A stretch of 64,000 nucleotides of DNA from Thermoplasmatales archaeon (GTDB lineage: Archaea > Thermoplasmatota > Thermoplasmata > Thermoplasmatales > GCA-001856825). The stretch covers positions 1-64,000 of the forward strand of contig JAJSLL010000007.1 of assembly GCA_026127935.1 (NCBI GenBank), read 5' to 3'. How positions within the stretch are numbered: the stretch's first letter is position 1; each line of letters begins with the position of its first letter. The notes beneath the pieces are model-generated. The model made no database searches and was not told the DNA's origin. It was given only the letters and a program-made list of their open reading frames with translations. A program made the translations under genes and the position numbers. Positions 1 to 64,000 of the stretch are shown piece by piece.

Positions 1-2
1 CG

Positions 3-452
3 ATCGTTTTCTGCCACTACAGAATAACAGCCAATATCCTCACCGATATCCTGAAAAATGAGGGATATTCCTGTGAGAAATTTATCGGTCAGAGTTCGAG
101 GAAAGATGGTAAGGGAATGACCCAGAAAGAACAGACCTCTGCTCTCCAGTTATTCAGGGATGGCATCACCAAGGTCCTAGTGGCGACACAGGTTGGAGAG
201 GAAGGGCTCGACGTACCGGCGGCGGACACTGTGATTTTCTATGAACCTGTCGCAAGCGAGGTAAGGTCCATACAGAGAAGGGGCAGGACCGGAAGGTTCG
301 GAAAGGGGAAGGTGTACGTCCTGACGATGGAAAACTCGAGGGATTTATCTTATTACTATTCGGCCGGAAGAAAGGAGAAAAAGATGAAGAACATATTGAG
401 GGACGGAAATAAGAACGTTCAGACGACCTTCGACAGTTTCCGTCAAACCTGA
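3..452 (+). CDS. Hef/FANCM-type DNA helicase, C-terminal part (5' end outside window)
   Basis: The reading frame is open from the window edge (frame starting at base 3) to a stop at 450-452. The visible protein carries the second RecA-like domain of an SF2 helicase: VLVATQVGEEGLDVP (motif V region), FYEPVASEVRSIQRRGRTGR (motif VI with the arginine finger). This wording is typical of the Hef/FANCM/Mph1 group, which remodels stalled forks. Only about 45 residues follow motif VI before the stop, so no ERCC4/XPF nuclease domain is fused, unlike the Pyrococcus Hef. The upstream helicase domain lies outside the window. The subfamily is recognised from motifs only. Confidence 0.8.
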   Translation: MVFCHYRITANILTDILKNEGYSCEKFIGQSSRKDGKGMTQKEQTSALQLFRDGITKVLVATQVGEEGLDVPAADTVIFYEPVASEVRSIQRRGRTGRFGKGKVYVLTMENSRDLSYYYSAGRKEKKMKNILRDGNKNVQTTFDSFRQT

Positions 453-540
453 ACCGGCCATATACTCACCCTCGGTTGAGAGCCGAAAAATAATTTAGTT
501 CTGCGTAAATCTCCAAAATGCAAGAATTAGGGGATTCTAA

Positions 541-1290
541 ATGTATGGCGAGATCATCAAAACGATAGTGGAAAAAGGGGGACTTACGAAGTTGTTCCTT
601 GACTATGATGGGACTCTGGTTGACCTGGTCTCCCGGCCCGAAGACGCGGTACCACCTGTCGAACTTCTACGCCTTCTGAACGAGTTGAAGAAAAATGTTC
701 CCCTATATCTGGTCACTGGCAGAGACCTTGATGGGCTGTTATCGTTCGTGGGAAGTGGATTCAATGTAATAGCAATGCACGGGTCCCAGTTTATCAGTGA
801 GACCGGAGAAGAGTGGTCTGTAGACAATTTTGGCGAGTACAAGAAGAGGACCCACGAGATGTCGATAAAGTACTCTCATCTAGAACGTGATTTCCCGGGA
901 CTGAGGGTGATTGACAAGGTGGGTGGATTACAGTTCCATTATTGCAACGTCAAAAAGAGCGACTTAGAAAGTCTCGAAAGGGTCATTTCAAAGATGTCTG
1001 AAGACGGATTCGAAATGTACAGTGGGAAGTACGTTTTCGAACTCAGGATAAAAGGAATGGACAAAGGGAAAGCGATGCGGCGATATGTGACTCGTGACGA
1101 CTTCATATTGTTCGCTGGTGACGACAGAACGGATGAGGAAGCGTTCGTTGAATTCAAAGAGCAAATCACAATAAAAGTTGGGAAGGGAGAGACTGCGGCG
1201 AAATTCAGGCTTGACTCCCCAGCAGATTTCAAGAAGTTGCTTACTAACCTAAACGAAAGAAAGGTAGAAGTGTTCAGGATGGAGAAATGA
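541..1290 (+). CDS. otsB: Trehalose-6-phosphate phosphatase-like HAD phosphatase (OtsB family)
   Basis: This is a HAD-superfamily phosphatase of 249 residues, the usual OtsB length. Motif I is DYDGTL (D21 nucleophile, D23 general acid), motif II is VTGR (T59), the lysine is in DKGKA (about K175) and motif IV is GDDRTDEEAF (193-202); the GDDxTDE signature is typical of trehalose-phosphate phosphatases. The expected reaction is trehalose-6-phosphate to trehalose, which is a compatible solute. No OtsA synthase is in the window, so the substrate is inferred from family only and could be a related sugar phosphate. The stop overlaps the next gene by ATGA, suggesting translational coupling with the uracil-DNA glycosylase gene. 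Confidence 0.82.
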   Translation: MYGEIIKTIVEKGGLTKLFLDYDGTLVDLVSRPEDAVPPVELLRLLNELKKNVPLYLVTGRDLDGLLSFVGSGFNVIAMHGSQFISETGEEWSVDNFGEYKKRTHEMSIKYSHLERDFPGLRVIDKVGGLQFHYCNVKKSDLESLERVISKMSEDGFEMYSGKYVFELRIKGMDKGKAMRRYVTRDDFILFAGDDRTDEEAFVEFKEQITIKVGKGETAAKFRLDSPADFKKLLTNLNERKVEVFRMEK

Positions 1291-1964
1291 AATTTGAATC
1301 TATAGACGCAATGAATTCAAAATTGATTTCTTGCACCCGATGCGAGAGGATTACAAAGTTCAGGGTCGAAGTTGCAAAGAGGGGATCCAGATTTCTGGGA
1401 GAAGAGTTTTGGAGCAAGCCTGTCCCAGGCTTTGGTAACTTTCATTCGAAGTTGCTGATACTTGGGCTTGCTCCGGCCGCCACGGGAGGAAACAGGACAG
1501 GACGCGTGTTCACGGGAGATAAGAGCGCTTCATTCCTTTTCTCTTGTCTGCACGAGGTGGGGCTTTCGAACAGATCAGACTCTGTTTCAAGAAATGATGG
1601 ACTGGTCCTGGAAAAGCTCTATATTACCGCTGCGTTGAAGTGTGTACCGCCTGGCGATAAACCGACTCCGAACGAGCTGGAAAATTGCAGAAATTATCGT
1701 GAATTCGAATTTCAGAATATGGACAACCTGAAGGTTGTCCTTGCGCTCGGCAAGATCGCTTTTGACACGTTCAAGGGATACCTCAAGAGCAGAGGATTTG
1801 ATGTAACTGAGATGTCGTTCAAGCACGGAGTCAGCTTCAAGGTTGGCAGTATCTATTTTTACGGCTCATATCATCCAAGTCCAAGGAACGTAAACACTGG
1901 AAGGTTGAACAGAACAGAGTTCATTAGGGTGCTAACGGAGATAAGAGAGAAATTCTTATCCTGA
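1287..1964 (+). CDS. udgB: Family 5 uracil-DNA glycosylase (UdgB)
   Basis: This 225-residue protein has the family 5 UDG motif A GLAPAATGGNRTGR (60-73) and motif B HPSPRNVNTGR near residue 200. Four cysteines (C16, C19, C119, C134) match the Fe-S cluster ligands of archaeal UDGs. The enzyme removes uracil, and in family 5 also hypoxanthine and other deaminated bases, in base excision repair. As in characterised family 5 members, motif A has no Asp/Asn water-activating residue at the usual place. The start ATG lies in the stop of the otsB-like gene (ATGA). The 3' end overlaps the convergent M61 gene by nine bases. Confidence 0.9.
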   Translation: MKFESIDAMNSKLISCTRCERITKFRVEVAKRGSRFLGEEFWSKPVPGFGNFHSKLLILGLAPAATGGNRTGRVFTGDKSASFLFSCLHEVGLSNRSDSVSRNDGLVLEKLYITAALKCVPPGDKPTPNELENCRNYREFEFQNMDNLKVVLALGKIAFDTFKGYLKSRGFDVTEMSFKHGVSFKVGSIYFYGSYHPSPRNVNTGRLNRTEFIRVLTEIREKFLS

Positions 1965-3665
1965 CAACATTTTTGATTTTATCTTCGAGCCCCTATCCTT
2001 TGTTACCACTGTTTCTTTCGGCTCATCCGCTGCTTTGAACTTGAAGTCCAAGAGATTGCGTTTCCTGAAAACGTATAGGTGGACATCATCACCAGGTTTT
2101 TCATTCTTTAGCGAATCTACCTTTCTAGTTCCAAATTCCTTCTGAATTACCCTTGTGAATGTGTCGGTGAATTTTTGACCGTTCACCGCTACCAGCTCGT
2201 CCCCAGTCAATACACCAGCATCATAAGCAGGGTATCCTTTGAACACGCTCTTCACGACGATCCTGCCACCCTCAGGTGAGACAGCAAGGCCAGAAAATCC
2301 TCTCGGACCATTCTTCTTGTCGGCGTACTTGTGGCTTACTTTGTAACCCATTTCCTTCAGATACCTGTCAAATTCAATCTCCTTGGTTGTCTCCGAAAGT
2401 CTAGTCACTAACTTCTCCGCGTCTTTTCCGATCAACCTCCTAACGTGAGATATCAGATCCTTCTTCTCTATTCCCTTGCCAGTCTTGTTGTAATCTGAGA
2501 AGAGACCCCTGAATGCATCGTCCAACGAGTTCTTTCCTCCGGTAGCCTTTATTATTTCAGAATTCAGTGCGAAAGCAATGAGCTCCCCCTTGAGGTAATA
2601 CGATATATAGGTGTTGAACACATTTCCATCCGACTTGTATAACTTTATCCAGGTGTTAAATGATGATGCATCAGCTGGCAGCGTGTGCCCTGGAATGAGT
2701 GTATAGAAATCGATGCTACTCGTGAGGTGCTTCATGTATTCGTCTTCCTTCACGATGCCTGCTCTCCACAGGATGACCCATTCATAATAGGATGTGAAAC
2801 CCTCGCTCAACCATAACAGATTGGTATAGACTTCCTTCGTGTAGTCGAAAGGTCCCAGTTCTTTGGGTCTAATCCTTTTGACGTTCCATGTGTGAAAAAA
2901 TTCGTGTGAAACTGTTGTCAGGAAAATCTTGTAATCGAAATCATCAATTAGCTTGTATTCTGGCATTAGGATTGCTGTGCTGTTCTTGTGCTCCAGTCCT
3001 CCATAGTACTCGTCAGGGATCGTTATGATTAAGAATACGTAGTTGTCGTATGGAAGTTTTCCAAACATTTTCCCCTCCTCTTCCACTATCTTCTTGAAGT
3101 CCTGGGTTATGGATTCCTTATCTCGTACCATTCTCCCCTGCCAGGCTATGGTGTGTCTCTTGTTCATGACTCTGAATTCAGCTACCTGTAAGTCTCCGAT
3201 CAATATCGGGCAGTCTGCAAGATGATCGTAGTCGTTCGCAACGAATAGGTTCTTCTTTTGGGGCATTCCCGTGGCTATCTTCCACTTTCCTAGGTCCTTG
3301 AACTTGACGGAGTACTCGGAGTCTTTCTTCCCTTCCGGGTAAAAGAATAGGGTCGCTCCGTTGATCAGGACAAAAGAGCTGTCAGAGTAAGAAGTGTCAA
3401 CGGTCAGTTCATCGCAGTAAACCTCATAATCCACAGATGCAGATGGCTCCTTTGATTCAATTTTCCACCTGTTCTTGGAGACCTGTTCAACCCTTCCTTT
3501 GGACACTAAATTGCTTACATGTCTCGAAAAGTCTCTGACCAAATAAGAGCCCGGTGTCCAGACTGGCATGACTATTTCGTCCTTTCCAGAAGAGGGAAAT
3601 TCCATGTGCACTTTCAGGATTCCAGAGTGAGATTCAGACAGATCAACAGTGAACTGTACCGACAT
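1956..3665 (-). CDS. M61 family metallopeptidase with C-terminal PDZ domain
   Basis: The protein has 569 residues, the normal length for M61 glycyl aminopeptidase-like enzymes. The zinc site is HEFFHTWNVKRIRP (about H254, E255, H258) with the third ligand in WLSEGFTSYYE (about E288). The GGLEHKNST segment before it is typical of M61. A PDZ-like domain occupies roughly 440-540 (GYPAYDAGVLTGDELVAVNGQ). There is no signal peptide, so it is probably a cytosolic peptidase trimming peptides. I chose the ATG at 3665 rather than an upstream TTG at 3674 because GGGAG lies at a good distance before it. The gene is monocistronic and convergent with udgB. Confidence 0.9.
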   Translation of the reverse strand: MSVQFTVDLSESHSGILKVHMEFPSSGKDEIVMPVWTPGSYLVRDFSRHVSNLVSKGRVEQVSKNRWKIESKEPSASVDYEVYCDELTVDTSYSDSSFVLINGATLFFYPEGKKDSEYSVKFKDLGKWKIATGMPQKKNLFVANDYDHLADCPILIGDLQVAEFRVMNKRHTIAWQGRMVRDKESITQDFKKIVEEEGKMFGKLPYDNYVFLIITIPDEYYGGLEHKNSTAILMPEYKLIDDFDYKIFLTTVSHEFFHTWNVKRIRPKELGPFDYTKEVYTNLLWLSEGFTSYYEWVILWRAGIVKEDEYMKHLTSSIDFYTLIPGHTLPADASSFNTWIKLYKSDGNVFNTYISYYLKGELIAFALNSEIIKATGGKNSLDDAFRGLFSDYNKTGKGIEKKDLISHVRRLIGKDAEKLVTRLSETTKEIEFDRYLKEMGYKVSHKYADKKNGPRGFSGLAVSPEGGRIVVKSVFKGYPAYDAGVLTGDELVAVNGQKFTDTFTRVIQKEFGTRKVDSLKNEKPGDDVHLYVFRKRNLLDFKFKAADEPKETVVTKDRGSKIKSKMLSG

Positions 3666-3873
3666 TACTGACAATCTCCCAATACAAAAAAAACGTTGTG
3701 GCTATTCCCGGTAGGAACAAAGTTGCCTAAAATCATACGGAAAAACTTTAATTGACTCAAATTTGAGTTCTCGAAATCGCAATGGATACAACGAATTGGC
3801 TTCTAGATTTGAACAGCCGTCTAACGATTATCATTCTGCCTCAGATGGGGGCAAATGGTTGGGAGGAATTTGC

Positions 3874-5124
3874 TTGAGTGGGAAAGCGGTCCAAACGTCC
3901 TTGACCAATCTTAGGAAACTCATAGTGCACAAACAGCGCCTCACCGGTAAGTTTCCTACCGGTGGAACCAAAGAGGATATCCTGTCAGTTATGAGAGATG
4001 TAGCCTATATCCAATGGGACCCGATAAATGTCATTGGTCCAGCTCACATTATTTCTTTGTGGTCCAGAATAGGAAAGTTCGATCCCTCCGATTTGGAGAA
4101 GCTCTTGTGGGAAGATAGGCGAGTGTTTGAACACTATACTCCGACATTGATGTTGATGCTGACCGAAGAGTATCCTATTTTCTATTCCCTCATGAAGAGG
4201 TATCCAAAATCTCTCCGTGGATCATGGGGTTCCCAATCCGAACATGCACAGAAGTTCCTTTCGGAAAATCGTGATCTACAGAAGAGGATTCTGAAAGAAT
4301 TGAAGGATGGACCTTTGCGTCTTGATCAGTTGATGGACTACACTCCGTCGAATAGGAGTGCTGACGGTTGGAGCTCAGACAGCAAGATCTCAAACATGAT
4401 GTTCCATCTTCACATGCTGGGGAAAGTGATGATAGTTGGGCACCACAAGAATCAGAATGTATGGGGGCTTTCTGACGATTTCCTTCCAGAATGGGCCGAA
4501 AGGAAACTTCTGACAGAAAACGCAACAGATAGGGCCGCTGCTACGAGAGCTCTGAAGGCTATGGGTCCTGCAACAATGGGTGAAATAAATTATTACTTTG
4601 TCAGGGGACGCTACCACGACCTCAAGAGAGCTCTATCTGGACTGGAGAAAGAGAAGGAGATTACACAGCTCAGGATCGAAGACATAGGAAGAAAAGAGGA
4701 ACGATACATTCTGTCTAAAGATATCCCGCTTCTGGAATCGATGGATGACATTGATTTTAGGCCGAGGGTATCGCTACTTTCTCCATTCGACAACATGATT
4801 TCTGGAAGGAACAGGACGAGGCGCGTTTTTGGTTTCGAGTACATCCTCGAACAATTCGTGCCCAGGGAGAAGCGTAGGTATGGAACGTATGTACTTCCCA
4901 TATTGTGGGGAGAGAGGCTCATTGGCAGGATAGACCCTAGAATGGACAGAGAAGAAAAGATTCTCAAAATAAATGCTGTACACAAAGAACCTGGGGCGGA
5001 TATTCCTGCCGAAGCTATTGAAGAAATTGGAACCAGAATCGAAGAGCTGGGTCGTTTCCTGGGAGCGGACGGAGTGAAATATACCTCCAAAATTCCCCCT
5101 CAGTGGAGGAGTCGACTCAACTAG
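3874..5124 (+). CDS. YcaQ/AlkX-like winged-helix DNA glycosylase (HTH_42 family)
   Basis: The protein resembles bacterial YcaQ (AlkX/AlkZ family), winged-helix proteins that remove bulky alkylated bases or unhook interstrand crosslinks. The conserved N-terminal block is visible: SLTNLRKLIVHKQRL, then VAYIQWDPINVIGPAH, with the QxD (Q-W-D) catalytic-type motif as in AlkX, followed by HYTPTL. The frame is open upstream to a TTG at 3763, but family similarity starts only near residue 45 of that long form, and GGGAGGAA sits just before the TTG at 3874, so I favour 3874. The gene stands alone. Function is by family; the archaeal substrate is unknown. Confidence 0.78.
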   Translation: MSGKAVQTSLTNLRKLIVHKQRLTGKFPTGGTKEDILSVMRDVAYIQWDPINVIGPAHIISLWSRIGKFDPSDLEKLLWEDRRVFEHYTPTLMLMLTEEYPIFYSLMKRYPKSLRGSWGSQSEHAQKFLSENRDLQKRILKELKDGPLRLDQLMDYTPSNRSADGWSSDSKISNMMFHLHMLGKVMIVGHHKNQNVWGLSDDFLPEWAERKLLTENATDRAAATRALKAMGPATMGEINYYFVRGRYHDLKRALSGLEKEKEITQLRIEDIGRKEERYILSKDIPLLESMDDIDFRPRVSLLSPFDNMISGRNRTRRVFGFEYILEQFVPREKRRYGTYVLPILWGERLIGRIDPRMDREEKILKINAVHKEPGADIPAEAIEEIGTRIEELGRFLGADGVKYTSKIPPQWRSRLN

Positions 5125-5176
5125 ACGCCTTCTGTGCCGCCTGGAATAGTCTGAATTGTGCAGTTCCGTTTGATTA

Positions 5177-6106
5177 CTAGGCTTTGCTCTCTTCCATCAC
5201 CCTAGAGTTGTGTGCATCTATGAGGAGAAAGATGGATTCGTCCTTGTGTTCAAACTGAAGCGACCACACTGGAATGTGGACGAGGTACATGTCGGCAATG
5301 TCCACGTTCACGTTAGCTGAAAGGAAACCATGAACGTTTTTCTGAAGCCTCCTGATCTCCCACTGCTGTATTCTGAGCTTTCCCTCCATTCTTGCTTTTT
5401 CTTCCCCCATCGTTCCGTTCATGAGCTTTATCGACCCGTTCACGTCGTCTTGTCCTATCGGTCTCTTGTCAGAGAGATTGAAAACATAATCAGGTGGTTG
5501 GTACTGGTTCATGTTCTCTATTGCAATTACTGGATAATTCACCTCGTTTACATCGTTTCCTGATTCCACAATAGTCTGGACATTAATCGTTGGGCCACCA
5601 AACCCACCTCTTCCGCCCATTCCAACTCCCACAAATCCTCCGGGACTGACCTGCTCCTTCTTGAACTGATACTGTGCGGAGTATCCTGCGTCCATTATCC
5701 AGTAAGGCAGGTAATTAAGATCCGTCTTCTTGAGTGTGCTCTTCTCGAACAGATGCCTGTGGAATATGCTATTGTCTAGAAATGCCTTGGCCACTAATTC
5801 AGCCTGGTCCTTCATCTGGACTTTGATATCCAGAATGTAGTGTTTTTCGACTTTTGTCCAACCCAGTGACCCTAAAGAAATTGAAGTGCCGCAATATGTA
5901 CAGACAACCATTGCCTCTCCGGGTGCAGGGTTGAGCGGCGCTCCGCAATTAGGACATTTCATGTCCTTCAGGACTGCCTGCTGGTCTTGGGAACTATTCC
6001 CTCCCTGTTTTGCAGTTTGAGACTGACTCCCCTGCTGAGGCGCTCCACATTTAGGGCAAAAGTCCGAATCATCTGGAATAGATGCGCCGCATTTCTTGCA
6101 GTACAT
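5177..6106 (-). CDS. Double zinc-ribbon protein, third gene of the SPFH operon
   Basis: This 309-residue protein has two N-terminal zinc ribbons: CKKC/CPKC (C3, C6, C17, C20) and CPNC/CTYC (C51, C54, C69, C72), joined by a Gln/Ser-rich linker. The rest (about 75-309) is a soluble-looking domain with a glycine-rich stretch GVGMGGRGGFGG near 160 and a C-terminal beta-rich part (YLVHIPVWSLQFEH). No membrane segment is clear. It lies one base after the SPFH gene, so the two are surely co-transcribed. It may correspond loosely to the zinc-ribbon YdjG member of the Bacillus YdjFGHI envelope-stress set, but that comparison is from memory. The molecular role is unknown. Confidence 0.7.
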   Translation of the reverse strand: MYCKKCGASIPDDSDFCPKCGAPQQGSQSQTAKQGGNSSQDQQAVLKDMKCPNCGAPLNPAPGEAMVVCTYCGTSISLGSLGWTKVEKHYILDIKVQMKDQAELVAKAFLDNSIFHRHLFEKSTLKKTDLNYLPYWIMDAGYSAQYQFKKEQVSPGGFVGVGMGGRGGFGGPTINVQTIVESGNDVNEVNYPVIAIENMNQYQPPDYVFNLSDKRPIGQDDVNGSIKLMNGTMGEEKARMEGKLRIQQWEIRRLQKNVHGFLSANVNVDIADMYLVHIPVWSLQFEHKDESIFLLIDAHNSRVMEESKA

Positions 6107-6107
6107 T

Positions 6108-7265
6108 TCAGTTCACCTTCTCGCCACAATTCGGGCAGAACTTTGCTCCTGGCTGTACTTCCGTCCCACACTTCGGACATTTGGTCGTGATGGATTTCCC
6201 ACACTCTGGACAGAACTTTGACGTCTTTGGTATGTTCTTGCCACAGTATGGACATTTCATCTGCTCTTCAGATGAAAAATCATATCCACAAGATGGGCAG
6301 AACTTTACGTTCTCGTCCACATCAGTTTGACACTTGGGGCACTTCTTCACTCTCTTTTCTGCGGGAGGCTGCTGTTGGTTCATCCCCTGCGTTATGTTTG
6401 ATGCCATTGGATATGCCATTCCTGCTCCAGCTCCCAACCCCATTCCGAGCCCTATTCCTGCTCCTGCAGTTCCACCAGGATTCTTCGCTGCATCCACCAT
6501 GGCCTGACCAGCCTGGAACTGCAGATAGTTCGCACCGACTGCCTTCATGCTCGAACGGGTATCTATTGCCTTCTGGACCTCGTCCGGAAGCGATATCGTC
6601 AATCCGGAAATCTTGTTTAACTCAATTCCGTATTGATCGAAAGCAGCCTTTGCACCAGCCAACACAGCTTCCTCTGTGTTCATCAAGTTGGATGGGAGAT
6701 CGAGTACCGAGATTCCCTGGTCTTTCATCTTTCCAAGCACGTTGTAAATAAGCATGACAACCTGGTCCCTTATCCTGTCTTCCACCTGTGCAGTAGTCTC
6801 GACATTGAAAGTACCCACAAACTGATTTATGAATATTGAAGGATCTGAAATCCGGTACCTCATATCACCAAAGAGCCTGAGCATGACGATATCGAAGTCC
6901 TTGTCCCTGAATGCGTAAGGTTCCTTGGATCCAAATTTTCCGTCGATGATCCTTCTCTGCAGGTAATACACATAGGCCTGCTGCTGGATACCGGTCAATA
7001 GCTTTACGAGACTCCCGACGATTGGCGCGTTGAGATCAGTCAGTGCATATCTTCCAGGCTTGTCTATGTAGAATATTGCCTTTCCATCCCTGAAAAAAAC
7101 AGCCGTTTCGTCTTCCCTGACGACTGCATTGTCGTTCAACTTGATCAGTCTGGGAACCTTCCACATTATGTTTCCTTCTTTGAACTGATCCTCCCATTCA
7201 AAGGTAGTCGAACCAAATGCGCTTCCACCACTTGGTGGTACTCCACCCTTCTTTCCAAACGGCAT
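6108..7265 (-). CDS. SPFH-domain protein with three C-terminal zinc ribbons (YdjI-like)
   Basis: Residues about 25-235 look like an SPFH/band-7 domain of the YdjI type (FEWEDQFKEGNIMWKVP start, DMRYRISDPSIFINQFVG, VEDRIRDQVVMLIYNVLG, ISLPDEVQKAID). A Gly/Ala/Met-rich segment (about 265-290) follows and could insert into or lie on a membrane. Three consecutive zinc ribbons end the protein, each CPxC...CPxCG (six CxxC pairs). SPFH proteins scaffold membrane microdomains; bacterial YdjI acts with PspA-like proteins in envelope stress. The gene directly abuts the preceding 207-residue gene and the following zinc-ribbon gene, forming a three-gene operon. Its partner and trigger are unknown. Confidence 0.8.
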   Translation of the reverse strand: MPFGKKGGVPPSGGSAFGSTTFEWEDQFKEGNIMWKVPRLIKLNDNAVVREDETAVFFRDGKAIFYIDKPGRYALTDLNAPIVGSLVKLLTGIQQQAYVYYLQRRIIDGKFGSKEPYAFRDKDFDIVMLRLFGDMRYRISDPSIFINQFVGTFNVETTAQVEDRIRDQVVMLIYNVLGKMKDQGISVLDLPSNLMNTEEAVLAGAKAAFDQYGIELNKISGLTISLPDEVQKAIDTRSSMKAVGANYLQFQAGQAMVDAAKNPGGTAGAGIGLGMGLGAGAGMAYPMASNITQGMNQQQPPAEKRVKKCPKCQTDVDENVKFCPSCGYDFSSEEQMKCPYCGKNIPKTSKFCPECGKSITTKCPKCGTEVQPGAKFCPNCGEKVN

Positions 7266-7889
7266 TTAGACCCCCCCATAGAGAAGCGTTTCCCTACTGC
7301 TGTTCAGATCTGAAATTGCCGAAATGATGTTGTTGATTCCTGCAATCCCGTCTTGATTGACATTTCCAGATGAGCAATTCTGTACGAACGAGTTCACTCC
7401 CTTTTGAAGATTCTGTATCTGGTCGAATATCTGCATATCCAGATCATACAGTGCAGAAATCTTCTTTGCATCCACCTTGATTGGTGCGGATATTCCAGAA
7501 TACCCTGCCCCATGGTGCTTGACAGCCTCTGCGACTGTCTGTATCCTGGATCTGATGACCCCAATCGACTCAAGTACCTTAAACTGGCCGCTGCTAACGA
7601 GTGAGCCTTCGCCAGTTTTCAGATTCGATATAACGTCCAGCATTTTCTTGTACAATTCGTCCTTCAAAATAATATCAGCATCACGCAAGTCTTCGTTTAT
7701 CCTATATCCGTGGTAGCCAGGGAATATGAGCTGAATCTTTTTGATTACTCCTCTGTCCTCTACGACCTGATCCCTTAAGTCGGTCATGGAGCATTGATAA
7801 AAGACGAAGTCAAAATACTTTCCACTATTGTCTTTTCCTAACCCCCGTGTTCTGATGAAACTCGGAAATCCTGAATTCTGATAATTCAC
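7266..7889 (-). CDS. Uncharacterised helical protein, first gene of the SPFH operon
   Basis: I do not recognise a named domain. The central part (IQLIFPGYHGYRINEDLRD, then long helices with RSRIQTVAEAV, GYSG and LYDLDMQIFDQIQNL) recalls, from memory, a family of uncharacterised proteins that sit beside YdjI-type SPFH genes in other prokaryotes. The listed start is GTG; a TATA-like AATATTTATA lies just upstream, so a downstream start such as the ATG at 7787 is possible. It ends one base before the SPFH start. Most likely a cytosolic subunit or adaptor of the same module; this is inference from context. Confidence 0.6.
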   Translation of the reverse strand: MNYQNSGFPSFIRTRGLGKDNSGKYFDFVFYQCSMTDLRDQVVEDRGVIKKIQLIFPGYHGYRINEDLRDADIILKDELYKKMLDVISNLKTGEGSLVSSGQFKVLESIGVIRSRIQTVAEAVKHHGAGYSGISAPIKVDAKKISALYDLDMQIFDQIQNLQKGVNSFVQNCSSGNVNQDGIAGINNIISAISDLNSSRETLLYGGV

Positions 7890-7973
7890 ATTCTATAAAT
7901 ATTAAATTCATCTAAAATCCCTTACAGTAGGCTGTCCAGACAACGGTTAATATCTCGAGTGCGATTCTGAAAC

Positions 7974-9308
7974 ATGAGAAATGAGGGGGAAACTGGTGGT
8001 AAGAAATTTTCCGAACTTGCCATTAAGTACTCCAAGGAATATCAAGGGAAGATTCAGACCATGCTCAAGGTACCGGTCAGAAGTCTGGAGGACTTCTCGG
8101 TGTGGTACACTCCTGGAGTTGCAGCAGTTTCACTTGAGATTGCTAAGGACAAGGAATTATCATTTGACATGACATGGCGATGGAACACCGTTGCGATTGT
8201 CACAGATGGAACCAGGGTCCTCGGACTTGGAAACATTGGACCGGAAGCTTCATTGCCCGTGATGGAGGGTAAGGGACTTATCTTTAAGTACCTGGGTGGG
8301 GTCGATGCAATACCGATTCCTATAAACGTTCATGAAAAGGAACAAATTGCCAGCATCGTAAAGGCAATTGAGCCTGCCTTTGGCGGGATAAACCTAGAGG
8401 ACATAGAATCACCGAAGTGTTTCTACCTTCTAGAAACGCTTAGAAAAGAGATGAACATACCCGTCTGGCATGATGACCAGCTTGGAACTGCTGGAGCGAC
8501 ACTTGCAGGGCTGCTCAACGCTCTCAAGCTGACGGGGAGAAACGAGAGAGACACCAATATAGTCGTCGTGGGATCTGGCGCCGCAAACATCGCTACGATC
8601 AAGTTATTTGACTCAGCGGGATTCGATATTGGAAACATCATTGCGGTCGATTCGCACGGGGTTCTGCACCCAGAGAGGGAGGATATGGATGTTTTAATGA
8701 AAGATAATCCTTGGAAATACGACCTCGGAATCAGGACAAACAGAAAGAGGATCACGGGAGACATCCAGAACGCACTTGAAGGTGCGGATGTTTTGATAGC
8801 GGCATCGAAACCAGGACCTGGTACCATAAAGGGCGAGTGGATCAAGAAGATGGAAAAGAGGGCAATCGTGTTTGCACTTGCAAACCCAGTGCCTGAAATA
8901 TGGCCTAGCGAGGCGAAGGAGAATGGCGCGGAGATCGTTGGAACCGGAAGGTCGGATTTTCCAAACCAAGTCAACAATAGTCTGGTGTTTCCTGGAGTTT
9001 TCAGGGGAGCGCTGGATGCTAGGGTCAGGAAGATAAGTGAACCTATGATCGTCAGGGCGTCAAGAGAGCTCGCTCTGTTTGCAGAGGAGAAAGGACTCAC
9101 GGAAGACTACATCCTTCCAACAATGCAAGAGTGGGAAGTGTTTCCAAGGATCGCGTCTGCAATAGCAGAGGAAGGCGTCAAGGAGAATCTGGCGAGAGTA
9201 AAAATGAGCAAGAAGGAATACTACGAACGGGCCAAGAAAATTATCTCCAGCAACAGGGAAATGATAGAAAAAATGATGGATGAGAATCTTATAAAGAAGG
9301 TGAAATGA
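7974..9308 (+). CDS. Malic enzyme (oxaloacetate-decarboxylating malate dehydrogenase)
   Basis: This 444-residue protein is a short prokaryotic malic enzyme. Visible marks are VWYTPGVAAVS (N-terminal catalytic Tyr region), TDGTRVLGLGNIGPEASLPVMEGKG, WHDDQLGTAGATLAG (metal-binding Asp pair), the NAD(P)-binding VVVGSGAANIA and FALANPVPEIWP. It converts malate to pyruvate and CO2 with reduction of NAD(P), linking the TCA cycle to pyruvate. A TATA-like GGTTAATATC at 7943-7952 places transcription start at about the ATG, so the mRNA is probably leaderless. It overlaps the following acetyltransferase by ATGA. Cofactor preference cannot be read with certainty. Confidence 0.93.
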   Translation: MRNEGETGGKKFSELAIKYSKEYQGKIQTMLKVPVRSLEDFSVWYTPGVAAVSLEIAKDKELSFDMTWRWNTVAIVTDGTRVLGLGNIGPEASLPVMEGKGLIFKYLGGVDAIPIPINVHEKEQIASIVKAIEPAFGGINLEDIESPKCFYLLETLRKEMNIPVWHDDQLGTAGATLAGLLNALKLTGRNERDTNIVVVGSGAANIATIKLFDSAGFDIGNIIAVDSHGVLHPEREDMDVLMKDNPWKYDLGIRTNRKRITGDIQNALEGADVLIAASKPGPGTIKGEWIKKMEKRAIVFALANPVPEIWPSEAKENGAEIVGTGRSDFPNQVNNSLVFPGVFRGALDARVRKISEPMIVRASRELALFAEEKGLTEDYILPTMQEWEVFPRIASAIAEEGVKENLARVKMSKKEYYERAKKIISSNREMIEKMMDENLIKKVK

Positions 9309-9781
9309 ACATGGAAGAAATCAAAATCAGGGACCTGAAAAGAGAAGATCTCAAGGATGCGACAAACCTGGTAATGAGATTAAAGAAGTTCAACTCTGAG
9401 CACGACCCACTTTTCAACGTTTCTCCGGACCTTGAAAAGAATGTAACCGCATATCTCGAGAGCGCGATCAAGCTTGAGACCAGAGACGTGCTTGTCGCAG
9501 ATTACAATGGAAAGATTGTTGGGGCGATAATGGGAGAAATCATAGACAGACCCTTCTACATACCAGACAAGGAACTGAGGATAACTGAGATTTATCTCCT
9601 GCCAGAATTCAGGAAGGGCGGACTTGGCAGGAAGTTGCTGGATGCCTTGGTTGTGAGGGAGAAGGGAAAGGGATGCGGCATGATCACAGTAGAATTTCCA
9701 ACTGAGAACCTGCTTGGACACAAGTTCTATACTAGCCTTGGAATGAGAGGAATCCAGTCGATATATGGGAAAAAGTTATAG
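9305..9781 (+). CDS. GNAT family N-acetyltransferase
   Basis: This 158-residue GNAT-fold protein shows the acetyl-CoA pyrophosphate loop EFRKGGLGRKLLDAL (about 100-114) after a typical beta strand ITEIYLLPE, and the C-terminal NLLGHKFYTSLGMRG. The substrate is not apparent; amino, ribosomal or small-molecule substrates are all possible. It overlaps the malic enzyme stop by four bases, so the two are translationally coupled, although no metabolic link is obvious. Confidence 0.82.
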   Translation: MNMEEIKIRDLKREDLKDATNLVMRLKKFNSEHDPLFNVSPDLEKNVTAYLESAIKLETRDVLVADYNGKIVGAIMGEIIDRPFYIPDKELRITEIYLLPEFRKGGLGRKLLDALVVREKGKGCGMITVEFPTENLLGHKFYTSLGMRGIQSIYGKKL

Positions 9782-9868
9782 GAAATAACTCCACGCAGGA
9801 TTGCCTATCTGGATCTGCTACTCTGCCCAAATCTCAGCTAGTCTGATCGAGAACCTTTATTATTCTAT

Positions 9869-10306
9869 TTACTGAATATATTTTGATAGATATAGGGAGA
9901 ACACGAGTACCACGAATACTGTTGCTGCAATGACCACGAATGTTCTGTCCCTCTCCCTTGCATAGATCAAAACCTGAATGAAAATTCTCCCGAACGGAGA
10001 GAGTATCAACAGTAGAACTCCAAGCTGAATGATTGCAAATGACTTGAACTTGAGAACTCCGTATGTGATTGTACCCAGGTAGTGGGGAAAGACAGCAGTA
10101 TTTGGTCCATATGACTGCAACAGTATATCTACTGGTACCTTCAGATAACCTGTAGAGTTTGTTGCAAGGTATGTTATGAGACCTATCACGATTACAGATA
10201 GGGATATGATTACACTCCATATGAGATAAAACGAGAGAACCTTGGAGGATATCTTCTCCTCTTCTTCCTTTTCTTTTTCAAACGATCTTTCTTTGCCAGT
10301 ACTCAT
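9869..10306 (-). CDS. DUF1634 membrane protein, partner of the TSUP exporter
   Basis: This 145-residue protein has a charged N-terminus (EKEKEEEEK) and about three or four hydrophobic segments (SFYLIWSVIISLSVIVIG, FAIIQLGVLLLILSPFG, FVVIAATVFVVLVFSLYL). Layout and the LSPFGRIF motif fit DUF1634, a small membrane protein often encoded beside TauE/SafE (TSUP) permeases. Here it overlaps the TSUP gene by ATGA. A role as accessory subunit of that transporter is inferred from this coupling; it has not been defined biochemically to my knowledge. Confidence 0.78.
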   Translation of the reverse strand: MSTGKERSFEKEKEEEEKISSKVLSFYLIWSVIISLSVIVIGLITYLATNSTGYLKVPVDILLQSYGPNTAVFPHYLGTITYGVLKFKSFAIIQLGVLLLILSPFGRIFIQVLIYARERDRTFVVIAATVFVVLVFSLYLSKYIQ

Positions 10307-11193
10307 AGGTGCAACCCCGTCCCGCCTATTAGCAACACCCCACTCCGCAACATTTCTATCGCAACAACGAGAATTACCGCCGCAAACAGGATCCTTACTG
10401 TTCTACCCCTGACTTTCATAAGGAGCCGCGACCCAACTAATGCGCCGATGAGTACTCCAATTGCAACGGGGGCTGCAATATAGGGATTGACGTCGCCGTT
10501 GAAGAAATATATTCCTGCACTAGCGGCCGCCGTCATCCCGATCATGAAGTTGGAAGTGGTCGTGGATACCTTGATTGGTAGCTTCATGAAGAGATCCATG
10601 GCTATGACCTTGAACACTCCTGAACCAATTCCGAGTAAACCCGACAGTATTCCGGCAACGAACATCATTGCTGAACCACTCTTGACCCCAGAAACGTTGT
10701 AGCTCACTTCTCTATCCAATTCGAGATTGTGATAGTGGGATTGGAGCGACATTCTTTCTGCGATTGGGTCGTTCTTGATATTTGCCGGCTGGTTAATCTC
10801 TCCAATCTTCTTGATAAGTGGAAGGACAGAAATCAAAAGAACAATTCCAAAAATAAGGTATATTGCCGCTGGGTTTTTGATGCGCAGTCCCAAAAATGCA
10901 CCAACTATTGCACCAGTAGTCGTGAACAAGACAAGGAAAGTACCCACTCTAATGTTTGAAATCTTGTCCTTCACATACGCAGACGCTGACCCGCTGGACG
11001 TTGCTATAACAGAAACGATGGATGCGCCTATTGCAAGATAGATGGGCACATGAAAATAAAGAGTCAGGAATGGAACTATCAGTACTCCTCCACCCAACCC
11101 AGCCATTGAACCTATGATGCCCGCAAAAACTGATGCAACTAATATTAAAATGAGGTACAGAACTAAATCAAACACTCGGGTTAATCCAAACAC
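10303..11193 (-). CDS. TauE/SafE (TSUP) family anion permease
   Basis: This 296-residue membrane protein has a duplicated TSUP repeat: the first half contains GIIGSMAGLGGGVLIVPFL with GASIVSVIATSSGSA, the second half GILSGLLGIGSGVFKVIAMD with TTTSNFMIGMTAAAS. About eight membrane segments are visible. TSUP proteins move sulfite, sulfoacetate or other organic anions across the membrane. The start is GTG at 11193, with an AT-rich TATA-like element about 20-25 bases upstream. It is co-transcribed with the DUF1634 gene. The substrate is unknown; a sulfur anion would fit the sulfur genes near 56-57 kb, but that is inference. Confidence 0.88.
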   Translation of the reverse strand: MFGLTRVFDLVLYLILILVASVFAGIIGSMAGLGGGVLIVPFLTLYFHVPIYLAIGASIVSVIATSSGSASAYVKDKISNIRVGTFLVLFTTTGAIVGAFLGLRIKNPAAIYLIFGIVLLISVLPLIKKIGEINQPANIKNDPIAERMSLQSHYHNLELDREVSYNVSGVKSGSAMMFVAGILSGLLGIGSGVFKVIAMDLFMKLPIKVSTTTSNFMIGMTAAASAGIYFFNGDVNPYIAAPVAIGVLIGALVGSRLLMKVRGRTVRILFAAVILVVAIEMLRSGVLLIGGTGLHL

Positions 11194-11250
11194 AACAGAT
11201 TAATTTTGCTTTTCGGTATGCGAATCCTACCGAATAAATTTCTCCGCATC

Positions 11251-11709
11251 TCAGGAGTATTTTAGATCATCGATGTATTTTGCCCTCTCTAGGACTTTAA
11301 ACTTTGAAATATCCTTTGGAATTTCGAGGACCTTTACGTTCACGATGGAATCGACGTAGTTCTCAAAATCCTCCTCAGACATGTTCTTGAATGTGAGGTT
11401 TCCGATATTCTTGAAGCTGATTTTTTTGTTGTTTTTGACGAGTTCGGGCCCAGATATCTCTATTGAGTTCAGATCCTGGATGTAAGTGATCTTCGAGTCT
11501 TTTACTGCCTGTAAAAATTCTTCTCCGACCTTCTTTGTCTCCCCTGCAGCCGCAAGCAGGACCTTGAAGGCGTCGTTGGTTAAATCTCCGACAGTTTTAC
11601 CGGTGTCCCTTGCAAGGTCTTTCACTCTTGCATAGACCCTCTTTTGTATTCCCTTGATCGATACATTTTCTGTGTCTTGGCGATCATTCTTTTCTTTTTC
11701 ATCTACCAT
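11251..11709 (-). CDS. Uncharacterised protein with ribbon-helix-helix-like N-terminus
   Basis: The protein has 152 residues from the ATG at 11709; a TATA-like TTATAT sits about 26 bases upstream, which fits a leaderless start better than the TTG three codons earlier. Residues about 15-50 (SIKGIQKRVYARVKDLARDTGKT, then VGDLTNDAFKVLLAA) look like a ribbon-helix-helix strand-helix-helix unit. The remainder (ISGPELVKNNKKISFKNIGNLTF) is beta-rich with a charged end. No known family was recognised. An RHH-based DNA-binding regulator is possible but unproven. It is divergent from nothing and lies alone between the TSUP and hydrolase genes. Confidence 0.5.
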   Translation of the reverse strand: MVDEKEKNDRQDTENVSIKGIQKRVYARVKDLARDTGKTVGDLTNDAFKVLLAAAGETKKVGEEFLQAVKDSKITYIQDLNSIEISGPELVKNNKKISFKNIGNLTFKNMSEEDFENYVDSIVNVKVLEIPKDISKFKVLERAKYIDDLKYS

Positions 11710-11756
11710 GAAGGACAATGGTTATCTGGAATATAAGATTTCTGGTTTTCCATAAA

Positions 11757-12482
11757 TCAAGCTGTCAAGAAAGTATTCAGGAGATCTGCGAATTTCTCTG
11801 GAAATTGGACGTGAGGTACGTGGTTCCCATTATCTATCTCGACGAAGGTGCTCCCCTGTATATATGCATGGAGCATCCTTCCGTTTTCAATTGGGATGAC
11901 ATCGTCATCCTTTCCCCATATGATCATCGTCTTCGCCTTTAATTTCTTCAATTCAGACTCCTTTAGTTTCCAGCTCGGGTTAGAGTTATTCTTCACTATG
12001 TTGGATATGACTGACCGAGAGTTCATTGGGTTGCTGCGCACTACCATTTCCACGAATTGGTCTCTGCTTCCCGCTTCCATTTCTCCGAACGTTCTGTTTA
12101 CTCCAGCGCTGTCTTCCAGCACCAGGTGAGTGGGTTGCTTTCTGTCGAGTGAATAGCGCATTGCTACCCATCCTCCGTAAGAATTGCCTACTAGAGAGAC
12201 ATCTTCCAGACCCAGGGCTTCTGTTAGTTCCCATATCACGTCTTCCTGCACACTGATGGTATACTCGATGTCGGGTTTCGCTGATCTTCCCTGACCCACC
12301 AGGTCAAGAAAATAGAGACCGATACCTTCCTTCAGATACTGTGGCAGCTTCATCCAGGAGTTACCTGTCCCACCCAGACCGTGAAGGAAGATAACTGGGA
12401 TTTTTCCACTTCTCTCGATGTAAGATACGTTTCCATACGAGGACTTGAAACTCCTTCTGAACACCGTCTGATATGCGGTCAC
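11757..12482 (-). CDS. Alpha/beta hydrolase
   Basis: This 241-residue protein has the alpha/beta-hydrolase core: oxyanion region VIFLHGLGGTGNSW, nucleophile elbow GNSYGGWVA (Ser about 98), acid in TMIIWGKDDDVIP and the catalytic His in DNGNHVPHVQFPE. It probably acts as an esterase or C-C bond hydrolase; the substrate cannot be read. The start is GTG at 12482. An inverted repeat GATAA-AGCG-TTATC (12485-12498) sits directly upstream and may be a regulatory site. The IS element lies immediately beyond. Confidence 0.87.
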   Translation of the reverse strand: MTAYQTVFRRSFKSSYGNVSYIERSGKIPVIFLHGLGGTGNSWMKLPQYLKEGIGLYFLDLVGQGRSAKPDIEYTISVQEDVIWELTEALGLEDVSLVGNSYGGWVAMRYSLDRKQPTHLVLEDSAGVNRTFGEMEAGSRDQFVEMVVRSNPMNSRSVISNIVKNNSNPSWKLKESELKKLKAKTMIIWGKDDDVIPIENGRMLHAYIQGSTFVEIDNGNHVPHVQFPEKFADLLNTFLTA

Positions 12483-12589
12483 TCGATAAAGCGTTATCAG
12501 TATCTCCGAGTTGAGTAAATCTTAAGGACAGCTTCGGCTATCAATGTTGAGAGAAACGGAAAGGATAGCTATCCACAAACAGGATCAAA

Positions 12590-13657
12590 TCATTCCTGTC
12601 TGCGGTTTCTTTCCTTTCTCTCCTCGTTGTCCACCATAGTTGTGCATGCATCGCTCAGCTCGATGAGAAATCTCTTGAAGCTCACCTCCTTGTTGTAGAA
12701 GAGATACCAGATCGCCTCTATGAGCTGCTCGTATGCAAACAGAAAATAGCGGACCTCAATCATCTTTGATTTTGTCTTGATTCTGCTTTCATCTTGAACC
12801 CTGAACATCGTTTCGATTCTCCATCGTATCTTGTATTGAGCTATGATGGAATCGAGATTCAATTCCTCCATGTTCGTTGCAAACACCCAGTCGTAGTACT
12901 CCGAACTCCTCCTGTCGAATATCTTCCTCAGGAATGCCAGCTTCGTATCCCCTTTGATCTTCTTGTTGTCGCTGTAGAACGAGAACTCATAGACCATCAC
13001 CTTCTTCTCTCCGAACTTCATAGATTCAAGCTCCCTCCTCTCCATCTCCCTCTTGGGTACGAATATCAAGTATGGGACTGGAAGACTACTGAGTCTAACG
13101 ATCAGGTCCTTAGAATAGAACCCCCTGTCAAATAGCAGTAGATCGATGCTCGGAACAACGGTCTTGATGGTCTCGAGAATGGACATGACTTCGGCAGGCA
13201 TTATGTTCCCTGCCGGAGAAGGTATTGAGATTATAGGCAATTTCATCTCTTTGTTGACGATGCTTGCAGTAAGGTAGGAATACTTTCCCGTAACTCCATT
13301 CTCTCCAGTCCAGCCATGGATCCATCTGTCGTTCACCTCGCCGTAGAAATCCTCAGTGGTATAATCAAAGGCGATGATGTACCTCTCCTTCCCAATACCG
13401 GAGTGTTTGGATATGGCGGATATCCTTGAGAAGAGGGAGTTCTTTATGGACGATGGGGAGGAGTTCTCTATTCCCAGGTATAAGGAATCTGATCTGTTCC
13501 CTACAGTTTCCACATAGGTGTTGGCAACGGCAGCTCTCAGTAAATCACGGTTATAATGGAATTCGCTGAGATTGGTGGAATGGTGTTTCAGGCAGAGAGA
13601 ATCGTTTGTGAAGTGTTCAAGCGTTTTCAGAGATGAAATGAGGCGATCCCTGTTCAT
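12590..13657 (-). CDS. DDE transposase (IS4/ISH3-like superfamily)
   Basis: This 355-residue protein shows the DDE triad: FDYTTEDFYG (first Asp), LLLFDRGFYSKD (second Asp, the DRGFYS block) and YKIRWRIETMFR (Y..R...E C1 signature with the catalytic Glu). It catalyses cut-and-paste transposition of the element. The family assignment between ISH3 and IS1634/IS4 groups is not certain by eye. The reading frame is complete with no internal stop. It starts inside the stop codon of the DUF2080 gene (ATGA), so translation is coupled. Confidence 0.85.
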   Translation of the reverse strand: MNRDRLISSLKTLEHFTNDSLCLKHHSTNLSEFHYNRDLLRAAVANTYVETVGNRSDSLYLGIENSSPSSIKNSLFSRISAISKHSGIGKERYIIAFDYTTEDFYGEVNDRWIHGWTGENGVTGKYSYLTASIVNKEMKLPIISIPSPAGNIMPAEVMSILETIKTVVPSIDLLLFDRGFYSKDLIVRLSSLPVPYLIFVPKREMERRELESMKFGEKKVMVYEFSFYSDNKKIKGDTKLAFLRKIFDRRSSEYYDWVFATNMEELNLDSIIAQYKIRWRIETMFRVQDESRIKTKSKMIEVRYFLFAYEQLIEAIWYLFYNKEVSFKRFLIELSDACTTMVDNEERKERNRRQE

Positions 13658-13803
13658 GCAACTATTATGTATACGGTTCTACCAAGATATTCCTTGGGAC
13701 AGTCAATCTTTGCGCTATTCCCGAACTTCGTTACAGTTCTTATGAAATACCCCTCTATGTTCTTTACCTCCACCCTTGAAGCTGGTGTGATGGGTCTCTT
13801 GAT
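13654..13803 (-). CDS. DUF2080 transposon-associated small protein
   Basis: From the ATG at 13803 the protein has 49 residues; the core IEGYFIRTVTKFGNSAKIDCPKEYLGRTV matches the DUF2080 pattern (VxKFGNxAxIxxPKExxG), which resembles an AbrB/SpoVT-like swapped-hairpin DNA-binding fold. A TATA-like TTTATTATTG lies about 26 bases upstream of this ATG, favouring it over the TTG-type start at 13854. Such proteins accompany archaeal transposases and may regulate or assist transposition; the role is not established. Confidence 0.7.
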   Translation of the reverse strand: MKRPITPASRVEVKNIEGYFIRTVTKFGNSAKIDCPKEYLGRTVYIIVA

Positions 13804-13857
13804 CATGGGATATACAATACATATCCAATAATAAACTTTCTGTTCGGTCAACATAAA

Positions 13858-14267
13858 AGAAAAACTAATGAACTGCTATACAACTCTATGCGGAAATCAC
13901 AAGAACTTGTCAAATTCTTAACACTTTCCATATTCGAGAATTAAATGAGGTTAAAGAAAGAGGGCTTTATGCATCTTATGAAAAAGGGCGATTCTTCTAT
14001 CTCAGAGTTAAAGCGATTTAACTTGATTATTTAGAGAATCTTGCGTGCACTCTAGCCGAAGAACTTGAAAGTGTGTAGTGTTTCTCAAAAAAAATTCGAA
14101 GATGCCAGAGGCAACCAGAGATAGAAAGGGTAACATACAGGAGAGAATAAGGAAACGTTGAAGAAAAGGATCAAAATGATACGTTCAAATAATAACAAAA
14201 GAATTCAGAAAAGAAACGAATGTCTTCCTGGTTTTGGTATTGTGGATAACTTCCTCCATTTAGAAAA
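13858..14267. other. Gene-poor stretch with short ORF remnants beside the IS
   Basis: No convincing gene is present. On the plus strand short frames remain: an 18-codon piece from 13889 (MRKSQELVKFLTL...), followed after a frame change by NEVKERGLYASYEKGRFFYL, and a 19-codon piece from 14102 (MPEATRDRKGNIQ...). These could be worn remains of a small gene, but no family was recognised. The region lies between the IS and the broken peptidase gene and is AT-rich. Confidence 0.4.
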
Positions 14268-15181
14268 CTAGGTGCCTGTGCCGCCAGATGCAACCCATAT
14301 ATAGCTAGCAGAATAATCACTAGATTCCCACGTGAAATCTAGGTTATTCTCGCTTCCACCGGGTGAGCCGAAGAATTGAGAGTTCGCATTAGATACATCT
14401 AGGTATTGTGATATCCAGTATCTGTTGGACGTCATCACGTTCCACTCGTTATAGAGACTATATGATACGCCATTCGTTGTAAAATCGGTATCTTCAAAAA
14501 TTACATCAGAGAATTTTGGAAGTTGCGCATATATGCTATTATAATAAAAAGGTGTTTCGACCACCCACTGTGTGTAATAGGATGGGTTGTAGTAGTATAT
14601 GAATACGATGGCATCTGTTGGCCGTTGGTCAAATCATCGTAAACATAATTATACTGTGAGCCAGTAAACGTAATGCTCACTTCCACCAAATCGCCAGGGT
14701 TCGGCACGATTGATGAGTAGGTTAATTCTCCATAATTTCCAAAGAACATCGAATAATAGACCTTTCCATTTGAAGATACGTTTCCCTGAATTCCAATCTG
14801 CATAAAGAAAGCGCCATTCCCTCCGCTTTCGGGGCTCAAACCTATCCACGCAGAAACTGTAGGGTAATAGGAAAACTGATAGTAACTCTCGTATTACACA
14901 GTCGGAACTTGAATTATTGCTGAAACTTGTGTTATTAATGCGGTATTTCCAATTTCAAATCCTATCCAGTTGACGGTTGTCGTCTGACTTGCAGCACTAT
15001 CATTCGTTGAATTACTCGTTGAATTTACAATTCCTTCTGCCGGAGATTCATTTGTTAAGTCGTGCTTGGGCATAATCGATGAGACTGGTTGATTGCGAGT
15101 TAACATAAACACAGAAAATGCCGAAGCAATTATTATAATCACAATAAAAATTGCGATTACTTTTCTATTCATTCTCGTCAC
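14268..15181 (-). pseudogene. Broken G1 (eqolisin)-type acid peptidase gene
   Basis: Read on the minus strand, three pieces join into one secreted protein. 15181-14897 gives a signal anchor (KVIAIFIVIIIIASAFSVFML), an Asn/Ser linker and NWIGFEIGN...ITQVSAIIQVPTV. An in-frame TAA at 14896-14894 interrupts it, after which the same frame continues with SYYPTVSAWIGLSPESGGNGAFFMQIGIQG and YNYVYDDLTNG. A frameshift near 14590-14630 then leads into YYYNPSYYTQWVVETPFYYN...LPKFSDVIFED to the stop at 14268. This order matches the G1 peptidase fold (SAW-G motif, Q in MQIG, E in WVVE). One stop plus one frameshift suggests a pseudogene; sequencing error or recoding cannot be excluded. Confidence 0.72.
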
Positions 15182-15362
15182 TCTTTATCTCCTTTACTAT
15201 ATTTATCCTTTCCCCCTGGGCAGTCCTGTCTGTTTATAAGAATTATGACGTTAAATTGTTGATCAGAAGACGAACTCTATGAAGCAATCATTGAATGTAT
15301 CTTCTTTCGGAGATACTGGTTATTCAATTAATTTTATTAGCAGGTACAAATTATACTAGTCC

Positions 15363-15938
15363 ATGGAAAAGATAGCTTCCAAAAAAAGCCTAAACGTAGC
15401 TGGAGTTCTGCTTTTTGTTTTTGCCGTTCAATTTACCATTATGCTGTTTATCACAGAGGCACTCTATCACGGCTACAGCATTGCAAACAATTACATCAGT
15501 GATCTCGGAGTCGGACCAACGGGATTCCTCTTCGACACGTCCATTTCTGTCCTTGGGATTGCTGTTATAGCATCAGCATTCTTTGTGTATCGCGGTTTCA
15601 ACGTAAAGGTGTTCCCCATCCTGTTAGGGCTGACCGGTGTAGGTGCACTTCTGGTTGGTGTTTTCAATGAGAACTATGGAGCGCTTCACGGATATGTTTC
15701 GGACTTAACATTCATAATGGGACCATTGACCGCAATCTACGCCTACAGGTACCAGACCTCTCCCTTTAAGTTCATGTCGGTCGCTCTTGGAGTGGTCTCG
15801 TACATCGCAATCATCTTCTTCATGTTCTTTGGGTCACCCCTTATAGGCGTCGGCGGTTGGGAGAGGCTGATCGTTTATCCCTTCCTACTATGGGGAATAG
15901 GTTACGGGGCATTCTTGACGGGATTGTCTTACAAGTAG
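15363..15938 (+). CDS. DUF998 integral membrane protein
   Basis: This 191-residue protein has about six membrane segments. The pattern ISDLGVGPTGFLFDTSI after the first helix and GVFNEN...LHGYVSDLTFIMGP is typical of the DUF998 family. The biochemical role of the family is not established. A TATA-like TTTTATTAG at about 15331-15340 lies about 26 bases before the ATG, suggesting a leaderless mRNA. It stands alone, with the convergent DUF2130 gene following. Confidence 0.8.
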   Translation: MEKIASKKSLNVAGVLLFVFAVQFTIMLFITEALYHGYSIANNYISDLGVGPTGFLFDTSISVLGIAVIASAFFVYRGFNVKVFPILLGLTGVGALLVGVFNENYGALHGYVSDLTFIMGPLTAIYAYRYQTSPFKFMSVALGVVSYIAIIFFMFFGSPLIGVGGWERLIVYPFLLWGIGYGAFLTGLSYK

Positions 15939-16001
15939 ATTGCAGAAAATTTGCGGCCAATTGCTTGGAAGTCAGAGGATGGTTAGAACTGACTAACCCT
16001 G

Positions 16002-17144
16002 TTATTCCTCATCGTGATCTGGAAGGCTCAGGACCTTCACATTTGAGAGACTCGGACCAATTATCCCTTGAAGATCTCCGAACATCCCCGAGATGCTTCC
16101 AATAGCTTTGTCTATCTCCTTCGTTCTCTTGGCCCATTGTCTCTCCATCGACCTCTTTTCCGATTCTATGTCGTTTCTCATCCGCACTATACCATCCGCC
16201 ACTGCTTCAACCCTCTGCCTGAACTGCGTGCTGGTGAGGTAATGGTAGAGAATGTCCTTGGTTTCATTGCTGCTCTCTCCCAACCTCCTCTGCCTTGCAA
16301 GCTCGATCAGGTTCATTCTTGCAATGATTGCGAGTGGGACCGCGTTCTCAAAATTTGTGACGAGAATCCCGTTCTTCACCCCAAACGTAGAGATGTCTCT
16401 CGGCAGAGACTTCGTGACTATTACCCCCGTCTCCGCATTATAGTTTACGAGATCTCCCTTGAGTTTCATTATCCATTCATCCTTCCATTCCTTCGTCCTC
16501 TTTGTCTCCCACGCTATTATTCCCGAGTCTATTCCAGCCGAATTCTTCACAGTGTGTATGAGATCCGGGCCCTTTGTCCCCTGAGTTACTGGCACGACCG
16601 CATCCATTGGGAATGCACCCCTCAACCTGTCCTCTAGCTCCTCCTCGAGGACCTCCCCCTGAAGCTGCTGTGAGCCCTGCTCGATTTTTTGCTTCAGGTC
16701 CTGAACCTGCTTCATCAGACTCTCGTTGGTTTGCTGAATCTCCCTGCTCTTGAGATTGAATTCTTCATTATACTCCCTCCTCAAGCTTTCTCTCATCTTC
16801 ACTTTCTCTTCGTCCAGCAGTCTTTCCGATGCGATTTTCTGTTCCCTGAGATTCTCCTCCAGTTCCATCCTCTTCTTCCTCTCTTCGCTCTCCCTCTTCT
16901 GACTTTCCTGCAGATGCCTTTCCTTTATCGATATGCTGTCCTCCATCTGAGAAAACTTTGAATTGAACTCTTCCCCAAGTCTCTCCTTCAATTTCTCTCT
17001 CTCATCGACGATTTTCTTTTCCATCTCTGATTTGAACTTCTTTTCGTACAGTTCGTTTGCCTTTGATTCTATGGACTCTCTCAGTGCGGTTGAAACTGGA
17101 ATCTCGGCTCCACACTTAGAGCAAGTTACTGTGTCTTCGGCCAT
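16002..17144 (-). CDS. DUF2130 protein with zinc knuckle and long coiled coil
   Basis: This 380-residue protein starts with a CSKC motif (only one CxxC pair is visible), followed by a long charged coiled coil (about 25-180) and a C-terminal domain with IAWETKRTKEWKDEWI MKL and GVIVTKSLP. These match DUF2130, whose C-terminal part has a restriction-endonuclease-like look (E-x-K in WETKRTK). Members are widespread and uncharacterised; a nuclease or DNA-associated role has been suggested by fold only. The gene is monocistronic, convergent with the DUF998 gene. Confidence 0.85.
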   Translation of the reverse strand: MAEDTVTCSKCGAEIPVSTALRESIESKANELYEKKFKSEMEKKIVDEREKLKERLGEEFNSKFSQMEDSISIKERHLQESQKRESEERKKRMELEENLREQKIASERLLDEEKVKMRESLRREYNEEFNLKSREIQQTNESLMKQVQDLKQKIEQGSQQLQGEVLEEELEDRLRGAFPMDAVVPVTQGTKGPDLIHTVKNSAGIDSGIIAWETKRTKEWKDEWIMKLKGDLVNYNAETGVIVTKSLPRDISTFGVKNGILVTNFENAVPLAIIARMNLIELARQRRLGESSNETKDILYHYLTSTQFRQRVEAVADGIVRMRNDIESEKRSMERQWAKRTKEIDKAIGSISGMFGDLQGIIGPSLSNVKVLSLPDHDEE

Positions 17145-17250
17145 GATCTATCCAATTTCCCAGACCATTAATTATTTTTTGATGTTGTCAAGAATCTGAG
17201 CATGCGAGGATGCTGAATATCTCTCTATGTCAAAGGAGTAAGGAAGAAAT

Positions 17251-17289
17251 TTTAATATATCAATTTCCATCACCCCAACTGAGGAGGTG
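17251..17289 (+). promoter_or_regulatory. TATA box and strong ribosome binding site before the micro-ORF
   Basis: TTTAATATAT (17251-17260) is a clear archaeal TATA element. Transcription would begin about 17280, exactly at GAGGAGGTG (17281-17289), a strong Shine-Dalgarno sequence six bases before the ATG at 17295. The binding site therefore serves the 19-codon ORF and not the acetyltransferase directly. Confidence 0.6.
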
Positions 17290-17294
17290 CCCTC

Positions 17295-17354
17295 ATGTTG
17301 GCAAAGAGAAGACCGGATGATGACGAAGACTATGAGGATGATGAAGATTTCTGA
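17295..17354 (+). CDS. 19-residue acidic micropeptide ORF ahead of the GNAT gene
   Basis: ATG at 17295 to TGA at 17352-17354 encodes MLAKRRPDDDEDYEDDEDF: a basic head KRR followed by twelve residues of which ten are Asp or Glu. It has the best ribosome binding site in the neighbourhood (GAGGAGGTG, six-base spacing) and a promoter placed for it. The start region of the RimI-like gene lies inside it in another frame, so the two may be translationally coupled. It could be a regulatory leader peptide or a small functional acidic tail protein. No homologue is known to me; conservation would decide. Confidence 0.45.
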   Translation: MLAKRRPDDDEDYEDDEDF

Positions 17355-17817
17355 ACCTTTTTTAAGAAGAGGCTCCATCAAGGACATTGAGGAAATAACA
17401 AGAATAGAGAACAGGGCGTTTGGAAGTCATGCGTATGACTACCCCTCTCTGAGATACATGCTGGAGATAGCCAATTCTGTAACGGTAGTGGCTGTCTTGG
17501 AAAATAAGATCGTTGGATATGCTTCTGTCTATTTCAGGAAAAACTCTAAAATATCTCACCTTGAAAGCATAGCAGTGGACCCTGATTTCCAGGGGAGAAG
17601 AATTGGGAAAGTCCTTCTTGAAGAAGTCGAGAAAATATCCGTAGAAATGAAATGCACTCTCATAATTCTGGAGACGTTTGAGAGGAACATTGCTGCACGA
17701 AAGCTCTACAAGAACAGTGGATATGCGAACGAGTTGCTGGTCCCGGACTATTACCGTACCCCTTACGACGGTTCAAAGAACGCGATAAGACTTTCAAAGT
17801 CGCTTCAAGTGAAATGA
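17338..17817 (+). CDS. RimI-like GNAT N-acetyltransferase
   Basis: About 159 residues from the ATG at 17338 (the frame is open to a GTG at 17287, but those residues are low-complexity and overlap the micro-ORF). The GNAT core is plain: LESIAVDPDFQGRRIGKVLLEEVEK (acetyl-CoA loop QGRRIG) and ETFERNIAARKLYKNSGYANELLVPDYY, which resembles archaeal RimI/Ard1 protein N-terminal acetyltransferases. Likely acetylates protein alpha-amino groups; the substrate is inferred. The RibL gene follows after 29 bases and may be in the same transcript. Confidence 0.8.
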   Translation: MMKISEPFLRRGSIKDIEEITRIENRAFGSHAYDYPSLRYMLEIANSVTVVAVLENKIVGYASVYFRKNSKISHLESIAVDPDFQGRRIGKVLLEEVEKISVEMKCTLIILETFERNIAARKLYKNSGYANELLVPDYYRTPYDGSKNAIRLSKSLQVK

Positions 17818-17846
17818 TTATTTAGCCAAGTTGAATTCTCCTGAGA

Positions 17847-18269
17847 ATGATTAGGGTTCTCGCAACCGGAGTTTTCGACATACTTCATCCGGGTCATGTC
17901 CATTTCCTGACCGAGGCAAAGAAACTTGGAGATGAGCTGGTAGTGGTAGTTGCAAGGGATTCGGTTGCTCAGAAAATGAAGAGATTGCCTTTCATACCGG
18001 AGAATATCAGGGTGGCTATGGTTGACTCACTGAAACCCGTTGACAGGGCGATACTGGGAGTCGAGGGGAACATTTACGATATTCTGAGTGAAGTGAGGCC
18101 CGATATAGTAGCACTTGGGTATGATCAGGAATTCAATCCTGATGAAATTGTGGAAGAGGGAAAGAAGAGGGGACTTGAACTAAAGGTTGTGAAAGTTTCC
18201 CAGTATTCGGAGAACGAATTTAACGGGACAAGAAAAATAATAAAGTTGCTCAAGACGAGATCATTGTAA
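17847..18269 (+). CDS. ribL: Archaeal FAD synthase (RibL-type cytidylyltransferase fold)
   Basis: This 140-residue nucleotidyltransferase has GVFDILHPGHVHFL (HxGH motif) and the closing NGTRKIIKLL in place of the usual xxTTxI box. Length and LGYDQEFNPDEI fit the archaeal RibL group, which adenylates FMN to FAD. The alternative, glycerol-3-phosphate cytidylyltransferase, has the same fold; length and the archaeal context favour RibL. The 3' end overlaps the convergent phosphopantothenate synthetase gene by nine bases. Confidence 0.85.
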   Translation: MIRVLATGVFDILHPGHVHFLTEAKKLGDELVVVVARDSVAQKMKRLPFIPENIRVAMVDSLKPVDRAILGVEGNIYDILSEVRPDIVALGYDQEFNPDEIVEEGKKRGLELKVVKVSQYSENEFNGTRKIIKLLKTRSL

Positions 18270-18998
18270 ATTCCATTCTTTCATAGAAGCCGCCCTTTCT
18301 CCGATGAATGAAATTGCGTTGGCAAGGTTCCTTGAATTGTCAAATGAGGCAGCGCGATCTATAAAATCGGTCTGCTTGAAATTCGCGAAATTGTTGAAAG
18401 TGCGCTGAACATCGTCCACGATGCTTATGTCGGCAAACCTTGATGTTCTAGACAACGGGTTCAGGTCTATCGCTATCACAAACTTCCCCATCCTTCTGAG
18501 CGCCTCAGCCCTGTCTCCGTCCTCCAGAGGAATTACGACAGTGTCGGAAGAAAATATCCCATTCCTCTCGCATTTCCCCCTGTTGCTATCTAGACCAGGT
18601 ATCATTGCGTCTTGATTCAGTCCGAGAATTTCCAGCCCCATCTCCCTGAAAAAGGCAACTATCCTTTCGATTCTTTCCTTCGACCAGTAGAATATGTTAG
18701 CTTCAACAATAATGCCAAATTTTTTGGAAAACTTCACTATCTCTGGGCCGGCAAGTGCTGCTGCGTTACCGTTAACAGATATCACAGCTTTCTTAGATTT
18801 CAGTATCTTGTCAACGGCAGCCCTCTCCGCCTCAACCGAAAATTCCTGACTCTTCTCCCCGATCAGATAATCAAACGCCTCTCCCCTTCCCTGAGAGATC
18901 AATCCGGATACCGTAACTATACCCTTTTCGTAAAAGCTCAAAAGTGTTTCCCTTTTCTTAAGGCTCTCATACCTTGGATGGCTCTTAGGTACTTCCAA
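18261..18998 (-). CDS. 4-phosphopantoate--beta-alanine ligase (archaeal phosphopantothenate synthetase)
   Basis: This 245-residue protein matches the archaeal phosphopantothenate synthetase (former DUF137): SHPRYESLKKRE, ISQGRGEAFDYLIGE, VNGNAAALAGPEIV, IDLNPLSRTSRFADISIVDD. It joins 4-phosphopantoate with beta-alanine using ATP in the archaeal route to coenzyme A. It overlaps the 3' end of the RecJ-like gene by 14 bases, so uS15, RecJ-like and this gene form one operon. Confidence 0.92.
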   Translation of the reverse strand: MEVPKSHPRYESLKKRETLLSFYEKGIVTVSGLISQGRGEAFDYLIGEKSQEFSVEAERAAVDKILKSKKAVISVNGNAAALAGPEIVKFSKKFGIIVEANIFYWSKERIERIVAFFREMGLEILGLNQDAMIPGLDSNRGKCERNGIFSSDTVVIPLEDGDRAEALRRMGKFVIAIDLNPLSRTSRFADISIVDDVQRTFNNFANFKQTDFIDRAASFDNSRNLANAISFIGERAASMKEWNLQ

Positions 18999-20301
18999 TC
19001 TGTTCGCCTAGCCCTTCGTCGAGTTTTTCCAGAAATTCTTCTTCCCTGTCAAACGGTATCTCTCCACCCGCGGCAATGTTGTGCCCGCCCCCATGACCTC
19101 CTACCTTGGACGCCGCATCTCTCACTGCTTTTGAGAGGTCCAATCCCTTAGCAACCAGTTCCCTCGATGCCCGACTCGATATCTTAGTCCTCTTGTTCTT
19201 TGATAGGGTCACGACGGGTTTGGCGCCACTGACCATGTATACCATCATTACACTAGCAGTGATCCCTGCTAGGAAAGGATTCTCCACATAAAACAGGTAG
19301 AAGTGCTTCATTTCCTTCCTTGACTCGTATGACTTCTTCACTTGTTCCAGTGCCTCTTTCCTGAGTTTCACTGAAAGAGCATCCATCTCCTCCTTACCCT
19401 CCTCATATCCCATATACCAGGCGGCGGGTAGCCCCATATTTCCGTTCCTTCCGGCCGCGTCAAAATATTCCGAGAGCTGAATGGCTGTCATTCCGAGTTC
19501 CTTGAAATTGAACATGTCTGATACCAGTGTTTCGTACCCTTCCCTCGCAGCATTTTGCTTGATCAGCTGCAGGGCTAGGGAATCCACTATCTTTTCCTTT
19601 TCATCGGTCCTCAGGTTTGCGATGGGAGAATCGGGGTCTATAGACATATTTTCAAGTAGGTACCTGGATCCTTCCTGACTCCCACTGAGTCCATCAAAGT
19701 AGGGTTCTATTGAGAGGTAAATCGCCTCTGAAATTGTCTTCCCGGAAAGGTTCAGTTCTTTGGAGCTGGGGTATCTTGCCTTCAGGTCTTCTACTATTTT
19801 CCCGTTTATTCCATTGAACCCACCGATGTTCTGTTTGTCTCCTATGACGCCTGCAAGGAAGGCAGGAAAAAGGTCCTGATTTGATTGATCTATGGTTAAA
19901 GAAAGTATGAATGCAACCGTGCTTGAACACGCTTCCTTCGTCCCGTCATAACCAAACTTCCTGGGGTTGAGGTTTATGATCCTGTTTCCAGTTCCATCAG
20001 ATATCGAGTGATGATCTATCACAACGACTGCGCTAGAACTCAGGTCCTCGGGCACGTCAGAACCGAGATCACTTAAAATGAGTGGCCCGTTTCCATACTC
20101 CCTTATCACATCCAGCTCCATCGATCTCAGAAACGAAACGTGAAAATTCTTGTTGACCCTCCGGAGTGTCTCCGCTATAATCAGGGCAGAAGAGACTCCG
20201 TCTGCGTCGTAATGGCTGAATACCCTGAAAAAATCCTCCTTATCAATTACTTTTCTGGCTTCCTCAAACTTCGATGAATATGCTTCACTGAGGGAGATCA
20301 T
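18985..20301 (-). CDS. RecJ-like DHH phosphoesterase
   Basis: From the ATG at 20301 (438 residues; the ATG overlaps the uS15 stop as ATGA, which I prefer to an upstream TTG at 20340). The DHH domain shows SHYDADGVSSALII (motif I), LILSDLGSD, VVIDHHSIS (DHH) and the DHHA1 end GGHGGGHNIAAGGEI. Archaeal RecJ homologues are exonucleases, some of them linked to the GINS/CMG replisome; whether this is a nuclease for DNA or RNA is not visible. Genes for uS15 and RecJ-like proteins neighbour each other in other Euryarchaeota as well. Confidence 0.88.
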   Translation of the reverse strand: MISLSEAYSSKFEEARKVIDKEDFFRVFSHYDADGVSSALIIAETLRRVNKNFHVSFLRSMELDVIREYGNGPLILSDLGSDVPEDLSSSAVVVIDHHSISDGTGNRIINLNPRKFGYDGTKEACSSTVAFILSLTIDQSNQDLFPAFLAGVIGDKQNIGGFNGINGKIVEDLKARYPSSKELNLSGKTISEAIYLSIEPYFDGLSGSQEGSRYLLENMSIDPDSPIANLRTDEKEKIVDSLALQLIKQNAAREGYETLVSDMFNFKELGMTAIQLSEYFDAAGRNGNMGLPAAWYMGYEEGKEEMDALSVKLRKEALEQVKKSYESRKEMKHFYLFYVENPFLAGITASVMMVYMVSGAKPVVTLSKNKRTKISSRASRELVAKGLDLSKAVRDAASKVGGHGGGHNIAAGGEIPFDREEEFLEKLDEGLGEQIGST

Positions 20302-20753
20302 TTGAGAATTGATTCTGCAGTGGCCCTGGAATATTTCCAACCTGAAGGAAGCCTGCTCTTTCTCCTGTAATAGTCAGAAAGTCTCTTGATCTTTGCTTCC
20401 ACGAGTTCAAGCCCTCTTCTGTTCTTGAGGTCCTTTGGATTGATACTCATGTGCTTGTTCAGGTTTATGGCCCTATTTATTAAGGCTGCGAGATCTTCAG
20501 GCACCTGATCCTTGACACCGCTTCCTTCAAGGATTTTCGAAATCCTCTCTCCCCTAATCTCCTTGACCTTAGGGATGCCATACTGATCTCTCAGGACCAT
20601 TCCAAGTTTGGATTTGGTCAGACCTTCCTTCTTCAGCTTGATGATTAGTTGGTCCAGGTCTTCGTTGCCCATAGTAACCCATGCGGGCTTTCCCTCTCTT
20701 ACTGGACGTTTTGATCCTGCTCTTCCTCTTTTCCTAGTATGCATCCTTGCCAT
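20298..20753 (-). CDS. rps15: 30S ribosomal protein uS15 (archaeal S15P)
   Basis: This 151-residue protein begins MARMHTRKRGRAGSKRPVREGKPAWV and contains GMVLRDQYGIPKVKEIRG and NRRGLELVEAKIKRLSDYYRR, the archaeal/eukaryotic uS15 form with its N-terminal extension. The frame is open seven codons upstream, but the family start MARMH and GGAAAGGTG before it fix the start at 20753. It binds 16S rRNA helices in the platform of the small subunit. It leads the uS15-recJ-phosphopantothenate synthetase operon. Confidence 0.96.
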   Translation of the reverse strand: MARMHTRKRGRAGSKRPVREGKPAWVTMGNEDLDQLIIKLKKEGLTKSKLGMVLRDQYGIPKVKEIRGERISKILEGSGVKDQVPEDLAALINRAINLNKHMSINPKDLKNRRGLELVEAKIKRLSDYYRRKSRLPSGWKYSRATAESILK

Positions 20754-20807
20754 TATTGCACCTTTCCCGTCCATTTAATTTTAATACTTAAGTTTTGATA
20801 GGCTCGG

Positions 20808-21899
20808 GTGTACGATGTTCTCGTGATAGGCGCTGGACCTGCTGGATCCAACGTTTCCTATCAACTCTCCAGGAAGGGGTTCAGGGTGAGAATGGTCGAT
20901 CTCAAGGAGAAGATCGGAATCCCCAACCACTGTTCAGGACTCGTGGACAAGAGGGTTGTCGATATCGTTGGAGAGGAGTTAGTCACTGATAGACCATCCA
21001 TTGCGGAAATATCAACCCCGCTTGGTTCCTTTTCCCTTAAGTCGGAAAGAATGAGAGTAATAGACAGAGTGTTTCTCGATCAAAAACTCGCCTCAATGGC
21101 TGAATCGGAAGGGACTGAATTGTCTCTGCTTACATCTCTTACCGAATTCCACCAAAAAGAGGGCAGAGTAGTTTCAACTCTCAAGTCAAGAAAAGGTTTC
21201 GAGACCGTAGAGTCGAGATACATAATCGGGGCAGATGGACCGGCGAGTTCGGTCAGAAGGAGTTTGGGTATAAAATCACCAAAACTACTGAGTTCACTTC
21301 AGTTTGATCTGTCGAGGAAGTCGGATAGAGTAAAGATAAACCTAGACCGAAAGAAGACTCCGGATTTCTTTTCGTGGGAGATCCCCAACCAGAATGAAGT
21401 GGAGATCGGCGCCTCCGGATTGAACAGCGAACGAGCCGTAAGAGATATGGCGGGAGGCTCCCAGATCCTGAGGAAAAGAGGAGGACTGGTTCCGATCGGT
21501 CCTACGGAACTGGGGAGGGGAAATGGGTACCTGATCGGAGATGCTGCGGGACTCAGCAAGGCAACCACAGGCGGTGGTCTCTATGCCGCTCTGAACTCCG
21601 GAAACTCACTCTCTAGTGCCATTGAAAATGGAAACGATGTGCTGCTCGGATACCAGAGAAAGTGGAAGAATTTCTTTGGAGCAGAGGTAAGCAGAGATTT
21701 CAAGATAAGACGACTTCTGGACAGATACGAGAAATATTATTCGCTTTGGGTCCCGCTTGCAAGTTCAAGCATCTCGGGAATCAACAGGGTTGGAGACGTG
21801 GACTACCCATCCAAGACTATGCTGTACATGCTCTATTCACTGCCCTTGAGATTTCCATTGGCTCTCATGGAGTTTGTTTCGAAGTCCATCTCTTCGTAA
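20808..21899 (+). CDS. Geranylgeranyl reductase family flavoprotein
   Basis: This 363-residue FAD protein has the GAGPAGSN dinucleotide motif at the very N-terminus, CSGLVDKRV (the Cys and product-binding region of archaeal geranylgeranyl reductases), IGADGPASSVRR and GYLIGDAAGLSKATTGGGLY. It reduces the isoprenoid double bonds of archaeal membrane lipids. The start is GTG at 20808; the TATA-like TTAATACTTAA about 26 bases upstream indicates a leaderless mRNA. Divergent from the uS15 operon. Confidence 0.9.
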   Translation: MYDVLVIGAGPAGSNVSYQLSRKGFRVRMVDLKEKIGIPNHCSGLVDKRVVDIVGEELVTDRPSIAEISTPLGSFSLKSERMRVIDRVFLDQKLASMAESEGTELSLLTSLTEFHQKEGRVVSTLKSRKGFETVESRYIIGADGPASSVRRSLGIKSPKLLSSLQFDLSRKSDRVKINLDRKKTPDFFSWEIPNQNEVEIGASGLNSERAVRDMAGGSQILRKRGGLVPIGPTELGRGNGYLIGDAAGLSKATTGGGLYAALNSGNSLSSAIENGNDVLLGYQRKWKNFFGAEVSRDFKIRRLLDRYEKYYSLWVPLASSSISGINRVGDVDYPSKTMLYMLYSLPLRFPLALMEFVSKSISS

Positions 21900-21940
21900 A
21901 TGTGGCTCCTGCGTTATTCACCAGGATCGAGTTGAAACAT

Positions 21941-22384
21941 TCAGTCCTTTATTGTCTTGAAGACGAGGTGCGAAAATGTGGCTTCGACTCCAGAGTAACC
22001 CCTTATCTTGTTAACAACCTTTTCACCCAGTTCCCTCAGATTTCTTGCCCTGACTTTTGCAATTATGTCAAACTCTCCCGCAATGATATGGACTTCCTCT
22101 ACACCTCCAAGTTTTGAGATGGCTTGGGCCAGTTCTTCCTGGGTGGTGCTACCCTTCCTCTTGAACGAAATGAAAACGTAAGCGAGTACGTCAAGTCCTA
22201 GCGATTCATAGTTCAGTTTCAGCGTGAATTTGCGAATGATCCCCGTCTTGACCAATCTTTCAATTCTCTGGGCTACTGTTACTCTGTTCAGATTTAACCC
22301 ATCCGCTATGTCCGTTATGCGGTCCCTCCCATTCTCAATTAGATAATTAACAATTTGATTATCAATTTCATCAAATTCTTTCAT
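21941..22384 (-). CDS. Lrp/AsnC family transcriptional regulator
   Basis: This protein of 147 residues has an N-terminal winged helix (DEIDNQIVNYLIENGRDRITDIADGLNLNRVTVAQRIERLVKTGII) and a C-terminal RAM ligand domain (VEEVHIIAGEFDIIAKVRARNLRELGEKVV). I chose the ATG at 22384: a TATA-like CTTATATTTA lies about 26 bases before it. It is divergent from the asparagine synthetase-like gene, so the 71-base shared region probably holds its operator and that gene is its likely target. Effector unknown; an amino acid is expected for the family. Confidence 0.9.
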   Translation of the reverse strand: MKEFDEIDNQIVNYLIENGRDRITDIADGLNLNRVTVAQRIERLVKTGIIRKFTLKLNYESLGLDVLAYVFISFKRKGSTTQEELAQAISKLGGVEEVHIIAGEFDIIAKVRARNLRELGEKVVNKIRGYSGVEATFSHLVFKTIKD

Positions 22385-22455
22385 AATGTAATACAATCAG
22401 CATAAATATAAGTGTTTCCATACATATTGTGAACCAAGAATGAGCTTAAAGTAAT

Positions 22456-23406
22456 ATGAGTCAATGGGATCTTCCTGCCATGATCGAATCGAATCCCATA
22501 GACGATTTTTATGAGAGAGACAGGGAGATGATGATTGTCGGTACTAAAGTGAATACGATAGTGAGGGGAAGAATGAAGAGATACCTTGACAGGAAAGGAT
22601 TTCTGGAGATTAATCCAGTAATCATATCTCCGATTTCAGATCCGCTGAATCATCCAGTAGACGATCCGACCCTGAGCTATTACGGGCACAAATACAGACT
22701 GACCAAATCGATGATCTTCCACAAGCAACTAGCACTCGTGCACTTTGACAAGATCTATTCATTTTCCCCTAATATCAGGATTGAGCCCATCGAGAGGAAG
22801 AGTACGGGTAGGCATCTGGCAGAGTTCACCCAATTGGACCTTGAGGTAAAAGGTGTGACAAGAGAGTATGTGATAGACCTAGCAGAGGGAATGATCAACG
22901 ACTCTATCGTGTGCGTGAAACGATCGATTGACCCCGAAAAACTGAACCCTTACTTGAAAAAATATGAGAAACCGTTCAAGAAAGTCAGATATCAAGATGC
23001 GGTCAGGGAATTCGGTAAGAACTTTGAGGCAACAATGAGTGCTGATGCCAAGGAGCCCTTTTGGATCATCGACATTCCGCTTCAGGAGAGAGAATTCTAT
23101 GACAGGGAAAAGGACGAGGAGGAGGGAGTACTGATGGACATGGACCTCATCTATCCTCACGGTTACGGGGAGGCAATAAGCGGCGGGGAGAGGGAACATG
23201 AGTACGAACGGATCTTAAAGCGCATTGCAAAGAAGGGACAGAGGACCGAGGACTTCGCACTGCTCCTGAAGGCAGCCAGGAAAGGTCTCCCTCCGTCTGC
23301 AGGATTCGGAATTGGGATTGAAAGATTCGTCAGATTCCTTACCGGTTCTGAAGACATTTCACGCGTGGTCTTGTTTCCAAAGAAGATCGGAGAATACGTT
23401 CTTTGA
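22456..23406 (+). CDS. Archaeal asparagine synthetase A-like enzyme (AsnRS-derived)
   Basis: This 316-residue protein is a class II aminoacyl-tRNA synthetase catalytic core without the anticodon-binding domain. Motif 2 is in RIEPIERKSTGRHLAEFTQLDLE and motif 3 is GFGIGIERFVRFLTG; the end FPKKIGEYVL also recalls AsnRS. Known archaeal proteins of this shape (asparagine synthetases related to AsnRS, first shown in Pyrococcus) make asparagine from aspartate, ammonia and ATP. The divergent AsnC-type regulator supports that function. A true AsnRS is unlikely because residues for an OB-fold are absent. Leaderless or near-leaderless ATG. Confidence 0.85.
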   Translation: MSQWDLPAMIESNPIDDFYERDREMMIVGTKVNTIVRGRMKRYLDRKGFLEINPVIISPISDPLNHPVDDPTLSYYGHKYRLTKSMIFHKQLALVHFDKIYSFSPNIRIEPIERKSTGRHLAEFTQLDLEVKGVTREYVIDLAEGMINDSIVCVKRSIDPEKLNPYLKKYEKPFKKVRYQDAVREFGKNFEATMSADAKEPFWIIDIPLQEREFYDREKDEEEGVLMDMDLIYPHGYGEAISGGEREHEYERILKRIAKKGQRTEDFALLLKAARKGLPPSAGFGIGIERFVRFLTGSEDISRVVLFPKKIGEYVL

Positions 23407-23420
23407 ACTTTTTTTCTCAT
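23407..23420 (+). terminator. T-tract terminator after the asparagine synthetase-like gene
   Basis: A run AACTTTTTTTCTC directly follows the stop codon. Archaeal RNA polymerase terminates at such T-tracts without a hairpin. No other gene follows on this strand before 23508. Confidence 0.4.
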
Positions 23421-23507
23421 TATTTTATCGCGTCGATCTGTCAATAGAAAACAGAACATTGGTCACTTCAAGTGTGAGTCAAAGTTTATTACGCTAAATT
23501 TCTATTT

Positions 23508-24020
23508 ATGCAGGTGAGTAGAGACCGCTATCCAGAACTACTTACGAGGATGGAAAACAGGGGGAATAAAGTAAAGATTCGAGTAACTATTGCATCTGGC
23601 GCTATAATAGTCATGCTGATGTTTGCAATTGCACATTACTATAACCCCCCAGAAAAAACAAATGTGACGGTCAACCTGAGTGATATTACTGAGACTTTGA
23701 TAAAGAAGAACACAACCATATTAATCAAGCCGAATAGTACCGCTGGCTTCCGTGAAACATTGAACTATAACTCTACGTTGAATGGCAGGTTTAATTCTAC
23801 AGGAGAAGTCACATTCTATGTTCTGAATCAAACGGAGTACCTTTCACAAAATTCGAGTGGTAGTCTTGCTTACATTTATACCACAGGAACCACAACGAAC
23901 CACAGCGTTCAAGTCACTCTCCAGTCGGGAACATATTATCTGGAATTCTACAATACAAACGATTCCAATCCGGTCACGGTGCAGCTGACCGAGCCATTCA
24001 CCATATCATTTTCTACCTAA
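23508..24020 (+). CDS. Membrane-anchored, Asn/Thr-rich exported protein
   Basis: This 170-residue protein has a cytoplasmic N-terminus with Arg/Lys, one membrane segment (about 24-44, VTIASGAIIVMLMFAIAHYY) and an outside domain rich in NxS/T sites (NTTIL, NSTAG, NYNST, NSSGS), which could be N-glycosylated. The end HSVQVTLQSGTYYLEFYNTN suggests a small beta-sandwich. No family was recognised. A TATA-like TTTATTACG about 24 bases upstream suggests a leaderless ATG. Similar anchored proteins are found in this window near 54 kb. Confidence 0.6.
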   Translation: MQVSRDRYPELLTRMENRGNKVKIRVTIASGAIIVMLMFAIAHYYNPPEKTNVTVNLSDITETLIKKNTTILIKPNSTAGFRETLNYNSTLNGRFNSTGEVTFYVLNQTEYLSQNSSGSLAYIYTTGTTTNHSVQVTLQSGTYYLEFYNTNDSNPVTVQLTEPFTISFST

Positions 24021-24378
24021 GCAAAACTCAAGCTTTCAACAAAGTTACTGCGATTCAAGTCAGTTATTGGAAAGCGACCCGGATGAACCAATCATTGCCT
24101 GCTAACACCTGGTTGGCATACAGAGGATTGGACACATTGAGGGAAGAGTCAAGTAGGTGTTGGCAAAGATTGTAACTATTTTCCAGAATTATGTATGAAG
24201 TTGAACAATCAATTCATTTGGCCTGCAGAATTGCAAGTAAATTTTTTTACAATTTGGCATGGAAGAGGGCTTACAATTTGTGTTAACGAATTAGACGGGG
24301 ATTCATTCTTTTAGCATCACTCCTTTGTAAGAAAATATAATAAGCTCTTTTCAATCTTCGGAATGGAGTGAAAAAAGT
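24021..24378. other. Intergenic leader of the peptide ABC operon with hairpin and direct repeats
   Basis: No gene is seen. Two structures stand out: an 11-base stem TGCTAACACCT (24100-24110) / AGGTGTTGGCA (24155-24165) with one T:G wobble and a 44-base loop, and a direct repeat TTACAATTTG at 24247-24256 and 24271-24280. The TATA-like AAATATAATAAG lies at about 24334-24345, and GGAGTG (24365-24370) stands eight bases before the TTG start of the first permease gene. The repeats are placed well for a regulator of the operon. Confidence 0.45.
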
Positions 24379-25470
24379 TTGAAGCTCTACGTTTACATTA
24401 TCCGAAGGGTTCTACTGCTCATCCCAGTTATCATCGGAGTCACTCTCATAACATTCTACCTGTCTCATCTTAACATCGGACTTCTTGTCACTGAGTATGA
24501 AGGCAAAATACACACATACGCACAGCGAGTCATAGTCATGAAAGAACTCCACCTCAATGGACCCGTTTGGGCCCAATACCTCTATTATCTTGGTGCTTTG
24601 TTCACTGGGAAGTGGGGCTTTGTCTCCCCTGGAGACATCGATCCTGGCGTACCAGTCTTTACGGAATTCTTGAAAAGATTTCCTCCGACTGCAGAGCTCG
24701 CACTCCTGGCCACCTTGCTTATTCTTGTCATGGGTCTTCCTCTGGGAGTTTTGAGCGCGGTAAGAAAGGATCGGGCAACCGATCACGCGACAAGACTGGG
24801 AGCAATGGCAGCTGTCTCGATACCCTCATTTTGGCTGGGCCTGCTCGTACTGAATTTCATGCTGGCACCAACCGTATCATTCTTACCTCACTGGCTGGTG
24901 CTGTATGGTAATGGACAGTTGAACTGGTCGGTATATGGTTACTGGCACGGGAAGATAGCACCTTTTGTTTCTCCCACAGGGGGTTTATCACAGCCAACCG
25001 GATTCCTTCTCATAGACACACTCGTCTATGGGGACTTTCCAGCATTCTTCAATGCATTATGGTATGTGTTTTGGCCATCCCTCGTGGTGGCCCTTACTAC
25101 GTTCGGAGTCATCATTAGGTTCATGAGATCAAGTATGCTTGAAAACCTTGGACAAGATTACGTACGAACTGCCAGATCAAAAGGAGTTCCGGAACAATTT
25201 GTAATAAAGAAACACGCAAGGAGGAACGCCCTCGGTTCGAGCACGACTGTTATGGGACTGATTTTTGCTTCTCTGCTAAGCGGTGTTGTAGTCACCGAGA
25301 TTGTTTTTAGCAGACCTGGTATGGGAACATGGCTCTATCAGGCTGCATACAACAATGACATGGTTTCAGTAATGGCCACAACTTTCGTCTTTACAGTGGT
25401 AATCGTAGCTGCGAATCTCATCGTTGACATAATGTATTCATATCTGGATCCAAGGGTGAGACTCGAATGA
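24379..25470 (+). CDS. dppB: Peptide ABC transporter permease (DppB-like)
   Basis: This 363-residue permease begins with the DppB-type sequence YIIRRVLLLIPVIIGVTLITFYLSHL and has six membrane segments and the EAA loop (YVRTARSKGVPEQFVIKKHARRNAL). The end VTEIVFSRPGMGTWLYQAAYNNDMV is typical of family members. It forms the membrane channel with the DppC-like partner for uptake of di- or oligopeptides. Start is TTG with GGAGTG upstream. It overlaps the next gene by four bases. Oligopeptide versus dipeptide specificity cannot be read. Confidence 0.9.
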   Translation: MKLYVYIIRRVLLLIPVIIGVTLITFYLSHLNIGLLVTEYEGKIHTYAQRVIVMKELHLNGPVWAQYLYYLGALFTGKWGFVSPGDIDPGVPVFTEFLKRFPPTAELALLATLLILVMGLPLGVLSAVRKDRATDHATRLGAMAAVSIPSFWLGLLVLNFMLAPTVSFLPHWLVLYGNGQLNWSVYGYWHGKIAPFVSPTGGLSQPTGFLLIDTLVYGDFPAFFNALWYVFWPSLVVALTTFGVIIRFMRSSMLENLGQDYVRTARSKGVPEQFVIKKHARRNALGSSTTVMGLIFASLLSGVVVTEIVFSRPGMGTWLYQAAYNNDMVSVMATTFVFTVVIVAANLIVDIMYSYLDPRVRLE

Positions 25471-26411
25471 CGACTGAATCAGTGGGGTCTGAATTTTCGA
25501 GGGCGTTGAAGAAACGTCTGGAATCATCCAAGAGGAGTTTCTATTTCCTAACAAGGAGCCCTCTCGCCACAATTGGTCTGGCCATTGTTATATTCTATGT
25601 TATCCTCGCGATCATAGGACCCAGGCTGGCGGGAGGGAATCCCAGCGTAATGACCGCTTACCCTATATATCACGGTCAGCCGATAATATTCAATCCCATT
25701 CCTCCATTCGAATATGCAAAGTTCCCCCTAGGCACGACGATCGGAGGGTACAGCATATATGAGGGAGTACTCAAGGGTGCGAGGGTCGATCTGGAGCTCG
25801 CTTCCATTATAGTATTTAGTGGTGCTTTGATAGGCACAGTTCTGGGAAGCATTGCGGGGTACAAAGGAGGTGCCTTAGGAGAGGCCATCATGAGGGGAAC
25901 GGACATCTTCCTTTCTCTGCCTTACATAGTTCTGGCAGTGGCTTTCTTGACTGTATTTGGAAGATACGAATCGGTTATGATAGAGTCGCTCATCCTCATA
26001 TGGTGGCCAACCTACACGAGGATTGTGAGAGGCCAGGTTCTGAGTGTTAGAGAACAAAAATATGTGGAGGCCTCCGTAGCCGCAGGTTCTTCGTCGCTGA
26101 GGACAGTGATAAAACACATCATTCCCAATTCCATCTATCCAATTTTCGTGCAGATATCCCTGGATTTCGGGAACGTAATACTCACACTAGCCTCACTCTT
26201 CTATCTTGGATTCACATTCGCAGGACCTGGTTTTGCCGAATGGGGGAATCTCTTGTCAAGGGCTACGTCCGCAGGTACCGGAGGAGCAGCCTTGGAGAGC
26301 TATCCATGGGCGGTAACCATTCCGGGACTAGTGATCCTGATATTTGTTCTGGCCCTCAACCTGTTCGGCGATGGCCTCAGAGACGTACTGGACCCTAGGA
26401 TGAGGAGGTGA
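25467..26411 (+). CDS. dppC: Peptide ABC transporter permease (DppC-like)
   Basis: This 314-residue permease has an N-terminal cytoplasmic extension (about 40 residues), a first membrane helix (LATIGLAIVIFYVILAIIGPRLAG), a short external segment with PLGTT, and the EAA loop QKYVEASVAAGSSSLRTVIKHIIPNS. The end FGDGLRDVLDPRMRR is diagnostic of DppC/OppC. It pairs with DppB. Start and stop overlap its neighbours by four bases each (ATGA; GTGA), indicating tight coupling in the operon. Confidence 0.9.
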   Translation: MTTESVGSEFSRALKKRLESSKRSFYFLTRSPLATIGLAIVIFYVILAIIGPRLAGGNPSVMTAYPIYHGQPIIFNPIPPFEYAKFPLGTTIGGYSIYEGVLKGARVDLELASIIVFSGALIGTVLGSIAGYKGGALGEAIMRGTDIFLSLPYIVLAVAFLTVFGRYESVMIESLILIWWPTYTRIVRGQVLSVREQKYVEASVAAGSSSLRTVIKHIIPNSIYPIFVQISLDFGNVILTLASLFYLGFTFAGPGFAEWGNLLSRATSAGTGGAALESYPWAVTIPGLVILIFVLALNLFGDGLRDVLDPRMRR

Positions 26412-27853
26412 ATAAATTGGTCGGAGAAGCATTAGTTGTCAAGGATCTCAAGACTCAATTCTTTATTTATGATGGCGTTGTAAAATCACTGGAAGACGTA
26501 AGTTTCGTCCTGAAAAAAGGAGAGGTGCTAGGAATTGTCGGAGAGACAGGTTGTGGAAAATCTGTTACTGCTTACAGCATCATGAGACTCATACCTGATC
26601 CACCAGGAAGGATTATTTCAGGTCAGATCAAGATGGGTGACTACGACCTCATAAAGGGAATAGACCAAGAGGTTGACATAATTCTAAAAAAGAGACCCAA
26701 GATAAGGCATCACAACAAGATAATCAAGAAGAATGAATATCTATACAACAAGATTCGAGGAAGGTACATCTCGATGATTTTCCAGGAGCCAATGGCTGCT
26801 CTCAATCCTGTCTTCACTGTGGAAGACCAGATAGTGGAGTCGCTATATCTCCACAGCAAGACCAAGATTCTGAGGGTCATCAAATCCGCTTCAGAGCATA
26901 TTTCAGATCTGCAGTCATTCAAGGACAAGGGCGGCATAACTTCAGAACTTAGTGGCGAGATAGGGGCTGAACTTCAAAAGATCAAGATTCAGAAGAAGGG
27001 GTTTGAGTCAGAAGAGAAGCACCTGGAAATGCTAATTGATGAGGCAACAAAGTACCTTGCAAAGAAGGACAAGTATGACGAAATGCTCAAAGAATCAATA
27101 GAGGTAGATTCGCTGGAGGGTACCCTCTTTGGGAATGTTAGCGAAGAAGAGCGGGCAAGGATATTGAAGGTTTTATCGAAAGAGGCGAAGAAATCGCACC
27201 TCATGGGATTGACCAAGAGACTCAAGAAAAAGAATCCCGATCCCGTGATAAGCGAGGCCAGAAGGGAGGCTTTTGGACTCCTTGAATCTGTCAACATACC
27301 AAATGCATTCCAGATATTGAAGAACTATCCGCACGAACTTTCTGGGGGTATGCTGCAGAGGGTCGTTATTGCAATTGCTCTGTCAAACGATCCTCAGATA
27401 CTGATTGCGGATGAACCAACTACCGCACTGGATGTGACCATTCAGGCTCAGATATTGGAGCTGCTCAGGGATCTCAGAAAGAATAGAGGGACATCCATCA
27501 TCCTCATCACCCACGATCTTGGCGTCATTGCGGAGATGTGTGATAGGGTTGCGGTCATGTATGCTGGAAATGTAGTGGAAACTGCTCCGGCGATTGAGCT
27601 TTTCCACAACCCAAAGCACCCGTACACGATAGGCCTTCTTCAGTCAATACCAAGAATAGACGATCCAACAAAGAAACTTAACATCATTCGAGGCACCGTG
27701 CCCAACCTCATCAAGCCTCCAACCGGATGCAGGTTCAATCCAAGGTGCCAGTTTGCTTTCGACAGGTGCATTGTGGAGATACCGCCCACGATCGAGACAT
27801 CGGATGGGCACACCGTGGCTTGTCATCTATTCAGTGGCAAGGAGGTGAGATAG
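26408..27853 (+). CDS. dppD: Peptide ABC transporter ATPase (DppD-like) with large insertion
   Basis: Walker A GETGCGKS (45-52), Q-loop FQEPMAALNP (Q126), signature LSGGM (311-315), Walker B ILIADEP (331-337) and the C-terminal oligopeptide/dipeptide transporter domain with CRFNPRCQFAFDRC (Fe-S-like Cys pattern) are all present. At 481 residues it is about 150 longer than usual. The extra sequence is a charged, helical stretch between about 150 and 285, in the helical subdomain between the Q-loop and the signature, and about 25 residues before the Q-loop. The start may be the TTG at 26417 (five bases after the GGAGGTGA) rather than GTG 26408. Confidence 0.9.
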   Translation: MNKLVGEALVVKDLKTQFFIYDGVVKSLEDVSFVLKKGEVLGIVGETGCGKSVTAYSIMRLIPDPPGRIISGQIKMGDYDLIKGIDQEVDIILKKRPKIRHHNKIIKKNEYLYNKIRGRYISMIFQEPMAALNPVFTVEDQIVESLYLHSKTKILRVIKSASEHISDLQSFKDKGGITSELSGEIGAELQKIKIQKKGFESEEKHLEMLIDEATKYLAKKDKYDEMLKESIEVDSLEGTLFGNVSEEERARILKVLSKEAKKSHLMGLTKRLKKKNPDPVISEARREAFGLLESVNIPNAFQILKNYPHELSGGMLQRVVIAIALSNDPQILIADEPTTALDVTIQAQILELLRDLRKNRGTSIILITHDLGVIAEMCDRVAVMYAGNVVETAPAIELFHNPKHPYTIGLLQSIPRIDDPTKKLNIIRGTVPNLIKPPTGCRFNPRCQFAFDRCIVEIPPTIETSDGHTVACHLFSGKEVR

Positions 27854-29029
27854 ATGAGTGAAATTCTTCTGAAGGGAATTGGTATAAGAAAGTACTTCCC
27901 CATAAGGGGTGGCGTGTCCGGCAGAACGCTTGGCTATGTCCATGCGGTAGATGATGTCAATATTACCATTTACAAGGGCGAAACAATTGGAGTTGTGGGG
28001 GAATCTGGATGCGGAAAGACGACTCTTGGTAGGGTAGTTCTCGATCTCATAGATCCCACTACGGGAGCCCTGTTCTACAAACCCAATGAATCAGAAATGA
28101 GTCAGCTAGAACAGCTCTATTCCGAGTTGACGTCCGGAGGAGCGAGGGAACTCAAGAAAGAAGAGAAAAAGATACTGAACACCACGAAGGACAACATATA
28201 CAAGAGCAGGAGAAGGAAGAAGGATTTCAGGAGCAGAGTCCAGATAGTATTCCAGGATCCAGTCTCTTCTCTTGATCCAAGAATGCTCATAAAAGACGTG
28301 ATATTCGAACCTATAAAAATAAACGGGATTCCGGTAGAGGGAGAAAATGACAATGGTAAACAGAAAAGGGTCAAGCTGAGAGGCGATGCTGCGACAAAGT
28401 ACATCCTCGACATAGTTACTGAAATGGGACTCAATGAGGACCACCTCTTCAGGTTCCCTCACGAATTCAGTGGCGGTCAGAGACAGAGGATCGCTATCGC
28501 AAGAGCGATAGCGGTGAAACCCGAGTTCATTGTCCTGGACGAGCCAACTTCCGCGCTAGACGTTTCAGTTCAGGCACAGATACTCAGTCTCCTGAAGACC
28601 CTGCAGCAGAAGTACAACGTGACGTACATGTTCATCACACACAACCTTGCGGTCATAAGGGCGGTCAGCACCCGGGTCATAGTGATGTACCTTGGGAAAA
28701 TAGTGGAGGAAGCACTCACGGATGAGTTGTTCGAATATCCGATCCATCCATATACTCAGGCACTCATTAGTGCAATACCTATCCCGGACCCCAACTTTAG
28801 GAGATCAAGGATAGTCCTCAGCGGGGATGTGCCTTCACCGGCCAATCCGCCATCAGGCTGCCGGTTCCACACCAGGTGCAGATTTGCAAAGGAGATTTGC
28901 AGCACGGAGGAACCCAAGCTCAAGGAGATAAGGACGGGACACGTAGTGGCGTGCCACTTTGCAGAGGATATACTCAAGACGGAATCTGAACACACCGGAA
29001 TAAAGAAGATCTCCGAGATCGCCATTTAG
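27854..29029 (+). CDS. dppF: Peptide ABC transporter ATPase (DppF/OppF-like) with insertion
   Basis: This 391-residue ATPase has Walker A GESGCGKTT (49-57), Q-loop FQDPVSSLDP (133-142), signature FSGGQRQR (205-212), Walker B FIVLDEP (225-231) and the C-terminal CRFHTRCRFAKEIC. An insertion of about 50 charged residues (about 78-125, LYSELTSGGARELKKEEKK) precedes the Q-loop, and a shorter one (GENDNGKQKR) follows it. It works with the DppD-like ATPase as a heterodimer. The gene begins immediately at the previous stop. Confidence 0.9.
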   Translation: MSEILLKGIGIRKYFPIRGGVSGRTLGYVHAVDDVNITIYKGETIGVVGESGCGKTTLGRVVLDLIDPTTGALFYKPNESEMSQLEQLYSELTSGGARELKKEEKKILNTTKDNIYKSRRRKKDFRSRVQIVFQDPVSSLDPRMLIKDVIFEPIKINGIPVEGENDNGKQKRVKLRGDAATKYILDIVTEMGLNEDHLFRFPHEFSGGQRQRIAIARAIAVKPEFIVLDEPTSALDVSVQAQILSLLKTLQQKYNVTYMFITHNLAVIRAVSTRVIVMYLGKIVEEALTDELFEYPIHPYTQALISAIPIPDPNFRRSRIVLSGDVPSPANPPSGCRFHTRCRFAKEICSTEEPKLKEIRTGHVVACHFAEDILKTESEHTGIKKISEIAI

Positions 29030-29040
29030 CGGGGTCACCC

Positions 29041-29352
29041 TTGACCGGGAGGAAACAGTTGCTCATTCCTAAGAGAGTAAAGGGCTCAGAAAGACAGGAG
29101 CTGGTGGATCAACCGGGTAAGAGCTGGAAACGGTGGGCGAGGGAGGATCTTGCAAGGTACTGGTATGTGATACTGTGTATGTTCCTAGACCTTTCACTCA
29201 ACTTGATGTTCGTTGAGAACTACTCGAGATATCACGACGAGCTGGATCTGATCCTCTCAATAGCGTCTGCAGTTGCCCTTGTACCCATCATATATCTCGA
29301 GTACAAGATATACGAGAAACTCTTTTCGTTTCGTTTTTCAATGCTGGTATAA
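29041..29352 (+). CDS. Small membrane protein in the peptide ABC operon
   Basis: This 103-residue protein has a basic N-terminal half (KRVKGSERQELVDQPGKSWKRW) and two hydrophobic segments (WYVILCMFLDLSLNLMFV and LILSIASAVALVPIIYLEY). No family was recognised. The start is TTG, eleven bases after the dppF stop and before the binding protein gene's own promoter, so it is probably the last gene of the dppBCDF transcript. It may be an accessory subunit of the transporter; that is inference from position only. Confidence 0.55.
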   Translation: MTGRKQLLIPKRVKGSERQELVDQPGKSWKRWAREDLARYWYVILCMFLDLSLNLMFVENYSRYHDELDLILSIASAVALVPIIYLEYKIYEKLFSFRFSMLV

Positions 29353-29402
29353 AAAGGCTTTAGGTTCGGCAAATTCTTTTCGATAAGTGAAAATCGCCGT
29401 AT

Positions 29403-29460
29403 AACACGTGTTCGGAAACTGAGAAACCTTTAAGTATAGTTTATGAGTAAGGGGCTGAGG
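29403..29460 (+). promoter_or_regulatory. Own promoter of the binding protein gene, with palindrome
   Basis: AACACGTGTT (29403-29412) is a perfect 10-base palindrome. It stands just upstream of the TATA-like CCTTTAAGTATAG (29427-29439). Transcription would start about 29457, at the GAGGT that precedes the ATG at 29465. This allows the binding protein to be expressed more strongly than the membrane parts of the transporter, as is common; the palindrome could be an operator. Confidence 0.5.
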
Positions 29461-29464
29461 TTTT

Positions 29465-32299
29465 ATGACACAACAGACAGATTCACAGCCAGCCCCCGCA
29501 CCGCCGAAAAAGGGGTCAGCTGTGAAATGGGTAGTAATTGTGGTCGTCGTGATAGTCATTATAGCCGGAGTGGTTGTCGCGCTGACGTACAAACATCCAA
29601 CAACACCACCAAACGGTGGATTCCACGCTCTTTCAGTAGCACCATCGGCAAGTGGAATAGTAGCAATAGCGAACTCTAGCATAACATTCTTCCCTGGGAC
29701 GCCCAGTGGATATAAGTGGACACAGGTAACCTGGAACTTTGGTGACGGAAGTACTTTAACAACGAATTCGACGGCAGGAGTATCTCACACGTATAAAACT
29801 CCTGGAAGCTATCTGGTAGACGTTTATGCGGTAGCTGCAAATGCAACGGCATCTGGAAATAATTCGTTGATCCAAGTCACAATAGATCCGCCACTCACTC
29901 CAACTCCAGGAGCAATTTACGGACCAGTCATATGGACAACAGCATCTGGTAACCAGACGATCAACTCTGGTGGATATGCTAACATGTCCTTCCAAGGATC
30001 TGCTGATACTCCTCCATTGACGGTTGGATCTGCAGTACCTGGTGACGTGTCGTACACAATACAGTCATTCTCTTGGAATATCGACAACGGAACCCAAGTC
30101 ATAAATGACAACAACACTGGTTTGCCCGAAACAATAAACACGACATTTAATGCGGGAGTGCACACAGTCGAGCTGACAACAACAAGCAGCAGCTCTTCTG
30201 GAAGTGTGACAGGTAACTACATTCTTACAATTTACGCAGGCAACTATTCAGTAACAACGAACATCCACAAGGGAACAGTCGACACCAGTCAGATAGTTAA
30301 CGCAGAATTCCTACCTGGAAACCCGAGAACACTTGATCCCGCTCTGTCCTACGATACTCAATCGTACGAAGTCGTTTACGAAATATATCAGTTCTTACTC
30401 GGATACAATGGATCTTCCACAAGCCAGTTCCATCCTGTTATAGCGACAAACGTGCCGTCTACGGCGAACGGTGGATTGTCAGTATCAGGAGCCTATACGA
30501 ACATAACATTCTACATCAACACATCCATAAAATTCTCCAATGGAGATAACGTAAACGCATACGACGTCTTTGAGAGTTTCGCGAGATCCATGCTGTTCGG
30601 TAACAATTCAGCAACAGCAGCTTGGATACTTGATCAGGGCTTACTGCCTGGATTGAGCATATACGGACCGTTCGATACAAGCTACTACTGGATACACCAC
30701 GCAATCACATATAGCAACGCCTCACAGAGTGTCACATTCCATCTACTGCCTTCAACCCCAGTCTATGCATACGCAAGTGAAGTTGGAGGAAATGGAACGA
30801 ACGTTTCCACGACTTATTCAAACCACCTTGTAGAATTCATGAATGCGACCGGAGTTACTTCAGTCGAGGTATACAACTACGGAGTTGCTGGAATATTCTA
30901 TCAGTTCTTGGCTGGACCAACTGTATCTGAAGTCATGGACAGCAGCTGGCTAGTTGCGCACGGAGGATCACCCGGAGACAGCAACGCATCATTCGCAGCA
31001 TTCTCCAACTCTGCAACTACACCAAGTGCGGTAGTGAACTGGAACCAGTACATCAAGAACAATCCTATGGGAACCGGACCCTATGTGCTTAGTCTGAATC
31101 AACCTGGAGAAATTGTACTGACTCTGAACCCATACTACAATCAGGTCCAGAATGGAGTTCCTGCGAGCAAGTTGATACCGAAGGTCATACTTGAATACCT
31201 TAGCAACGAGCAGGAAGCAATGAATCAACTGGAGTCTGGATATGCTCAGTTTGCAGCTGGTACGGCAACAGTCACAGAGATTCCAACCCTACAAGCGATG
31301 GTCAAAGCCGGAACACTGAGTTCGGAAATTGTAACGCAGATGGATACGTTCTTCTGGGCTTACAACTTTGACATTAACGTGGCCGGTGCGAAAGGACTTG
31401 ACAGCAAGTTCAACGCACCAGCCAGCTTCTTTGTCAATCTAAGCGTTAGAAAGGCATTCAGCTATGCGTTCAACTATTCCTACTACATCAACGATCTCAA
31501 CTCTGCGGATGGAATCCCACTCGCTGCAGTTGAATCCGGAATACTACCTACAGGAATAGGAAACTTCCCATCGAATCTCTCGTCCTACGGACCTGAGCCC
31601 AACTACAATGCCAACGGTAATTTGGCACTTGCTGCGAAGTACTGGAATCAGACCAATTATTCTGCAGGGAGTACGGTCTATCACATCCCGATAGTGGATC
31701 CTTCAGGAGCGGTTTCACAAGATGCAATGGTACAAATCTGGGGGGCAGCAATTAGCGCAGTTACCGGAGGAAAAGTGCAGATAGACCTGATTGACATTCC
31801 GTTCGGTCAGGAAGTAACAGACACATCCCTCGGTGGACCGGGAACGAATCCGATGCCCGTCTACTATTTGGGATGGATAGATGACTATCCTGCAGCTGCT
31901 GACTTCACTGCGCCAATTATCGGCCATCTGGGAATATATTCCTATCCTGACGGAATAGACCCTGCGGTCTTCAACAACTCGTCATTTGAAGCTGCACAGG
32001 GAATGACTGCCGCTCAGAACGCGGATGTAGCTCAACAGTGGGCAAACATCAGTGCAATGTGGAATGCTCTCGACGCTGCAAACCTTCAGCCACCTACAGC
32101 AGCCGGAAATCTCGCCGTGACGGCATATAACTACAATGCTAGCAAGATCGACATTAACGAGTTCTTCTACGTGGGAACAATCCAGGGTGTCGGTCCAGCA
32201 TACTACAGTTCTTCGATCTCGTCCTCGTCACTTGAGCCGACTAGAAACGTTGCGGTAGGATTCAGCTTCGTGATATACAACGCTATACAGTACTCTTAG
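29465..32299 (+). CDS. Anchored peptide-binding protein with PKD-like domain (SBP_bac_5)
   Basis: This 944-residue protein has a Pro-rich cytoplasmic N-terminus, one membrane anchor (about 22-42, WVVIVVVVIVIIAGVVVAL), a PKD-like Ig domain (about 65-140, WNFGDGSTLTTN then HTYKTPGSYLVDVYAVA), a second beta-rich segment to about 270, and a family 5 solute-binding domain (from about 280, NPRTLDPALSYDTQSYEVVYEIYQFL and FSNGDNVNAYDVFESFAR). Many NxS/T sites suggest glycosylation. It would capture peptides outside the cell and feed the DppBCDF complex. Family 5 proteins are usually 550-650 residues; the added domains may set the ligand site off from the membrane or the S-layer. Confidence 0.92.
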   Translation: MTQQTDSQPAPAPPKKGSAVKWVVIVVVVIVIIAGVVVALTYKHPTTPPNGGFHALSVAPSASGIVAIANSSITFFPGTPSGYKWTQVTWNFGDGSTLTTNSTAGVSHTYKTPGSYLVDVYAVAANATASGNNSLIQVTIDPPLTPTPGAIYGPVIWTTASGNQTINSGGYANMSFQGSADTPPLTVGSAVPGDVSYTIQSFSWNIDNGTQVINDNNTGLPETINTTFNAGVHTVELTTTSSSSSGSVTGNYILTIYAGNYSVTTNIHKGTVDTSQIVNAEFLPGNPRTLDPALSYDTQSYEVVYEIYQFLLGYNGSSTSQFHPVIATNVPSTANGGLSVSGAYTNITFYINTSIKFSNGDNVNAYDVFESFARSMLFGNNSATAAWILDQGLLPGLSIYGPFDTSYYWIHHAITYSNASQSVTFHLLPSTPVYAYASEVGGNGTNVSTTYSNHLVEFMNATGVTSVEVYNYGVAGIFYQFLAGPTVSEVMDSSWLVAHGGSPGDSNASFAAFSNSATTPSAVVNWNQYIKNNPMGTGPYVLSLNQPGEIVLTLNPYYNQVQNGVPASKLIPKVILEYLSNEQEAMNQLESGYAQFAAGTATVTEIPTLQAMVKAGTLSSEIVTQMDTFFWAYNFDINVAGAKGLDSKFNAPASFFVNLSVRKAFSYAFNYSYYINDLNSADGIPLAAVESGILPTGIGNFPSNLSSYGPEPNYNANGNLALAAKYWNQTNYSAGSTVYHIPIVDPSGAVSQDAMVQIWGAAISAVTGGKVQIDLIDIPFGQEVTDTSLGGPGTNPMPVYYLGWIDDYPAAADFTAPIIGHLGIYSYPDGIDPAVFNNSSFEAAQGMTAAQNADVAQQWANISAMWNALDAANLQPPTAAGNLAVTAYNYNASKIDINEFFYVGTIQGVGPAYYSSSISSSSLEPTRNVAVGFSFVIYNAIQYS

Positions 32300-32347
32300 A
32301 ACAAATTTTTTCTATTTTTTTATTTTTTTCCACATTTTTCATAAGAT
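32300..32347 (+). terminator. T-rich terminator after the binding protein gene
   Basis: Four T-runs (TTTTTT, TTTTTTT, TTTTTT, TTTTT) follow the stop codon within about 45 bases. This is a strong archaeal poly-T terminator and ends the peptide ABC transcription unit. Confidence 0.7.
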
Positions 32348-32372
32348 ACTTTTATGAGAGTTTCTTTTTTAT

Positions 32373-32627
32373 CTATGTCCCTTTGATTACTTGATATTTC
32401 GTTCCATTCTCTTCAAAGTAACTGTACATCCAGAATGAATAGGTAAGTGAAGAATAACCAACCTGTTTGATTTCATACTTGGGAAGTGCCTGCACCGAAT
32501 TTGTCCCTATTCCCAACCTGATTATTGACGCAGATGCATTAATGTAAAAATGATTCTGGAGGAAGTGCAAGAACGGGGAGAAGTCTATTGTGTACTCCAT
32601 TGAATCACTCATATTGATGGAGGGCAT
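32373..32627 (-). CDS. Possible C-terminal remnant of a secreted beta-rich protein
   Basis: An 84-codon frame reads MPSINMSDSMEYTIDFSPF...LHFLQNHFYINASASIIRLGIG. Sequence-like coding extends upstream of the ATG to 32675 (ERGTSASGYFPDYAF) and is closed by TGA, with no signal peptide or full domain. This looks like the tail of a larger extracellular protein that has lost its front part. No family is recognised with confidence. It may be a remnant rather than an active gene. Confidence 0.3.
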   Translation of the reverse strand: MPSINMSDSMEYTIDFSPFLHFLQNHFYINASASIIRLGIGTNSVQALPKYEIKQVGYSSLTYSFWMYSYFEENGTKYQVIKGT

Positions 32628-32878
32628 AAATGCATAATCAGGAAAGTATCCTGATGCGCTCGTACCTCTCTCAAGGTACCGTTAACCATCTCCTTTTACC
32701 ATTAACTTGGACGGGAGTTGTGAAATGCTGCCCCGACATCGCTCCCTTCGATAACGAAATAGATGGTACTAAGATTCTAGTAAAACCACCTTAGAATTAT
32801 CAGCACAGAACTTTAAAATATTTTCTCCCATGTCTTGTAGGGATGCTCCTTTAGGATTCCTTCTGGGATATATCGAAT

Positions 32879-33610
32879 CTATTCTCCCCAGATGTCTCTC
32901 TTGATCTCTTCATCCTTGACCCCTTTGGCCTTCAACTCATCGACTATGTCCTTTACGAATCTTATGCCTCCGCACAGGTAAATCGTCCTAGAAGTATAAT
33001 CACCGAGGTGGTTCTGAATCATCTGTGTGCTGATCCGACCTTTTTCCCCCTGCCATGCCCCGTTTTCGGTGTCCCTTGTTACCGTGTATATTGTGTTCAG
33101 GCCTAACCCCTTATACTCCTCTAGTTCGGCTGCATTGACTATATCTTCTCTGTGTTTTATGCTGTAGAAGAGACAGACGTTCCTCTTCATACCCTTGCTC
33201 TTCAGATATCGGAGCATGGAAAAGAATGGTGCGATTCCTATTCCAGCAGCAAGGAAGAGGTCGTTTTGTGAATCATCTGGTTCGTACAGGAAAGCTCCCC
33301 TCGGCTCGGAGACATATATTTCATCCCCTGCCTTCAGATTTGCCAGCCTGCTTGTGAACTTACCATTTATCAGTTCTATCATGAACTCCATGTAGTCATC
33401 CGTAGGACACGATGCGATGGAATATGAACGGAACAATTTGTCTTCAGGATTGAAAAAAAGAGAAGAGAACATGCCGGGAACGAAATCGAATTTCTGACCG
33501 TCCTTTGGCTTGAGCTTGAAACTTGCAATTTTGGGACTGTCAGGTTCACCACGAGTTAGATCTTTAATTTCATAGATCGTGTAGGGCTTGAGGCCCATCT
33601 TTCCTAACAT
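32879..33610 (-). CDS. FAD/NAD(P)-binding oxidoreductase (ferredoxin reductase-like)
   Basis: This protein of about 243 residues has the FNR fold: FAD motif RSYSIAS (about 62-68), GKFTSRLANLKAGDEI, GAFLYEP, the NAD(P) site LAAGIGIAPFFSMLRYL and the C-terminal YLCGGIRFVKDIVDEL. It lacks a ferredoxin-type 2Fe-2S domain, so its electron partner is separate. Several starts are possible (33619, 33610, 33598); the TATA-like TTATTTAAAG near 33632 puts transcription start about 33606, favouring ATG 33610 or 33598. The gene stands alone, divergent from the Lhr helicase. Confidence 0.85.
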   Translation of the reverse strand: MLGKMGLKPYTIYEIKDLTRGEPDSPKIASFKLKPKDGQKFDFVPGMFSSLFFNPEDKLFRSYSIASCPTDDYMEFMIELINGKFTSRLANLKAGDEIYVSEPRGAFLYEPDDSQNDLFLAAGIGIAPFFSMLRYLKSKGMKRNVCLFYSIKHREDIVNAAELEEYKGLGLNTIYTVTRDTENGAWQGEKGRISTQMIQNHLGDYTSRTIYLCGGIRFVKDIVDELKAKGVKDEEIKRDIWGE

Positions 33611-33698
33611 CAAGCGCAAGTTATCCAGACTTTAAATAATTTTCTTGGTCGAACTAAAGCTATCACTTTTTTAAGGTTTCCTGCATTCTCTCAAGAAC

Positions 33699-36404
33699 AT
33701 GGGTGATCAGACTGAAGCAAGGGTCGAAGAAAGGATTCTAGAGGTCCTCAGAAAGAGGGGATTTAGTGATTTCACGGATCCTCAAAGGATTGGGATACCT
33801 GAAATTCTGAAGAACCAGAACGTTCTTCTGACCTCTCCCACTGGAAGCGGTAAGACTGAGGCGGCAGTGCTACCCGTTTTCTATAGACTCAGCGAGGTGA
33901 AAGAAGATATAAGAGGCTTCGGTGCGATCTATATTACTCCCCTCAGAGCACTAAACAGGGATGTACTCTCAAGGATAGAGTTCTACGGTAATGCATTCAA
34001 ACTGGAAGTTGGTGTGAGACATGGAGACAGCAGCGAGAGTGAGAGAAGATATCAACTGCTCCATCCGCCACAGGTTCTCATAACAACACCCGAGACCCTC
34101 CAGTTGATCATTAGTGGCAAGAAGATTAGGAACCACTTGAGCACTGTAAAGTATGTGATAATAGACGAAGTCCACGAACTCCTGAACGATGAGAGAGGCT
34201 GGCAGTTGATGATAGGACTCTCCAGGATGAAAGAGATTACTCCCGATTTTAAAATAATTGCAATCTCCGCAACCATTGGAAATCCCGAAGAAGTGTCAAG
34301 AAACCTGTTCTTTGACAAAGATTACAGAGTCCTGAGGGCAGGCATTTCAAAACGATATGATATCAGCGTCGCAATGCCGAACGGAGCTGCTCCCGCCTTC
34401 AAGGACATAATTGGCTCGGATGAAGACTATGCACAAATTGTGGATTACATATTCAAACTCTACAACTCCGGCAAGCAATTCATAGTTTTCTCAAATACTA
34501 GAGCCACTGCTGAAGACATAGTCATGAGACTCAGACTCGTTGATGAGAAAATTTTGGTAGAAGTCCACCACGGGTCTCTCGGGAAGGATATTAGGACGAA
34601 GATAGAAGAGGATTTCAAGAAGGGAAAATTGAGGGGGATCATCTGCACTTCAAGCATGGAACTGGGCATTGATGTTGGTAGCGTCGATTTCGTTGCTCAG
34701 GTCAATTCTCCAAGACAGGTAATAAGATTAGTTCAGAGAGTAGGAAGGGGGAAGCACAGACTCGCAGAGGCATCTGAGGGCCAGATAGTTGCAATGAACG
34801 AGATCGAGTCAGAGGAGGGAGCAGTGATCGCAAAATTTGCTGAAGAAAATTCCATCGAAAATGTCAAGATCAGAGACAAACCTCTGATAGTGGCGGCAAA
34901 CCAGGTTATGGCAATCGTCCACTCTGAAAGACAGATCGGTTTTGAAAAAGTTCTGTCCATTCTGAACAGAGTCCAAAACTTCAGTTCGTTGTCCAAAGAG
35001 GAGTTTGAATCTCTTCTCATCTTCTTGTCTTCCATCTACGTGATAAGATACGATCCGGAAACAAAGACGATCAGGAAGAGCGGGAGGACACTCAAATATT
35101 TCATCGAAAACATTTCAATGATTCCTGACGAGAAGCGATACGTGGTGAAGGAATCGAGCACAGCGAAGATAATCGGCTTCCTCGATGAGGGTTATGTCGC
35201 CACGGAGATCGACGTTGGTTCCACTTTCACTCTGAAAGGGAGTACGTGGCGAGTACTCAGTATTAAGGATCGATACATCTACGTAGACTTCATCCAAGGC
35301 ATATCCGTTCCCCCCAGCTGGTCTGGTGAAGAGATACCCGTCCCTTACGAAATAGCAATGGAAGTGGGGAGGGAAAGAAGGGAGGGAATTTTGGATGACA
35401 ACCTTGATGATTTTACGAAGGAGAAGTTGAGAGTCTTCAGGAAAAGCGTTGCGACAGACCAGAGTATCAGGGTCGAGAAAGAGAGCGTCACAACTGTCAT
35501 TCAGATCACGGCTGGGACTAAGGTGAACTATACGCTCGCGCTGATCCTCACTTTCAGACTCTCTGAAAAGTACGGTGAATCTTTCCTCTTTGACAATTCA
35601 CCCTATCACATCGTTATCCAAGGCAACACGAGGTATAGGGCTGATGAGATAGTAGATATCCTAGAGCACTTGGAAGATGAATTCCAGAATCTGAATAGGT
35701 ATGTAGAAAAGTCAAGGACTTTCCAGTACAGCACAATAAACGTAGCAAAAAAATTTGGAGTGATCTCTAAGGAGAGCGATTTCACTAGAATCAGGACGGA
35801 TAGGATTTTCGCAGCCCACAGGGAGACTCCGTTCTTCCAGGAAGCACTCAACAAGTTCAAATGGGACTACCTTGACCTTGAGAATCTCGCAGAGATCAGC
35901 AAACAGATCAAGTCCGGTAAAATTGTCATAGACTTTAAGGGAGCTTTCTCAGATTCGTCGAAACTGTACATGAGCAGCCTCAAGGAAAAGATGATGCCCA
36001 TCAGGCCAACTGCTCCCATCCTTACTGCCGTGAGAAGAAGACTGCTCTCTGAAGAGATGGGGTTCTACTGCCTCAGTTGCCACAGGGTATTCAAGAGTAG
36101 AATTCAGGAATTGAAGGAGAGGAGATGCTTATTCTGCAGCAGTCCGAGGATTGCACCAATCAAACCCTACGAGATAGAAAATGTTCACAAGATGAGTGCA
36201 GAAACGATGAGGAAGGTGAGAACATCTTACCATCTCCTGAGGATGTATGAAGACAAAGCACTACTCGTGCTTGCGGCTCATGGGATAGGACCTGAGAGCG
36301 CGTCCCGGATACTAGAGGTCCCAACAAAGTCAGAGAATGAATTGTTAGAGAAGATACTGATCAATGAAGTTCAGTTTGCAAAGAACAAAAGGTTCTGGTC
36401 TTAG
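33699..36404 (+). CDS. Lhr-type DEAD/DEAH-box helicase
   Basis: This 901-residue SF2 helicase has Walker A TSPTGSGKTEAA (about 44-55), YITPLRALNRD, TTPETLQ, the Walker B IIDEVHE, SATIGN, and the motif V/VI run SSMELGIDVGSVDFVAQVNSPRQVIRLVQRVGRGKHR. The long C-terminal part contains winged-helix and Lhr-type domains and a late zinc-binding CLSCHRVF...CLFCSSPR pair. Archaeal Lhr helicases act in DNA repair and fork processing. TATA-like TTTTTTAAGG before the ATG (33668-33677) fits a leaderless start. It overlaps the 3' end of MptA by four bases (convergent). Confidence 0.88.
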   Translation: MGDQTEARVEERILEVLRKRGFSDFTDPQRIGIPEILKNQNVLLTSPTGSGKTEAAVLPVFYRLSEVKEDIRGFGAIYITPLRALNRDVLSRIEFYGNAFKLEVGVRHGDSSESERRYQLLHPPQVLITTPETLQLIISGKKIRNHLSTVKYVIIDEVHELLNDERGWQLMIGLSRMKEITPDFKIIAISATIGNPEEVSRNLFFDKDYRVLRAGISKRYDISVAMPNGAAPAFKDIIGSDEDYAQIVDYIFKLYNSGKQFIVFSNTRATAEDIVMRLRLVDEKILVEVHHGSLGKDIRTKIEEDFKKGKLRGIICTSSMELGIDVGSVDFVAQVNSPRQVIRLVQRVGRGKHRLAEASEGQIVAMNEIESEEGAVIAKFAEENSIENVKIRDKPLIVAANQVMAIVHSERQIGFEKVLSILNRVQNFSSLSKEEFESLLIFLSSIYVIRYDPETKTIRKSGRTLKYFIENISMIPDEKRYVVKESSTAKIIGFLDEGYVATEIDVGSTFTLKGSTWRVLSIKDRYIYVDFIQGISVPPSWSGEEIPVPYEIAMEVGRERREGILDDNLDDFTKEKLRVFRKSVATDQSIRVEKESVTTVIQITAGTKVNYTLALILTFRLSEKYGESFLFDNSPYHIVIQGNTRYRADEIVDILEHLEDEFQNLNRYVEKSRTFQYSTINVAKKFGVISKESDFTRIRTDRIFAAHRETPFFQEALNKFKWDYLDLENLAEISKQIKSGKIVIDFKGAFSDSSKLYMSSLKEKMMPIRPTAPILTAVRRRLLSEEMGFYCLSCHRVFKSRIQELKERRCLFCSSPRIAPIKPYEIENVHKMSAETMRKVRTSYHLLRMYEDKALLVLAAHGIGPESASRILEVPTKSENELLEKILINEVQFAKNKRFWS

Positions 36405-37294
36405 CCCAACTCTTTCCTCAGAGCACCAAGGGTGCCAGATTTTTCCGCATATGCATTGTGCTTGTGTATTGTTTCAAAACTCTCGCTCGTGACCTTCACG
36501 TAAACATCGTCTGGCATCTTCGCATACTGCTTCACTATGAGCTTCATTGCATCCCTTACTGCATCCTCCACGAACTTCGGGTTCTTGTGTGCCTGGAGCA
36601 CTAGCATGCCCTCCTCCTCCCTCTTTAGAAGTTCGTAGGTTGGTGCACTCATTGATTTTTCTGCTATGTCGATTATTTCGTTCACTTCAATGTCCCACCC
36701 ATCTGGGATTTCCATGAGAATGGAGACGTCATTTCTCTGATTGTGTGAAATGTAAGGCGGAGAATCGTCTCCTCTGTTCATTAGAGCAGAAACTGTCTTC
36801 ATTGCGGATGGACAGACGGTGATTCCTGTGGCGGTGGCTCCTATATATCTCTTGGACTTCTCGCCGTCTTTCTGGGTGGCTCTCCCTCGAATCACGTACC
36901 TTTCGACGGTCTTCCTCCCCTTCGGGTTAGACCTTTCCAGAAAGTAATCAGCCGTCAGCTCTGCTTCAGCAGAGGAAGCATATGGGTGCCTAGTCAGAAG
37001 TTTGTTCACTATCAATTCGGCAACGTATTCAATTCCCTTAGCTCTGCCTTCTACCTCTCCTTCCACCACATCTTCAACTGCTTCAATATCCCTCGATAGA
37101 TCGCTTCCCTTTCTTGATGGTGGCAGGTCTACAAATACCTTGAATGAGGGTATCAGGGTTATGTTCTTCCCCTTTCTTTCCACTGAGATCGGCCTCATCA
37201 CGTTGGTGAGTCCTACCCGGTCCAGTCTGTAGTTGCTCTCTGGAGCCTCAGACTGCACATCCTTGAATTTTTGCATGTAACGGGTAGTGCTCAT
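36401..37294 (-). CDS. mptA: GTP cyclohydrolase MptA (GTP cyclohydrolase IV / FolE2 family)
   Basis: This 297-residue protein matches archaeal MptA: DVQSEAPESNYRLDRVGLTNVMRPI at the N-terminus, VDLPPSRKGSDLSRDIEAVE, ATATGITVCPSAMKTV (with the conserved Cys), and SHNQRNDVSILMEIP. It opens GTP to 7,8-dihydroneopterin 2',3'-cyclic phosphate, the first step of archaeal tetrahydromethanopterin/folate-type pterin synthesis. It lies 47 bases after the DHH-like gene and may be the last gene of the pentose-phosphate operon. Confidence 0.92.
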   Translation of the reverse strand: MSTTRYMQKFKDVQSEAPESNYRLDRVGLTNVMRPISVERKGKNITLIPSFKVFVDLPPSRKGSDLSRDIEAVEDVVEGEVEGRAKGIEYVAELIVNKLLTRHPYASSAEAELTADYFLERSNPKGRKTVERYVIRGRATQKDGEKSKRYIGATATGITVCPSAMKTVSALMNRGDDSPPYISHNQRNDVSILMEIPDGWDIEVNEIIDIAEKSMSAPTYELLKREEEGMLVLQAHKNPKFVEDAVRDAMKLIVKQYAKMPDDVYVKVTSESFETIHKHNAYAEKSGTLGALRKELG

Positions 37295-37341
37295 TTCTTA
37301 TCAAACTTTTCTTGATTTTGCGAGCAAAACTAATTGGTGCG

Positions 37342-38145
37342 TTATTTCTTTGTCACAAATGAAAGCAGTTCCTTTGAGAATGAGACGGGATCAACCGGAA
37401 TCTTCTCACTCTTGTCTGGGTCCGTAGAATAACCCATATAGAAGCCCTGTGGATGAAAGAACCACTTATCGATATGAGCAACGTCCATGCTCTTCACTCG
37501 CTCCTTGAAATCGTTAAGATCCGGCGATTGCAATTTAGCAGTTCTCGTGACCGATAGACCTCGTTTCGAAACCTTAACGAGGAACTGCGGCGAATACAGT
37601 TGAAACAAAACATCCTTTGGAAAATCTCCATCTACCGCAAGGACCTCGTTGTTTTCGCCTCTAAACAGTATCTTTTTTTCTATCCGAGAAACTACCTTCT
37701 CGTCTTCCTCGAATTTTGTTATAAGAGAATCGAATATAGTTTTAAAAATCCTGTCAAATTCTTCCGGTTTGTATCCTGCAACCATCAGCCCCTTGAGTGC
37801 GGTATCCAGAAGATTGTCCATCCCGTCCTTGCCAAGAACACGCCAACCTGCATTATCCTGCCAGCAGACTGCCTCTGCTAGTCTCCTCTCTGCATTTCCC
37901 ATCTTAAAATATTCCACAACCTTCATCGCAGAACACGTCCAAGCTTTCGTGTCGTGATGGTCAAACCTCTGTACTTTCGCTATACCGTGAGGCGAGTCGA
38001 GAATGTAATCAGCCTCCATTGTATCTATAACGCTGTGATCCAGATACTTGACTTCAACTTCCTTCTTCAGGGCTCTCTTCAGCAGGTAAATTGATGCAAC
38101 TGAATCTAAATCTGGTGGACTAGCTACAGCGAGAACTCTTCCCAT
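37342..38145 (-). CDS. DHH-like phosphoesterase superfamily protein, uncharacterised
   Basis: This 267-residue protein shows a degenerate DHH pattern: SPPDLDSVASIYLLKRAL (like motif I DxDS) and RFDHHDTKAW (DHH). The rest (LAEAVCWQDNAGWRVLG, FFHPQGFYMGYSTDP) resembles an uncharacterised archaeal family. There is no DHHA1 GGG motif, so it is unlikely to be a RecJ nuclease. It shares one base with the transaldolase stop, so it is co-transcribed with the pentose-phosphate genes; a nucleotide or sugar-phosphate role is possible but not shown. Confidence 0.6.
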   Translation of the reverse strand: MGRVLAVASPPDLDSVASIYLLKRALKKEVEVKYLDHSVIDTMEADYILDSPHGIAKVQRFDHHDTKAWTCSAMKVVEYFKMGNAERRLAEAVCWQDNAGWRVLGKDGMDNLLDTALKGLMVAGYKPEEFDRIFKTIFDSLITKFEEDEKVVSRIEKKILFRGENNEVLAVDGDFPKDVLFQLYSPQFLVKVSKRGLSVTRTAKLQSPDLNDFKERVKSMDVAHIDKWFFHPQGFYMGYSTDPDKSEKIPVDPVSFSKELLSFVTKK

Positions 38146-38813
38146 CAGAACATCAGTTTCTTCTTGTCTATTTTCTTCCAGTCGTCCAGGAATCTCTTGA
38201 GACCCTCGTCAGTTTTTGGGTGGTTCATCAATTTCTTGAAAACGTCGAATGGCATGGTTGCAACATCCGCACCTATCAAGGCAGCGTCCCTGACATGAAC
38301 TGGGTGTCTTATTGATGCAGCCAGGATCTTTGTTTCGATACCGTAATTGTCGTAAACTTCCCTGATGTCTTCGATGAGGTTCATACCATCTTCGCTTATA
38401 TCGTCCAATCTCCCTATGAATGGAGAAGCATAAGTGGCTCCGGCCTTTGCAACCATCAGGGCCTGATTTAGAGAAAATACCAATGTTGCGTTCGTCTCGA
38501 TCTTCTGTTCCTTCAACACCTTAAGTGCTTTTAGACCTTCTATAGTAGTCGGTATCTTGACTACTACATTGTTGCCCAATTTCTTCAGTCTATTCGCCTC
38601 CTCTATCATACCGTCAGCACTGAGGGATGTCACTTCGAGAGATACCGGTCCGTCCACGATATCAAGTATCTTCTTCACAAGAGTCTTGAAGTTTGCATTC
38701 CCTGCAAGTTCCTTTGAAATTAGAGTAGGATTAGTGGTGATGCCGTCAACGCAACCCCAGGATACCCCTTCCTCGATCTCAGCTATGTTTGCGGTGTCAA
38801 GAAAGAACTTCAT
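38145..38813 (-). CDS. Transaldolase (small, MipB/TalC-like)
   Basis: This 222-residue protein is a short transaldolase: [43 protein letters not shown] with the Schiff-base lysine K86, [11 protein letters not shown]. It interconverts sedoheptulose-7-phosphate and fructose-6-phosphate, or acts as a fructose-6-phosphate aldolase, in the non-oxidative pentose phosphate route. It overlaps the transketolase C-subunit gene by four bases, so the substrates and enzymes are encoded together. Confidence 0.93.
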
Positions 38814-39790
38814 TTATTCACCTTCATTATTTCTTTCACACTATTTACGATTCCCATCGGGTTCAGACTATACTTATCCATCAATTCCCACGACTTTCCA
38901 GATTCTCCAAATGTGTCGTAGACTCCTAGCCTCTTGACTTGTACTGGATAACTTTCGGTTACAACTTCACTGACCCTGCTGCCGAGGCCGTTGTAGATGC
39001 TATGCTCTTCTGCAGTGACTATTCTTCCAGTTTCTCTTGCGGCCTTCACTACTGAGTCCCTGTCAATGGGTTTTATCGTCGCCATGTTCAGTACTCTTGC
39101 TGATATTCCTCCTTGTTTCAGGTGGTTTGAGGCGACCTTTGCAGCTGCGACAAGAATTCCCGTTGCAATTATCGTAACGTCATCTCCATCAATAATAGTT
39201 TCTGCCTTGCCGTACCTGAAAGTATCTGAGTCGTGTATAACCGGTACCTTCTCTCTTGATAGTCGTACGTAAAAGGGTCCCCTGTTCTCATACACATATC
39301 TGATTATCTGTTCTGTTTCTCTCGCGTCTGCTGGCACAAGCACCCTCATCCTCGGTAGGCCTGACATCAACCCGATGTCCTCAAGCATCTGGTGTGTAGC
39401 TCCATCCTCTCCTACTGTCAGTCCGGCGTGAGTTGCCACTATCCTGACGTCGCTATCTGCGTAGCATACACTCTGCCGCACGAAATCATATGCTCTCCCT
39501 GTCGCAAATATCGCGAAGGAAGAAACGAATACTTTTTTACCCGTCCAGGAGAGACCTGACGCAACGCCCATCATGTTGTTTTCGGAAATTCCGACATTGA
39601 AAAATCTATCTGGATATTTTTTCTGGAACATTGATGTGTGAGTTGAAGTGGAAAGATCTGCATCTAGAACGACCACATTCTTGTCTATTCCAATCGAGAC
39701 GAGTGTGCTTCCATACGCCTCTCTGACGCTCTTCTTATCCAGCTTATTGATTAGATCAGGGAGCCAGGAAAGCTCATTGGACATCATCAT
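38810..39790 (-). CDS. Transketolase, C-terminal subunit
   Basis: This 326-residue protein has the pyrimidine-binding and C-terminal domains of transketolase: [40 protein letters not shown] (with catalytic Glu), [39 protein letters not shown] and the C-terminal [13 protein letters not shown]. Archaea commonly split transketolase into two genes; the N-terminal subunit is directly upstream (two bases apart). Together they transfer two-carbon units with thiamine diphosphate. Confidence 0.94.
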
Positions 39791-39792
39791 GG

Positions 39793-40617
39793 TTACATCG
39801 CCTCTATGTCCCTGAGGGCCTCGTTCAGTTTCTCTTCATTGGGCACGGGCTTTCCGTGATATTCTGGGTTGTTTTCCATGAACTTTACACCTTTTCCCTT
39901 GACCGTCTTTGCGATTATCATCTTCGGGCCTTTTAACTTCTTCGCCCATTCGACTGCCCTGGCTATTTCATCGAACGAGTGACCATTTATGGTAGTGGAA
40001 GCCCAACCGAATGAAGTGAACTTAGCCTCCAGGTCACCAAGTGTCAATATTTCCTCAGTGAACCCATCCAGCTGTATCATATTCCTATCGAGGAAAACGA
40101 TGAGATTTGATAACTTTAGGTGAGCAGCAGACAGTGCTGCCTCCCATATGCTTCCTTCATCGGCCTCACCGTCCCCTATGACAGCGTAAACCCTGTAGTT
40201 CTTCTTATCTATCCTTGCGGCTAAAGCGAGCCCCACTGCATTGCTTAGACCCTGTCCGAGTGACCCGGCGGTTATGTCTACGCCCGGAACGTGATTTACC
40301 ACGTGCCCCTGGAGCAGTGAACTTATTTTCCTAAAACCGAGGAGAAGACTCTTATCGAAAAATCCCTTGGTCGCAAGAACTGAATAGAGTGCAGGCGTTG
40401 CGTGTCCCTTTGAGAGAACAAATCTATCTCTATCAGGCCAGTTAGGATTCGCTGGATCTACATTCAACTCCCTGAAATATAGATAGGTGAGGATTTCCGT
40501 TACGCTTAAAGATCCGCCCGGATGACCGCTCTTTGCCTCAAAAGTCATTTTTACAATGGATTTTCTAACTTCTTTTGCTATAAATTCCAGATTCTCCGAT
40601 TGCACGGACCCTTGCAC
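39793..40617 (-). CDS. Transketolase, N-terminal subunit
   Basis: This 274-residue protein carries the thiamine diphosphate-binding domain: GHPGGSLSVTE, LSKGHATPALYSVLA, PGVDITAGSLGQGLSNAVG and GDGEADEGSIWEA (Mg-binding GDG motif). It forms a functional transketolase with the following subunit. The start is GTG at 40617 with GGGAACGTG nearby. TATA-like CTTTATATAAG is at about 40668-40678. First gene of the pentose-phosphate operon. Confidence 0.94.
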   Translation of the reverse strand: MQGSVQSENLEFIAKEVRKSIVKMTFEAKSGHPGGSLSVTEILTYLYFRELNVDPANPNWPDRDRFVLSKGHATPALYSVLATKGFFDKSLLLGFRKISSLLQGHVVNHVPGVDITAGSLGQGLSNAVGLALAARIDKKNYRVYAVIGDGEADEGSIWEAALSAAHLKLSNLIVFLDRNMIQLDGFTEEILTLGDLEAKFTSFGWASTTINGHSFDEIARAVEWAKKLKGPKMIIAKTVKGKGVKFMENNPEYHGKPVPNEEKLNEALRDIEAM

Positions 40618-40804
40618 GTTCCCAAATCGGCATCCGTCTTATTCAATTTTTTGTAAGTGAGCGGTACTTATATAAAGGCATTATAGTATTATTGTCGTCA
40701 GCTTTCCATTTAAATAAAGAATATTTATGTAATTCAAAAAGACATTTGATATCGCACGTAGGAGCCGATTTATGTGGGCTTAAATTATAATAATAAATGG
40801 ACCA

Positions 40805-40860
40805 TTATTTAACTAAGTCAAATAAACTACTTAAATAGTAGAATTCTTCTATTTATATTT
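40805..40860 (+). promoter_or_regulatory. Promoter with AT-rich inverted repeat before the DtxR-type gene
   Basis: TTATTT-N9-AAATAA (40805-40825) is an inverted repeat of the size of a DtxR/MntR operator. A TATA-like CTTAAATAG (40830-40838) follows, and the expected transcription start (about 40860) coincides with the ATG at 40861, so the mRNA is leaderless. The repeat overlaps the upstream edge of the TFB/TATA region, the position expected for autoregulation. Confidence 0.45.
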
Positions 40861-41292
40861 ATGCGAAAAAGGGTAATACTCCCTAAAATATTTAGGTCTG
40901 TGAAAACGAACGAGGATAGGGAGAAATATCTCGAATCCATCGATCATTTCATAAGGGAACAAGGATACGCACGACCTCTAGAGATTGCAGAGTTCTTGAA
41001 AGTGACACCTGCTTCCGTATCGCAGATGTTGAGCAAACTGGCGGATGATGGACTTATAAACTACCAGAAATATAGAGGGATGACGCTTTCAGACAAAGGG
41101 AAAAAACTTCTTGACAACCTGAGCAAGAAGGAGAGTTCCATTTATGAACTTTTGAAACTGATGGGATGCGACGAAGAAACGGCTAAAGAAAGAGCTTGCT
41201 TTTTTGAGCACTTCATTGATGAAGACCTGTCTGAAAAAATGAGGTCTTTCACAAACAAAGTGAAAGAGAGCAAACTTAAACTTCCGGCATAA
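40861..41292 (+). CDS. DtxR/MntR-type metal-dependent regulator
   Basis: This 143-residue protein has an N-terminal winged helix (EKYLESIDHFIREQGYARPLEIAEFLKVTPASVSQMLSKLADDGLINYQKYRGMTLSDKG) and a dimerization/metal domain with C, E, and H residues (MGCDEETAKERACFFEHFIDEDL). This matches the two-domain DtxR/MntR repressors without SH3 domain. It likely senses iron or manganese and represses uptake genes. No target lies adjacent, except that it is divergent from the pentose phosphate operon 243 bases away. Autoregulation is possible (see promoter). Confidence 0.88.
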   Translation: MRKRVILPKIFRSVKTNEDREKYLESIDHFIREQGYARPLEIAEFLKVTPASVSQMLSKLADDGLINYQKYRGMTLSDKGKKLLDNLSKKESSIYELLKLMGCDEETAKERACFFEHFIDEDLSEKMRSFTNKVKESKLKLPA

Positions 41293-41527
41293 AACGTATC
41301 TTTCCGCTGGTCGCATTTACGAGATCAGATAGAAGAAACAGCTTTAGCTCTTTACAGGTATGACTGAAAGGTTGTCATTCAATTTCCGTCATTGCGTTTC
41401 AGAATCATAGGAGATTAACAAAGCGGAACGGACCCTAAAGGATCGACTAAAATTGTTCCGACGAAGGTTCACTGATACTATTCATTTTGTCTAAATTTTC
41501 ATAAATAGACTAAATTCCTAATCACTC

Positions 41528-41565
41528 TTTTATAATCGTTAGATCTAGCATTTATGTGATCTAAA
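41528..41565 (+). promoter_or_regulatory. Citrate synthase promoter with inverted repeat touching the start codon
   Basis: TTTTATAAT (about 41528-41536) is the TATA box. TTAGATC (41539-41545) and GATCTAA (41558-41564) form a perfect 7-base inverted repeat with 12 bases between, ending immediately before the ATG at 41565. The right half lies in TGTGATCTAAA, which recurs before the malate dehydrogenase start. The site overlaps the expected transcription start, as a repressor operator would. Confidence 0.55.
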
Positions 41566-42722
41566 TGTTGGCTCAAAAACCCACCATAAATTATGGGTTA
41601 GAAGGGATTTATGTTGATGAGAGCGCCATATCAAAGGTAGACGGTCAAAACGGAAGATTGTGGTACAGAGGTTATTCAATTGAGGAACTTGCAGATAAGT
41701 CAAACTTCGAAGAGGTCTCTTATCTCCTGATTTACGGGAAACTTCCGACTAAGGCAGAATTTGACGAATTTGTCAAGAAACTGAAAGATAGGGCAGGCCT
41801 TCCAGATGAGGTGAAAAAGATCATAAGAAAAATGGCACCCGTTGCACACCCTATGGACATTATGAGAACTGCGACATCGATGTTGGTAATGTACGACAAG
41901 GACCCTAACAACAGGGACCTTGAATCAACAATCGACAAGATCATTACTCTGCTTGCAAAACTTCCAAGCATCGCGGCTGCAATCGGAAGATTCAGGGAAA
42001 AGAAAAGATACATAGAACCAGACAGTTCGCTGAACCTGTCTGAGAATTTTTTGTACATGTTGACTGGAAGAAGGCCAAACAAGTTCGAAGGCAAACTAAT
42101 TGACCTGATGTTCATCCTTCACGCTGAACACAGCACTAATGCATCGACCTTTTCCGTTCTAGTCACCGCATCAACCCTAGCAGACGTTTATGCCGCAACA
42201 ACAACGGGTATCGGAACACTGAAAGGACCACTCCATGGAGGCGCCGATGAGGCGGCCCTGAACATGATCAAAGCAATAGGAGACCCCGACAACACAGAGA
42301 AGTACATAGAGGAAGCACTCGAAGGAAAGCAGAAAATCATGGGATTCGGTCACAGGGTGTACAAAGCATATGATCCGAGGGCGAAGCTGGTTAGAAGTTA
42401 TCTTGAGGAGAGCCTGATCAAGGAACCTACTGACGAAGTTAGGAGACTCCTTCAGATTGCCCTCAGGGCCGAGAAACTTATGATAGAAAAGCTTGGAAAA
42501 TCAAAGGGAATATGGCCAAACATTGATTTCTTAGCTGGTCCACTCTACAGAGTGCTGGACATAGACAGCAAACTCTTCACTCCGATATTCGTAGCGTCGC
42601 GGATGTCTGGCTGGGGATCACACATAGTCGAATACTGGAACAACAACAAACTCGTGAGACCTTTGGAGTACTATACCGGTCCACTAGATATACCCTACAA
42701 ACCTATCGAGTTAAGACAATAG
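41565..42722 (+). CDS. gltA: Citrate synthase
   Basis: This 385-residue protein is a short archaeal-type citrate synthase. The catalytic residues are visible: H189 region HAEHSTNAS, H224 in GPLHGGADEAA, FGHRVYKAYDPRA (about 261-273) and the Asp in IWPNIDFLAGPLY. It condenses acetyl-CoA and oxaloacetate at the entry of the TCA cycle. The gene has its own promoter and faces malate dehydrogenase, which supplies its oxaloacetate. 2-methylcitrate synthase has the same fold; the sequence alone cannot exclude dual use. Confidence 0.94.
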   Translation: MLAQKPTINYGLEGIYVDESAISKVDGQNGRLWYRGYSIEELADKSNFEEVSYLLIYGKLPTKAEFDEFVKKLKDRAGLPDEVKKIIRKMAPVAHPMDIMRTATSMLVMYDKDPNNRDLESTIDKIITLLAKLPSIAAAIGRFREKKRYIEPDSSLNLSENFLYMLTGRRPNKFEGKLIDLMFILHAEHSTNASTFSVLVTASTLADVYAATTTGIGTLKGPLHGGADEAALNMIKAIGDPDNTEKYIEEALEGKQKIMGFGHRVYKAYDPRAKLVRSYLEESLIKEPTDEVRRLLQIALRAEKLMIEKLGKSKGIWPNIDFLAGPLYRVLDIDSKLFTPIFVASRMSGWGSHIVEYWNNNKLVRPLEYYTGPLDIPYKPIELRQ

Positions 42723-42872
42723 AAAGAGTTCCAATTGGATTACCACAACTGACCGTCAACACTTAACATAAACACAATTAGAGGATTTTCTTTCTCAATG
42801 AAATGCTCGAAATAAATAGCTAAGATATTCTAAAAATTGAGAAAAGTTTTGAAAAATGAAGAAGATAGATGC

Positions 42873-43844
42873 TCAGATGTGGAGGTATGCGTTGACTTTG
42901 TCTACGCTCTCTTTGACGTGACCAACGGTGACATCCCAGAGTTTTCTTTCATCTTCATTAAAAGACATTTTGTAAATTTGTTCCACTCCGGACTTTCCAA
43001 TCTTGATAGGCACTCCGACGAATAATCCATCGGCTCCATAGTACTTTCCAAGTTCCCCATCCAGTAAAACAGGAGAAGTGACTACCCTCTTCTTGTCTTT
43101 CAGAATCGATTCCACCATTACAGTTACTGCTATTCCCGGTGCGTAGTATGCAGAACCAGTCTTCAGGTAAGAGACAATTTCTCCCCCGCCGCCTCTAGTC
43201 CTTGTTACGATTGCGTCAATCTTCTCCTTTGGAAGAAGTTCTGTGATCGGTATTCCTCCAACAGTGCAGTACCTAACAAAAGGAACCATGTCGTCCCCAT
43301 GCCCTCCAATTACGAATGCGACCACATCATCGACGGACACTCCGAGTTCCTTGGCCACAAACGTTCTGAACCTTCCGCTGTCTAGGGTACCACCCATTCC
43401 CATTATCTTGTGCTTCTTTGGAGAAATTGTCTTGTATGTTGCATAGGTCATTATATCCATTGGATTCGTCACAACGAGTATCGTTGCGTTCGGGGAGTAT
43501 TTCTTTATGTTTTCTGCCGCACTCTTTATGATATCCACATTCTTGTAAAGAAGGTCATCTCTACTCATCCCTGGCTTTCTGGCGAGCCCTGCAGTGATTA
43601 CTACTACTTCTGAGTTCTTCAGATTCTCGTAGTTCTCTCCGTTAGGTCCTACAGTGTAACCTTCCATGAATGAGTCTGAGCCCCAGTGAGGCATTGCTTC
43701 CATTATGTCGAGACTCTTTCCCTTTGCCACTCCATCAACTACATCGAACAGGTATATGTCCGCAAGTTCCTTGATTGCGATGTGTTCTGCGACCATTGCC
43801 CCTACTTGGCCAGCGCCTATTACAGAAACTTTTGGTAAAGACAT
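42873..43844 (-). CDS. mdh: NAD-type malate dehydrogenase (LDH/MDH family)
   Basis: This 323-residue protein has GAGQVGAMVAEHIA (Rossmann loop), LFDVVDG (acidic residue at the beta2 end, indicating NAD), ITAGLARKPGMSRDDL (substrate Arg loop), VTNPMDIMTY and GGHGDDMVPF with the catalytic His. The R-K-P-G-M-S-R substrate loop fits malate rather than lactate. It interconverts malate and oxaloacetate. It is convergent with citrate synthase (150 bases apart) and shares an upstream motif with it. Confidence 0.95.
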   Translation of the reverse strand: MSLPKVSVIGAGQVGAMVAEHIAIKELADIYLFDVVDGVAKGKSLDIMEAMPHWGSDSFMEGYTVGPNGENYENLKNSEVVVITAGLARKPGMSRDDLLYKNVDIIKSAAENIKKYSPNATILVVTNPMDIMTYATYKTISPKKHKIMGMGGTLDSGRFRTFVAKELGVSVDDVVAFVIGGHGDDMVPFVRYCTVGGIPITELLPKEKIDAIVTRTRGGGGEIVSYLKTGSAYYAPGIAVTVMVESILKDKKRVVTSPVLLDGELGKYYGADGLFVGVPIKIGKSGVEQIYKMSFNEDERKLWDVTVGHVKESVDKVNAYLHI

Positions 43845-43855
43845 TTTAGATCACA
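43845..43855 (-). promoter_or_regulatory. TGTGATCTAAA motif abutting the malate dehydrogenase start
   Basis: Read on the minus strand, TGTGATCTAAA lies directly before the ATG (43844). The identical 11-mer occurs at 41555-41565, at the start of citrate synthase. The TATA-like TATAATTAAG is about 20 bases upstream. A shared DNA site or mRNA leader for co-regulation of two TCA-cycle genes is inferred. Confidence 0.5.
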
Positions 43856-43934
43856 ATACTTAATTATAGAACAGTGCAAAAACCTTTCACTCTAAGGCAA
43901 TAATTAAAACGTGGAAAATATACGGAAGATGCAA

Positions 43935-44009
43935 GGGCGCATGGCCTAGTTTGGATAGGGCAATGGCCTCCTAAGCCATAGGTCGAGGGTTCAAATCCCT
44001 CTGCGCCCG
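43935..44009 (+). tRNA. tRNA-Arg (anticodon CCT)
   Basis: The cloverleaf is complete: acceptor GGGCGCA/TGCGCCC with discriminator G; D-stem GCCT/GGGC; anticodon stem ATGGC/GCCAT with loop CTCCTAA, anticodon CCT (reads AGG, Arg); five-base variable region; T-arm GAGGG-TTCAAAT-CCCTC. No CCA is encoded and no intron is present. AGG is a frequent Arg codon in the genes of this window. Confidence 0.95.
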
Positions 44010-44031
44010 TATTGTTCCGTTCATCATCCAC

Positions 44032-44268
44032 ATGTTTTTGAACCTCTCCTCTCATCTCTCCCTTCTCGTTGCGAAACAAGGCGTTATGACCCTATCTCGC
44101 TTCTTCAACACTGACCCTTTAGAGTTCTCTTGTCCTCATACTAAGGATTATCAGGAAGCCAAAGATTGTTGCATACTTCAACCTGAGACCCTTACCTGGG
44201 ATGAATTTATGATGATCTTGAGACAAAGAAAACGGAAAACTACTGCAATAGCACGAACTGACCAGTAG
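44032..44268 (+). CDS. Doubtful small ORF after tRNA-Arg
   Basis: A 78-codon frame from ATG 44032 follows the tRNA by 22 bases; a shorter start is the ATG at 44086 (MTLSRFFNTDPLEFSCPHTKDY...). It includes Cys residues (CPHTKD, DCCIL) and a basic end (RQRKRKTT). No family is recognised. The region may be a former gene or noncoding. Integration next to tRNA genes is common, but no integrase or att duplication is seen here. Confidence 0.25.
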   Translation: MFLNLSSHLSLLVAKQGVMTLSRFFNTDPLEFSCPHTKDYQEAKDCCILQPETLTWDEFMMILRQRKRKTTAIARTDQ

Positions 44269-44284
44269 GTATGAATTACAGGAT

Positions 44285-45001
44285 CTAAATTTTTAGTTCA
44301 AAAAGAGATGCAGCAGCAAAGTCCTCAAATGGTTTGAGAAACTTCGCGACCTGATCTCGCCATTTAGATGGAACGGCTACATAACCAGAATTCGTGACGC
44401 TCAACGTTTTGAGTTCTCCGCTAATTATAATGGTCTGAAATGCGTTGTTATTGGGTCTATCTTTCTCAATAACTATTACCCCTTCCCTTTCTTTTACAGA
44501 AAGATCGCTCAATCTGTAGTCCTTCAATCGAACGAATGCCCAACCAGCGCCAACGTACATATCCTCTTCAAGGTTGGAAAGTTGCCAGCCAGAAGTATCG
44601 ATTAGTCCGCAGAAGATACTGTAATCTTCCCTAAACTCGAAACCCAGCTTCTTTACAAGGTTAATAGATTTATGATTCGATGGTTCTACGAACATCCTTG
44701 CAAACTTGAAACCTCTTTTCTTTGCCAGTTCCAGAGCAAATTTTGTAATATCTTCACCTATTCCTTTCCTTCTGTGTGATGGATGTACTCTTAGTGCGCT
44801 TAACCACATAGACCCGTCTCCAGCATCTTCAGCCTTTGCAAATCCGAGTACACTTTCACCCTCTGCAACCATGGTATAACCGCTTTCCAAGAACTCTATT
44901 CCAGTATCGTTGATCCAATCGCTATATCCAGATATTCTAGAAAGGTTGCTGATCGACCCCCAATCTTCCTTTGTAGCGATCCTGATAATCACCCTGAACA
45001 A
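44285..45001 (-). CDS. GNAT N-acetyltransferase with C-terminal extension
   Basis: This 238-residue protein has an N-terminal GNAT domain (MWLSALRVHPSHRRKGIGEDITKFALELAKKRG; RRKGIG acetyl-CoA loop) and FVEPSNHKSINLVKKLGFEFREDY. About 100 further residues (from about 130) do not match a known domain. The substrate is unknown. The ATG at 45001 may be preceded by several in-frame alternatives, none better. Confidence 0.82.
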   Translation of the reverse strand: MFRVIIRIATKEDWGSISNLSRISGYSDWINDTGIEFLESGYTMVAEGESVLGFAKAEDAGDGSMWLSALRVHPSHRRKGIGEDITKFALELAKKRGFKFARMFVEPSNHKSINLVKKLGFEFREDYSIFCGLIDTSGWQLSNLEEDMYVGAGWAFVRLKDYRLSDLSVKEREGVIVIEKDRPNNNAFQTIIISGELKTLSVTNSGYVAVPSKWRDQVAKFLKPFEDFAAASLFELKI

Positions 45002-45241
45002 TGTTCTCTTGACATTTCTATCTTATGCCCCAATGACCTCTCTGGCGAAGAATTGATATTACGGATGAAAATTGGAAGAAGGTATAATTTCATAAATTAT
45101 TCAAGAATAAACAGACTCAATTATTTAGACATTAGAATCGAAATAACAATCGACTGACCTGCTGCCTTCCTTGATAATAGAAGTTCATTCAGTCATTAAA
45201 TTAGTTAGAGTTTTTATATTAGATTAACTGTAAAGCAATGA

Positions 45242-46429
45242 TTGATAGACCTAATTACAGAGATTCTGGTCCTTCTGATCGTCGCGATAGGACTGGGGGA
45301 AATATTCCACGCATTCTCTCTTCCAGAGGTGGTGGGCGCGATCATAGCTGGGGTACTGTTAGGTCCGGCCATATCGGGCCTCATAGTTCCATCAGCTGCA
45401 CTTTCTACCATAAGTGTTCTAGCTCTATTTTTCATTATGCTTCAGATTGGAATTGAAGCATCAGCAGACATTTTCTCAAAGAACATCAGATACGTTACAG
45501 GGTTCGCAATAACGGCCTTCATTGTCCCTTTCATAGTGATGTCCGTTGGTTCATTGTTTATTTTTAGGCTGCCGTACTTAGAGGCTGTAAGTACCTCTCT
45601 ATCGGTTAGCATACCCTCCATTTCAATAGCTTCAGTGTTGCTGGTCAGATCTGGACTGATAAGAACCGAAGATGGATTCAAACTTCTCGGAGGGGTTGCA
45701 ATGAGTGACGCTGTGGCTTTCATCATCTTTGTCTCATTCCACAGACCGCTCTTGACCATAGGTATTGATTCCGCTGCTCTGGCGACATTCGTAGTTGCAT
45801 TGTACTTTCTCGACATGTTCCTCAAGTCAAAGTCGTTTCTTTTGATTAGCTGGCTGGACAGAGTCACCAAGATTGAGAAAGAAGGAGTCATCTTTGCAAT
45901 AGTGATACTGATGGGACTTGCTGCATCTGTACTCTTTGAATTTATAGGAATTACCTTCGTTCTGGGAGCCTTCTTCTCTGGACTGATCATTCATCAGAAT
46001 TCGATTGGGGAACAGGCGTACGGAGTGCTTAAGCGAACTTTCCAGCGAATAAATTCCAGTTTCTTTATTCCGCTCTTCTTCAGCATCTCTGGTCTGGAAG
46101 TGTCAATCTTCCCGCTTTCGACACTCCCCTATATGTTGTTTCTGATATTGATCACTGTCTCTATCGGAGGGTTTGCGGCCTACATGTTTTCAAGAAAATA
46201 CATGAAGAGCATAACCCCGGGAACATCACTTGGGATCTTTGGAGGCAGGGGAGCTGTTGGCATAATCATAGCTTCTATCGCCCTGTCTAAGGGATTTATC
46301 ACTAATACATACTATTCAGTTGCAATATTTGCCACCGTGATAATGGCATTGACGTTCACCCTTGTATTCAGTCACTTCATGAAAAAAAATCCTCCCACAA
46401 AGACAGGTGTTCCCATTAGAAATGGATAA
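45242..46429 (+). CDS. Kef/CPA2-type cation-proton antiporter membrane protein
   Basis: This 395-residue protein has about 11-12 membrane helices typical of the NhaA/Kef (CPA2) antiporters: IGLGEIFHAFSLPEVVGAIIAGVLLGPAIS at the N-terminus, FIMLQIGIEAS, LGGVAMSDAVAFIIF, FVLGAFFSGLII and GIFGGRGAVGIIIASIALSKGF. No C-terminal TrkA-N domain is attached. It probably exchanges Na+ or K+ for H+, relevant for pH homeostasis in acid. The TTG start is about 26 bases after TTTTTATATT, consistent with a leaderless mRNA. Confidence 0.88.
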   Translation: MIDLITEILVLLIVAIGLGEIFHAFSLPEVVGAIIAGVLLGPAISGLIVPSAALSTISVLALFFIMLQIGIEASADIFSKNIRYVTGFAITAFIVPFIVMSVGSLFIFRLPYLEAVSTSLSVSIPSISIASVLLVRSGLIRTEDGFKLLGGVAMSDAVAFIIFVSFHRPLLTIGIDSAALATFVVALYFLDMFLKSKSFLLISWLDRVTKIEKEGVIFAIVILMGLAASVLFEFIGITFVLGAFFSGLIIHQNSIGEQAYGVLKRTFQRINSSFFIPLFFSISGLEVSIFPLSTLPYMLFLILITVSIGGFAAYMFSRKYMKSITPGTSLGIFGGRGAVGIIIASIALSKGFITNTYYSVAIFATVIMALTFTLVFSHFMKKNPPTKTGVPIRNG

Positions 46430-46490
46430 TACTTTGTTGTTCGTGACAACGTAGAAAGTTAATTAAGATCTTTACTTACTATGGAAGGCA

Positions 46491-47058
46491 TTGATTCCCG
46501 ATTCTGTCTTTCAGAAGTTCCCAGTGTTGTACACAGACCGGTTAGAATTAAGGCAAGTTAGGGTGGGGGACGAAGATGACATCTATTCTTTCAAGTCCGA
46601 CGACTCGGTTACTGCGCCCTACTTCGCCTAACCTTATTCGAGTAAGTCTCCGTGCTGTGACCTGGATTAAGACCCTAGTAGAGAATTACAAAGAGAAACA
46701 GAGCATGATGTGGATGATAGTTCTTAGGGGCAGCAATAAAGTGATTGGAGATTGCAGTATTTGGCATCTGGACATTGAGTCTGGATGTGGAGAACTGTGA
46801 TATGAACTTCATCGTGATTATTGGAGAAAGTGGTTAGCCTCAGAAGTGGTAAGGGCAGTCATTGAGTACGGATTCACTACCTTGAATTTGAACAGAATAA
46901 AAGCAGCCCCGTTCAAGAAAAATGGTCCTTCATCCAAATTGTTGGAAAGATTTGGATTCAAGCTCGAAGGCGATCTCAGGGAAAAGTGTGTCCTCAGAGG
47001 AGAATCCTACGACCAGTTATATTATGGCCTACTTAGAAATGAATGGGAAAATCGCTGA
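46491..47058 (+). pseudogene. Decayed RimJ/RimL-type acetyltransferase gene
   Basis: Starting with a TTG at 46491, FPVLYTDRLELRQVRVGDEDDIYSF is the typical start of RimJ/RimL acetyltransferases; that frame ends at a TAA near 46629. The next part (GSNKVIGDCSIWHLD) is in another frame and is stopped by TGA at 46798-46800; beyond it, in the same frame, YELHRDYWRKW...VVRAVIEYGF and KLLERFGFKLEGDLREK...DQLYYGLLRNEW continue to 47058. At least one frameshift and one stop break the gene. The function would have been N-acetylation of a protein or small molecule. Confidence 0.75.
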
Positions 47059-47226
47059 GATCAGTCGCCTGTCAAGGTTGAATCTCACCCTGTTTCTGAA
47101 AGTCGAAACATCATACAGTTCAGAGCAGGTGATGGAGAGGCAGCTGCTACAAGGGTCAGCTCAATGTTCGCAACATCATGTCCAGGACCAAGAAAAGCGA
47201 AATACCCCTAGCAGATACATATTCAA

Positions 47227-47805
47227 ATGGGTGCTTCGTCATCTTTCGGCCCGATGCCCGACAAAGTTGTGGTTGTGTTAGGTAATCGTCTCTTGTCAAA
47301 CGAAATTCATGTTGAACTTAGGGGGAGAATGGATACGGCAATAGAGTTGTGGTCCACTCTCAGCAATTCACTGTTTCTTGTTTCGGGAGGGAGGACAAAT
47401 CCCTCGATATCGAAGACCGAGGGCGAGGCAATGCGTGATTATGCAACTGAGAAAGATGTTCCCTCGAATTACATCTTGGTTGAAAGTGAAGCTCTCGACA
47501 CGATAGGAAATGGTTACTTCACAAGAAAGATATTGGACAACTTTCCGGATATTGTATCCGTTTATACTGTAACATCTTGTTATCACGCACCACGTGCCGA
47601 GTATATTTTCAAATTGTGCCTCGGACCCAAATACATCCTTGATTCCAAGACCTGTTTCAAATCTGACAGGAAAGCGGATGAATCTGAACGCAAGGGTTTC
47701 GAGAATGCTCAGGAATTTTTCTCTGGGATAACTCCGGGATCGATTGAGGAAATTGGACAGAGACTCAAGAAAAGTCACTCTTTGTACAAAGACCTTCATA
47801 ACTGA
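47227..47805 (+). CDS. DUF218 (YdcF/SanA/ElyC-like) protein
   Basis: This 192-residue protein has the DUF218 pattern: KVVVVLGNRL, a FLVSGGRTN loop, KTEGEAMRDYATEKDVP, NYILVESEALDTIGNGYFTRKIL and VYTVTSCYHAPRAEYIF. Bacterial relatives (SanA, ElyC) act in envelope matters and YdcF binds S-adenosylmethionine; the archaeal role is unknown. The true start is either ATG 47227 or the ATG at 47254 (MPDKVVVVL). No signal peptide is present. Confidence 0.8.
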   Translation: MGASSSFGPMPDKVVVVLGNRLLSNEIHVELRGRMDTAIELWSTLSNSLFLVSGGRTNPSISKTEGEAMRDYATEKDVPSNYILVESEALDTIGNGYFTRKILDNFPDIVSVYTVTSCYHAPRAEYIFKLCLGPKYILDSKTCFKSDRKADESERKGFENAQEFFSGITPGSIEEIGQRLKKSHSLYKDLHN

Positions 47806-47913
47806 GTGGTGCTGGAGAAAATAATTACAGTATCACTTTTCTGAAGGAAACACATTTTAACAGTAAAAGGAGTAAAGAATAAAAAAGGAAAACGCTGTGA
47901 CTCGTATCGGAGG

Positions 47914-48717
47914 TCAGTCTCTGATCTCTTTCTCCACAAGAATCGCGGTTAGCAGCATTAACACTCCTGCGAGTATCGCCAATCCGCCAAGCCACTGCCC
48001 TACCTGAGTCCACTGGGAGGCTGTAAGACTTCCATTTATTATGACCATCCTAATTGCCTCGGCAGACCAGGAAACAGGATTATACTTCGCCACATTCGCT
48101 AGCCATGGAGCCATCATGGATGGCGAAAACATTGCATAACTCACGAACATCAACGGAAGATTCACCAGATTCACTATGCCGAATATGGAGTTCATGTTCG
48201 TCATTCGTGTTGCTATGACACTGAATATCGAAGAGAATATGAACGCTACAAGGACTATCGCCGTTGCAAGCACGAGAACGTCTATTATCGTGAATCCGTG
48301 AACGAATTTCAGTCCGTTCGGTATGAGATACGCGGCCACGATCAGGATGACCACTTGAGGCATGATCCTGACGACTGAGGATATAATTTTCGAGAAAACT
48401 ATTGAACTTCTCCTGATAGGGGAAGAAAGGAATCTTCCCATCGGGCCGAGTCTTCTGTCGAATATTATCTGCGTTCCTGCAAACATTGCAGTGAAGAGAC
48501 CCATTGTGGTCAGAACCCCTCCGACTATATACGTTATGTAATTGGGTGCTCCTCCTAGCACGGACGTGCTTGCACCAGGGAAGAACCTTGTGATGTCAAA
48601 TGCACTTCCAAACAGTGCAATCCAGAAGATTGGCTGGATCAGATTGGTGACAAAGAATATGGGATTCCTTACCCACTTCTTCAGTTCCCTGACAGTCAGG
48701 GGCCCCAGTCCGCTCAT
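47914..48717 (-). CDS. ABC-2 type transporter permease (DrrB-like)
   Basis: This 267-residue protein has six membrane helices and the ABC-2 family look: VRNPIFFVTNLIQPIFWIALFGSAF at the front, GVLTTMGLFTAMFAGTQIIFDRRLGPMGRFLSSPIRRSSIVFSKI, and SWSAEAIRMVI. It would form an efflux pump with the ATPase encoded just upstream (overlap of four bases). The substrate is unknown; drugs, lipids or polyketide-like compounds are typical for the DrrAB group. Confidence 0.88.
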   Translation of the reverse strand: MSGLGPLTVRELKKWVRNPIFFVTNLIQPIFWIALFGSAFDITRFFPGASTSVLGGAPNYITYIVGGVLTTMGLFTAMFAGTQIIFDRRLGPMGRFLSSPIRRSSIVFSKIISSVVRIMPQVVILIVAAYLIPNGLKFVHGFTIIDVLVLATAIVLVAFIFSSIFSVIATRMTNMNSIFGIVNLVNLPLMFVSYAMFSPSMMAPWLANVAKYNPVSWSAEAIRMVIINGSLTASQWTQVGQWLGGLAILAGVLMLLTAILVEKEIRD

Positions 48718-49712
48718 CGTCTCGCCCTCCTCATGTTCATTGCAACCTTCATTCTGTCCATTCCTCCTTCTTCTTCTCTAATCGATCTCCCAGTGTATTC
48801 TAGGAATACTTCATCAAGTGTTGGTTTCACCACGGTCAATTTGATCGTTGACAGCTTGTGTTGAGATATGAAATTGATAATTGCGGGAAGCGAGTCATCT
48901 GCATTTACAACCTTTATCTTGACCGTGTTCTGCCCCGCATCTGTTACCTCTACAGCATCAGGAATCGTTTTAATCAATTCAGCACTTTGTTGGTCTGAAA
49001 GGGTGATCGTGATAATATCCCCCTTAAGAGACGTCTTAAGCTCGGCTGGGCTTCCAGTTATCAAAACCTTGCCATGATCTATGATTGAAACCCTTGCGGC
49101 CAGTTCATCTATCTCCTCGAGATAGTGAGAGGTCAGTATGATTGTGACGTTGAGTCTCTTTTGGATTTCCTTCACATAGTTCCACATTTGCATTCTGGTC
49201 TGTACATCTAGACCTAGGGTCGGTTCATCTAGAAAGAGAATTCTTGGTTCGTGAACGAGACCTATGATCAGCTCGAGTCTCTTCCTCATGCCTCCTGAAT
49301 ATGTTCTTACATACCTGTCAGCTGCCTCTTCCAAGTCCACGAGTTTTAGTAAGGTTCTGATGTTCTCCTGTGCTTTTGCTCTGGGCACATCGTAGAACTG
49401 GGAAACCATCATCAAATTCTCCCGTCCAGTGAGATCTTCGTCCGCTGTGAAATCCTGCGGTACCACACCAATCAATTTTCGTACTGCCAACGAATTTTTC
49501 GCAATGTCAAAACCCCCAACCGTCGCAGTTCCTCCAGTGGGGGCGATTCTTGTTATCAGCATGTTTATTGTCGTCGTTTTGCCTGCACCGTTAGGACCCG
49601 CAAGACCGTATATTTCGCCTTCCTTAATTTCCAGGTTCAGATCTGAGACTGCTTTGATTTTCCCATTGTAGACTTTAGTTAGATTCTTAGTTTCTATAAT
49701 AGTTCCATTCAT
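48714..49712 (-). CDS. ABC transporter ATPase (DrrA-like)
   Basis: This 332-residue protein has Walker A GPNGAGKTTT, Q-loop VVPQDFTADEDLTGREN, signature YSGGMRKRLELI, Walker B RILFLDEPTLGLD and the DrrA-type C-terminal domain ending KPTLDEVFLEYTGRSIREEEGG. It powers export by the following permease. It overlaps the PadR gene stop by four bases. The three genes form one transcription unit, padR-ATPase-permease. Confidence 0.92.
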   Translation of the reverse strand: MNGTIIETKNLTKVYNGKIKAVSDLNLEIKEGEIYGLAGPNGAGKTTTINMLITRIAPTGGTATVGGFDIAKNSLAVRKLIGVVPQDFTADEDLTGRENLMMVSQFYDVPRAKAQENIRTLLKLVDLEEAADRYVRTYSGGMRKRLELIIGLVHEPRILFLDEPTLGLDVQTRMQMWNYVKEIQKRLNVTIILTSHYLEEIDELAARVSIIDHGKVLITGSPAELKTSLKGDIITITLSDQQSAELIKTIPDAVEVTDAGQNTVKIKVVNADDSLPAIINFISQHKLSTIKLTVVKPTLDEVFLEYTGRSIREEEGGMDRMKVAMNMRRARR

Positions 49713-50248
49713 TGTTTCACCACTTGGCTATCTGCCAATTTCTTTCTTGCATCTCTGAGGGTCTTCAACGTCTTTTCTAATTCCAGTTCGTAGGACATTA
49801 GGAATATTTCGAACTGTTTTTGATCTTCAGTTCCTTCCCGGATATTTTTGAGGTTTTCTTCAAGTGATTCCGACGTGCGTTGCGCAGAAGTGAGTATGAA
49901 CCTCATTCTTTCCTCTGGATTCTGTGCATCCATCCACAATTTCCCCATAAATTTGGCCATGGGTGAGCGTTCAAGATGCCTCGTTTTTATCTTGGCTATG
50001 AAGGTAGATCCTTTTTCTGTTATCCTGTACATAACCTTGCCGTTATCTTCATAACGTTCAATGAGCCCTCTGTGTTTCAACCGCTCTAGTGCTGGGTAAA
50101 TCGAGCCTGCACTTGGTTTCCAAGCCCCGTCCGTTCTCTCGGAAATCCAGTTAGCTACCTGGTTCCCGTAGATAGGACCATCCTTTGCCATAGATAGAAT
50201 TATGAAGAAGATGATCCCTCTATTCCATCGACCCTCTTCAGGTTCCAT
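49709..50248 (-). CDS. PadR family transcriptional regulator
   Basis: This 179-residue protein has a PadR winged helix: RGIIFFIILSMAKDGPIYGNQVANWISERTDGAWKPSAGSIYPALERLKHRGLIERYEDNGKVMYRITEKG, followed by a C-terminal coiled-coil dimerization helix. PadR proteins usually repress neighbouring efflux genes and let go on binding the toxic compound. It heads the exporter operon and has a palindrome over its promoter, so it probably represses itself and the exporter. Confidence 0.92.
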   Translation of the reverse strand: MEPEEGRWNRGIIFFIILSMAKDGPIYGNQVANWISERTDGAWKPSAGSIYPALERLKHRGLIERYEDNGKVMYRITEKGSTFIAKIKTRHLERSPMAKFMGKLWMDAQNPEERMRFILTSAQRTSESLEENLKNIREGTEDQKQFEIFLMSYELELEKTLKTLRDARKKLADSQVVKQ

Positions 50249-50261
50249 AACAGTAAATTCA

Positions 50262-50288
50262 ACAATATATATAACGATATCGATATCG
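50262..50288 (-). promoter_or_regulatory. TATA element with overlapping palindromic operator of the PadR operon
   Basis: On the minus strand, TTATATATATTG (50262-50273) is about 20 bases before the padR ATG. CGATATCGATATCG (50275-50288) is a perfect 14-base palindrome lying right over the region where TFB would bind (BRE). This is the expected place for a PadR operator, though only binding experiments could show it. Confidence 0.6.
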
Positions 50289-50700
50289 ATAATGATTTCG
50301 AGAGTTTTGCACTTTAACCTCTGGTAATAGGTTCAAAAAAACATTTTTGACGTTTAGTAAGTCACCCTGATTTCCTGCATCTTATCCAAGTTCCATCCAC
50401 AAGGTGGAGATTAATGAAAAGTCTGCCTCTTTGAGTTTTTACCCTCTCTTTTATCTTGATCGTGGTCATTGAATCTGAGAGCTCCTCGATTCCCCTAACT
50501 CTCTACGGACTGTGTTACTTACTTTTAGGTTAAGAGAGTGCAATTCTTCTCGTTGTCTACTCCACATTATCGCACTGAACGGCTCCGCTAAACATCCATT
50601 CGTTCGATTGGTCGACTTAGCCGATTTCCACTGTAATTGTCTCTCCTTCACGAAAAGCACGCATAATTCTTGCTCTCACCGATTATTAGGGTCAAAATGG
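50289..50700. other. Gene-poor region before the GH15 gene
   Basis: No gene with recognisable coding character is seen. A near-palindrome of 22 bases (GAATCTGAGA-GCTC-CTCGATTC type) is at 50471-50492. Short frames exist on both strands (for instance minus-strand 50466-50660, Arg/Ser-rich), but composition and lack of any family argue against genes. It may hold remains of an old element. Confidence 0.35.
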
Positions 50701-50736
50701 TTGAAAAGATTTTAATGATTATTGGGTTGGAGGAAG

Positions 50737-52521
50737 GTGCCTATAGATCCGGAATATCCACGCATCGAAGATCATGGAGTATTGTTGAACAATAGAACCG
50801 CAGCTCTTGTATCAAAGTTTGGCGAGGTCGACTTTGCCTGTTTCCCCAATTTTGATTCCCAGATGGTGTTTTCCTCCATACTAGATAGGAAGAAGGGAGG
50901 CTATTTCAGCATTCGTCCTCTCAACAAGAATCTGGAATCCAGACAGTTCTATGAGCCAGACACGAACATTCTGCACACCCTTTTCACGGAAAAGAGGAAC
51001 AAGATAGTGTCGATAATGGACTTTTTGCCAATGAATTTCGAACATTCGGTATACTTCTCAGAGATCCACAGAAGGATTGAGACGTATGCCGATGTTAACA
51101 TCGAAGTTGACTTCAGTCCGTTCATATCCAGTATTAGGAAGTCGGTTGAAAAAGCTGATGGGAAAGGGTACATCGTTTTCTCCAACGACTCGAGCCAGTT
51201 TCTTTCAACGGATCTAGAACTCGATATCAAAGATGACTCGGTTTGTGGGGCAGTGAACATCCCTGCTACTGAAGTGAAGTGGGTAGTGACAACTCACAAT
51301 CTTAAGAAAGCATACCCTCCTGCACTCTTTGCGAGTGAAGACAGGTTGTGGCAGACTAGGAAATTCTGGAAGACCTGGCTGATGAGATCAAAATATCAGG
51401 GAATTTACTATGACGTTGTCAACAGATCGTTACTCACGCTCAAGGGACTGTTCTTCGACCCCAATAATTTCATGGTGGCATCTCCGACCACTTCCCTACC
51501 GGAGTCAATCGGTGGTGAGAGAAACTGGGATTACAGGTTCATGTGGGTAAGGGACACATCGTACGTTATTGAGGGCCTCGTACAGTTGGGTTACATAGAT
51601 GAAGCGACCAAATTCTACCTGTCCATCATAGATAGATTTGAGAAGGACGGAAAGTTGACTTCCATGTATAAAGTAAGCGAGGACTCTGTCATAGACGAGT
51701 CTTCACTGGATCTCTCTGGATACATGAATTCGGCCCCGGTTAGGATCGGTAATGGTGCGGAAAGTCAGCTCCAGATCGATCAGTATGCCTCGCTGATTGT
51801 CTCCCTGAGAATGCTGCTGGAGAATTCTGGATTTCTGAGTATCCATACCATGGAGAAGGCATTCGATATCGGAAACTCGCTCATCGATATTTGGAGAGAC
51901 CCGGATTCATCGATCTGGGAAATCAGAGGAGAGAGGAGAAACTACGTTTACTCAAAAGCCTTGGCCTGGAAGGCATTGGTAGATCTTGCGTGGCTTCATT
52001 CAAAGATGGGTGACGAGGAGAATGCTGCGTCGGTGATGAGTGAAGCTAGACAACTGCGTGAAGAGATATATGGGAAGGGAGTTTCGTCAAAGGGTTATTT
52101 CAAACAGAGTTACGAAACGGATGATATTGATTCCGCTCTCCTCAGGCTTCCTTTATTCGGTTTCTGCACAACCTCAGACAATGTGTACAGAAACACCTTC
52201 AGAGCCGTTGAGGAGAATCTGATGCCTGAGAGATTCCTATTCAAGCGATACACTCTTGACGACGGTCTCAAGGGAGAAGATAATGCATTTCTGATGGTGT
52301 CGTTCTGGTACATAAGGAACCTGATCTTGAATAAACAGTTGCAGACAGCTCACGATGGAATAATGATGATTCTGGACCTCCTCAATGACATTAACCTATT
52401 GCCAGAGGAGATAGAGTTCGTGACTCACCGTTACCTCGGTAATTATCCTCAAGCCTTCAGCCACCTTTCACTCATAACTACCATCATGGAATACAACAAT
52501 GCAGTCAAGACGCAGAAGTGA
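50737..52521 (+). CDS. GH15 glycoside hydrolase (glucoamylase or trehalase)
   Basis: From the GTG at 50737 the protein has 594 residues: an N-terminal beta-sandwich (to about 260) and the (alpha/alpha)6 barrel with GGERNWDYRFMWVRDTSYVIEGLVQLGY (substrate Arg/Trp region) and YVYSKALAWKALV, where the Lys/Trp segment fits GH15. TATA-like GATTTTAATGA about 26 bases before the GTG points to a leaderless mRNA. GH15 members in Thermoplasma include both glucoamylases and trehalases. An OtsB-like phosphatase is in this window, so trehalose turnover is a reasonable guess. There is no signal peptide, so the substrate is intracellular. Confidence 0.85.
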   Translation: MPIDPEYPRIEDHGVLLNNRTAALVSKFGEVDFACFPNFDSQMVFSSILDRKKGGYFSIRPLNKNLESRQFYEPDTNILHTLFTEKRNKIVSIMDFLPMNFEHSVYFSEIHRRIETYADVNIEVDFSPFISSIRKSVEKADGKGYIVFSNDSSQFLSTDLELDIKDDSVCGAVNIPATEVKWVVTTHNLKKAYPPALFASEDRLWQTRKFWKTWLMRSKYQGIYYDVVNRSLLTLKGLFFDPNNFMVASPTTSLPESIGGERNWDYRFMWVRDTSYVIEGLVQLGYIDEATKFYLSIIDRFEKDGKLTSMYKVSEDSVIDESSLDLSGYMNSAPVRIGNGAESQLQIDQYASLIVSLRMLLENSGFLSIHTMEKAFDIGNSLIDIWRDPDSSIWEIRGERRNYVYSKALAWKALVDLAWLHSKMGDEENAASVMSEARQLREEIYGKGVSSKGYFKQSYETDDIDSALLRLPLFGFCTTSDNVYRNTFRAVEENLMPERFLFKRYTLDDGLKGEDNAFLMVSFWYIRNLILNKQLQTAHDGIMMILDLLNDINLLPEEIEFVTHRYLGNYPQAFSHLSLITTIMEYNNAVKTQK

Positions 52522-52664
52522 AGGAGATCTACTTTTGTGCTAGGTGCACGAACTCTTAGATGTTGAAATAGGCCATATTTTGACGGATTGTAGGGCTTTT
52601 AACTAGAGTTGGAAACCAACCTCAGTAAGATTTAATAGGGTGATTTTGATTACTACTCAACAAG

Positions 52665-52689
52665 CGGTTGTTAACCGAAGGTGGTAAAC
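52665..52689 (+). promoter_or_regulatory. Inverted repeat and ribosome binding site before hsp20
   Basis: CGGTT-GTT-AACCG (52665-52677) is a perfect 5-base inverted repeat. TATA-like GATTTAATAG (about 52628-52637) puts transcription start near 52658, so the repeat lies in the leader or just after the start site. GGTGG (52680-52684) is the ribosome binding site of the ATG at 52690. The repeat may be bound by the ArsR-type protein encoded downstream, as with Phr in Pyrococcus. Confidence 0.45.
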
Positions 52690-53241
52690 ATGGTCAATAG
52701 AAAAAATAGACGAAAAGAAGATGACTTCTGGAGCGACGTCCAAGACTTCCTCCAGAACAACGACAGGGAATATAGGAGATTCATAGAAAGATGGTTCGAT
52801 ACTTTTGACGAGATCGAGAATATAAAGGAACAGGTCCAACCTGGAACTTATGTTTACGGATTCACATACAGATTAGGGGAAGACGGAAAACCAGAGTTCA
52901 AAGAATTTGGAAATATCCCCAGGGAGACTGGTGATTATTCGGAATTGCCGAACATGGAATACAGAGAACCGATAACGGACGTTCAGAAGAGGGAGAATGA
53001 AACTGACATTACGGTGGAGCTCCCGGGAGTTACCAAGAGCGACATATCGATCGAAACGAGGGACAATATTCTGGTCTTGAAAGTCGAAAAAGAGGGAAGG
53101 AAATATTACAAGGAAGTCGAACTTGATGATGAAGTCCCTCCTGAAAATATCAAGGCTTCGTATTCGAACGGAGTCCTAGACATAATAGTGAAGAAACCTC
53201 AAACAAAGAAGAAGACGGGGAAGAGGATTCCAGTAGATTAA
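52690..53241 (+). CDS. Hsp20/alpha-crystallin small heat-shock protein
   Basis: This protein of 183 residues has a charged helical N-terminus, a central insert, and a complete alpha-crystallin domain (about 100-175): VQKRENETDITVELPGVTKSDISIETRDNILVLKVEKEGRKYYKEVELDDEVPPENIKASYSNGVLDIIVKKP, containing the A-x-x-x-n-GVL motif (ASYSNGVLDI). The C-terminal RIPVD has the I-x-V anchor. It is a holdase chaperone forming oligomers. I chose ATG 52690 with GGTGG before it rather than a GTG at 52681. The ArsR-type gene follows after two bases. Confidence 0.92.
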   Translation: MVNRKNRRKEDDFWSDVQDFLQNNDREYRRFIERWFDTFDEIENIKEQVQPGTYVYGFTYRLGEDGKPEFKEFGNIPRETGDYSELPNMEYREPITDVQKRENETDITVELPGVTKSDISIETRDNILVLKVEKEGRKYYKEVELDDEVPPENIKASYSNGVLDIIVKKPQTKKKTGKRIPVD

Positions 53242-53243
53242 GC

Positions 53244-53780
53244 ATGACACCAGACCTGCTGGACCTCATTGATAATGACATCAGAAGAAAGATTATGAGC
53301 ATACTCTCCATTAGGCCCTCGTACACGTTCGAACTCGCAAGGTCGCTTGGGAGTTCGCAGCAGTTGATAGCAAAGCACATCAAGCTGCTGGAGGACAGTG
53401 GCTTGGTTTTCAAAGTGGGAAAAATAGAGTCGGATGAGGGTCCTCCCAGGATCCTTTACAAGGCCAATCACCCCCTCCTTTCCCTCTTACAGTTCATAGA
53501 AAGCATATCAGTTTTCACTAACGAGGAGGAAGAGTCGGAAACTCTGGGAGGTACCTTGCAGGATCTCATAGTGCAATTGAAAGAGATCGATAACAGGATC
53601 AGGCTCCTGGAGGGCGACCTCAAGGAAATGATCTCTACTAAACAGAGACTTTTGCTCGCAATTAACGGTCTCCTTCCGGATACCGAAACTTCACTGTTCT
53701 TCAGGATGATAGATGAAGCTTTCGAGAAGGGGAATTTTGATCTGTTTTTTCAGGCAGTGAAGAATCGCACAATGGAATGA
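53244..53780 (+). CDS. ArsR-type winged-helix regulator, possible heat-shock repressor
   Basis: This 178-residue protein has an N-terminal ArsR/HTH_20 winged helix (DLIDNDIRRKIMSILSIRPSYTFELARSLGSSQQLIAKHIKLLEDSGLV) and a C-terminal coiled coil (LQDLIVQLKEIDNRIRLLEGDLKEMI). It starts two bases after the hsp20 stop, so both are on one mRNA. In Thermococcales, the related Phr protein represses hsp20 and its own gene. A similar feedback loop here is inferred from this arrangement, not proven. Confidence 0.8.
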   Translation: MTPDLLDLIDNDIRRKIMSILSIRPSYTFELARSLGSSQQLIAKHIKLLEDSGLVFKVGKIESDEGPPRILYKANHPLLSLLQFIESISVFTNEEEESETLGGTLQDLIVQLKEIDNRIRLLEGDLKEMISTKQRLLLAINGLLPDTETSLFFRMIDEAFEKGNFDLFFQAVKNRTME

Positions 53781-53975
53781 AAAGCGAAAGGAGCAGATCA
53801 GATCGCCTGTCACTCATCATACTCAGTTAAGGCTAAACTCATCACACTGCTCCTAATGGCTTAGCATATGATCACTTCCCTTTGAATAGTTCTTTTCATT
53901 TGTGGCAGTTACTTTCATCTGAATGAGCGGATATTTCTCCGTAACATATTTATAGAAATTTGATTTGAAATCGCT

Positions 53976-54608
53976 GTGCCCCAGGTACCTTCAGTCGCAG
54001 AGACTAAGAAGAATCTGTCAAAGAAATCCAAGGTCATGATCGTCGTGGTCATCATACTGGCGGTCACAACCATCGGAGTGTCTGGAGTCCATGAGCTTAC
54101 TCTAAGCAGATCCCTCTCTCCGGGCAACATGATTTTGAATTCGAGTGAGATCGAAACGGTAATGCACAACAGTAGTAGATGGAATGTTGCCTTTCTGCCA
54201 AGTGGAGACAATATTGCGAGTGCCGACTATACCAATGCGTCCCCAGTCCCTCCCTTTGGAGGGAACGTAACCTCTCCGAACATAATACTGGCAATCATCG
54301 AGAACTCATCAAACAGGTCGGCGCTCTCCGGATACCACTACCTGGAATCGCACCTGCTTTCAGTAATTTCAAGTGGAGTGGCTCTGGGAAGGTTGACGAA
54401 CATCAGCATTGCCAACTATTCTGGAGATTATTTCGGTTTCTATAATTCCACAAAGAGCATAGGTGCGATTGTGGCGACCGAAGCCAATTACATCATAGTC
54501 GTCATTGTCTATAATCTAGAACCGGGCGAACTCACCCACCTGTTCAAACTGCAGGTAGACAAGATCATCAAAATAACTGGACATGATTCTTCTCATTTCA
54601 TAATTTAG
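53976..54608 (+). CDS. Single-pass membrane-anchored exported protein, uncharacterised
   Basis: This 210-residue protein has a Lys-rich N-terminus (KKNLSKKSKV), one membrane segment (about 18-38, MIVVVIILAVTTIGVSGV) and an outer domain with several N-glycosylation-type sites (NSSEI, HNSSRW, ENSSNRS, NYSGD). The C-terminal part (LEPGELTHLFKLQVDKIIKITG) ends with a helix. No family is recognised. The GTG start (VPQVP...) lies about 26 bases after TATA-like ACATATTTATA, indicating leaderless translation. Confidence 0.6.
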   Translation: MPQVPSVAETKKNLSKKSKVMIVVVIILAVTTIGVSGVHELTLSRSLSPGNMILNSSEIETVMHNSSRWNVAFLPSGDNIASADYTNASPVPPFGGNVTSPNIILAIIENSSNRSALSGYHYLESHLLSVISSGVALGRLTNISIANYSGDYFGFYNSTKSIGAIVATEANYIIVVIVYNLEPGELTHLFKLQVDKIIKITGHDSSHFII

Positions 54609-54707
54609 AAATGTACCATTGCACCGTTCAGAATCCTTGCAAACGAATATAAAAATGGAAATTCACACATGAAATAGTAAGTCTTATAGTTCACCAAAAC
54701 GAGAAAT

Positions 54708-55274
54708 ATGGGATTAGGATTGTTACTAGTGTATTCAAGACGTGGAGATACGGGAGAGACGGACACCCCTTCCGGAAAGAGAGTGACGAAGGACACCCCA
54801 GTCATTGAATGGGAGGGAACTCTGGACGAACTGATATCGCATATAGGTTATTCGAAAGTACAGCTACCGTGGGACGATATGAAAAGGGATCTTTCTCAGG
54901 TGCAGACCGATCTGTTCCACATGGGGGAAGAGATACTAACATCAGGCAAGGGACGTAAGCTAAGAGACGAAGGAGTATCTTGGATGGAGGGCAGGATAGC
55001 TACCTACCTCAAGGAGATAGGAGAAGTCAAGCTGTTCGTCATCCCCGGTGGGTCGCAAGAAGCTGCTGTCCTGCAACTATCGCGTGCCGTGACACGGAGG
55101 GCAGAGAGAAGGCTCGTAGAACTCAACATCATGGAGAGGGTCAATCCGCTTTCCCTGCAGTACATAAACAGGCTCTCCTCCCTGATCTTCATGATGGCAC
55201 TCACCGCAAACAAGCGAAGGAAATTTACTGAGGTATTGTTCCCATGGCCCAACCCAGACACCCAGAGCAAGTGA
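54708..55274 (+). CDS. PduO-type cob(I)alamin adenosyltransferase
   Basis: This 188-residue protein shows YSRRGDTGETD (ATP-binding N-terminal loop), RVTKDTPVIEWEGTLDELISHIGY, FVIPGGSQEAAVLQLSRAVTRRAERRLVEL and QYINRLSSLIFMMAL. These are the marks of PduO-type ATP:cobalamin adenosyltransferases. It makes adenosylcobalamin for B12-dependent enzymes. A TATA-like CTTATAG about 25 bases before the ATG indicates a leaderless mRNA. The cupin gene follows 33 bases later. Confidence 0.9.
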   Translation: MGLGLLLVYSRRGDTGETDTPSGKRVTKDTPVIEWEGTLDELISHIGYSKVQLPWDDMKRDLSQVQTDLFHMGEEILTSGKGRKLRDEGVSWMEGRIATYLKEIGEVKLFVIPGGSQEAAVLQLSRAVTRRAERRLVELNIMERVNPLSLQYINRLSSLIFMMALTANKRRKFTEVLFPWPNPDTQSK

Positions 55275-55307
55275 TGATATTCAAATAGAAACTCGTGATA
55301 ACGCTGC

Positions 55308-55661
55308 ATGGCTCAATCTGTTGTTAAGGGAGCCTCTGAGATAGAACAACTGGACCTAGAGGGTGGGGGAAAAATCAGGTGGCTTATCACCCACAAAGAC
55401 GGAGCGAGAAATTTCTCGATGAGACTGATAACGGTTCCGAAGGGCCAATCAACTCCTGACCATAGCCACGATTATGAACATGAGATATTCGTACTTGAGG
55501 GAAAGGGAGAGGCGACCCTAGATGGTAAGACTACTCTCTTCAACCGAGACAGCTTCCTGTTCATTCCTGGGGGAGTGATGCACACATTGATGGCTCTAAA
55601 AGATCTGAAACTGATTTGCATTGTCCCAATTTCTGCTGCAATAAAGATACTAGGTCCCTGA
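55308..55661 (+). CDS. Small cupin-domain protein
   Basis: This 117-residue protein is a single cupin: motif 1 STPDHSHDYEHEIFVLEGKGEATLDG (H, H, E metal ligands) and motif 2 FLFIPGGVMHTLMALKD (His). It likely binds a metal ion. The substrate is not readable; quercetinase-like, sugar isomerase or sensor functions are all known in the fold. It may be co-transcribed with the adenosyltransferase gene. Confidence 0.8.
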   Translation: MAQSVVKGASEIEQLDLEGGGKIRWLITHKDGARNFSMRLITVPKGQSTPDHSHDYEHEIFVLEGKGEATLDGKTTLFNRDSFLFIPGGVMHTLMALKDLKLICIVPISAAIKILGP

Positions 55662-55754
55662 ACAATCTTTTGATGTGCTGAGAGCCACATTTGCTGATAC
55701 ACGGTGAGCAATTAGAAAACAGAGTTTAAAAAAATAAAGAAAAAAGTGGGAAAA

Positions 55755-57002
55755 TTACTCCACAGATGCGTACTTCTTGTTGAGTTTCTCTGGGGTCGTG
55801 AATTTGAAGAACCGCTCAAAGATAGGATCTGCAGTGCCCATCAGGGTCATCCAGTAGATTCTAGCCATGCTCATTTTCATAAAGTGTTTGGTGGCCGTCG
55901 GGGGGTACGGAACAACTGGATTCTTGTAATCTGCAATTACAAATGTTGCCTTCCCGTATGCTGTGTCGAACGGACAGTTTATTCTCCCATTGAACTCGGA
56001 ATATTTTCCCTGAATGAGTTCAGAAACCGCCATAGCCTCAAGATGTGCGGTCACACCAGTCTTGGATGTAGGTAACGTATTGCAATCTCCTATGGCAAAC
56101 GCGTCGTCGTATCCAGGTATTTTCATGTGGTTCTTGTCGGCCTTTATGAACCTGTCTTCGTCCTGAACTGTCTCCGGGGTGAACTTGATTTTAGGTCCCT
56201 TGCAAGGTGGAACAATTATGGGAAGATCGTACTTCAACGATTCCCCCTCAAGCGAATTGATCGTCTTGTTTTGAACGTCGATCGTATCAACATCGAAGAA
56301 AGGCATTACCTCGATTCCCCTTTCCTTCACCATGGGTTCTACTACCCTATTCATGGGTTCTGCCGAATAGGCCCTTGGAAAAGGTGTGAAGAACACTATC
56401 CTTGACTTCCCCTTTGTCCCTGTTTTCGCAGGATCGTTCCCGTTGGAAGGCGAAATGGAATCAGAGATTCCAACACTCATACCCATTCCTCTAAGACGCT
56501 CCTCCAGAAGGAAGGCTCCCTCCAGCAGAGAAGGGGGGCATTTGCAAGTTGGAGATGCCTGGCCAATTGCAATTGTACCGCCCTTGAAATTCTTGACGTG
56601 GGACCACAGTTTCTGAGAGTTGTAAACGCTGGAGTGATAGTCTCCATACTCGTCGTAGATTTGTCTTAATCCTGGAATAGAGTCGGGATCTGGAGAGGTG
56701 CCTGTGGCTATTGCAATATAGTCGTAGTTGTAGACTACCTTCCTTGACCCGTACGCCTTTCTTTCATCCAGATTTATCTCTGTAATCTCGTCCTTGACGA
56801 AATTTACTCCCGGTCTAACCAGTTCTCCGATAGGCCTGGATATTTTTCTTTTTGAACCTTTAAAGGCTATATATAGGAACCATGGCTGGTAGAAATGCAG
56901 GTCACTCTTATCGACTATGGTTACATCAAATTCGTTTGTATCCAAGTGGTTTGCGAGGATGAGACCTCCGCCACCACCGCCAATTATCAGTACCTTCTTC
57001 AT
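55755..57002 (-). CDS. sqr: Sulfide:quinone oxidoreductase-like flavoprotein
   Basis: This 415-residue protein begins VLIIGGGGGGLILANHL (FAD) and contains KLWSHVKNFKGGTIAIGQ, CKCPPSLLEGAFLL (C-x-C), VPPCKGPKI (Cys of SQR) and AIGDCNTLPTSKTGVTAHLEAM. The C-terminal LMGTADPIFERFFKF is the amphipathic membrane-association end of SQRs. It oxidises sulfide and passes electrons to quinone. It is encoded 13 bases after tusA in the dsrE-tusA-sqr unit, so sulfane sulfur transfer and sulfide oxidation are linked. Confidence 0.9.
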   Translation of the reverse strand: MKKVLIIGGGGGGLILANHLDTNEFDVTIVDKSDLHFYQPWFLYIAFKGSKRKISRPIGELVRPGVNFVKDEITEINLDERKAYGSRKVVYNYDYIAIATGTSPDPDSIPGLRQIYDEYGDYHSSVYNSQKLWSHVKNFKGGTIAIGQASPTCKCPPSLLEGAFLLEERLRGMGMSVGISDSISPSNGNDPAKTGTKGKSRIVFFTPFPRAYSAEPMNRVVEPMVKERGIEVMPFFDVDTIDVQNKTINSLEGESLKYDLPIIVPPCKGPKIKFTPETVQDEDRFIKADKNHMKIPGYDDAFAIGDCNTLPTSKTGVTAHLEAMAVSELIQGKYSEFNGRINCPFDTAYGKATFVIADYKNPVVPYPPTATKHFMKMSMARIYWMTLMGTADPIFERFFKFTTPEKLNKKYASVE

Positions 57003-57015
57003 GGCAATCTTCCGT

Positions 57016-57261
57016 TTATCTCTTGTTTATCTTTATTCTGATGACTATCTTGTCCGGCTCTTCTCTGGATTCCAATATCTCATTTCCAGTCTTCGTTGCC
57101 CATGCCTGAGTGTCAGCCTTAACTCCCTTGTCCGTAGCCCACATCTCGAATATGTCACCCACTTTGGAGTTCCTATAAGCTCTAGCAAGGTCCGTAATTG
57201 GACCCGGGCATGCCGCCCCTCTAGAATCTATTATCTTAACACCAACATCCATCTTCTTCAC
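57016..57261 (-). CDS. tusA: TusA-like sulfur carrier protein
   Basis: This 81-residue protein has the TusA signature DSRGAACPGPITDLARAYR (Cys18, CPxP motif) and the DIFEMWATDKGVKADTQAWATKTGNEI end of the SirA/TusA fold. It carries persulfide sulfur between sulfurtransferases. The gene sits one base after dsrE and 13 bases before sqr. In Thermoplasmatales and Sulfolobales, DsrE and TusA work together in thiosulfate handling. Confidence 0.92.
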   Translation of the reverse strand: MKKMDVGVKIIDSRGAACPGPITDLARAYRNSKVGDIFEMWATDKGVKADTQAWATKTGNEILESREEPDKIVIRIKINKR

Positions 57262-57262
57262 C

Positions 57263-57667
57263 TCATATGAAAAGTGTTTGTCCGCCTTCTGCTTGCTGGA
57301 GGAAAGTTGCTGCTCCTACCATATCGTCGACTATTGGGTCGAGATCCTCTCTCTTTATGCCCATAACACCGCACGCCATGGAGCAGGCGTAAACTTTTGC
57401 GCCGAATTCCTTGGCTTCCTTGATCATGCTGTACCAAGATGCAACGTGCTCCCTTGCCATCCCTTCCATCATGGTTTGCCCCATGTGTTCAAATTCCTTC
57501 GGCATTATCATCTTCTTCTCTCCCTTTGTAAAGCTCAGCAATCCCCAGAATGTCACAAAAATATTCACTTCAGATCCCATCGCAGCTGCTGCTTGTGAGA
57601 GAACTCCTGCGGAAAGAATCTTGTCCGTAGTTCCGCTGAATACTATTATAGATAGTTTATTCCCCAT
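57263..57667 (-). CDS. dsrE: DsrE family sulfurtransferase
   Basis: This 134-residue protein matches the DsrE/DsrF-like family (DUF1641-related DrsE group): IIVFSGTTDKILSAGVLSQAAAAMGSEVNIFVTFWGLLSF, YACSMACGVMGIKREDL with the conserved Cys pair (C-S-M-A-C) and FLQQAEGGQTLFI at the end. It binds persulfide on Cys and exchanges it with TusA. It is the first gene of the sulfur operon. A TATA-like GGATTAAATC lies about 30 bases upstream. Confidence 0.9.
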   Translation of the reverse strand: MGNKLSIIVFSGTTDKILSAGVLSQAAAAMGSEVNIFVTFWGLLSFTKGEKKMIMPKEFEHMGQTMMEGMAREHVASWYSMIKEAKEFGAKVYACSMACGVMGIKREDLDPIVDDMVGAATFLQQAEGGQTLFI

Positions 57668-57769
57668 AGGTCAACACCTAATTAGAAATGTTTTTCGGTG
57701 ATTTAATCCAATGCCTAAATATATTCATGGTTCTTATTGTTTTTAGGTAGGTTAAAGTCATTTAAAGTC

Positions 57770-57790
57770 CATGAAATCGACTTCATGAAG
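57770..57790. promoter_or_regulatory. Double palindrome between carB and dsrE
   Basis: CATGAA-ATCGAC-TTCATG (57770-57787) is an inverted repeat with six-base arms, overlapping the perfect palindrome CTTCATGAAG (57781-57790). It lies 19 bases downstream of the carB stop, on the far side of the dsrE promoter. It may be a terminator-like hairpin for carB or a protein-binding site; a repeat AAAGTC-N4-AAAGTC (about 57754-57769) is next to it. Confidence 0.35.
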
Positions 57791-57808
57791 CGATAAGCCA
57801 AACAAACA

Positions 57809-60805
57809 TCATTTTAGTCCCTTAATCGGTTGTGCTGAAATCTTCTCAGGGTTTGCTATCACTTCGGCGAAAGCTGCTGCCTGAGATCTGGTGCTCATAT
57901 AGAGGACTCTCCTCTCATAGCATGCTCGTCTCATCAGTTTACCATCAGCTTCTGATTTATAGTTTTCAGACAATATGTTGATGACCCCTGAGATGTTTCC
58001 GAGCTTTAGCATGTCTAAGGCATTTTGACTGCCTTCAAAAATCTTCTTTATTTTCACTGTATTTATGCCATATTTTGTCAATCTGTCGTGTGTCCCTTCT
58101 GTGCTATAGATGACCTTCCCCGAATCATTAATAATTTTAATGATTCCTAAATATTCGTTGATCCGTTTGGACGTAATTGATACGATTACTCCCTCCTTGG
58201 AAATGTCGTAACCGGCCGCTCTGTAGCCGTTGAATAGCGCATGTTTCAGGTCCTTCCCTATTCCAATAACTTCACCGGTGCTCTTCATCTCAGGACCCAG
58301 AACAACGTCTGACCCCTTGAGTTTGTCAAACGGAAAAATGGGTACCTTCACTCCTATGAGTTCCGTTCCCCCTGAGTTTTCATATATCTTTCCACCGAAC
58401 AATACGTCTACAGAAAGCTCAGATAGATTTACCCCAGAAATCTTGGAGACAAAGGGGAATGTTCTCGAAGACCTCGGGTTGATCTCTATGATGTGAACGA
58501 CGTTGTCCTTGATGGCAAACTGGATGTTTATTGGACCGACGATATTGAGCCTCTTGCAGATCAGTTTCGTATACTCTTTCATGGTTTCCCGGATGTGATT
58601 CGCAATGTTTATTGAGGGGAATATGCTAATCGAATCTCCGGAATGGATTCCGGCCTCTTCTATGTGCTCTATGATCCCGGGTATCATGACTCTCTCTCCA
58701 TCTGAGACTCCGTCGATCTCAGCTTCGATCGAATTTTCTAGATACTTCTCCACCAGAAATTCCCTGACAAACCGGCCGTGAAACTTCAGATATTCTTCCG
58801 CTTCTTCCTGAGATTTCAAAATGGCCATGTGCGCCCCGGATATGGTATAGGAAGGTCTAACGATAACGGGGAACGAGAGCTTCTTCACTGCTTCCGTGAA
58901 CGAGTCTAAAGAAGCAAAATTGTATTCTGGATAGGGGATGTTCATTTCCTTCATCAGTTCCGCGAACTTTTCCCTAGTTTCCAGGGTATCTATTGAATCC
59001 ACGCTCGTGCCCAATATTTGGATTCTGGTTCCAAATTCCTGCTGAATTCTCTTGAGGATATTGATCGGTCTCTGACCACCAAACCACGGCACGAGATATT
59101 TAGCGGTGGAGTTCTGGATGACGTTTCTTACCGTCTCAAAGTCGACGGGGTCAAAGATGAGAAAGTCGCTCTCGTCAAAGTCTGTAGATACAGTCTCGGG
59201 ATTGTCGTTCACCATTATTACCTTGTACCCTTTCTTCCTCAGACTGTTTGAGACGTGCACGCAGCTGTAGTCAAATTCTATACCTTGTCCAATTGTTATC
59301 GGACCTCCACCCAGAACAATCACATCTCCCTGGATCTTTTTACCCGGGTTGGAAGAGTAGTAGTAAGGAGTTTTAACGTCAAATTCTCCCGCACAGGTAT
59401 CGACTATCGAGAATCCTGCTGAAGAGTTTTCTTCCTCGAACGCAGTTATCAGTTCGCTGACGAATAATTTGTTCCAACCGGTGATAGAAGATATTTTTTC
59501 CAGATCGTAACCGTGCTTGTGTGCTTCCATTATTTGAGGTTCCCTTTCCGGATTCGGAATGGCCAGGAGCGTTTCATCAAAATTCACTCTCTTGTGGAGC
59601 ATCCCCGTTGATCTCAGAGATTTTCTGAATGCTTCTGAAAGAGTCTTGCCTATGCTCATGGCCTCTCCCGTGCTCTTCATCTGAGTTCCGAGCTTGAAGT
59701 CTTCCTCTGGAAATTTTTCAACAGGCCAGACCGGGCACTTGACTACCACATAATCTATCGCAGGCTCTCTTGCGGCATTGGTCTCTCCGGTTACGGTGTT
59801 CTCGATCTCTGTCAGCTTCCTTCCCAGCGATATGAGCGCCGCGACCCTTGCTATTGGATACCCTGTCGCTTTCGATGCGAGGGCAGATGACCTTGACAAT
59901 CTGGGGTTTACCTCAATCACATAATACTCCCCCGTTCCGTTGTTGAATGCGAATTGTACGTTGCAAGCACCAACGATGTTGAGATTTTCCGCAATCTTGA
60001 GTGCGGAGTTTCTGATCTTCTGATAATTGAAATCGTTGAGCGTCAGGAACGGTGTTACTACTATACTGTCTCCGGTGTGCACCCCCATCGGGTCAACGTT
60101 TTCCATTGTACAGACGGCTATCTTATTCCCGACGGAATCTCTTACAACTTCTACCTCGAGTTCGTTCCATCCGATCACCGACTTTTCTATCAGGATTGAA
60201 CCAACCTCGGAGAGAAACAGGCCCTGTTCAACGATCGACCTGAGCTCCTCTACGTTCCGTGCAATTCCTCCTCCCGACCCTCCCAGAGTGAATGAGGGCC
60301 TGACAACTATTGGGAAACCAATCTGTTTTGAGTACTTTATAGAGTCCTGAAGGGTTGAACAGTAGAATGATTCGAGAACTGGTTCTCCGATTTCCTGCAT
60401 TTTTTCTTTGAATTTGAGTCTGTCCTCCGACACATTCACAACGTCCGGCTGAGTTCCCAGTATTCTCACATTCCTTGACGATAGGACGTTCGATTTCCAG
60501 AGTTCTACCAGTAGGTTGAGGCCAGTCTGTCCTCCGAAAGTACCAAGGATCGCGTCTGGTCTTTCATCATCTATGAGTTGGGTGATGCTCTCAAGGTTTA
60601 GTGGGATCATCTTTGGCCTGATTCCTTCCCTCCGGTCCGTTTGGATTGTCGCAGGATTGGAATTTGCAACTACAACTTCAATTCCCTCCTTCACCATTGC
60701 CTTTATTGCCTGGTTGCCCGAGTAATCAAACTCGGCAGACTGCCCGATAACTATAGGTCCCGAACCTATGATGAGTATCTTCCTCGGGAGAGATTCAATG
60801 CTCAC
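57809..60805 (-). CDS. carB: Carbamoyl-phosphate synthase large subunit
   Basis: This 998-residue protein has the two ATP-grasp halves: GSGPIVIGQSAEFDYSGNQA and VVRPSFTLGGSGGGIARN in the first, GGGPITIGQGIEFDYSCVH and VRPSYTISGAHMAI in the second, and an MGS-like regulatory domain at the end (VIYSTEGTHDRLTKYGINTVKI). E. coli CarB has 1,073 residues, so some connecting or terminal segments are trimmed here. It makes carbamoyl phosphate for pyrimidines and arginine from bicarbonate, ATP and glutamine-derived ammonia. Starts with GTG overlapping the carA stop by eleven bases. Confidence 0.96.
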   Translation of the reverse strand: MSIESLPRKILIIGSGPIVIGQSAEFDYSGNQAIKAMVKEGIEVVVANSNPATIQTDRREGIRPKMIPLNLESITQLIDDERPDAILGTFGGQTGLNLLVELWKSNVLSSRNVRILGTQPDVVNVSEDRLKFKEKMQEIGEPVLESFYCSTLQDSIKYSKQIGFPIVVRPSFTLGGSGGGIARNVEELRSIVEQGLFLSEVGSILIEKSVIGWNELEVEVVRDSVGNKIAVCTMENVDPMGVHTGDSIVVTPFLTLNDFNYQKIRNSALKIAENLNIVGACNVQFAFNNGTGEYYVIEVNPRLSRSSALASKATGYPIARVAALISLGRKLTEIENTVTGETNAAREPAIDYVVVKCPVWPVEKFPEEDFKLGTQMKSTGEAMSIGKTLSEAFRKSLRSTGMLHKRVNFDETLLAIPNPEREPQIMEAHKHGYDLEKISSITGWNKLFVSELITAFEEENSSAGFSIVDTCAGEFDVKTPYYYSSNPGKKIQGDVIVLGGGPITIGQGIEFDYSCVHVSNSLRKKGYKVIMVNDNPETVSTDFDESDFLIFDPVDFETVRNVIQNSTAKYLVPWFGGQRPINILKRIQQEFGTRIQILGTSVDSIDTLETREKFAELMKEMNIPYPEYNFASLDSFTEAVKKLSFPVIVRPSYTISGAHMAILKSQEEAEEYLKFHGRFVREFLVEKYLENSIEAEIDGVSDGERVMIPGIIEHIEEAGIHSGDSISIFPSINIANHIRETMKEYTKLICKRLNIVGPINIQFAIKDNVVHIIEINPRSSRTFPFVSKISGVNLSELSVDVLFGGKIYENSGGTELIGVKVPIFPFDKLKGSDVVLGPEMKSTGEVIGIGKDLKHALFNGYRAAGYDISKEGVIVSITSKRINEYLGIIKIINDSGKVIYSTEGTHDRLTKYGINTVKIKKIFEGSQNALDMLKLGNISGVINILSENYKSEADGKLMRRACYERRVLYMSTRSQAAAFAEVIANPEKISAQPIKGLK

Positions 60806-61790
60806 GCATCATCCTCCGGAATTCCTCGAAGACCCCAAGCTCGTCTGTGGGTCCTGGTCCTCCCTCCGGATGAAACTGTGAGGTCAGGAAGTTCTTTCCT
60901 TCGAGGCCTTCGTTAGTTCCATCATTCAGGGACCTGTATCTCTCTCTCACTCCCTCTTGCTTATCATAAACAACCGTGAATCCATGATTGTGGGTGGTGA
61001 TACCTATCCTGCCGGAGAAAATATCTTCGACAGGATGGTTTATGCTCCTGTGCCCAAACTTCATCTTCTCTGTCTTCAGCCCCACCGAGAGTGAAATCAG
61101 TTGATGCCCCAGACAGATTCCAAGTGTTGGCTTCTTACCTATGACGTCCTTCAACGACCTCACCATCTCATTGAGATCACTGAATTCTGGATCACCCGGT
61201 CCGTTGGAAACTATCACTCCATCCACTTTTTCAATCTGCCGTGGATTAAACTGATCGTAAGGAATTATTGAAACCGAGTAGTCCCCGAGGAATTTCAGGA
61301 TGTTTCTCTTGAACCCGAGGTCAATCAGCAATAACTCCCCTTCTTTTCGAACGGCGTCCTCAATAGTTTCATCAATAAGATTTGAACTGTAAGGATTTAT
61401 GAATCTGTTTTCAGAGAATGAACCCAGCTTGTTACCGTTGACCCGGATGAAATCTACAATCTTCCTCGTTTCCTTAGTTATTATTCCTGGAACTCCAAAC
61501 TTTTCCAGGTATGAAGAAAATTCCTCCTTGAGGATTTCGGGAATGTGGTTTACCACGACTCCTCTGACCCTAGGGCGTCCACTCTCACCTTCTTCTCCAA
61601 CCCCGTATGAACCGATGAATGGGAATGAGAATACGAGTATCTGACCCGAGTAGCTGGGGTCCGTTATTGACTTAAGATAACCGGAAGGTGAGGTGTTAAA
61701 AACAAGCTCTCCCTGAGAAACAACGTCCCTGCCAATGGATTCCCCCTCAAACACACCCAACCCATCAACGTATAGCTTACCTAATCTCAC
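60795..61790 (-). CDS. carA: Carbamoyl-phosphate synthase small subunit (glutaminase)
   Basis: This 331-residue protein has the CarA N-terminal domain (GELVFNTSPSGYLKSITDPSYSGQILVFSFP) and a class I glutamine amidotransferase domain with GVIVSNGPGDPE, LGICLGHQLISLSVG (nucleophile Cys in CLGH), RSINHPV and TSQFHPEGGPGPTDE (His/Glu of the triad). It supplies ammonia to CarB. GTG start at 61790. It leads the carAB unit. Confidence 0.96.
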   Translation of the reverse strand: MRLGKLYVDGLGVFEGESIGRDVVSQGELVFNTSPSGYLKSITDPSYSGQILVFSFPFIGSYGVGEEGESGRPRVRGVVVNHIPEILKEEFSSYLEKFGVPGIITKETRKIVDFIRVNGNKLGSFSENRFINPYSSNLIDETIEDAVRKEGELLLIDLGFKRNILKFLGDYSVSIIPYDQFNPRQIEKVDGVIVSNGPGDPEFSDLNEMVRSLKDVIGKKPTLGICLGHQLISLSVGLKTEKMKFGHRSINHPVEDIFSGRIGITTHNHGFTVVYDKQEGVRERYRSLNDGTNEGLEGKNFLTSQFHPEGGPGPTDELGVFEEFRRMMREH

Positions 61791-61868
61791 TCTGACCTTT
61801 AGCGTATAGTGACTCTGAATAAAAATTTAAGGGTAAGAAAGAAGAGAATCATGAGTATCAAACTGATA

Positions 61869-63179
61869 CTACGTTTGCTCAGGTATGTATCTAAATTTTC
61901 TGAACTCCTTGAGTGATAAGAGTAAGATCCCTATTATCAAAAGACCAATTCCCGAAACCGTAAAGTCGAATACTATTCCATTGGATTGAATGAGGAGCCC
62001 GCCAACTGCTAAACCTGCCGGAATTGCTGCAAAGGAGCCAACCGAATCAATACTCAATACTCGCGCTAGCAACTCTGTTGGAACGGTTGCCTGAACGGTG
62101 GCAAAATAAGTAGTATTGAGTAGACCGAACATTGACCCTGCAACAGCTCCCGTCGCTAGTGAAAGATAGATATTGTTTGAATAACCCATCAGAATGATTA
62201 CTCCACCAGCAACTAGTATTGTGATGGAAATCAACGGGCCCGCAAACCTGCTCCCATTCACCCGTCCCACAAGAAGGGCACCTATGGCCATTCCGGCTCC
62301 AATTGCTGCCACAAGAAAACCAAATGCAGAAGAACTTGAACCGAACTTTACTGCAGCATAAACTACAAAGAACTGATAGAACATGCTCCCGAAAAAATTC
62401 GCAGGGAGACCTCCTATAAGCGTCCCTTCCAATAAAGGAATATTAGCCTTCATGTATGCAATGCCTTCCCGCAAGTCACTTGAGAAGGAGTTTGGCGCGA
62501 GTTGCTCCTTGGAAGTTCTACTCTTGAATTCTCCAGCAATCTGGAATAGGAAGATGGCAGAAATAGCGTATGTCATTGAGTTGACCCCCAACCCCCAGAC
62601 TCCTCCGAGATATGCGACAATCAGTCCACCTGCTGCCGCCCCAACTGATTGAAAAACACTGAAAGATCCCTGTAGCATACCATTACCATTCTCCAGACTT
62701 TCTTTGCCGATCAACATGGGAAGTAATGCCTGACTGGCAGGTTGGAATAGAGTTGAGAACGAGTAAACTATGACCATGACCGACAGTATAAGTGAGAAGG
62801 AAAATCCTATGAAATAAAGGAAGAGGGCAAGGAATGCCATGGATATCGTTCTGACCACGTCTGATGTTACCATCAGGAGTTTCCTGTCATATCTGTCCGC
62901 TATAACTCCTGCAAGCAGTCCCAATATTATTCCAGGGATCACACCTGCCATCCCGAGATAGGCTATGTAGTATGCATTGTGAGTCACGTGGTATACGATA
63001 TAACTGACTGCTACTGTCGAAACCGATCCTCCGAATGCAGCAACGGTAGTTGAGGCGAATAGATTTCTGAATCCCTTACCCAGCGGTGTTCGTTTAGTTT
63101 TGGTTGATGTTTCTCCACCAAAATTCCCTTCAGATTTTGTCATTTTATCGTTCCATGTTGACCGTTCATCGTTCTTCAA
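61869..63179 (-). CDS. MFS transporter (12 membrane segments)
   Basis: This 436-residue protein is a major facilitator: a cytoplasmic N-terminus of about 35 residues, then FRNLFASTTVAAFGGSVSTVAVSYIVYHVT, GLLAGVIADRYDRKLLMVTSD (the MFS A motif between helices 2 and 3) and LLGSKESLENGNGMLQGSFSVFQSVGAAAGGLIVA-like MFS_3 features. It resembles MFS_3-type drug exporters. The start is TTG at 63179, overlapping the preceding gene by four bases. Substrate is unknown; its coupling to a bactofilin-like gene is unusual. Confidence 0.85.
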   Translation of the reverse strand: MKNDERSTWNDKMTKSEGNFGGETSTKTKRTPLGKGFRNLFASTTVAAFGGSVSTVAVSYIVYHVTHNAYYIAYLGMAGVIPGIILGLLAGVIADRYDRKLLMVTSDVVRTISMAFLALFLYFIGFSFSLILSVMVIVYSFSTLFQPASQALLPMLIGKESLENGNGMLQGSFSVFQSVGAAAGGLIVAYLGGVWGLGVNSMTYAISAIFLFQIAGEFKSRTSKEQLAPNSFSSDLREGIAYMKANIPLLEGTLIGGLPANFFGSMFYQFFVVYAAVKFGSSSSAFGFLVAAIGAGMAIGALLVGRVNGSRFAGPLISITILVAGGVIILMGYSNNIYLSLATGAVAGSMFGLLNTTYFATVQATVPTELLARVLSIDSVGSFAAIPAGLAVGGLLIQSNGIVFDFTVSGIGLLIIGILLLSLKEFRKFRYIPEQT

Positions 63180-63817
63180 TTTGGTATGTTTCTCGATAGC
63201 TTCTCTATCTTGGTCACTCTTCCAACGTTAGCATTGGGAGAGATTTTTGCGACCTTCACATACCTTATTTCCTTGATATCTGAATATTTCTCAACGTTGA
63301 TCACATTGCATTCAATTGTACCACAGTCTGTGTCTTTCTCTATATTCACACTATCGGCAAATATATCCTCAACCTCTCCCCCCTTCTCTATGTTTATCGT
63401 CCTGCAAATTATCGTCCCCTTTATTCTTGAGTCTTTGTCTATTTCAATTTCTTGGGCCCTTATTTCCATTGCACTCATTTTTCCAGACAGCTCTATTCTG
63501 GTAGCTTCGATATTTTCCGCTGCAATTTTACCTGAAACTTCTATCTTCCCTGATTTCAATCCGCTCCCAATTTCCGCAGCCCCACTTATTTCGAGATCTT
63601 TACACTCGAGAGATTCTCCAATTTTCAGGCTGCCGCTGACTTTGATCGAGTCCACCTTGACTTGGCCAGAAATCTTCCCGGACCCACTTATCTCAAGACT
63701 TTTCCCTTCCGCACTTCCATCTATATTCAAGGAGCCCGACAGATCTATTCTCTTGAACTTCACAGGGCCGGTAAATCTCAAAGAACCTCCTATTGAGAGA
63801 TCTTCTATCTCCTGCAT
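63176..63817 (-). CDS. Bactofilin-like beta-solenoid repeat protein
   Basis: This 213-residue protein is made almost wholly of short repeats: GGSLRFTGPVKFKRIDLSGSLNIDGSAEGKSLEISGSGKISGQVKVDSIKVSGSLKIG and so on, with a hydrophobic residue/Gly spacing every 5-6 residues, the pattern of bactofilin (polymer-forming cytoskeletal) solenoids. There is no signal or membrane segment. Bactofilins form filaments in bacteria; archaeal versions are little known. The end (VGRVTKIEKLSRNIPN) is a short charged tail. It overlaps the MFS gene by four bases and is divergent from a wHTH gene. Confidence 0.75.
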   Translation of the reverse strand: MQEIEDLSIGGSLRFTGPVKFKRIDLSGSLNIDGSAEGKSLEISGSGKISGQVKVDSIKVSGSLKIGESLECKDLEISGAAEIGSGLKSGKIEVSGKIAAENIEATRIELSGKMSAMEIRAQEIEIDKDSRIKGTIICRTINIEKGGEVEDIFADSVNIEKDTDCGTIECNVINVEKYSDIKEIRYVKVAKISPNANVGRVTKIEKLSRNIPN

Positions 63818-63868
63818 GACTTTTGATTTAGCCGATATTTATAAGTATAACTCACAACTTGTTAGTTA

Positions 63869-64000
63869 ATGAACAGATGCAGACACGATATCATTGACGA
63901 TATGTTGAAGGCTCTTTCAATTGATGCAAAGAGAGTCACAGACCTGTGTTTTGCAAGTAATGTTCCTGTCGATAGGGGAATATTAATTCTCTCAAAGATG
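63869..64000 (+). CDS. Winged-helix regulator, 5' part (continues beyond window)
   Basis: ATG 63869 opens a frame of 44 codons to the window end: MNRCRHDIIDDMLKALSIDAKR, then VTDLCFASNVPVDRGILILSKM. The R-x-R-x-D-I-I-x-x-x-L start is typical of archaeal predicted winged-helix regulators (COG3432-like). A TATA-like GATATTTATAAG lies about 26 bases upstream. It is divergent from the bactofilin-like/MFS operon, so it may regulate it. The rest is outside the window. Confidence 0.65.
   Translation, partial: MNRCRHDIIDDMLKALSIDAKRVTDLCFASNVPVDRGILILSKM

Follow-up and report, generated by a model that had tools for sequence, protein, structure and literature searches.

Does a compact set of three genes in a Thermoplasmatales archaeon represent an archaeal counterpart of the bacterial YdjFGHI system? 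The set was found in the window, that is, the whole stretch of DNA analysed (64,000 nucleotides, contig JAJSLL010000007.1). The initial annotation described it as a candidate undescribed membrane-stress system, composed of a gene of unknown function, an SPFH protein gene, and a zinc-ribbon protein gene. In our study, we examined the operon, its three products, and the occurrence of its relatives in other genomes.

Operon layout and the products of g2 and g3

The genes g1, g2, and g3 (Table 1) were contained in minus-strand open reading frames at 7266-7889, 6108-7265, and 5177-6106, respectively, with intergenic gaps of 0 and 1 base, and the near fusion of the three genes reported earlier was confirmed on this strand. 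They formed an isolated three-gene operon because the divergent neighbour, a malic enzyme by appearance, was located at 7974, and the convergent neighbour ended at 5124. The genes were not chance open reading frames, since all three were conserved, with the gene order kept, across the genus and the family and also outside the family; sequence conservation thus indicates that the three-gene set is real. The start of g1 is probably the ATG at 7787 and not the GTG at 7889, because the relatives align only from approximately residue 34–35 of the first open reading frame and the GTG is not conserved. The 34 codons preceding the ATG likewise showed no conservation among the relatives; the position of the GTG was occupied by an Asn codon in a relative of 97% identity, and other relatives had stops or unrelated sequence.

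Table 1. Features of the g1-g2-g3 operon in the window.
Feature	Position	Strand	Description	Basis
g1	7266..7787	-	173-aa helical protein, LIMLP_15305-like, uncharacterised family; first gene of the operon	
In-frame extension upstream of g1, from GTG 7889	7788..7889	-	No conservation among relatives; probably untranslated	
g2	6108..7265	-	YdjI-type SPFH protein; glycine-rich linker, three zinc ribbons at the C-terminus	PF13421, zinc-ribbon matches, and alignment
SPFH (Band_7_1) domain of g2	6543..7148	-	Residues 40-241	
Zinc ribbons of g2 (n=3, six CxxC)	6111..6353	-	CxxC at residues 309, 323, 338, 352, 363, and 377	
g3	5177..6106	-	Double zinc-ribbon protein with alpha/beta C-terminal domain, without transmembrane helix	

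The g2 protein matched Band_7_1 (PF13421) with 117.4 bits against a curated cut-off of 24 (8.7e-34), and it aligned with bacterial SPFH proteins with an hhalign E of 4e-49. The earlier description of g2 as an SPFH protein with three zinc ribbons was therefore confirmed by the PF13421 match and the three ribbons at its C-terminus. The g3 protein contained two zinc ribbons at its start, as annotated, with CxxC pairs at residues 3, 17, 51, and 69; together with the six pairs of g2, these make up the ten CxxC pairs counted before. Such zinc ribbons generally have a structural role or bind proteins. The g3 protein was homologous to the zinc-ribbon proteins encoded next to SPFH genes in bacteria (hhalign E 1e-23). 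Its predicted structure (pLDDT 80.7) contained a very long beta-hairpin at residues 124-194, the glycine-rich tip of which was of low confidence, and the relatives of g3 contained a longer Gly/Met-rich insertion in this hairpin region. The fold search with g3 returned mainly beta-hairpin-rich toxins, which were discarded as meaningless (TM-score <=0.13, probability <0.1). No transmembrane segment was found in any of the three proteins (0/3).

The g1 protein family

The alignment of g1 (50 sequences) contained fifteen invariant positions, whereas the distant members were only about 30% identical to the protein of the window. A conserved PG[YF]xxYRxxxDLRxAD motif was present near the N-terminus, followed by the presence of an HxxxGYxG motif in the middle of the protein; Y114, D117, and R165 were invariant outside both motifs. 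The invariant residues also included R29, D33, R35, D38, H91, and Y96. The predicted structure consisted mostly of four helices (pLDDT 76, pTM 0.73), and the motif regions were its least certain portions. The structure models were built on 20 and 23 sequences.

In the Pfam search, no family was found for g1 of the window and only scattered weak matches were found for the 50 members of the alignment, and assignment to a Pfam family was rejected. The fold search found no solved structure at E <= 0.001 and returned only generic helical bundles, and a known fold was rejected likewise. A defence-gene search with g1 gave no match, so that this identity was also discarded, and g1 was not found in the plasmids and viral contigs in which it was looked for. 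The sole named relative was the NCBIfam family NF047596 (LIMLP_15305, Leptospira; E 1.5e-8), which was matched by all 50 members of the alignment. The homology of NF047596 with g1 extended over nearly the whole length, whereas g1 of the window scored 34.7 bits, far below the curated family cut-off of 210 bits; g1 is homologous yet outside the equivalog. The one paper in which LIMLP_15305 is named assigns it no function. By the Pfam, fold, and NCBIfam checks, g1 lay outside every characterised family, the outcome on which the initial annotation had staked its proposal beforehand.

A distant, solitary paralogue of g1 was present in the same genome (locus L129, contig C31, 4831-5439) with no adjoining SPFH gene; across the genus, it was kept beside ribosomal protein L15e-like and alcohol-dehydrogenase-like genes.

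Neighbourhood of g1 across archaea

When the GTDB genome collection was scanned, 139 relatives of g1 were obtained, and the loci of the best-scoring 80 of the 139, which share ancestry, were fetched. By the names in the records, these best 80 were mostly from Thermoplasmata and Methanomassiliicoccales, and the rest were from Methanoperedens/ANME-2, Methanoculleus, Methanocorpusculum, and Nitrososphaerales. In our study, we found that a YdjI-type (g2-type) SPFH gene was present directly after g1, on the same strand, in 79 of the 80 loci (best 80 of 139); in the single exception, the contig ended 108 bases past the g1 match. The synteny on which the earlier proposal depended thus extended well past one genome. 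In a survey of 194 genomes of the phylum, g1 was found in 53 and a strong g2 match in 34, all 34 of them within those 53. The g2 matches were directly downstream of g1 in 37 of 45 cases, and five genomes contained a weaker g2 match without g1. The hypergeometric value of this co-occurrence was ~1e-24, which ignores shared ancestry and is not to be taken literally. The gene g1 was found to be a near-obligate genetic partner of the YdjI-type SPFH gene.

The link between g1 and the SPFH gene was retained in diverged pairs (L131, L133, and L136/L137). In L131, g1, a zinc-ribbon gene, and the SPFH gene were present in an altered order, and in L133 the SPFH gene was directly preceded by g1. The L136 (1355-2731) and L137 (3603-4954) pairs were second, diverged pairs in two related genomes, and the SPFH protein of the L137 pair was devoid of zinc ribbons.

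Zinc-ribbon genes of the g3 kind were present in most of the fetched loci (best 80 of 139). The Methanomassiliicoccales and Methanoperedens-type genomes contained three zinc-ribbon genes after g2, and the first two of these three proteins had strongly hydrophobic C-terminal segments. Zinc-ribbon proteins with transmembrane helices were thus a feature of the longer archaeal operons. In two Methanomassiliicoccales operons (L112, 10062-11414; L084, 10053-11347), the zinc-ribbon genes were followed by LemA and TPM genes. Another archaeal locus (L077, 6683-7171) contained a gene of 163 aa, arrestin-like by eye, after the g3-type gene.

Possible function and comparison with known systems

The homologies, the operon layout, and the near-invariant adjacency of g1 and g2 were observed directly, as was the lack of PspA, TPM, and transmembrane helices. 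From these, g1-g2-g3 may be read as encoding an SPFH scaffold that is cytoplasmic and docks to the membrane, with g1 as a subunit or adaptor and g3 as an adaptor, and we give this reading about an even chance. The SPFH domains of g2 would form an oligomer, from which the flexible glycine-rich linker and the structural zinc-ribbon arrays beyond it would extend as docking arms. The g3 protein would be a zinc-ribbon adaptor of the kind accompanying bacterial SPFH proteins, and g1, which heads the operon in the position held by PspA in Bacillus, would be a dedicated helical subunit or adaptor in physical contact with the SPFH protein. The assembly would dock to the membrane and take part in membrane or protein quality control. 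The scaffold reading was drawn from the SPFH homology of g2, the g1-g2 adjacency, and the diverged pairs that keep the link, and also from the g3-type genes in most loci, the g3 homologues after bacterial SPFH genes, and the Bacillus protein YdjI, a soluble SPFH protein linking PspA to the membrane (PMC8581546). Counted against it were the lack of a membrane segment in g1, g2, and g3, the solitary g1 paralogue, the five weaker-g2 genomes without g1, and the uncertainty of the g1 model in its motif regions. The membrane-stress role proposed for the module is a guess, and so are the proposed action on ether lipids and the proposed metal or redox role. A wider claim, which we consider somewhat doubtful, is that g1 represents an ancient new family of obligate SPFH partners in archaea and Leptospira, which would control the assembly or docking of YdjI-type proteins and replace PspA where it is absent. 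A gene almost never parted from the SPFH gene would be a direct, testable lead to a missing subunit, and it occurs in archaea without PspA.

It is unlikely that the proteins form a soluble SPFH chaperone or protein-quality-control complex that is never docked to the membrane, in which g1 and g3 would select or present clients. The lack of membrane segments in all three proteins agrees with such a complex, the five zinc ribbons fit protein docking, and the g1 profile was weakly similar to BAG co-chaperones (E 0.04-0.6). However, this similarity was at noise level, ranked behind designed helical proteins, and hydrophobic C-terminal segments were present on the zinc-ribbon proteins of related archaeal operons and on the bacterial partners. 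A true archaeal YdjFGHI/Psp system, in which g1 would be PspA/ESCRT-III-like but highly diverged and the stressed membrane would be repaired by the module, appears quite improbable, although g1 is helical and stands at the operon head like PspA in Bacillus, PspA itself was missing from the order, and TPM, the domain of YdjH (PMC11237479), was encoded in the two related operons L112 and L084. The profile comparison of g1 with PspA gave a probability of only 0.4%, with a shallow PspA alignment, and the identity of g1 with PspA was rejected; the fold search yielded only generic helical bundles, PspA and g1 occurred together in four Methanoperedens-type genomes, and neither TPM nor transmembrane parts were present here. 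Membership of an archaeal ESCRT-linked membrane-remodelling system is very improbable. In its favour, the Meth_adaptin ESCRT loci of methanogens are reported to encode an SPFH protein with a coiled coil and a zinc ribbon (PMC10936438), which resembles g2 in being an archaeal SPFH protein with a zinc ribbon. Against it, their neighbourhood differs: neither in the window nor in the other neighbourhoods examined was an ESCRT gene recognised next to the module. A genome-wide Snf7/ESCRT-III search, insensitive in that its control was itself weakly detected, was without a match.

Among known systems, plasmids of Paracoccus, Vibrio, and Comamonas contained an SPFH gene followed by a TFIIB-type zinc-ribbon gene, adjacent homologues of g2 and g3 as in the archaeal operon. 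These pairs differed in the absence of g1; their SPFH proteins were without C-terminal zinc ribbons, whereas g2 has three, and their zinc-ribbon proteins ended in a hydrophobic segment, which g3 lacks. In Paracoccus (L147, 2275-6993), the pair was preceded by a 'toxic anion resistance' gene and by one encoding DUF2927. Since bacterial plasmids carry homologous pairs, g2-g3 is of a known cross-domain kind and g1 is the new element. The term 'undescribed' consequently held for g1 only, the SPFH gene beside a zinc-ribbon gene being known in bacteria and the SPFH protein with a zinc ribbon in methanogen ESCRT loci (PMC10936438).

In Bacillus, YdjI ties PspA to the membrane, and YdjG and YdjH are required (PMC8581546). 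Like g2, YdjI of the B. subtilis pspA-ydjGHI operon is an SPFH protein that lacks a transmembrane helix and carries a zinc ribbon at its C-terminus, and a zinc-ribbon gene lies beside the SPFH gene in both (PMC8581546, PMC11237479), g3 and YdjG being compared by description. The operon of the window differed in containing the unrelated helical g1 instead of PspA, TPM, or a membrane-anchored zinc-ribbon protein, and the L112 and L084 operons were nearer to the Bacillus operon. PspA was over the cut-off in 0 of 61 genomes of the sampled order (controls, 9 of 14), and none of the 31 genomes searched contained the TPM (YdjH) domain, as against 8 of the 14 controls. Of the counterpart to YdjFGHI suggested by the initial annotation, the YdjI-type SPFH protein with zinc ribbons and its zinc-ribbon partner were retained, whereas PspA, TPM, and a transmembrane segment were not found. 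On these results, the module falls outside the Psp system, but it may work like the SPFH half of it. The set is best read as an archaeal variant of the SPFH/zinc-ribbon scaffold of bacteria that is independent of PspA and includes a helical, previously undescribed partner.
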